Origin: Anaerolineae bacterium
GTDB lineage: Bacteria > Chloroflexota > Anaerolineae > B4-G1 > SLSP01
NCBI GenBank assembly: GCA_003562365.1
Contig: PWVB01000205.1
Coordinates: forward strand, 1 to 33,518
DNA: 33,518 nucleotides
Reading direction: 5' to 3'
Shown: one piece after another, positions 1 to 33,518 of the stretch
Position numbering within the stretch: the first letter of the stretch is position 1
How the letters are laid out: every line of letters starts with the position of its first letter
Made by a program: the position numbers and the translations under genes
Notes under the pieces: generated by a model
Seen by the model: the letters and a program-made list of their open reading frames with translations, nothing else
Told to the model about the DNA's origin: nothing
Databases searched by the model: none

Positions 1-1104
1 CCTGGTTTGGCGTCAGAGCTATTCAATGCTGCTCGTCCGGGGTCTTTAGCACAAGTGCCGGTTGTCGATCTAGAGATTCGTGTTGGACGCGGTGTGAAGG
101 ACTTTACGGTTGAGGTGACCCTGAACCGTGACCAGGTCTTCTCAGGTGGTCATCTGGATAAGGCGATTCTAGATTGGATTCCCAGCGGCGATATGGTTCA
201 GGATGGACGTTATCTGTTTGGTGCGCTCCTGCGAGATGACACCGTTCGGAAGGCCTGGCACAGGGCGCGGGGACAAGCTGAGATGAGAGGTATACGTCGT
301 CGCGTGCGTCTGCGCATCGATGATGCTGCGGCTGCGTTGCATCAGCTGCCGTGGGAGCTGATGCACGACGATGATATTGTGCTGGCTGCCAGCGATGATT
401 CGCCCTTCTCCCGCTACCTACCAGTTCAAAGGCCCTGGGGGAGGCCGTTGGATGAGCGCCCGATTCGGGTGCTTGGTGTGATTGCCAATCCTCAAGACCT
501 TGCGGCGCGCTACGACTTGGTGCCTCTTGATGTGGAGATGGAGAGGTATCTGTTAGCCAGTGCCTTTGCGGGGATTGATCCCCGCCGGACTCGGCTGACA
601 TTCCTCAAGCCTCCGGTGACGTTGGATGCTCTAAGCCGAGCGCTGCTGGAAGGCTACCATTGGCTTCACTTTGTTGGGCATGGGCGCTACAATGCCCGTC
701 AGCAGCGTATTGACCTTTTGATGGAGGACAACCAGGGTAGCGCCAGGGCGATTGCCGACCATCTCTTCTCGCGAATGCTAGCGCACCAGGGCGCGCAACC
801 GCAGTTGGTCTTCCTTTCGGTCTGTCGAAGTGCTATGGGCCCGGATCAACATATCCTGAGTGGTTTGGCGCCCAGATTGGTTAGAGTGGGCGTGCCAGCT
901 GTGGTGGCAATGCGTGGGCGCGTGCAGATGCGATCGGCGCAGAAGGTTACTCGAGTCTTCTATGAAGGTCTGGCTGAACATGGCATGGTGGATCGCGCTC
1001 TGAACCAGGCACGATCTGCCTTGTTAGCAGCGGAGCTACCAAACGTTGCCAGTCCTGTGCTCTTCATGCGCCTGGCCTCGGGATGCCTCTGGGAGGCAGA
1101 CTGA
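1..1104 (+). CDS. CHAT-domain (caspase-like) protein, possibly 5'-truncated by window edge
   Basis: ORF open to window start; caspase-like dyad motifs 'YHWLHFVGHGRY' (His) and 'VFLSVCRSA' (Cys), typical of CHAT domains. Confidence 0.8.
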   Translation, partial: PGLASELFNAARPGSLAQVPVVDLEIRVGRGVKDFTVEVTLNRDQVFSGGHLDKAILDWIPSGDMVQDGRYLFGALLRDDTVRKAWHRARGQAEMRGIRRRVRLRIDDAAAALHQLPWELMHDDDIVLAASDDSPFSRYLPVQRPWGRPLDERPIRVLGVIANPQDLAARYDLVPLDVEMERYLLASAFAGIDPRRTRLTFLKPPVTLDALSRALLEGYHWLHFVGHGRYNARQQRIDLLMEDNQGSARAIADHLFSRMLAHQGAQPQLVFLSVCRSAMGPDQHILSGLAPRLVRVGVPAVVAMRGRVQMRSAQKVTRVFYEGLAEHGMVDRALNQARSALLAAELPNVASPVLFMRLASGCLWEAD

Positions 1105-1256
1105 GGAAGAACGGTTCGATGAGGCTGAATGCCGCCTATCTGCGTCGTGGATTCACACCAGCAAATCTGGCTTAGTCTCTCCTTTTCTAGGAAACTGGTA
1201 TAGTACGGGAGAGAGAATTTTGAGCTCGGTTGTCTGGGTGGTGGGCGATGCAGAGT

Positions 1257-1285
1257 TTGCCTGTTAGGCCGCTCTGTGATAAAAT
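1257..1285 (+). promoter_or_regulatory. candidate sigma70-type promoter: TTGCCT - 17 nt - TAAAAT
   Basis: -35 at 1257-1262, -10 at 1280-1285; intergenic, upstream of CDS 1420. Confidence 0.55.
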
Positions 1286-1419
1286 GCAGATCGTTCGCGC
1301 TTGCAAGCACGCCATCAGCTATCTCCGGTTGTGATCTCTCACTCCAAATCTCAGAGATGCTGATCGCCTGTCCGAGTATGAGATGATTTGCTCGGTCAGA
1401 TAATCTAAACGGAGGTATT

Positions 1420-4400
1420 ATGAGCGACGAATATCAACCGAAGGAAGTGGCAGAAGCGCAGTCTGAGCTGGAGGCGATGCCTGCCAGCACGGATTCGGAG
1501 GAGTCGGCCACCGCGGACAGAACCGCAGAGGCCCCTCGCGAAGCTCACACAGCTTCAGATGAGACAAACACTGAAGTCAGCCCGGCACTCGCACAGGAAG
1601 ACGTTGGGGCTCACGAGGTAGATGATGTGAGCACTGCGATACCCGGGGCGGAGGTGGTTGCTGAGGATAGCGCAAAGATAGGCGAATCCGCCGCCGTGGT
1701 CAGCATTGCTGACGTCGCCCCCTCCAAGCACAGCGAATCAGAAAGCCAGGGTTTGAGATTCCCGTCGATCGGTTCCCTCTCAAAGCGCCATGCTCTGGTC
1801 GCCGGTTTTGTGGTTGTGGTGCTGATTCTTATTTCCTTTTTCTTGCCGCCTATGTCGCTGGCTCAGCGAATGGGTGCTGCCGGCTATACGGTGCTGGACA
1901 GTGCCAACCCTAGGGTCGTGCATCCGGATGGCCTGACGGTCGAACGCACCCGACCTGAGGACCGTATCCGTGTCCGTCTGGATTCGGTGCCTCGCGCTGA
2001 TTTCGTGGCGGTCTCCGCGCCGGAGACCTTGGCTGCTGCGGTTGCCGCGATCCCTGATCATCTGATTCCCAGAAGCCCCTATTACACCATCGACATGAGG
2101 TCGCGGGAAGCTGTGGCTGGAGTTATGTCGGTGGTGATCCCGAATGAATCTGAACCTTGGGAGACCCTCGATCTCTATACCTGGGACGGCGCAGCGTGGC
2201 GTTGGCTGCCTACGCGACTTGACGACAACCTGGAGATGCTGATCTCGGTTGTTGATGCACTGCCCACCTCGGTGATGGTGATGCAGAGTGAGCCTCGGGC
2301 ACAGTACATCGCTGCAGAAACCAGTGACTGGTCCGTCGAGTTGGCGGATCCCGTGCTCAACGAGGTCACGGTTGCCGGGCTTTTGATCGGCACAATGGGC
2401 GGCACCACCGGTTCCATCGATGCGTTGCCAGCAGCGACCGAGAGTGGGCAGATTGCGTTGGTTCCGATCATCCGCAACTGGGCTCAAGGGCACGACCCGA
2501 ACTGGGCGCTGGTGAGCGATATGCTGGCGATGGAGTCCGACCGTCGGGCTCACGTGGCCAACCTGCTGACCTTGGCTCAGGACGGGGGCTACACGGGGCT
2601 GGTCGTAGATTACCGTCGCGTTCAGTCTCAGGATCGCGATCGGTACACGGATTTCATCAGCGATCTCGCGGCGTCCTTCCACGATGCCGGCATCTGGTTA
2701 GGTGTCGTCGTGGATCGTCCGCAGCTTACTGAGGGGGGGTGGGATACTGGCGGGTACGATTGGGCAGCGCTGGGGGCTGTTGTCGACCAACTGCGAGTGG
2801 CGATGCCCGTCTCGCCGGAGGCCTACACGCCAGGTGGCGAGTTTGAGCAGTTGATCCGTTGGGCTGTTACTCAGGTCGAGCGCAGCAGACTGATGCCTGT
2901 GTTCTCGACCCTCAGCACCGATGGCGACCAACTCATACCACTGGAGATGGTGTTGGGGTCACTGGGAGAGGTGCGAGCGCAGCAGGTGTTGACGGAGAGT
3001 GTGAAGCCCGGAACCCGTCTCGACATTACCTTAGGTGCCTCAATGATGGTGGCCAATGATCCGGAGACTGGGGCGACCCGACTTCTCTCCGGTGATACTG
3101 CTTACTGGCTGGGCACTCCTCATTGGTTGCGCACACGTTTGGACCTCAATGCGCGCCACCGTTTGGGAGGCGTGGTGCTGTCCGGCCTGTTCGATGCCGG
3201 GAATGTCGACGGGTTGTTGTCAGCTGTGGCCGACCACCAGGCCGGAGACACAACCTCCGCCTTTGTGATGCCCGACATCGTCTGGGAACTTACTGATCCT
3301 GGTGGCCAGAGTACGGAGATCACGACGAGTTTCGCGCGTCCGGAGCTTGTGTGGGTCGCGCCTTCGATGACTGGTACCTATCGTGTCGGAGCGATGGTGG
3401 CAGGCCTGGACAAGGGATCTCTAGAGATCACGGTGTCAGAGCCTGTCCCGACCACCGTCGACACTCCGGCCGAGACGGTGGACGCCGACGTCGACGATAT
3501 CTCAGACGCCGAGGAAGTTGAGGAAGACGAGACTCTGCGGGCTGGCTTTGTCGCGGATGTGAGCGTGCCTGACAACACTCGGTTTGAGCAAGGCGCCTCC
3601 TTCACCAAGACCTGGCGGATGCGAAACAGCGGTAATGTGGACTGGCCTGCTGACACCGTGTGGGTATATGCCAGCGGTGATGAACTGGCAGCGGTGAGAG
3701 AGGTCGAGGTGGGCGCTGTGGGGGCCGGGGAGACGGTCGACATCAGCGTCGATATGACGGCGCCCGAAGAAGACGGCACGTTCCGCTCTAACTGGCAGTT
3801 GCGAGCTGATGGAAGGTCCATCCGGGGTGGAGGCGCTTACGTTCTAATTCGCGTGGGCGAACCTCAGGCTGCGCCACCGCCTGAAGAACAGCCGCCGCCG
3901 GCAGCGGCCCCGCGCCCTGTCGCTCCGGGAGGTTTCGAGTTGGGAGGTCATATTCGAGATCTGAGCATCCCCCACCGTGACAGAATGCGTCATGCCGGAA
4001 TGAACTGGGTAAAAATCCAGGTGCACTTTGGGCAGGGCGCTGACCACGCTATCAACACCGCACATGCCGCTGGATTCAAGATTCAGCTCAGTGCTATCGG
4101 TGGTCCTGCGATGGTCACGCAACCTAACTTCGTCGAGGATTACACGGCCTGGGTTGCGGGGTTGGCTGCTGCTGGGGCCGATGCCATTGAGATCTGGAAC
4201 GAGCCAAACATCGAACGTGAGTGGCAGATCGGCCATATCAGCCCGCAAGCATACACGAACTTGCTGTGTAGGTCCTACAGTGCCATCAAGGCGGCCAATC
4301 CGAACACCGACGTCATTAGTGCGGCGCCGGCGCCGACGGGATGGTTCGGAGGATGCGGGCCAAATGGGTGTGATGATCGACCGTGGATGCAGGGGCTCTA

Positions 4401-4851
4401 CAACGCGGGTGCGGCGAACTGCCTGGACTACATCGGTGCACACCACAACGCAGGCGCCACGTCGCCGTCGGCCCGCATCGGGCACCCGGCTAATCCAGGC
4501 GATACCCATCCCTCCTGGTTCTTCCTGCCGCAGACAGAACTCTACTATAATATCTTCCGCGGCACACGGCAGATCGTCTATACGGAGATGGGCTTTGCTT
4601 CTCAGGAGGGTGTACCGGCCTTCTCTGATCAGTTCGCTTGGGCGCGGGGTACCAACAACGCGCAGCAGGCAGCCTGGTTGGCAGAGGCTGTTCAGTTGAG
4701 TATCAACACCGGAATGGTCCGCGTGTTGATCGTATGGAATATCGACTTTGGGCGCTTTGGGACCGATCCTCAGGATGGTTTTGCCATCATCCGTCCCGGT
4801 GGGGGCTGTCCGGCGTGTGATAGTATGAATGCTGTGATGGGACGCCGCTAG
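1420..4851 (+). CDS. Large membrane-anchored multidomain protein: acidic N-terminal tail, one TM helix, GH18-like TIM-barrel region, NBR1-type Ig-like domain, C-terminal glycoside-hydrolase-like domain
   Basis: TM 'HALVAGFVVVVLILISFFLPP'; 'GGYTGLVVDYRRVQ' GH18-like; 'FTKTWRMRNSGNVDWPADTVWVYASGD' NBR1 Ig signature; 'AIEIWNEPNIEREW' GH acid/base-like motif. Confidence 0.75.
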   Translation: MSDEYQPKEVAEAQSELEAMPASTDSEESATADRTAEAPREAHTASDETNTEVSPALAQEDVGAHEVDDVSTAIPGAEVVAEDSAKIGESAAVVSIADVAPSKHSESESQGLRFPSIGSLSKRHALVAGFVVVVLILISFFLPPMSLAQRMGAAGYTVLDSANPRVVHPDGLTVERTRPEDRIRVRLDSVPRADFVAVSAPETLAAAVAAIPDHLIPRSPYYTIDMRSREAVAGVMSVVIPNESEPWETLDLYTWDGAAWRWLPTRLDDNLEMLISVVDALPTSVMVMQSEPRAQYIAAETSDWSVELADPVLNEVTVAGLLIGTMGGTTGSIDALPAATESGQIALVPIIRNWAQGHDPNWALVSDMLAMESDRRAHVANLLTLAQDGGYTGLVVDYRRVQSQDRDRYTDFISDLAASFHDAGIWLGVVVDRPQLTEGGWDTGGYDWAALGAVVDQLRVAMPVSPEAYTPGGEFEQLIRWAVTQVERSRLMPVFSTLSTDGDQLIPLEMVLGSLGEVRAQQVLTESVKPGTRLDITLGASMMVANDPETGATRLLSGDTAYWLGTPHWLRTRLDLNARHRLGGVVLSGLFDAGNVDGLLSAVADHQAGDTTSAFVMPDIVWELTDPGGQSTEITTSFARPELVWVAPSMTGTYRVGAMVAGLDKGSLEITVSEPVPTTVDTPAETVDADVDDISDAEEVEEDETLRAGFVADVSVPDNTRFEQGASFTKTWRMRNSGNVDWPADTVWVYASGDELAAVREVEVGAVGAGETVDISVDMTAPEEDGTFRSNWQLRADGRSIRGGGAYVLIRVGEPQAAPPPEEQPPPAAAPRPVAPGGFELGGHIRDLSIPHRDRMRHAGMNWVKIQVHFGQGADHAINTAHAAGFKIQLSAIGGPAMVTQPNFVEDYTAWVAGLAAAGADAIEIWNEPNIEREWQIGHISPQAYTNLLCRSYSAIKAANPNTDVISAAPAPTGWFGGCGPNGCDDRPWMQGLYNAGAANCLDYIGAHHNAGATSPSARIGHPANPGDTHPSWFFLPQTELYYNIFRGTRQIVYTEMGFASQEGVPAFSDQFAWARGTNNAQQAAWLAEAVQLSINTGMVRVLIVWNIDFGRFGTDPQDGFAIIRPGGGCPACDSMNAVMGRR

Positions 4852-4874
4852 TTTCCACAGAGAGTGCGCCTCTG

Positions 4875-4913
4875 ATTGGGCGCGATGGCTTAAACACCGC
4901 CATCGCGCCCAAT
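4875..4913 (+). terminator. Rho-independent terminator, 15-bp perfect stem
   Basis: ATTGGGCGCGATGGC - 9 nt - GCCATCGCGCCCAAT followed by TCTTCTTCT, 24 nt after the stop at 4851. Confidence 0.85.
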
Positions 4914-5027
4914 TCTTCTTCTGGTAGCGATGCCGATGCCCTTCTCCGATGATTGACTTTGAGCTGCCGTTGCGTAAGATAGATTCATGATCATTGGCGC
5001 CGGAAACTCGGGAGTCTCAGCGGGGAG

Positions 5028-6242
5028 ATGAATGCACCCTTTCTTTCTATGCGTGGCAAACTTGAACATACGTACCATTATTCTGATATGAGACTGATCG
5101 CGCAAGTGAGGCTGGACACGAAGCCTGAACAGGCAGGCGCCCTCAAACGCACGATGAACCAGACAAACGAGGCGCAACCCCATCTGTCGGAGCGGGCGTG
5201 GGACGCTGGGATCTTTGGGCAGGTCAACTGGCACAGACTTGCCTGCTACGATACCAGCGCCATCTTCTCTGATCTGTCCTCGCCGATTATCGTGCGATCC
5301 ATCAGCGATGTTGCTGATGCCTGCAAACCTGACCGTAAAGGCAAGCGCCCTTTCACGCCGTATGCCGCGATCACGTGCGACCAACGCCTCCTCCGTTGGT
5401 ACACTGACCGTCAAGAGGTGTCCATCTGGACCCTTGAAGGTCGTCTCCATATTCCCCACCAATGCGGTCGGCACCAACGTTTGATGCTCAAGGTACGGCA
5501 AGGGCAGGCCGATCTCGTCTACAGGAACGGTGGGTTCTATCTTCACCTAACCTATGATATTGAATCCCCTGATCTCGACGGCACCGACGGATGGCTGGGC
5601 GTCGACCTTGGCCCGGTCAATCTCGCTGTCGACGCCGCCGGGGAGACCTTCTCCGGCGCTCAACTTGGAGCAAAGCGACGCCGGTACGCAGAACGGCGCA
5701 AACAGCTGCAGTCTATTGACACCAAAAGCGCCAAGCGCAGGCTCAAACGGTTGTCCGGTCGCCAAGCTCGCTTCCCCAAAGACACAAACCACTGCATCCG
5801 TAAAATGCTCGTCGCGAAGGTCCGAAGGCACAACCTGGGTATCGCCCTTGAAGACCTCAACGGCATCTCCAAGAGCACGGCGGTTGGCAGGGCTCAGAGA
5901 TCGCGACACTACAAGGGGAGCTTCTACCCGTTGCCGTCCTTTCTGTCCCACAAAGCTGAGCTATTCGGTGTGTCTGTTCAACTTGTTGACCCCTGCTATA
6001 CGTCTCAAGCTGGTTCCATCTGTGGCCACGTTGCTAAGGGCCATCGTCCGACTCTTGACACCTTCCTCCATGAGCGGTGTGGCTTCTCTGGCCCTGCCGA
6101 TGGCGTTGCTGCAGTCTGTATTGCAGCCAGGGCGGCTGTCAACCAGCCGATGGTCTCGACCGAGAAGCCAAAGGGCTACTCGCCAATTGCGGCTTCGTCT
6201 GAAGTCAGGGACAAGCTCCCTGTTGAAACTGGGAGTAGTTGA
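5028..6242 (+). CDS. TnpB-like (IS200/IS605-family OrfB) RNA-guided-nuclease-like protein, zinc ribbon degenerate
   Basis: 'GVDLGPVNLAVD' (RuvC-I), 'GIALEDLNGI' (RuvC-II), 'KAELFGVSVQLVDPCYTSQAGSICGHVAKGHRP...ADGVAAVCIAARAAVNQP' (RuvC-III/zinc-ribbon region). Start could be the internal Met of 'MRLIAQVRL'. Confidence 0.8.
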   Translation: MNAPFLSMRGKLEHTYHYSDMRLIAQVRLDTKPEQAGALKRTMNQTNEAQPHLSERAWDAGIFGQVNWHRLACYDTSAIFSDLSSPIIVRSISDVADACKPDRKGKRPFTPYAAITCDQRLLRWYTDRQEVSIWTLEGRLHIPHQCGRHQRLMLKVRQGQADLVYRNGGFYLHLTYDIESPDLDGTDGWLGVDLGPVNLAVDAAGETFSGAQLGAKRRRYAERRKQLQSIDTKSAKRRLKRLSGRQARFPKDTNHCIRKMLVAKVRRHNLGIALEDLNGISKSTAVGRAQRSRHYKGSFYPLPSFLSHKAELFGVSVQLVDPCYTSQAGSICGHVAKGHRPTLDTFLHERCGFSGPADGVAAVCIAARAAVNQPMVSTEKPKGYSPIAASSEVRDKLPVETGSS

Positions 6243-6243
6243 C
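6207..6243 (+). repeat. Candidate right end / omegaRNA scaffold hairpins of the TnpB element
   Basis: AGGGA-caagc-TCCCT (6207-6221) and alternative CTCCC-10 nt-GGGAG (6216-6235), then TAGTTGAC, resembling recalled IS605-type right ends. Confidence 0.4.
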
Positions 6244-6244
6244 T

Positions 6245-7522
6245 ATGTTCTATGACCATGTAAAGATACGCGTCGTCGGCGGGCACGGCGGAAAAGGCGC
6301 GGTTGCCTTTCGGCGCGAGAAGTACGTTCCTTTCGGTGGGCCTTCTGGTGGCGACGGCGGCAAGGGAGGGGATGTCGTCTTCTATGTGAACCCGCATCTC
6401 AATACCCTCTTTCACTTTGCGCACAAAAAGGAGTTTGCTGCGGAAGACGGCCAGAATGGCCTCAACAAGAACATGCACGGCGGTGGTGGAGAGGATCTGC
6501 GTATTCCTGTGCCGCCCGGGACATTGGTGATTGATGATGAGACGGGAGTTGTTCTGGCCGATCTGACCGAGCCAGATCAGGAGGCTGTCGTTGTGCGCGG
6601 GGGGCGCGGCGGCCGTGGAAATGCGCGTTTTGCCACGTCGACCAACCAGGCTCCTCGGATCGCCGAGCAAGGGGATCCTGGTGAGGCGCGCTGGCTCAGA
6701 CTGGAGTTGAAGCTTTTGGCGGATGTTGGTCTTGTCGGCAAGCCGAATGCCGGTAAATCGACGCTTCTCTCGGTCACGACAGCGGCAAGACCAGAGATTG
6801 CTTCGTATCCCTTCACTACACTCCAGCCGAACCTGGGAGTCGTGGCCCTGAGCCCCAATGACACCTTTGTGATAGCTGATCTACCAGGCTTGATTGAAGG
6901 TGCGAGCCAGGGCAAGGGGCTTGGACACGAATTCCTGCGTCACATCGAGCGCACCCGAGTTCTGGTCCATCTGATCGATGGCGCTGCACTGGACCCCATC
7001 GAGGACTTTGAGATGATCAACGCTGAGTTGCGCGAGTTTGGTCACGGGATTATGGACAAGCCTCAGATCGTCGTCATCAATAAGCTCGATATACCTGGTG
7101 TCCGTGAACTCCTGCCGGACTATGAGATGGCTTTTGCTGCCCGAGGTTACGACAATGTGATGGCGGTTTCGGCGCTCACTCGTGAGAATGTCCGCCAGCT
7201 TCTGGGCCTGGTCTACCAGATGGTTCAGGATGCGCCGGAGCCGGTATTGGAGCGTCCAACGCCGGTGGTTATACGGCCGAATCTAGAGGAAGAGGACTTC
7301 CGCGTAGTCCGCGAGGGGCCGGATACCTGGAGAGTTCGTGGCGGTAAGATCGAGCGGGCGACGGCTCGCACTCGGACCGAATATCACGATGCCTTGTTGC
7401 GCCTGCACGGCTATCTCGAACACCAGGGCGTTATTGCAGCACTGCGTGAGGCAGGCGTCAATGAGGGGGACACCGTTCGAATCGCCGACTACGAGTTTGA
7501 GTGGGTGGAGTCCGAGTACTGA
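6245..7522 (+). CDS. obgE: Obg family GTPase
   Basis: Obg N-terminal Gly-rich domain 'FYDHVKIRVVGGHGGKGAVAFRREKYVPFGGPSGGDGGKGGDVVF'; G1 'GKPNAGKST'; 'DLPGLIEGAS'. ORF track start (TTG 6239) is upstream of the likely ATG 6245. Confidence 0.97.
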   Translation: MFYDHVKIRVVGGHGGKGAVAFRREKYVPFGGPSGGDGGKGGDVVFYVNPHLNTLFHFAHKKEFAAEDGQNGLNKNMHGGGGEDLRIPVPPGTLVIDDETGVVLADLTEPDQEAVVVRGGRGGRGNARFATSTNQAPRIAEQGDPGEARWLRLELKLLADVGLVGKPNAGKSTLLSVTTAARPEIASYPFTTLQPNLGVVALSPNDTFVIADLPGLIEGASQGKGLGHEFLRHIERTRVLVHLIDGAALDPIEDFEMINAELREFGHGIMDKPQIVVINKLDIPGVRELLPDYEMAFAARGYDNVMAVSALTRENVRQLLGLVYQMVQDAPEPVLERPTPVVIRPNLEEEDFRVVREGPDTWRVRGGKIERATARTRTEYHDALLRLHGYLEHQGVIAALREAGVNEGDTVRIADYEFEWVESEY

Positions 7523-7606
7523 CCTCATCGTTCGTCGCGACTTGTCTTCTGTATTGTGCTGCCTTGCTCGCTGCGTTCCACGCTTAGTGTCTCCTTCGAG
7601 GTGTAG

Positions 7607-8791
7607 GTGACAGGTGCCCAGACTGGCTTTGCTCTGATCCTCCTGTTCATCGAATTCTTGGATGAATTCATCTACGGGGCTCGGGAGGCGGCGTGGCCTC
7701 TTGTTCGCACCGACCTGGGCCTAAGCTATGCGCAGATTGGGCTCTTGCTTGGGTTGCCGAAGCTCGTCTCTGGACTGGTAGAACCCTTTTTGGGTGTCCT
7801 TGGGGATGTTTGGAAGCGCCGGGTGCTGGTCTTGGGGGGTGGCGTGGTCTTTGCGCTGGCGCTAGGGATCGTGGGGACCAGTCGGGGTTTCGGGATGCTT
7901 CTGATCGGATTCGTGCTGCTCAGTCCGGCCTCAGGGGCATTTGTGAGTCTCTCCCAGGCCAGCCTCATGGACGTGGATCCCGGGCGCCGTGAGCGGAATA
8001 TGGTCCGCTGGACTTTTGCGGGGTCGATTGGCGTCGTGCTTGGTCCGCTGGCTTTGGGTGCCGGCCAGGCCTTCGACCTCGACTGGCGTGCCGTCTTCAT
8101 CATCGCAGCGGTCGCGGCGATAACCGCGGTGGCCGTCGGCACAAGGTTCTCTTTCGGGCCTTCGCAGTCAGGTGCTCACCAGGAACAGTCGGTGCTCGGG
8201 GGGATGAGGACCGCCTTTGGCGCGATGCGGCGCGCCGCGGTCCTGCGCTGGCTGGTGCTGCTGCAGTTCTCGGACCTTATGCTCGACATCCTGTTAGGTT
8301 ACCTCGCGCTCTACTTCGTGGACGTGGCGGGAGCCTCAACGCTCCAGGCTTCAGTGGCAGTCGCGACGCTGACCGGTGTTGGGCTGGTGGGCAACTTCGT
8401 GCTGCTTTACCTGTTGGACCATATTGGGGGACTCCGATATCTGCGCGTTACTGCCGCCCTTGAGCTAGTCTGCTGGGTGGCTTTTCTGATGGTCGCACCC
8501 TATTCCGCCAAGCTCATTGTGGTGGCGCTTCTGGGATTCCTCAGCGCCGGTTGGTATTCTGTTCTGAAGGCCCGTCTGTATGAGACACTGCCGGGACAGA
8601 GCGGCACAGTTATTGCGGTGAACAACCTCTTTGGGCTCGTGGGCGCTGTGCTTCCTTGGGGTCTCGGCGTCGTAGCAAAGCACCTCGGCCTCCAGACTGC
8701 GATGTGGTTGCTGTGCCTTGGTCCGCTGGCTTTGTTGCTTGGATTACCAGGACCGATGTGCGGTTCTGGCATTCGTCGGAAATTGCATTAG
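7607..8791 (+). CDS. MFS transporter
   Basis: Multiple hydrophobic TM segments; MFS-like loop '[16 protein letters not shown]'; GTG start. Confidence 0.8.
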
Positions 8792-8820
8792 AATCTGAGA
8801 GTTCAGATAGACAAGGAGAG

Positions 8821-9603
8821 ATGATGGCGAGATCCAAACGCAGTCGTTCAACAAACAGGAAGGCTTCAGCTAAGTCGAGCAGGCGCAAGAGCTCGACAGG
8901 ACGGTCAGGTAAGGCCGGTGCCCTGGGCGGTCAACGGTCATGGTTGGTGATTGTGGCCATCGTTGCCGCTATGGCCTTGATCACCGCACTGGCGGTGCTG
9001 GTGCTTGGGAGAGGTAGCGAAGCTGTACTCAACAATGAAGACGTCGAACCAACAGTAGAGAGAGACATAAATATGCCTGAAGAACCTGCAGCGCGGAACG
9101 GAATGTATGATAGTCCGCCGGAGATGATGATTGATCCAAACGTGGACTATGTCGCGACCCTTAAAACTGAAAAGGGGGATATCGTCATCGACCTCTTTGC
9201 AGACAAGGCACCCAGGACGGTGAACAACTTCGTTTTCCTCGCCCGTGAGGGATTCTATGACAACACGACCTTTCACCGGGTGATCGACAACTTTATGGCT
9301 CAGGCCGGCGATCCTACGGGAACGGGAATGGGCGGTCCGGGCTATACATTCCCTGACGAATTTCATCCCGATCTGCGACACGATAGCCCCGGGACGCTTT
9401 CGATGGCCAATGCGGGTCCTAACACCAACGGTAGTCAGTTCTTCATTACATTCACTGCAACCCCTTGGCTAGACGGTGCCCACGCGGTCTTTGGTCGGGT
9501 GATCGAAGGTTTCGATGTGCTGAGTCAGATCAGCCTCCGCGACCCTCAGAGGGCCGCTACCCCTGGTGACCAGATCATGACTATCGAGATCACAGAGCGT
9601 TAG
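8821..9603 (+). CDS. Membrane-anchored cyclophilin-type peptidyl-prolyl cis-trans isomerase
   Basis: N-terminal TM '[24 protein letters not shown]'; '[36 protein letters not shown]', '[20 protein letters not shown]'. Likely start ATG 8821, not 8656. Confidence 0.93.
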
Positions 9604-9800
9604 CGCGGCTTTGGCGCTCACCGCCAGATCATTGGAAGGATGGTCTATGGAGAGAAGGACGTGAAGGGTTCGTCAGGCATGACGTGGGGCATGCGATCCA
9701 GGGACGCATGGCGGTCGCGGGCTTCCGCGCTGACGGTGGCTTCATTGGTTGGATGTAATGCACTGGTCCCTTCGCCTCTCCCTCCGTTTCAGATGCATCG

Positions 9801-11522
9801 ATGAATACTCTGCTTGGTTGGAATCTGATGCCCCTTGCCCTGTTTGTTGGAGGTGGGGCTCTCCTGTTTACAGCGTTCGGCATCTACCGTTTCCTGACTG
9901 GACGGCATATTTCTCGAAGATCGGATCTCACTGCGGCCTCGCCAATGGCGGCTCGAGGTAACGGACTGCCGGCAGGGACGTTGCTGGACGAAGGACGTTT
10001 CCTGATCCTGGGCCCTGACACGGCTTCCACGGATGACGCTCTCCATACGGTGAAAGCGACAGTTCCCCTCAAGCTCTGTTCGTCCTGCTACGCCGCGGTT
10101 GAGCGTGAGCGAGTTGATGTCTGTCCGGTCTGCGGCAAGCTGCTGACCGACCAAAGTCTATCGCATCCACTTCTGGTAGCTCGCGAGATCAGTGCCGAGC
10201 GATTTGCCGTTGCTTCCGAACTGGCGTCCCGTCAGCTAATGCATCGTGCGGTGGTGATGCCGGTTGCGGCCTTCATTGAGACCTCTCTCGGTCTCGCCCG
10301 CTACTTCCAGATCGAGCCTCGGGTGCCGCAGAACGGTTCAGCGTCTATGCCACCGCCGTCGCTGGATATGCTGTTAGCTTGGGGAAGCTCTCTAGCTTAC
10401 GGTCTTGAGCACCTCCATCGTCACGATGTAACGCTGGAGCGCGTTGGTTCGGATCACATCCTTTCTGTAGCTGATGAGGCGCACTGGCTCGGTTTCAGTG
10501 GCCTTGCAGCACTTCCACAAGATGGCCAAGAGAAGCGGCTGGCCTTCTATCCAGACATCCAGGGCCTTGCCCAATGGCTTCTAGAGGAAGCGGTGGAGGC
10601 CTGCGGGGTCACGACGACTCGACGCCTTCCCACCTCGGTACGTGAGGTTTTCGAACGTGGCCTAGCGCAAAATGGATATGCCGATGCCGGTGAGTTTGCC
10701 ACTGCGCTGACGAAGCTGCGCCGCGAACTGGCTCAGCAGGCACCTGTACGTTACTCGATCGGGTTCGGAACTGATGTGGGCTGCGTGCGGAAGCTGAACG
10801 AGGACAGTCTGTGGGTCATGGATGGCTGCGATGCCCTTGCCGCTTCGGGTATCTCCGTTAGCGGATTCGCCGTCGCCGACGGGGTTGGTGGGCATACTGC
10901 GGGTGATGTGGCAAGTCGACTGACGGTTGAGGCGCTTGCCGAGGCGGGCGATACGCTGTCTTCGTTGGCGGAGAAGCAGGGTCCGTTCGACGCTGAGGAC
11001 TGGATCACTGCCGCGGCTCTTGCTGCCAATCACGCCGTCTATACGGAGCGCAAAGCGGCATCCAGTGATATGGGATGCACGTTGGTGCTAGGCCTGCTGG
11101 TTGGACGCGTGGCCACTATCCTCAATGTCGGTGATAGTCGGGCGTATAAACTTGGAGTCGGCGGTATTCGGCAGCTCACGACCGATCATTCGCTGGTGCA
11201 GCGTCTGGTTGAGATCGGTCAGTTGACGCGCGGGGAGGCCCGCCACCACCCACAGAAAAGCGTTATCTACCGTGTGATGGGCGACGGTGCCGATCTGGCC
11301 TATGATCTCCATAAGGTCGTTCTGCAGCCGGGTGAAGCGGTGCTACTGTGTTCAGATGGACTCTCCGACATGGTAGAGGACGATATCCTCCTGCAAGTGT
11401 GGCGCGCTGTCTCCTCACCGCAGACTGCCTGCGAGCGGCTTGTGACACTAGCCAAAGAGGCCGGCGGGTATGATAATATCACAGTGGTGATTGCCCAAGT
11501 CGATCGTCAACGAGATGGTTAG
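9801..11522 (+). CDS. Membrane-anchored protein with zinc ribbon, pseudokinase-like domain and C-terminal PP2C-type phosphatase
   Basis: TM at N-terminus; 'CSSC...CPVC' ribbon; 'LHRHDVTLERVGSDHIL...WLGFSGLA' kinase-like without HRD/DFG; PP2C motifs 'GCVRKLNEDSLW', 'GFAVADGVGGHTAGDVAS', 'ILNVGDSRAY', 'LLCSDGLSDMVEDD', 'GGYDNITVVI'. Confidence 0.85.
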   Translation: MNTLLGWNLMPLALFVGGGALLFTAFGIYRFLTGRHISRRSDLTAASPMAARGNGLPAGTLLDEGRFLILGPDTASTDDALHTVKATVPLKLCSSCYAAVERERVDVCPVCGKLLTDQSLSHPLLVAREISAERFAVASELASRQLMHRAVVMPVAAFIETSLGLARYFQIEPRVPQNGSASMPPPSLDMLLAWGSSLAYGLEHLHRHDVTLERVGSDHILSVADEAHWLGFSGLAALPQDGQEKRLAFYPDIQGLAQWLLEEAVEACGVTTTRRLPTSVREVFERGLAQNGYADAGEFATALTKLRRELAQQAPVRYSIGFGTDVGCVRKLNEDSLWVMDGCDALAASGISVSGFAVADGVGGHTAGDVASRLTVEALAEAGDTLSSLAEKQGPFDAEDWITAAALAANHAVYTERKAASSDMGCTLVLGLLVGRVATILNVGDSRAYKLGVGGIRQLTTDHSLVQRLVEIGQLTRGEARHHPQKSVIYRVMGDGADLAYDLHKVVLQPGEAVLLCSDGLSDMVEDDILLQVWRAVSSPQTACERLVTLAKEAGGYDNITVVIAQVDRQRDG

Positions 11523-11551
11523 GCGATCGACTATTAGAGGGGGGCGCTTCG

Positions 11552-13210
11552 ATGCTTGATACAGGCGTGGTTGTTCAGGGACGCTATCGGATTGTCAGAC
11601 TCTTGGGTCAGGGCGGGATGGGGTCTGTCTACAGGGCTTGGGACCTGCGCCTTAAGGTTCCAGTAGCTCTTAAGGAGCTGTTGCCTCAGCCGGGGCTGGA
11701 CGCTGGGACCCTAGAAGCCCTTCGACAGCAGTTTGAACAGGAGGCCTCCGTACTGGCGCGCCTCAATCATCCGGGCCTGGTAAGGGTAACGGACTACTTC
11801 GAAGAGCAATCCAACGCCTATCTGGTGATGGATTTTGTGGACGGGCGAAGCCTCGCTGACGTGATTGTTCAGGACGGTGCCCAATCGGAGGCCAAGGTGA
11901 CCGACTGGGCGAAACAGCTTCTCGAAGCTCTGGCATACTGCCACGCTCAGGGCGTTGTGCATCGCGACATCAAGCCGCAGAATATCGTCCTCAGGCCCGA
12001 GGGGAAGGTCGTGCTCGTTGACTTCGGGTTGGTCAAGCTCTGGGATCCTGGTGATCCACGCACCCGAACTGTGATGCGCGGTATGGGTACACCGGAGTAT
12101 GCCCCCCCCGAACAGTACGGTGCTACGACCGATCACACCGGGCCGCCCAGCGACATCTACAGCCTTGGCGCGACGATCTATCATCTGCTGACTGGACAGG
12201 CGCCCGCCACCGCCACTGAGCGTATGGCAATACCTGAGGCCTTTGTGCCGCTGCGACAGCGTACTCCGGACGTAAGTGATCGGGTTGAAAGACTCGTGAT
12301 GAAGGCCTTAGCACTCTCCGTGAGCGAGCGATGGCAGACGGCGTCCGAGATGCTGTCGGTATTGGTGTCAGGTCCACTGCCCACTTTCGAACCGCTTATT
12401 CCCAAGACCTTGGTGGCGCCTCCAGAGTTTGGTGGGGTGGGTGGCACCGGTACACCGCGACCGGCGCCAGCCAGGCCACCAGTCCAGCAGCCATCCGCAG
12501 AAAAGGATCCGGTTCGCCATAGATCAAAGACCTCCTGGGTTGTGATCGCCGTTGGCATGCTGGTGTGTCTGGCTGCGGGGTGCCTTGGTTTCTTCTTTGG
12601 ACTCCCCCTGGCGACCAGTTGGTTAGCTACCGCTACACCGTCTCTCCCAACTCAAGCCGTTGCGGTATCAACACCCGCACCGACCACACCGACATTGCCT
12701 GGCGGAGGGTTTCGGGTGGCTGTCCAGAACGACTCGCCTGACAAGGTCTGTTATGTTCTCATCTCGATGTCCGACAGCGATCAGTGGGGAGAGAATTGGC
12801 TGGCAGATGATGAGACGATCCTTTCCGGTGCGCGCCGAGTCTTCGATGTGCCGGACGGCACTTACGATGTCAAACTCGAGCGGTGCGATGCGTCGGTGAT
12901 GTACACGGCCTGGCGCATTGCAGCTGCCACGACGGTGACAGTCGGGAGCCCGGAGGCCCAGGTGCGGTTTCTGGTGAGCAACGAGTCAATTGCCCCAGTT
13001 TGCTATGTCTACATCTCTCCCACCGTCGCCGATGATTGGGGACACGATCAACTGGGGGAGCTAGAACTGATTTCCTCGGGACAGCAACGACTTTTCTATC
13101 TTGAACCTGACATCTATGATCTTCAGATGCTTGACTGTGAAGGGCAGACTTTGACCGAGGATTTTGGCATCGGTGCCTGGGCGGACCTGTACTGGACGAT
13201 CTCCGACTGA
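11552..13210 (+). CDS. PknB-type Ser/Thr protein kinase with TM helix and duplicated extracytoplasmic domain
   Basis: 'LLGQGGMGSVYRA', 'VALKEL', 'VVHRDIKPQNIVL', 'VDFGLVKLW', 'GTPEYAPPEQY'; TM 'WVVIAVGMLVCLAAGCLGFFFGL'. Confidence 0.93.
   Translation: MLDTGVVVQGRYRIVRLLGQGGMGSVYRAWDLRLKVPVALKELLPQPGLDAGTLEALRQQFEQEASVLARLNHPGLVRVTDYFEEQSNAYLVMDFVDGRSLADVIVQDGAQSEAKVTDWAKQLLEALAYCHAQGVVHRDIKPQNIVLRPEGKVVLVDFGLVKLWDPGDPRTRTVMRGMGTPEYAPPEQYGATTDHTGPPSDIYSLGATIYHLLTGQAPATATERMAIPEAFVPLRQRTPDVSDRVERLVMKALALSVSERWQTASEMLSVLVSGPLPTFEPLIPKTLVAPPEFGGVGGTGTPRPAPARPPVQQPSAEKDPVRHRSKTSWVVIAVGMLVCLAAGCLGFFFGLPLATSWLATATPSLPTQAVAVSTPAPTTPTLPGGGFRVAVQNDSPDKVCYVLISMSDSDQWGENWLADDETILSGARRVFDVPDGTYDVKLERCDASVMYTAWRIAAATTVTVGSPEAQVRFLVSNESIAPVCYVYISPTVADDWGHDQLGELELISSGQQRLFYLEPDIYDLQMLDCEGQTLTEDFGIGAWADLYWTISD
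12710..13207 (+). repeat. Tandem protein-level duplication (~80 aa x2) in kinase C-terminus
   Basis: 'VQNDSPDKVCYVLISMSDSDQWGENWLADDETILSGARRVFDVPDGTYDVKLERCD' vs 'VSNESIAPVCYVYISPTVADDWGHDQLGELELISSGQQRLFYLEPDIYDLQMLDCE'. Confidence 0.85.
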
Positions 13211-13253
13211 AGTAAGCTGGGGTACCGCGGCAATTCTGATTTGTCTAGGGACT

Positions 13254-13299
13254 CCCTACATCGTTGTGCGCAGCAATTGAGTCGCACCAATACGTAGGG
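13254..13299. other. Long intergenic stem-loop of unknown role
   Basis: CCCTAC...TTGTGCG-loop-CGCACCAA..GTAGGG; no U-tract after it. Confidence 0.4.
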
Positions 13300-13452
13300 G
13301 AAGGAAGTTCATCGCTATCACAGACCGGACCCATCCAACCCACTTGCTCAGTCAACTGACGCCAAGCGATAGAGCGAACTCTTCACTTGGCCACTAGATC
13401 CACTTTCGCGCTTATGCTAACTGCTGCACTACCCCCCCAAGCTCCGTCAGAT

Positions 13453-13480
13453 TTGACAACACCCCGCTTTCCGGTATTAT
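13453..13480 (+). promoter_or_regulatory. Candidate sigma70-type promoter for SRP RNA: TTGACA - 16 nt - TATTAT
   Basis: -35 at 13453-13458, -10 at 13475-13480. Confidence 0.7.
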
Positions 13481-13534
13481 TCAGTTGATCAACACATAAC
13501 GGGCCGCGCGACGAATGGGGTTTGGTTGCCAGAA

Positions 13535-13681
13535 GAGACGATGCTCGATATGTGCTGGGGATTGGGTCCTGCGCGGCGGAGCCCTTCGAACCCCGCCAGG
13601 TCCGGGAGGAAGCAACGGTAAGGAGGTCACTCCGGGCGCCGCAGGGAAACCTGATCCTCAGTACATCTCGGACATCGTCTC
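13535..13681 (+). ncRNA. ffs: Signal recognition particle RNA (4.5S-like), with extended basal stem
   Basis: Conserved core 'GGGTCCTGCGCGGCGGAGCCCTTCGAACCCCGCCAGGTCCGGGAGGAAGCAACGGTAAGGAGG...CGCAGGGAAACC' (core rod 13559-13657); flanks pair further (GAGACGATG/CATCGTCTC), then GGTTTTT. Confidence 0.93.
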
Positions 13682-13720
13682 GGTTTTTGGGATCCGGAGG
13701 CTCAGTCTTTTGACAGCGCG

Positions 13721-15136
13721 TTGTCTGTAGAGGAGAGTCGTCTGAGACGCCATAACGTGAGATTGCCATGGGATCAGCGGATCGTTGCATTGGTACTGGG
13801 GCTAGGTGCTTTGGTTGCCTTGGCCGCTGGTTATCGAGCAACGTTGACACCGGTCACTTTGGTCATTGATGGCAGGACAACCGCCCTCCACACGCATCAG
13901 CCTACAGTGGAGATGCTGTTGGCCGATCTTGGAATAAGTTTGCGCGGTGAGGACGATCTATCTCCGGATTTAGCGACCCCCATTGAACCGGACCTCGAGA
14001 TTCGCATCAACTATGCACGACCCGCTGTTATTGTTGCCGACGGGCGCGAGCGCGTCATCTATGCTCACGAAGCATCTCCTGCGGACCTGTTAGCACTTGC
14101 CAACGTCTCGCTTGGACGCTATGATAGCGTGACCCTTCGGTCCCCCTCGGTCACCGATCCCTCGGGAACTCAAGCGAGGATTGTTGTCCAACGGGCCAAA
14201 CAGATCTTTCTGGAGCAAGGGGGCATCCGGACCACGCTGTACTCTCACGCCGCTACCGTAGGGGAAGCGGTCTTGGAGGCTGGCATTATCCTCTATCAGG
14301 CTGATCGAATATCGCCGATCTCCGCCACACCGCTAGAGAATGCAATGCATATCAGCCTCGAAAGGTCCATACCGGTTCAAGTCCACTTGGATGGTCACGT
14401 ATTGCGTACCCGCACTCACCGAACCCGGGTGGGGGAGGTACTGGCAGATCTAGGGGTCACGGTGAACGGACAGGATTATACTGAACCGCCACTGGATGCG
14501 GCGCTTAGTGATGGGGCAGAGATCCAAGTCTACCGTGTTACGGAGAGTGTCGTTGTCGAGCAGAGTCCGGTCCCGTTCGATACGGTTTGGCAGCCGGATC
14601 CGAATTCGGAGATCGATACTCAGGGGTTGCTTCAGGAGGGCGAACCTGGCATTCTGGAGCGACGGATCCGCTTTCGCTATGAGAACGGTCAAGTTGTGGC
14701 GCGTCGGGTCGAAGGCGAGAGCATGATTGTGGCACCCAAGAATCGCGTGATGGGATATGGGACCAAGGTTGTGGTGCGTACACTCCAGACGGAGAGCGGC
14801 CCGGTGGAGTATTGGCGGGTCATGCGAGCGTTGGCGACGTCCTACAGTGCTAGCACGGCCGGCGTTCCAACAACCTCGCCCCATTACGGCATCACGGCAA
14901 CCGGGGAGAGGATGCGAGATGGTATCGTGGCTGTTGATCCTCGCGTGATTCCTTTGGGAAGCCGCGTGTTCGTGCATGATTATGGTGTAGGCCTCGCCGC
15001 GGATACCGGCGGAGCCATCAAAGGACGCCGAATTGATCTGGGATACAGTGATGCTAACCTCCGTCTGTGGTATCGTTGGGTTGATGTCTACCTTCTTACG
15101 CCGGTGCCCGACCAGATCAGCTTTCGCGGTCCGTAA
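13721..15136 (+). CDS. YabE/RpfB-like cell-wall protein: DUF348 repeats, G5-like domain, C-terminal 3D domain
   Basis: Repeated 'VTLVIDGRTTALHTHQPTVEMLLADLGI'-type units; 3D-like 'ATSYSAS...GITATGERMRDGIVAVDPRVIPLGSRVFVHDYGVGLAADTGGAIKGRRIDLGY'; upstream of rsmA as in yabE-rnmV-ksgA. Start uncertain. Confidence 0.85.
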   Translation: MSVEESRLRRHNVRLPWDQRIVALVLGLGALVALAAGYRATLTPVTLVIDGRTTALHTHQPTVEMLLADLGISLRGEDDLSPDLATPIEPDLEIRINYARPAVIVADGRERVIYAHEASPADLLALANVSLGRYDSVTLRSPSVTDPSGTQARIVVQRAKQIFLEQGGIRTTLYSHAATVGEAVLEAGIILYQADRISPISATPLENAMHISLERSIPVQVHLDGHVLRTRTHRTRVGEVLADLGVTVNGQDYTEPPLDAALSDGAEIQVYRVTESVVVEQSPVPFDTVWQPDPNSEIDTQGLLQEGEPGILERRIRFRYENGQVVARRVEGESMIVAPKNRVMGYGTKVVVRTLQTESGPVEYWRVMRALATSYSASTAGVPTTSPHYGITATGERMRDGIVAVDPRVIPLGSRVFVHDYGVGLAADTGGAIKGRRIDLGYSDANLRLWYRWVDVYLLTPVPDQISFRGP

Positions 15137-15161
15137 TGTATCGTCTGATCTCAGACAATCG

Positions 15162-16070
15162 ATGAACGAGACGCCGGTTGCTCGCACTGACCCACGCACG
15201 CTGTTGCATCGCTATGATCTATGGCCGCGGAAATCTCTAGGACAGAACTTTCTTGTTGATCCCACAGCACCCGAAAAGATTGCCGCTTGCGCCGATTTGA
15301 CTTCTGCTGACACAGTTCTAGAGATTGGGGCAGGGGTTGGGACTCTGACCTCCGCACTGGCGGCGCGGGCCGGACGGGTGATCGCCTTGGAGGCAGACCC
15401 AAAGCTGGTTGGTGTCTTGCACGCTGAGCTCGGTGGTGTTGCCAACGTCGAGATCGTTCATGGAGACATTCTTGAAGTCGAACTGGGCGCATTGTTGGGT
15501 CTCGGCCGACAGACGAGGAGCGCAGCTATGCCTCTGTGGGGCCCCAGGATACCTGATTATAAGGTTGTTTCAAATCTCCCTTACTACATCACCAATGCCG
15601 TGGTGCAGCTCCTGTTAGAGGCTCCGGTGCGTCCCGCGCGGATGGCTCTGACGGTTCAGCGCGAGGTGGCCAAACGGATGATAGCTCAGCCGAGTGACAT
15701 GAGCCTACTGGCGGTTGGCGTTCAGTTCTATGGCGTGCCGGACATCTGCTTGCGGTTGAAGCGTGGGGCATTCTATCCGGTGCCGCGAGTGGAGTCGGCG
15801 GTTGTGCGCCTGGACCTCTATGATATACCGCCCGTTCCTGTTGATGACATTGAGCGCTTCTTTCAGGTGGTCCGTGCCGGATTCGCTCAGCGTCGCAAGC
15901 AGCTCCGTAACTCACTCGCTTCGACCCTAAATCTGCTGCCGCAGGCCGTCGCCGAGGCTTTGGAGACTCACGGAGTTGATCCGCGCCGTCGCGCGCAGAC
16001 GCTCTCCATCGAGGAATGGGGCAGTGTCTATGCAGGGCTTTCCCCCCTGCTGACTCCGTCAGCGCCGTAG
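15162..16070 (+). CDS. rsmA: 16S rRNA (adenine1518-N6/adenine1519-N6)-dimethyltransferase
   Basis: 'KSLGQNFLVDPTAPEKI', 'VLEIGAGVGTLTSALA', 'VVSNLPYYIT', 'FAQRRKQLRNSL'; start ATG 15162. Confidence 0.95.
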   Translation: MNETPVARTDPRTLLHRYDLWPRKSLGQNFLVDPTAPEKIAACADLTSADTVLEIGAGVGTLTSALAARAGRVIALEADPKLVGVLHAELGGVANVEIVHGDILEVELGALLGLGRQTRSAAMPLWGPRIPDYKVVSNLPYYITNAVVQLLLEAPVRPARMALTVQREVAKRMIAQPSDMSLLAVGVQFYGVPDICLRLKRGAFYPVPRVESAVVRLDLYDIPPVPVDDIERFFQVVRAGFAQRRKQLRNSLASTLNLLPQAVAEALETHGVDPRRRAQTLSIEEWGSVYAGLSPLLTPSAP

Positions 16071-16176
16071 CGTGCGTTTCTGGAGGATCCGATTGCGTTG
16101 GGAGAAGCGGGATTGGCTAACACCTGAGCAACCTCTGCCGCTCGGATGCTGCCATCTGGATCAGCGTCTGTGAGGC

Positions 16177-17658
16177 TCAGGCCTTCTGCTGAGCCTCGAT
16201 GTGGGCCACAAGCGCCTTTTCTGCGTTCTCCAACCGCTTAAGCGTCTGCTCACGTCCCAGGGCCTGGATCGTGCCAAAGAGGGGTGGTGAGACTCGCTTG
16301 CCGGTAACGGCATTGCGCACAATCCCAAATAGCTGACCCGCCTTCAGGCCCAGCGTCTCGGCCAGATCGCGCATTGGCTGTTCCATCGCCTCAGCTGTGA
16401 ACTGCACTAGCGTACCCATCAGATGCTGCACCTCACGGATGGCGGTCAGGCTCTCCTTTGCCGTCATCTTCTTCCCGATCAGTTCCTCGACTGGTGGCGT
16501 TTCTATATCCACAAATACAAAGTCAGTGAGCTTCACGGCGTCGCGCAAAGTCTTGATTCGCTCTTGAACCAGCGGGACGAGAAGGCGGAGTGTGGGCAGC
16601 ATCTCAGTAGGAACCGGCGTGGAAATCAAACCGGCATCAGCCCAGAAGGGGATCAGATGCTGCAGTAGTTTCTGCTCGCTCATCTGGCGGATGTAATAGC
16701 CGTTCATCCAATCGAGCTTGTCATAGGAGAAGATGGCGGAGGAGAGGTTGATGCGCCGGATGTCGAAGCGTTCGATAAGCTCCTCGCGGCTGAAGACCTC
16801 CTGTTCTTCGCCCTCGCCGGGTGCCCATCCCAGAAGTGCTAGGAAGTTGAAGAGCGCGTCCGGAAGGTATCCTTGACGACGAAACTCATCAACAGAAGTG
16901 GCCCCATGGCGTTTGCCCAGCTTCTTGCCGTCTGGGCCCAGGACCAGCGGTACGTGGACAAAAATGGGGAGCTCCCATCCGAACGCTCGGTAGAGTAGAA
17001 TACGCTTGGGGGTGCTGGGGATCCAGTCATCTCCGCGCATCACGTGCGTGATCTCCATCATATGGTCATCCACTACAACGGCCAGATGATAAGTGGGAAA
17101 GCCATCGCTCTTGAGCAGGATCTGATCGTCTATCAACCGATTCTCGAACGTGATCTCGCCGCGAAGCATGTCGTGGAAGGTCGTTGTGCCCTCGGGGGGA
17201 ACCTTCAAGCGGATGACATGGGGCTCATCGGGTGAGACGGCGCCCATCGGCTTTTCTCGGCAGCGCCCATCATACATCGGCGTCTTGCCCTTTGCCCGGA
17301 GAGCCTCTCGGACCTGCTCTAGCCGCTCCGTTGGGCAATTACAGCGATAGGCCTTACCTGTGTCGATGAGCTCCTCAGCCTTCTGTTTGTAGATGGCAAG
17401 GCGCTGTGACTGCACGTAAGGGCCGTAGTCTCCTCCTATTCCCGGCCCCTCGTCCCAATCTATGCCTAGCCATTCCAGACTGTCCTCGATCACGCGCAGG
17501 GCGTCGGATACGTAGCGCTCACGATCGGTGTCCTCGATCCGGAGCACAAATCCGCCATTCTGCTGCCGGGCAAAGAGCCAGTTGAACACAACAGTCCGGA
17601 TATTGCCGATGTGCGGATAGCCTGTGGGGCTGGGGGCGAAGCGAACACGGATGGACAT
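16177..17658 (-). CDS. gltX: Glutamyl-tRNA synthetase
   Basis: 'VRFAPSPTGYPHIGNIRT' (HIGH-type) and 'KLGKRHG' (KMSKS-type); start likely at 'MSIRVRF'. Confidence 0.96.
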   Translation of the reverse strand: MSIRVRFAPSPTGYPHIGNIRTVVFNWLFARQQNGGFVLRIEDTDRERYVSDALRVIEDSLEWLGIDWDEGPGIGGDYGPYVQSQRLAIYKQKAEELIDTGKAYRCNCPTERLEQVREALRAKGKTPMYDGRCREKPMGAVSPDEPHVIRLKVPPEGTTTFHDMLRGEITFENRLIDDQILLKSDGFPTYHLAVVVDDHMMEITHVMRGDDWIPSTPKRILLYRAFGWELPIFVHVPLVLGPDGKKLGKRHGATSVDEFRRQGYLPDALFNFLALLGWAPGEGEEQEVFSREELIERFDIRRINLSSAIFSYDKLDWMNGYYIRQMSEQKLLQHLIPFWADAGLISTPVPTEMLPTLRLLVPLVQERIKTLRDAVKLTDFVFVDIETPPVEELIGKKMTAKESLTAIREVQHLMGTLVQFTAEAMEQPMRDLAETLGLKAGQLFGIVRNAVTGKRVSPPLFGTIQALGREQTLKRLENAEKALVAHIEAQQKA

Positions 17659-17719
17659 AGCTCTCCCTTTTTGTGATGCTTGAATCAAGCGCCAACTTAC
17701 TCAGTATAGGGGATTTTCG

Positions 17720-18814
17720 TCAGAATTCCAGACGACGCTGATGCATAGCCACGCTCTCGACCAGACCAAGACCTAGAAACGTAACCACCAACACGCTGCC
17801 TCCGCTGCTGATGAACGGCATCGGCAGACCAGCTACGGGGATAAGATTGAGGTTCATCCCAATGTTAACGAGGAGTTGGTAGAAGACATAAGTGGTGAAC
17901 CCAGTCACAATCAGCCTGCCAGTAGCATCTTGAGTCGTCGCCGCGATGCGTAGTAGTCGCCAGAGAAGTAGGACAAAAATCAACAGGATCAGCGCTGCAC
18001 CGACGAACCCCAGCTCTTCGCAGATGACAGAGAAGATGAAGTCGGTGTGTCGGACGCGCAAAAAGTGGAGCTGGCTCTGCGAACCCGTGGCAAACCCTTT
18101 GCCCAGCAGACCGCCAGATCCAATCCCAATGAGGGCTTGACGGACGTTGTAGTAGGCGCCCTCATCCAAGGCGGGATTGATGAAGTTGTCGATTCGACTG
18201 CGCATATATGGATCCATACTGGCCCACAGGATCGGAACCGCCGCCAGCGCAGCTCCTCCTGCACCAGCGAGATAGACCGACTTCAGGCCTGATGTGTAAA
18301 GCATCACGACCCAGGTCGCCATGTACAGCGTGGCAGTGCTGAGATTCGGCTGGCTGAAGACGAGGAAGGCTGCCAATCCCGTCAGGATCATTGAGGCCGC
18401 AAACTCAACCAGTCCGGGAGGATCAGGTGCATTCCGGGCCAGAAGGCTTGCCTGGCTGATGATGAGCAGAATCAAGGCTGGGAAGGCTGGTTGAATCGAG
18501 ATACCGCCGACGAAGATGAAGCGGCGCACCTGACCGATCTCGCTTGTCCCAAAGAGCAATGTAAAGATCAGAATACCTAATGTCAAGAAGTAGAGGGGCC
18601 ACTCCAGGCTCTCCAACAGCCGGTAGTCAACGGCTGATACAAGGAACATCAGACTGATGCCTACCACTGCGTAGACAGCCTGACGACGCCAGGCACCGGC
18701 CAGTGCCTCTGATCCTTGAGTAGCGCTATAGATCATCGCCAACCCGATCACCGAGAGACTAACAGCAATCAGCACCAGCGACCAATCAAAGTACTCCCAG
18801 GGCGACTTACGCAT
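17720..18814 (-). CDS. rodA: RodA/FtsW-family SEDS protein
   Basis: Polytopic; 'LIGIGSGGLLGKGFATGSQSQLHFLRVRHTDFIFSVICEELGFVGA', 'GLPMPFISSGGS'. Confidence 0.92.
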   Translation of the reverse strand: MRKSPWEYFDWSLVLIAVSLSVIGLAMIYSATQGSEALAGAWRRQAVYAVVGISLMFLVSAVDYRLLESLEWPLYFLTLGILIFTLLFGTSEIGQVRRFIFVGGISIQPAFPALILLIISQASLLARNAPDPPGLVEFAASMILTGLAAFLVFSQPNLSTATLYMATWVVMLYTSGLKSVYLAGAGGAALAAVPILWASMDPYMRSRIDNFINPALDEGAYYNVRQALIGIGSGGLLGKGFATGSQSQLHFLRVRHTDFIFSVICEELGFVGAALILLIFVLLLWRLLRIAATTQDATGRLIVTGFTTYVFYQLLVNIGMNLNLIPVAGLPMPFISSGGSVLVVTFLGLGLVESVAMHQRRLEF

Positions 18815-18867
18815 CCCAACTCCGGCTAGGTGTCACCGACTGTCTCTGCCGTCTGGCTTTCATCACG

Positions 18868-19143
18868 TCAGCTCTGAGGCTCACCTCGGCGCGTGCGGGG
18901 GGTGTGGATGGGGATATCGGCCATAAGGCGCGTCTCGCGAGTGTCTTCAGTGAAGTTGACGACGACCTTTTCGCGATCGATATCCAGATGCTTGGAGATG
19001 ACGGCGATGATCTCGTCTTTGAGAATCTCTAGCATTCCAGGAGAGAGATTTGCGCGATCATGGGTCAGAACCAGACGTAACCGTTGAGCCGCCACATCCT
19101 GGCTGGAGTTCGGTTTTCGGCGAAACATATCCAGTAACCTCAT
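18868..19143 (-). CDS. minE: Cell division topological specificity factor MinE
   Basis: 'AAQRLRLVLTHDRANLSPGMLEILKDEIIAVISKHLDIDREKVVV'; adjacent to minD. Confidence 0.93.
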   Translation of the reverse strand: MRLLDMFRRKPNSSQDVAAQRLRLVLTHDRANLSPGMLEILKDEIIAVISKHLDIDREKVVVNFTEDTRETRLMADIPIHTPRTRRGEPQS

Positions 19144-19154
19144 AAGTGCTCCTT

Positions 19155-19940
19155 TCAGCGAGAGCCGAAGAGCTTTTGGAAAAACGTCTGCTTCTGCAGC
19201 GCCTCAAAAGGGACTGCCTCGCCCGTTAATCGTCTTCCGATGTTGCGAAAGGCCTTGCCGGCAGGCGAGCGCTCGTCCAGCGCCACTGGCTGACCATGGT
19301 TACTGGACGAAAGGATTTTAGTGTCCTCCGGCACAATACCAACCAGATCGATGGCCAGGAGATCCGTAACGGTGTCAGAATCGAGCATCTCATTGCGGCG
19401 CACTAGATCGGCTTTAAAACGATTGATGATCAACTGGGATGGGGCCCATCCTTCGGCTTCCAGCAGACCGATGACCCGGTCGGCATCTCGTACTGCGGTG
19501 ACCTCTGGGTTGGTCACAATCAGCACCAAATCAGCGGGGGTTGCAGCGTAACGGAACCCGTGCTCAATGCCGGCTGGTGAGTCGATCAACACAAAGTCCG
19601 CGCTCTCTGCGGCCTCGTGGGCGACGCGACTCATATCCTCGATGCTGATAGCATTCTTGTCACGCGTCTGTGCGGCTGGGAGCAGGAACAGCTCTGGGAA
19701 GCGCTTGTCCCGCACCAAAGCTTGTCGGAACCGACATCGCCCATCAATGTAGTTGACGATATCGTAGACGATCCTATTCTCTAGGCCCATCATTACGTCC
19801 AGATTGCGAAGTCCGATGTCAGCGTCGATACAGGTGACGCGGTATCCCAGCATGGCGAGGCTAATGCTGAGGTTTGCGGTGGTGGTGGTTTTGCCCACGC
19901 CGCCTTTCCCAGAGGAAATCGTGATGATCTTTCCGGCCAT
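19155..19940 (-). CDS. minD: Septum site-determining ATPase MinD
   Basis: Deviant Walker A 'SGKGGVGKTTTTANL'; 'CIDADIGLRNLDVMMGLENRIVYD'; start at 'MAGKIITI'. Confidence 0.96.
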   Translation of the reverse strand: MAGKIITISSGKGGVGKTTTTANLSISLAMLGYRVTCIDADIGLRNLDVMMGLENRIVYDIVNYIDGRCRFRQALVRDKRFPELFLLPAAQTRDKNAISIEDMSRVAHEAAESADFVLIDSPAGIEHGFRYAATPADLVLIVTNPEVTAVRDADRVIGLLEAEGWAPSQLIINRFKADLVRRNEMLDSDTVTDLLAIDLVGIVPEDTKILSSSNHGQPVALDERSPAGKAFRNIGRRLTGEAVPFEALQKQTFFQKLFGSR

Positions 19941-19942
19941 AT

Positions 19943-20617
19943 CTATCCTTTTCTGATCCACGCTTCGGCTACAATGCGGCCATCCTCAATCCGCGCCATC
20001 TCTGGCTCTGGCGTATGGCCTCGCTGCTCTGGGGTGCGCCCAATGTAGCCGGCAATGCGTATCTGTGCCGGCTGCAGATCCAGAGCGCAGATGACCATCT
20101 CTTCATCGCCGAAGGCTCCGGCGTGCACTACGCCTCGAATTGTGCCCCATACGACGATGCTTCCCCCGGCCACGATCTCAGCACCGGGATTGACATCGCC
20201 GAGTAGGGTGACGTGCCCTGGATAGTGGAGGCTCTGACCCGATCTCAGCGTCTGCTGGGCGAATAGCGCTTGTTGTTCGGGTGGAACCTCAACGACTGCC
20301 TTTCTGGCGTCGGCATCTTTGGGCAAACGGGTAAGAACGCCGTTGGAACGAGCGAGACGGACGGTCCTCTCATTCTCGCTTAAGATAGCCCAGAGCTCGA
20401 TATCGTAACGACTCAGCAGCACCCGTATGGAACTCAGCTCTTGGGCGGTCAACTCCCGTGGACCTAGCTCGAGGATCAACCTGCCGCCCCGGAAGAAGTC
20501 TTCCGCCTCTCCGAGCGACCGCTCGAGTGCCTCCATAACTGTCGTCCAGTTGGCTATCCTGGGCTTGAGCAGTATGCCCTCGGCGGTTCCCTTAAGGGTG
20601 ATCGGCATAGCCTCCAT
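19943..20617 (-). CDS. minC: Septum site-determining protein MinC
   Basis: C-terminal beta-helix 'GHVTLLGDVNPGAEIVAGGSIVVWGTIRGVVHAGAFGDEEMVICAL'; start at 'MEAMPITLKG' rather than 20914. Confidence 0.93.
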   Translation of the reverse strand: MEAMPITLKGTAEGILLKPRIANWTTVMEALERSLGEAEDFFRGGRLILELGPRELTAQELSSIRVLLSRYDIELWAILSENERTVRLARSNGVLTRLPKDADARKAVVEVPPEQQALFAQQTLRSGQSLHYPGHVTLLGDVNPGAEIVAGGSIVVWGTIRGVVHAGAFGDEEMVICALDLQPAQIRIAGYIGRTPEQRGHTPEPEMARIEDGRIVAEAWIRKG

Positions 20618-20819
20618 TATCTCTCCATTATAGCATAACTGCTGCCAGCTCTGGTTAGAAGGTTGCGGACACTCACCAAACCTTGTCTGCTGTTGACAAA
20701 ACAGTATCATTTTACCGGGTTTGGTATATAACTCAAGCGGACGAAGCGCCGTAACCTTCGCTGTCGGCGCGGACCGGGATCTGTTGGGGTTGGTTTGAAG
20801 GGCTGGATGAGACTGTTCT

Positions 20820-21509
20820 ATGATACATTCATCTGTGAAAGCACTCTTGCGTTGGCTGATTCTGGTGTCTGTCCCCGTCGTTCTGACGATGGCGCTGGTT
20901 CGCCTGCTGACCATGCCATGGTTCCCGGCTTGGGTTTATCAACGCCCCGGTTTTCCTGATGATCCCTTCGGGATGTCGTCTGTAGAGCGCTTGCGGCTCG
21001 CGCGCCAGACGATTCGCTTTTTGAACACCCCTTGGTCGACGGACCTTCTAGAGGAGCTTCGCCTTCCGGATGGGCGTTTGGCCTACAATGAGCGTGAGCT
21101 GGTCCATATGCAGGATGTCAAGGCTGTCTATAATGCGCTCACCGGACTGGCATTTGCGTTGCTTATGCTGAGTGTTGCAGCGGGGTTGATCTTAGCGCGT
21201 CTGGGAGAGGACTGTGCGGTTTGGCTAGCCCTGTGTCAAGGGGGAGGGCTTAGTCTGACGATCCTTGTCAGTCTCGGAGTATGGATGGTTGCTGGATTTG
21301 ATAGCTTTTTCACCCTGTTTCACGACCTGTTTTTCGAGCCTGGAACCTGGCTCTTCTCTTACTCGGATACGCTGATCCGACTCTTTCCAATCCAGCTATG
21401 GCAAACAGCTGGTTTCCTTGTTGCAGGCGGGGTGAGCTTTCTTTCGCTAGTGTTACTTTTGGCAGGGGCAGGGCGCTATCGTCGATGTGCATCTTGTGCT
21501 TCCACTTAA
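20820..21509 (+). CDS. DUF1461 / TIGR01906-like integral membrane protein
   Basis: Four TM segments; 'YNERELVHMQDVKAVYN' and 'FDSFFTLFHDLFFEPGTWLFSYSDTLIRLFPIQLW'. Confidence 0.75.
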   Translation: MIHSSVKALLRWLILVSVPVVLTMALVRLLTMPWFPAWVYQRPGFPDDPFGMSSVERLRLARQTIRFLNTPWSTDLLEELRLPDGRLAYNERELVHMQDVKAVYNALTGLAFALLMLSVAAGLILARLGEDCAVWLALCQGGGLSLTILVSLGVWMVAGFDSFFTLFHDLFFEPGTWLFSYSDTLIRLFPIQLWQTAGFLVAGGVSFLSLVLLLAGAGRYRRCASCAST

Positions 21510-21603
21510 CGCTATACCTCTGGGCCTTCGAAGAATCTTCCCCGGTCTCTCACCGCATCCAACCGGGGCTTGATTGCATGATTACTCACGTGAAAGGAGC
21601 GCC

Positions 21604-23049
21604 GTGACGATTCAAACGCCAGACTGGGTCAAGGACGCGGTCTTCTACCAGATTTTTCCGGATCGCTTTGCGCAGAGTCCGCGGGTGTCGAAACCGAACA
21701 ACCTCGAGCCGTGGGATGCCCCACCGACCCGACGAGGTTTCAAAGGCGGTGACTTCGCCGGCATCCTGGAGCGGCTTGACTATCTGGTCGATCTTGGCAT
21801 CACTGCGATCTACTTCAACCCAATCTTCCAATCTGCGGCCAACCACCGATACCATACTCACGATTACTACCGGGTGGATCCAATCCTCGGAGGGGACGCG
21901 GCTTTTAGGGCGTTTTTGGATGCTGCCCATCGCGCGGGAATTCGGGTTGTGCTTGACGGCGTATTCAACCACGCAAGTCGAGGACTCCTGCAGTTCAATC
22001 ACATCATGGAGAATGGCGACAAGTCCCCGTATCTCGATTGGTTCATCGTGAAAGATCTGCCGCTTCGGGCTTTCGACCTTCACGTAGCACCCAACTACGC
22101 CGCTTGGTGGGGCAACCGTGAGTTGCCGAAGCTCAACACCGACAACCCCGACGTGCGCGAATTCCTGATGGATGTTGCTGAGTACTGGCTGCGCCAGGGT
22201 ATCGATGGTTGGCGCTTGGACGTGCCTTTGTAGATCGAGACGCCGGGATTCTGGGAGGAGTTTCGCCGTCGGGTTAAGGCGATCAACCCCGAGGCATATA
22301 TCCTGGCGGAGATCTGGGACGCGGCCGAAGCGTGGTTGCAGGGGGACCACTTTGACGCCGTGATGGCCTATGGGTTCAACCGGGCCTGCTATGGATTCTT
22401 TGGCGGTAACTGGCTTGATGTCTCGCATAGGCCCGGCGGATTCAAAGTCCAGTCCATGCAGGGGCCACGTTTTGCCAAGGAGATCAACCATCTGCTCAGC
22501 CTCTACGACTGGGAGGTCACGCTAGCCCAGTACAATCTCCTGAGTAGCCACGACGAACCACGTTTTGTCACCATGGTGCAGGGCGATGTTCGGCGCCTGC
22601 GCCTGGCGATACTTTTCCAGATGGCTTTTCCGGGGGTTCCCGCGATCTACTATGGCGACGAAATCGGTATGACAGGTGGGCCTGATCCGGATTGTAGGGG
22701 AGCTTTCCCTTGGGATGAGCGCCAGTGGGACCTCAATCTGCACGCAGATGTCCGGAGGTTCATTGCCCTGCGCCATGCACACTCTGCCCTGCGTCGTGGA
22801 GCCTTTCGAGAGCTGGCAGTGACCGAGTCGACCTATGCTTTTGCGCGTACGGATGTGACGGAGACAGTTATCGTGGTCCTGAATGCTGGAGAGGTTCCGG
22901 TCGATCTGTGCGTCGAGGTAAGTGGCGTTGTGCCTCCCGGTCGTCGACTTGTGGAGGCGTGGTCTGATGTGCCGGCAGACCTACAGGAGGGACGGCTGCG
23001 ATGTCACCTTCCTGACTTGGATGGACGGGTCTTCGTGAGCGTTTCCTGA
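21604..23049 (+). pseudogene. GH13 alpha-amylase/neopullulanase-type gene with one in-frame TAG (22231-22233)
   Basis: Both halves in frame 1; 'GVFNHAS', 'GWRLDVP' (nucleophile Asp), stop, then 'ILAEIWDA' (acid/base Glu) and 'LLSSHDEPR'. Confidence 0.9.
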
Positions 23050-23137
23050 TCTATGCGATTCTTATGTCTCTCTTATGCGTTTCCAATACTCTCCCTTTAT
23101 ACTAAGGCCCGGAATGATAAAAGCATGGAGGTAAACT

Positions 23138-25093
23138 ATGGCAAAGATTGTGGGTATTGACCTGGGCACGACCAACTCCGTCGTCTCGGTGATGGAGGGT
23201 GGACAAGCTACAGTTGTTCCGACGGCTGAAGGCCGCCGTTTATGCCCCTCAGTGGTTGCTTTCACTAAGGGCGGCGACCGGTTGGTTGGCGATCCTGCCA
23301 AGCGTCAGGCGGTGGTAAACGCCGAGAACACAGTTTATTCGGTGAAGCGCCTGATGGGGCGTCGGGCTGATGAACCGGAGGTTGAGGTCACCCGTGAAAT
23401 GGTGTCCTATGAGATCGTAGCAGGATCTCAAAACGACGCGCGTGTGCGTGTCCCGGTTCAGGATAAAGTTTATACGCCGCAGGAGATCTCTGCAATGATC
23501 CTGCAGAAGCTGAAGACCGACGCTGAATCCTATCTGGGTGAGCCGGTCAACCAAGCGGTGATCACCGTTCCTGCTTACTTCAACGATAGCCAGCGCCAGG
23601 CAACCAAAGACGCCGGTCAGATTGCCGGCCTGGAGGTCACGCGGATCATTAACGAGCCAACCGCCGCCGCGCTAGCCTATGGGCTGGATAAGGCGAAAGA
23701 TGAGACCATTTTGGTCTTCGACCTGGGCGGCGGTACTTTTGACGTATCGATCCTAGAGGTGGGGGAGGGCCTGATCGAGGTCAAATCCACCAACGGTGAT
23801 ACGCATCTGGGCGGCGATGATTGGGATGAGCGTATCGTTCGCTGGATGTTGGATCAGTTCAAAAAGGAGCAGGGGATAGACATTTCCAAGGACCGTCAGG
23901 CGATGCAGCGCCTGCGCGAGGCTTCTGAGAAGGCCAAGATTGAGCTCTCCACAATGATGGAGACCGATATCAACCTGCCCTACATCACGGCGGACGCGAC
24001 GGGTCCGAAGCATCTACAGGTGAGTCTGACGCGTTCCAAGTTCGAGCAGTTAACCGACGATCTTGTGGATCGTTGTCGTCGACCGTTTGAGCGCGCGCTA
24101 TCTGATGCTAAGATTTCTGCTGATGAGTTAGATCAGGTTGTGCTGGTTGGCGGTGCAACCCGGATGCCGATGATCCAGGAGTTGGTGCGCAACCTCACCG
24201 GTGGTAAGGAACCCCATAAGGGGGTTAATCCTGATGAGGTTGTCTCCATTGGTGCGGCGATTCAGGCCGGTGTTTTGGCCGGTGACGTTACCGACATTCT
24301 TCTCCTGGACGTGACTCCGCTCTCCTTGGGCGTGGAGACTTTGGGCGGTCGGATGACAACGCTGATCCCGCGCAATACGACAGTCCCGGTCAAGAAAAGT
24401 GAGACCTTCACCACTGCCGAGGACAATCAGACGGCAGTTGATATCAAGGTCTATCAGGGTGAGCGCCCTATGGCGGACGATAACATGTTGCTTGGGCAGT
24501 TCAGGTTGGATGGGATTCCGCCTGCGCCTCGGGGGGTCCCGCAGATCGAGGTGACGTTTGACATTGATGCGAACGGCATCCTAAACGTGAAGGCACAGGA
24601 CAAGGCGACCGGTCGGGAGCAGCATATCGCGATCACCGCGACTACGAATCTGAACGAGGAAGAGGTCGAGCGCCTTGTTGAGGAGGCCAAGCTTCACCAG
24701 GAGGAGGACCGCAAGCGCCAAGAGCTGGTGGATGCTCGCAACGAGGCAGATGGGATAACTCATCAGATCGAACGGACGATGGAGGAGCTGGGCGAGAAGG
24801 TGCCTGGCGAGGTCCGTTCGGAGCTAGAGGGCCTGATCAGCGATCTGCGCGAAATCAAAGACACTAGCGATGATCCGGAAGCCATCCGTCGTAAGATTGA
24901 GCAGGTGCGCAAAGCTGCGATGAAGATGGGCGAACAAGCGTATGGTCAGCCCGGTGCCGGCCCGACGCCTGGTCCGGAAGTTGGGCCTGGCTACGGCCCT
25001 GGTCCTGGTCCCGGTGCCGCCGGTCCGAGCGATGGGGATGAGGCTGGTGAGGGCCCTGAAGTGGTTGAGGGAGAGTACCGAGAGGTCAGCTAA
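23138..25093 (+). CDS. dnaK: Molecular chaperone DnaK (Hsp70)
   Basis: '[17 protein letters not shown]', '[15 protein letters not shown]', '[15 protein letters not shown]', '[17 protein letters not shown]'. Confidence 0.98.
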
Positions 25094-25166
25094 CAGCTAG
25101 GTGATAGGCCGCGGCTGAAGTCGAACCGATGATGCACTTGGGTAGTCCTGGATAAATACAGGGACG

Positions 25167-25188
25167 AGGGGTGGCTTAGGCCACCCCT
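25167..25188 (+). terminator. Hairpin between dnaK and grpE
   Basis: AGGGGTGGC-ttag-GCCACCCCT, 9 bp perfect, extendable by G-U/C-G; weak U-tract (TGTTAG). Confidence 0.5.
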
Positions 25189-25208
25189 TGTTAGTCAGAG
25201 GGAGATGG

Positions 25209-25757
25209 ATGGAACAATCAAAGAAAAAGGCTCGCGTGCCCATTCGACGGGAAAGCAGTTCTCACGGCTCTACAGAGGCGTCTGGGGAAGAGAGTCGCGT
25301 GGTTGATGCCTATCGACCTGCTGTCGCGCAGGAGGAAGTGGATTGGCAAGAGGTGGCCAAACGACTCAAGGCCGAGATGGAAAACTACCGCAAACGGCAG
25401 CGGCGCTGGGCTGAGGACCAGATCCTGAGTGAGAAATCCGACCTGCTGCGCAAGTTTCTGGAGGTAGTGGACAATCTTGAGTATGCGCTGGCGCATATCG
25501 ATAGCGGTGATCCGGCACATCGGGGCGTTCAGGTAGCGTATGATGCTGTCCTGAGTCTGCTGCTGCGTGAGGGCGTGGAGCGCATCTTTGCCAAGGGTCA
25601 TCCTTTTGATCCGCTGCGTCACGATGCCGTGGCCGTGGTACCGGCACCTGCGGACCAATCGGATGACTTGAAAGTGATTGACGTGACTTCTGAAGGCTAT
25701 ATGTTTGAGGATCGCGTCCTTCGCCCTGCGAAGGTAGTTGTGGCAAAACGTGGTTAA
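25209..25757 (+). CDS. grpE: Nucleotide exchange factor GrpE
   Basis: 'RLKAEMENYRKRQRRWAEDQ...LLRKFLEVVDNLEYAL...VERIFAKGHPFDPLRHDAVAVVP'; start at 'MEQSKKK'. Confidence 0.94.
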   Translation: MEQSKKKARVPIRRESSSHGSTEASGEESRVVDAYRPAVAQEEVDWQEVAKRLKAEMENYRKRQRRWAEDQILSEKSDLLRKFLEVVDNLEYALAHIDSGDPAHRGVQVAYDAVLSLLLREGVERIFAKGHPFDPLRHDAVAVVPAPADQSDDLKVIDVTSEGYMFEDRVLRPAKVVVAKRG

Positions 25758-25792
25758 CGTAGTGGTCAGAGGCCTGTAGGTAGGGAGCAATT

Positions 25793-26794
25793 ATGGACTA
25801 CAAAGATTACTACAGCGTGCTCGGCGTTTCGAAGAGCGCTAGCGAAAAGGACATCAAACAGGCTTTTCGAAAGCTTGCCCGTGAATATCATCCCGATCTC
25901 AATCCGGATGACGAACAGGCTGAGGATAGATTCAAAGAGGTTAACGAAGCCTATGAGGTTCTCTCTGACCCTGAAAAACGCAAGCTCTACGATCAGTTCG
26001 GTAGTGAGTGGAAGACCTGGCAGCAGCGGGGCGGGAAGCCAGAGGATTTCTGGCAGCAGTGGGGGGGTCAGCCGGGCAGTCGCCCCGGAGGGACCCGGTA
26101 CACGTATACGACAGGCCCCGGTGGCTTCGGGGATGAGGATCTCTTCTCCGACTTCTTCCAACAGCTTTTCGGTGGCTTAGGTGGTGCCAGCGGACAGAGG
26201 TATGGACCAGAGGTCGCCGGTGACTTCCGGGATTTGTTCGGAGGCGGACTTGGGAGTAGAGGGCGTTCCCAGCCACGGCGTGGTCGCAACTACGAGCAGC
26301 CGGTGGAGATCACGTTGGAGGAGGCCTATCACGGCACCAAGCGCCTGTTTCAGATTGGAGACCAACGTATCGAAGTGAGTATTCCCGCTGGCGCAAGATC
26401 CGGAACGCGAGTGCGGGTGGCGGGTAAGGGTGCGCCAGGCGCAGCGGGCGGCCCGGCAGGAGATCTCTTCCTGGTCATTGAGGTCGCGCCGCATCCGCGC
26501 TTTGAGCGCGATGGGGATAATCTGGATACGACGGTACGAACCGACCTTTATACAGCAGTACTAGGTGGTGAGGTGTCGGTCCGCTTGCCCGATGGACGGA
26601 GCGTGATGCTGCGTGTACCTTCGGAGACACAGACCGGTACACGATTTCGGCTCCAGGGCAAAGGCATGCCCATCTTAGGTCGCTCCGGCGAGCGAGGAGA
26701 TCTGTACGCTATTCTGGAGATCAGTGTGCCACAGGACCTCAGCGACAGAGAGCGGGAGCTGTTTGAGGAACTACAGAGTCTCCGAGAATCGTGA
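25793..26794 (+). CDS. DnaJ/CbpA-type Hsp40 lacking the zinc-finger domain
   Basis: J-domain '[36 protein letters not shown]'; HPD motif; CTD region without CxxCxGxG repeats. Confidence 0.93.
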
Positions 26795-26855
26795 GTTGGA
26801 TATCGCCTGTAAGCTGGTGTTTGTTGGCCTTAATCTATGATATGGAGGACGATGA

Positions 26856-27278
26856 ATGTTCAGGCGTATCTTGTTCGCACATAATGCAACACCGGCGGCG
26901 GAACGTGCGCTCATCTACCTTGAGCATGTGGCCCGCCTGGAAAAGGCAGAGGTGATCGTCTTACACGTCTATGAGTCCCCTGATCGGTATCTGGCCACCG
27001 CAGGCTACGATTCATTGGTGGCGCAGCTGGAGGCAGTGGCTCAAGAGGTAGTAAACGATGCGGTAGAGCACTTGCAAAGCGTCGGTGTCTCGGCCTTTGG
27101 AGTGATCGAGGCTGGCATCTCACCCGCACGCGTGATCGTGGAGACGGCTCAAGATGAAGATGTGTCGCTCATTGTATTGGGTACGCGGGGCCCCTCGAAG
27201 CTCACCGATATACTCCTCGGTAATGTCAGTACCGAGGTGTTACGCAGCGCCCGGTGTCCTGTCTTCTTGGTTCCCTGA
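26856..27278 (+). CDS. Universal stress protein (UspA family)
   Basis: 'MFRRILFAHNATPAAERAL', ATP-binding-type 'GTRGPSKLTDILLGNVSTEVLRSARCPVFLV'. Confidence 0.92.
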   Translation: MFRRILFAHNATPAAERALIYLEHVARLEKAEVIVLHVYESPDRYLATAGYDSLVAQLEAVAQEVVNDAVEHLQSVGVSAFGVIEAGISPARVIVETAQDEDVSLIVLGTRGPSKLTDILLGNVSTEVLRSARCPVFLVP

Positions 27279-27354
27279 GGGATGTTTCGCTGACGTTCGG
27301 CGGCTTTTTAGATAATGCGTAGGATCGAAAGATGGACTTGAGAGGTACGGACAG

Positions 27355-28551
27355 ATGAACCAAAGGTCGCGCTGGATAATGTGGATTGTGGGTATATTGA
27401 TGATCGTGTCTCTAGGGTGCTTGACGGCACCGGTAGTGACGCAGGAAGCGGTGCGGCCTTCGGAGACCACGCCACCGCTGGAAGCAACACAGACCCCGGT
27501 ACCGGCGACGGCGGAACCGGTCGTGGCGTCGCCGGATAGCGCGCTCCAGAGTCTGCAGTCGCAGGTCGAGGCCGTCTATGCGGCGGCCGGTCCTTTGGTG
27601 GTCAATATCGGCGTCACCACCATCAGCTATGATTTCTTCCGCAACCCCATTCCCCAGGAGGGCGGGGGGTCTGGCTTTGTCTATGATGGTGATGGTCATA
27701 TCGTGACGAACTACCACGTAATCGAGAGGGCGCGTCAGATCAACGTCACTTTCTCCGATGGTACCACGCTGGTCGCGGAGGTTGTGGGCGTAGATCCGAC
27801 GTACGATCTGGCGGTAATCCGTGTTGACCCCGAGGCACATAATCTGGTTCCACTCACGCTGGGCGACTCACAGACCCTCAGGATCGGGCAGTTTGTAGTG
27901 GCGATTGGCAGCCCTTTCGGCCTGGAACAGTCGGTGACCTTTGGCGTGATCAGCAGCCTAGGTCGGATTATCGAGAGCCCCGACCGACGATTCATCGGTG
28001 AGGCGATTCAGACCGATGCGGCGATCAACCCTGGCAACTCCGGTGGACCGCTTTTAGACCTTGAGGGGCGGGGGATCGGAGTCAATGCGCAGATCATCAG
28101 CCCAAGCCGGGCTAGTGCCGGAATCGGATTTGCTATTCCGGTCAAACTGGTGCAGCGTGTGATTCCAGAGCTCATTGCTACAGGCGTTTACCGTCATCCT
28201 TGGATGGGCGTGGGCCCGGTGGCGATGACGCCCCAACTGGCTGAGATTCTGCGGGACGCGGGCTACGACGTGCCCGATAGTGGTGTCTATCTGCTTAGTG
28301 TAGAGCGTGGCTCGGCTGCGGACCGCGCTGGGTTGCGGGGGCCGCAACGAGAGGTGAGCACGGAGCTCGGGCGGGTACCGGTAGGTGGTGATGTCCTGCT
28401 TGCCATCGACGGCACGGAGATCTCAAGCGCCCGCGATCTGATCGCCTACCTGGAGACTTTTACTCAGCCTGGTGACACGGTGGAGGTCACGATCGCCCGG
28501 GATGGTGAGATTCTCATCATTCCAGTGACGCTGGGAGAGCGTCCGGGTTAG
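27355..28551 (+). CDS. HtrA/DegP-like secreted trypsin-like serine protease with PDZ domain
   Basis: Lipoprotein-like N-terminus 'MIVSLGCL'; triad 'VTNYHVIE', '[10 protein letters not shown]', '[11 protein letters not shown]'; C-terminal PDZ. Confidence 0.93.
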
Positions 28552-29890
28552 CCCTTAGCTCCGGATGTGCCGTCAGCCACTCGTTGAGCGTGCTGAGGGC
28601 GCGCTCAGCGTAGGCCTCCCTGCGGGCGCGCTTCCCGCGCACACGCTTAGCGAGCGGGGGAACCAAGCCGAAATTGGCCTTCATTGGTTGAAAGCCCTGC
28701 GGATCGGCTTGGGTGATGTAGTGCATCAGCGCGCCAATCATCGTTGATCGAGGTAGGACTAAGCCATCCTGACCCCGCAGGCTCCGGGCGGCGTTTACGC
28801 CGGCCAACCAGCCGCCGGCGATGTTGCCGGCGTAGCCCTCAAGACCGGCGATCTGCCCGGCGAAGAAGAGCTGTCTAAAATTACGGTGCTGCAATGTCGG
28901 TTGCAGAAGCGCCGGCCCGTTGACGTACGTGTTACGGTGCAGCGAGCCGTAGCGTACGAACTCTGCATTCGCTAGCCCTGGAATCATGCGTAAGACGCGG
29001 TCCTGCTCTCCGTACCTTAGGTTCGTTTGAAAGCCGACCAGATTGTAGAGACTACCTGCCGCGTTGTCCTGACGCAGCTGCACGACAGCATAGGGGCGCC
29101 GTCCGGTATGCGGGTTGTGGAGCCCCACCGGCCGTAGCGGTCCAAAGGCGAGTGCGCGTTTGCCACGGGCCGCCAGCACCTCGATTGGAAGGCAGCCCTC
29201 AAAGAAGCTGGGATCGTCACGCTCGAAGTCACGCAGCGCGACGCGCTGGGCACCGATCAGCGCCGAATAGAAGGTAGTGTATTCGACCTCAGTTAATGGA
29301 CAGTTGATATAGTCACCGACCTCGGATTCGCCCCTGTCGTAGCGCGATGCACGGAACGCGATGCTCATATCGATGCTCTCAGCCTCGACAATAGGGGCGA
29401 TGGCATCGTAGAAATAGAGGTTCTCGCGTCCGGTCAATTCCTGAACGGCGCTCGCCAGCGGGGGGGAGGTCAGCGGACCGCTAGCAAGGATCACTGGGCC
29501 AGCCTCCGGGTCTGGGATCTCCCGGATCTCTTGGCGAATCAGGTTGATGTAAGGATGGGCGCGGATTCGGGCAGTCACGGCTACTGCAAATCCCTCACGA
29601 TCGACGGCCAGGGCACTGCCCGCCGGCACGCTGTGGGCGTCAGCGACTTGGATCAGAAGGGAACCTAGGTCGCGCAGCTCCTGTTTGAGCAGGCCCGCTG
29701 CACGACCCGGTAGATTGGATCCCAGTGAGTTTGAGCAGACGAGCTCGCCGAGTTCGCCGCTAACGTGTGCTGGTGTGGTGGTGTGGGGCCGCATCTCGTA
29801 GAGCGTGACGCGCGCGCCCAAGCGCGCAGCCTGCCACGCAGCTTCACTACCGGCCAATCCTCCGCCGATGATCTGGACTTCCCTATCCAA
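28517..29890 (-). CDS. trmFO: Methylenetetrahydrofolate--tRNA-(uracil-5-)-methyltransferase TrmFO
   Basis: '[31 protein letters not shown]', '[22 protein letters not shown]', '[23 protein letters not shown]'. Confidence 0.96.
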
Positions 29891-29893
29891 GCG

Positions 29894-30178
29894 TTAATCG
29901 TCCTCCTCATTCGGATCTCGTGGCACACTGAAGATCTCACCGGAACGCGGCGCAGCCGTCAGTAGATCGTGAGCTTCGCGTTCCCATTCTGCTGGCACCT
30001 TAATACGCACGCGTCCAATGCCATCGACCGTCAGACCGATGGTGGGCCCGATTGCTTCATAGCTGAGCATAACGGGGATGCCGGCACTCTCCAACAGGCC
30101 GCGGATCACGTTGGCCCGCAGCATCCCTTGGGTCTCGTAGACCGTCACCAGATCGGTCACCTTTCTCTCTTCGCCCAT
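29894..30178 (-). CDS. DUF2007-like small protein
   Basis: 'VTVYETQGMLRANVIRGLLESAGIPVMLSYEAIG...RIKVPAEWEREAHDLL'. Confidence 0.65.
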   Translation of the reverse strand: MGEERKVTDLVTVYETQGMLRANVIRGLLESAGIPVMLSYEAIGPTIGLTVDGIGRVRIKVPAEWEREAHDLLTAAPRSGEIFSVPRDPNEEDD

Positions 30179-30232
30179 GTCCGCACCCCTTTTTTGTTAG
30201 GCCTTCTTCTATAGTTTACCAGGAAGTCGCAT

Positions 30233-30261
30233 TTGTCAATGTCCTTTACTGCTGGTATAAT
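30233..30261 (+). promoter_or_regulatory. Consensus sigma70-type promoter: TTGTCA - 17 nt - TATAAT
   Basis: -35 at 30233-30238, -10 at 30256-30261, optimal spacing; overlaps predicted ORF 5' end. Confidence 0.75.
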
Positions 30262-30322
30262 TCGCACTGGCAAAGGCGGAGATCATCCTTGGGCTGATGC
30301 CCAAGATCAGATTGTGAGGCTT

Positions 30323-31888
30323 ATGGGCACACCTAGCGCACCGACCACCGATCAGTATTGGGAGCAGTTTGCCGTTCAGGCTTCGGATTTAGATTTTCTC
30401 GTCAACTACCTCGTCGAGAGCGAGCAACCGCACACACTGGATGAGTTGACATACGAACTCACCAGCTATCGGTTGGCGCAGATAAACGAGCTCTTGGAGG
30501 ACACCCTGGCGCAGGGTCAGGTTTATCGTCCGGCTGATGCATATGAGGTGGGCGATAACGTGATCTTTCCGCATTTGGGCAACATGGTGGGCGAAGTGGT
30601 CGCCGTGCGACCGGGCCGCAATCCGGAGTATGAGCCCTTCTCGGTGATCCGCGTGGCGGTTGAGGATAATGGTGAGCGCGAGTTTGCGACTGAGTTGTTG
30701 CATGCGCATCCGCTCAACGACGCGACCTATCTTCCAGATGAAGAGGTTAGCGTAGATGACGTTTACACTCGTCACGGTGAGGAGATTCGTGCAAAGCTCC
30801 AGCAGGCCTTGGAGGCGGCAGCGCAGTTTGTGAATGTGGGGTACAAGTGGTTTGTCCGGGCCCTGTTGGTTGAGGTATCGCCTGGTCAGCTCAACATCGC
30901 CGAGGCAGTGCTGGATATGGCTGGCGGCGGGCCGGTACGGACCGATGATCTGTTAAAGGAGATTGATCTCCCCGACGAGATTTCGGAACCGTTACAGCTA
31001 TTCTCTTTGGAATACGCGCTACTCCGCAACAGCCGTTTCGACGAAGTGGGGCCTGCGGGTCACGCGCTGTGGTACCTTCGCAGTCTAGAGCCCAAAGAGG
31101 TCCTCGAGACGCCGCTGCTGCTGCAGTACGTGCCCATTCCTTACAACCGCCAGGTGCTGGACGAGGTGATGCTGGCACTGGAGGAACAGATTGCCGACGA
31201 GTGGTCGGATCTCCCGGTACCCAAGCGATCGGACGATCCGGTGACGATTGTACTGAGCTATCCGCACTGGCGTAGCGGGACATTGCCGTTGGCTGCACAC
31301 GTGGCGAACTTCTTCCCCACTGCGAGGATCACCGATCGGATTCGCTTCACCTTCATTGATGCGGAGACAGGGGAGGACTTCCCTGGCTGGGTTGTGCGCA
31401 GCAACCGCTACGTATATGGTTTGCGCGATTGGTATAAGGCTAAGCAGGCCTTTGTTGGTGCTTTTATCGATCTTGAGCGGGGTGATGAGCCAGGGGTGAT
31501 CCGAGTAGGCGTCCGCGCCATCCGATCACAGCGACGGGAGTGGCTGCGGACTGTCACTGTTGAAGGTGATAACCTGATCTTTGAGGTGGCGCGGGTTCCC
31601 GTGGGATGCGAGTTTGATGATCTAGCGGCGGTATCGGTGGCTGATCCGGTGGAGTTGGACTTGTTGCGCGATCAGTTCAACCGGGCGTCGATGGCGTCGC
31701 TTTTGGAGCGGGCTTTCGGTGGACTGGCTGGGCTCAGTCTGCAGCGAGCGGTTCACGCAATGACCCTTTACAGTGTGCTGAATCTGATGCGCCGGGTGCC
31801 GCCGGGCCCAATGCTGGCGACGTTGGCGACATCGTCACGGTACACTTCATTGGGTGATAACTACTGGGCCTACCGAGGGGAGGCATGA
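30323..31888 (+). CDS. Uncharacterised protein (~521 aa), first gene of a two-gene module
   Basis: Long in-frame ORF; predicted 30233 start overlaps the promoter, so internal ATG 30323 (preceded by GTGAGG) is more plausible. Confidence 0.8.
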   Translation: MGTPSAPTTDQYWEQFAVQASDLDFLVNYLVESEQPHTLDELTYELTSYRLAQINELLEDTLAQGQVYRPADAYEVGDNVIFPHLGNMVGEVVAVRPGRNPEYEPFSVIRVAVEDNGEREFATELLHAHPLNDATYLPDEEVSVDDVYTRHGEEIRAKLQQALEAAAQFVNVGYKWFVRALLVEVSPGQLNIAEAVLDMAGGGPVRTDDLLKEIDLPDEISEPLQLFSLEYALLRNSRFDEVGPAGHALWYLRSLEPKEVLETPLLLQYVPIPYNRQVLDEVMLALEEQIADEWSDLPVPKRSDDPVTIVLSYPHWRSGTLPLAAHVANFFPTARITDRIRFTFIDAETGEDFPGWVVRSNRYVYGLRDWYKAKQAFVGAFIDLERGDEPGVIRVGVRAIRSQRREWLRTVTVEGDNLIFEVARVPVGCEFDDLAAVSVADPVELDLLRDQFNRASMASLLERAFGGLAGLSLQRAVHAMTLYSVLNLMRRVPPGPMLATLATSSRYTSLGDNYWAYRGEA

Positions 31889-32337
31889 TGGCCACATTGC
31901 CGCCAAATCCCGCGCTAACGCAGTTTATCAAGCCTACATTGGACACGGCTTTTCACATTGATGTGAAATGGTGGGACAAGCAAGGCTTGGACCTGAACGT
32001 GAAGCTGCTGGCCCATCTATGTTTGGAACATCGGGATGCCTATGCTGGGCAGCCGGTGGGCGAGAAGATCGACTGGGTAGATTGGGATACCGGAGAGGTT
32101 CAGCCGGTGGACGGCCTGCAGTACGTGATCACGACCCACTGCAGCAGGCAATCGGGCTACGTTGTGCAGGCCCCGACGCTGATCGAGGCGGTCTTTCGGG
32201 CCTTTTTGAGCAATGCCAATCAGCCCTTGACGCCGCGGGCCTTGGCACCGATCGTGGGGCACCGACCCGAGCAGGTACTGCGGGTGCTGAGCGGCCGCAC
32301 GGTGCGGCTGGGCCTGCGTCCGGTGCTCAAGCAGTAG
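31885..32337 (+). CDS. Uncharacterised 150-aa protein, translationally coupled to upstream ORF; possible C-terminal HTH
   Basis: ATGA overlap with upstream stop; 'PLTPRALAPIVGHRPEQVLRVLSG' HTH-like. Confidence 0.75.
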   Translation: MMATLPPNPALTQFIKPTLDTAFHIDVKWWDKQGLDLNVKLLAHLCLEHRDAYAGQPVGEKIDWVDWDTGEVQPVDGLQYVITTHCSRQSGYVVQAPTLIEAVFRAFLSNANQPLTPRALAPIVGHRPEQVLRVLSGRTVRLGLRPVLKQ

Positions 32338-32377
32338 GCGTCGTCGCGTTTCTACCAGACGCGTTCATCGTATTCTT

Positions 32378-32451
32378 GCCCCGGTAGCTCAATTGGATAG
32401 AGCAAGTGCCTTCTAAGCACAAGGCTAGAGGTTCAAGTCCTCTCCGGGGTA
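32378..32451 (+). tRNA. tRNA-Arg (anticodon UCU)
   Basis: Cloverleaf: GCCCCGG TA GCTC-loop-GAGC A AGTGC CTTCTAA GCACA variable AGAGG TTCAAGT CCTCT CCGGGGT A; anticodon TCT in loop. Confidence 0.92.
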
Positions 32452-33380
32452 CCTAGAGGCACGAAACCTGATGACGGAGACGGCGCTGCGGCGCCGTCTC
32501 CGTTGTTTATTCCTCGCATAATAGCCATGGCTTCGTCGACTAAGTAGGCGAAGGGTGCGTGGAGGGGGCTGGGCAGGACTTTTCCGGAGAGGTCGACTTG
32601 GATCTCTTTGAAGAGCAGCTGGAGGAGTTGGCGCTGCTCTTTGTGCTTGAGATGGGGCCAGTATGCCGGTATCCGATTCACGATGCGGACAGCTTGGTCT
32701 AGGTCGCGGATGCGCGTCTCGCTGCCCCGCTTCACTTGGTTGATGGTGTTCTCTATTCGGGCTATGTCGGAGTGCACTTCCACGGCCAGTTCGTCGAATG
32801 CCTGATCGCTCAATCGGCCTTGGGCCCAAAGTCGCGCATAGCCCCTCTCGGTTTCTCTGGAGTCTGTCAGCTGGCGACGGAGTACCTTAAGCCACTGGCC
32901 GCGCTTCTCTTCTACCGCGGCGCGGATATTCCGCGCGTAATGTTCGCGCAACTCCGGCACGAGTGCAGAATCAACATGGATTCGGTCTAGTAGTTGCGGT
33001 ATCTGGGCATCCACATCGTCCTGTATCAGGTAGAGCCCGTTGGCGTCGATCCCGAGTCGACTCCGCGGTAGGAAGTAGTAGGGTTGAAGTTCTCCGTTCC
33101 TGCGGGGCGCCCCGCAGTGCATCGAAATCGTCTCCTGGGGCGTGAGCTTGAGCTCCAGCACGCCCTGTAGCAGGTGATTGTGCTTCGCCTTGCGCTCCTT
33201 GTGGTTGTTTTCGTCGAGGATGGTATGGGCGCGACGGTACTCCTCTTCGCTGACGATCGATCCCGCCTTGCTGCGTATCATCCCCCACTCTATGCCAAAG
33301 CTTGGAACTACGATCCAGCCGGCGTAGAGTGGGTTGTGAAAGATGCGGCTAAGGAACGAGTCGTAGGCAACTTGCGCATT
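32433..33380 (-). pseudogene. C-terminal part of a large serine recombinase, 5' part interrupted
   Basis: 'FLSRIFHNPLYAGWIVVPSFGIEWG' (recombinase-domain motif), partial zinc ribbon 'MHCGAPRRNG', long coiled-coil; in-frame TGA at 33381-33383. Confidence 0.8.
32474..32503. terminator. 13-bp perfect hairpin downstream of tRNA-Arg, inside recombinase coding end
   Basis: ACGGAGACGGCGC-TGCG-GCGCCGTCTCCGT followed by TGTTTATT. Confidence 0.75.
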
Positions 33381-33434
33381 TCACAGCTAGGCGTATCGTG
33401 TGATAGTATTCAAAACCTTGCCACTGAGGTGCGT

Positions 33435-33518
33435 ATGGAACCCTATCCGCCGGAAGTCGAAGAAACGATGCGTCGCTTCTACCAGAGTCTGAACGAAAGA
33501 GACCGTCGACGCTATGCG
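33435..33518 (+). CDS. N-terminus of a transposase (possibly ISAzo13-like), truncated by window end
   Basis: 'MEPYPPEVEETMRRFYQSLNERDRRRYA' reads as a transposase N-terminus. Confidence 0.5.
   Translation, partial: MEPYPPEVEETMRRFYQSLNERDRRRYA

Follow-up and report, generated by a model that had tools for sequence, protein, structure and literature searches.

A GH13 gene of the neopullulanase/cyclomaltodextrinase type, encoded on contig PWVB01000205.1 of an uncultured Anaerolineae-type bacterium, was found to be interrupted by an in-frame TAG codon, and a recent nonsense mutation has probably inactivated this gene, whose enzyme appears to have been dispensable. The window analysed here is the whole 33,518 nt stretch of DNA from this contig, to which all positions refer; the genome it belongs to was labelled G000 in the comparisons. 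The gene lies between lit and dnaK, and its features are listed in Table 1.

The interrupted GH13 gene

When the TAG was translated as a residue, the frame comprised 481 codons, opening with GTG at 21,604 bp and closing with TGA. The first-pass annotation had described an amylase broken once, between the catalytic nucleophile and the acid/base, in a protein that was otherwise intact and kept all three catalytic acids. Translation of 21,604 bp–23,049 bp agreed with this description throughout: the TAG was the sole internal stop, it was located four residues past the nucleophile D206 and before the acid/base E236, and D206, E236 and D317 were all present provided that the stop was read through. 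The frame was open to the terminal TGA and no second lesion or sign of decay was found elsewhere within it.

Table 1. Features of the GH13 locus in the 33,518 nt window
Feature	Position (bp)	Strand	Basis
Lit-family gene (PF07314), upstream neighbour, synteny conserved	20,820–21,509	+	Locus comparison
Probable ribosome-binding site (AAAGGAG) of the GH13 gene	21,593–21,599	+	Reading of the sequence; inference
GH13 neopullulanase/cyclomaltodextrinase-like gene with one in-frame TAG inside	21,604–23,049	+	Sequence, translation, Pfam, structure matches, G001 orthologue
N-terminal stretch of 209 codons with the initial portion of the catalytic barrel, last codon three residues past nucleophile D206	21,604–22,230	+	Motif positions
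Premature TAG, codon 210 of 481	22,231–22,233	+	Translation and orthologue codons
Downstream frame, otherwise undamaged, with acid/base E236 (22,309–22,311) and D317 (22,552–22,554)	22,234–23,049	+	Translation, motifs, conservation comparison
dnaK, downstream neighbour	23,138–25,093	+	Locus comparison

The Pfam Alpha-amylase model matched residues 16–370 of the translation (E = 1.4e-65). The nearest solved structures were 2wc7 (E = 9e-151) and 2z1k (E = 1.8e-148), and those ranking next were neopullulanases, maltogenic amylases and cyclomaltodextrinases. These matches confirmed the GH13 amylase assignment made in the first-pass annotation and showed that the frame is not a chance open reading frame. 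The fifth conserved region read LPKLN at residue 174, which is close to MPKLN, the signature, also with lysine in the middle, of this region in the GH13 neopullulanase group (PMC9781549). The window gene shared with this group (CAZy GH13_20-like: cyclomaltodextrinase, maltogenic amylase and neopullulanase) the D/E/D catalytic acids and its nearest structures, but differed from it in being interrupted by a TAG. An N-terminal CBM34 domain, typical of GH13_20, was absent from the window protein, for which Pfam gave the catalytic and C-terminal domains only. There is no room for a CBM34 domain here, as the protein starts directly at the catalytic domain, and the same is true of the unbroken relatives and of 2wc7 and 2z1k. 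Codon 210 presumably corresponds to a glutamate in the second conserved region of maltogenic amylases, which is of the VANE type. The ancestral product was probably an intracellular neopullulanase/cyclomaltodextrinase-like enzyme.

Codon 210 in related genomes

The best orthologues from a search of 60 related genomes, which reached 73% identity along the entire protein, were free of internal stops; the named relatives in the GTDB genomes were mostly metagenome assemblies of Anaerolineae and other Chloroflexota. Within the genus, the unbroken orthologue of G001 showed 73% identity, and that of G003, a partial gene cut by a contig end, showed 80% identity and covered codon 210, which read GAG. 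Across the orthologous loci compared in the family and the order, codon 210 was GAG or GAA, the sole exception being GAT (Asp) in G005. The first-pass annotation had expected GAG (Glu) in place of the TAG and had proposed a comparison with close relatives, which upheld the expectation: all other orthologues had a sense codon at this position. The same TAG was seen in no second genome among the relatives whose loci were compared.

As the relatives have GAG or GAA at codon 210, a single base separates the window TAG from the ancestral codon. The family orthologues read VP-L-E-I around this codon, with the Leu-Glu pair encoded by CTG, TTG or CTT followed by GAG or GAA, where the window has TTG-TAG. 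Leucine therefore precedes glutamate normally in this lineage, and the leucine before the stop lies outside the lesion. Since only one base differs from the Leu-Glu codons of the relatives, we rejected the idea that TTG-TAG arose by a frameshift or by transposed bases.

Under the preferred reading, one G-to-T substitution turned codon 210 from GAG into TAG and would recently have cut the product to 209 residues. The barrel of the truncated protein would be incomplete, and the protein would lack the acid/base and the third catalytic acid and would most likely be inactive and degraded; we infer that it does not fold into an active enzyme. The downstream part is equally open, and the catalytic acids are complete between the two parts, as they would be if two separately translated polypeptides assembled into an active enzyme. 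This is highly improbable, as the break falls inside the catalytic barrel, three residues past the nucleophile. Furthermore, translation could restart no earlier than at a TTG at 22,336 bp, which lies 34 codons on, already past E236, and has no evident ribosome-binding site, and no relative with such a split was found among the 60 genomes searched.

Recoding and readthrough of TAG

The window gene resembles known cases of amber recoding (pyrrolysine, suppressor tRNAs and TAG-reassigned codes) in having an in-frame TAG inside a conserved protein; its genome is unlike theirs. Release factor 1, which reads TAG, was intact and scored 502.6 bits, above its cut-off of 423. The best match to pyrrolysyl-tRNA synthetase (PylS) reached 23.8 bits, far below the cut-off of 178. 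The Rfam model identified 37 tRNA matches in the genome, which is approximately 97% complete. ARAGORN found no CUA, Sup or Pyl tRNA in these matches or in the sampled stretches, and none of the candidates from a search by sequence pattern resembled a CUA tRNA, as judged from the matched letters. The suppressor tRNA that the first-pass annotation had suggested looking for was thus found by neither method.

A sample of 223 kb of the genome was used to assess stop usage. TAG terminated 57 of the 170 long ORFs in this sample, the remainder ending in TGA (92/170) or TAA (21/170). The open extensions past the three stops were similarly short, with a median of 20 codons for TAG against 16–17 for the other stops. 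Further in-frame TAGs in conserved genes, also proposed as a check, formed no pattern: among 152 domain matches (116 to ABC transporters and 36 to permeases), two contained internal stops, both being weak permease fragments, and no other intact conserved gene interrupted by TAG was found in these two families. Together, the release factor, tRNA, PylS and stop-usage tests ruled out TAG recoding.

Programmed or suppressor-mediated readthrough, by which the TAG at a conserved glutamate of the active-site region would act as a regulated switch yielding full-length enzyme, would fit the intact frame past the stop, the downstream protein, which looks constrained, and the RNA after the TAG, which folded slightly better than shuffled sequences (z about -2). 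The same folding test gave z = -2.07 for the unbroken gene of G016 and z = -2.59 elsewhere in the same GH13 gene. Folding downstream of the TAG is thus not distinctive, and an RNA readthrough element was rejected. Taken with the sense codon in all other orthologues, the intact release factor and the ordinary use of TAG as a stop, this makes such a switch very unlikely. Low-level near-cognate readthrough, which might yield small amounts of full-length enzyme carrying some residue besides glutamate at position 210 and so tune the balance of hydrolysis and transfer, is likewise very unlikely and is required by no observation. Amber readthrough and the two-part enzyme are both unsupported by positive evidence. 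The first-pass annotation had offered three options, of which a very recent pseudogene and a sequencing error survived. The third, amber readthrough, was not supported, given the release factor, the lack of a detected CUA tRNA or PylS, and TAG serving as an ordinary stop. Were readthrough real, the gene would hold an unexpected amber switch of its own, but the evidence runs against it; a lone in-frame TAG in a draft genome should not be taken for recoding.

Absence of measurable decay

Private changes at otherwise invariant sites numbered three in G000 and three in its intact sister G001. Lineage-specific changes showed no difference before and after the stop in relative-rate counts (Fisher p 0.33–1.0). 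The G000 branch measured 0.359 after the stop versus 0.148 before it, and the whole tree 6.06 versus 3.72; the longer G000 branch after the stop was not matched by a significant excess in the relative-rate counts. Saturation of synonymous sites, even within the genus, left codon-based dN/dS without information. The absence of measurable decay is consistent with a very recent lesion or an error, and the stop is younger than the split from G001, or else an error.

An error would mean that the TAG stems from a wrong consensus or base call, or from a minority strain, and that cells in the living population carry a sense codon and make a working enzyme. The change is of a single base in an otherwise undamaged gene, relaxed constraint was not detected in the G000 gene, and the assembly consists of 570 contigs with an estimated contamination of 4.84%. 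With no second lesion and no second genome carrying the same TAG, a wrong base in such an assembly is the main alternative, although we consider it the less likely case. In-frame stops were rare in the assembly, as the domain matches above showed, and loss of the gene from other members of the genus makes a real inactivation plausible. The TAG is probably real in the organism.

Loss of the gene within the genus

The locus order was minC-lit-[GH13]-dnaK, with the GH13 gene located between lit and dnaK in the window, in G001 and in other family members. Four same-genus genomes were compared, and in two of them, G002 and G004, the gene was cleanly missing from this locus: dnaK directly followed lit, with approximately 100–185 bases between them. 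The lit-dnaK interval of these genomes contained no recognisable GH13 sequence, and a search for an orthologue elsewhere in them returned distant GH13 matches only. G002 and G004 were sisters in the tree (99% support), apart from G000 and G001, which grouped together with 75% support; the deletion and the window stop are therefore separate events, and the genus has seen at least one further loss. GH13 paralogues were present elsewhere in the window genome. Within the genus the gene is dispensable, and separate lineages are losing it independently.

The absence of the gene from the corresponding locus of G002 and G004 favours the pseudogene option. Like an ordinary nonsense pseudogene, the window gene is dispensable and intact apart from a single premature stop, is unbroken in relatives, and has been cleanly lost at this locus in related genomes; it is unlike one in that a single genome carries the lesion, which may be an assembly error. 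The finding is an ordinary one, correctly observed, and its importance beyond G000 is small. It provides a case of a dispensable sugar-metabolism gene lost independently in one genus, by one clean loss and one probable nonsense mutation.

Other features of the window and its genome

The region between 1420 bp and 4851 bp encoded a protein of 1143 amino acids whose central part contained an NBR1-type Ig-like domain (PF16158); its C-terminal part was glycosidase-like and had no Pfam match. An IS605 OrfB/TnpB-like gene with a Cas12f1-like TNB domain (5028 bp–6242 bp) was located directly before an Obg-type GTPase gene. Its zinc-ribbon cysteines look partly lost, and it is possibly a degenerate copy.

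Two different tRNA-Trp (CCA) genes were present on contigs C394 (L041) and C283 (L043) of G000; one of them may be a genuine additional copy or may lie on a contig from contamination. Additionally, the 3′-end of a tRNA-Arg (TCT) gene in the window (32,378 bp–32,453 bp) overlapped one end of a minus-strand ORF of 282 amino acids (32,433 bp–33,281 bp), namely where that ORF terminates, near the contig end. This ORF had no Pfam match and reads like the C-terminal part of a serine recombinase, and an element may have integrated at the tRNA-Arg gene.
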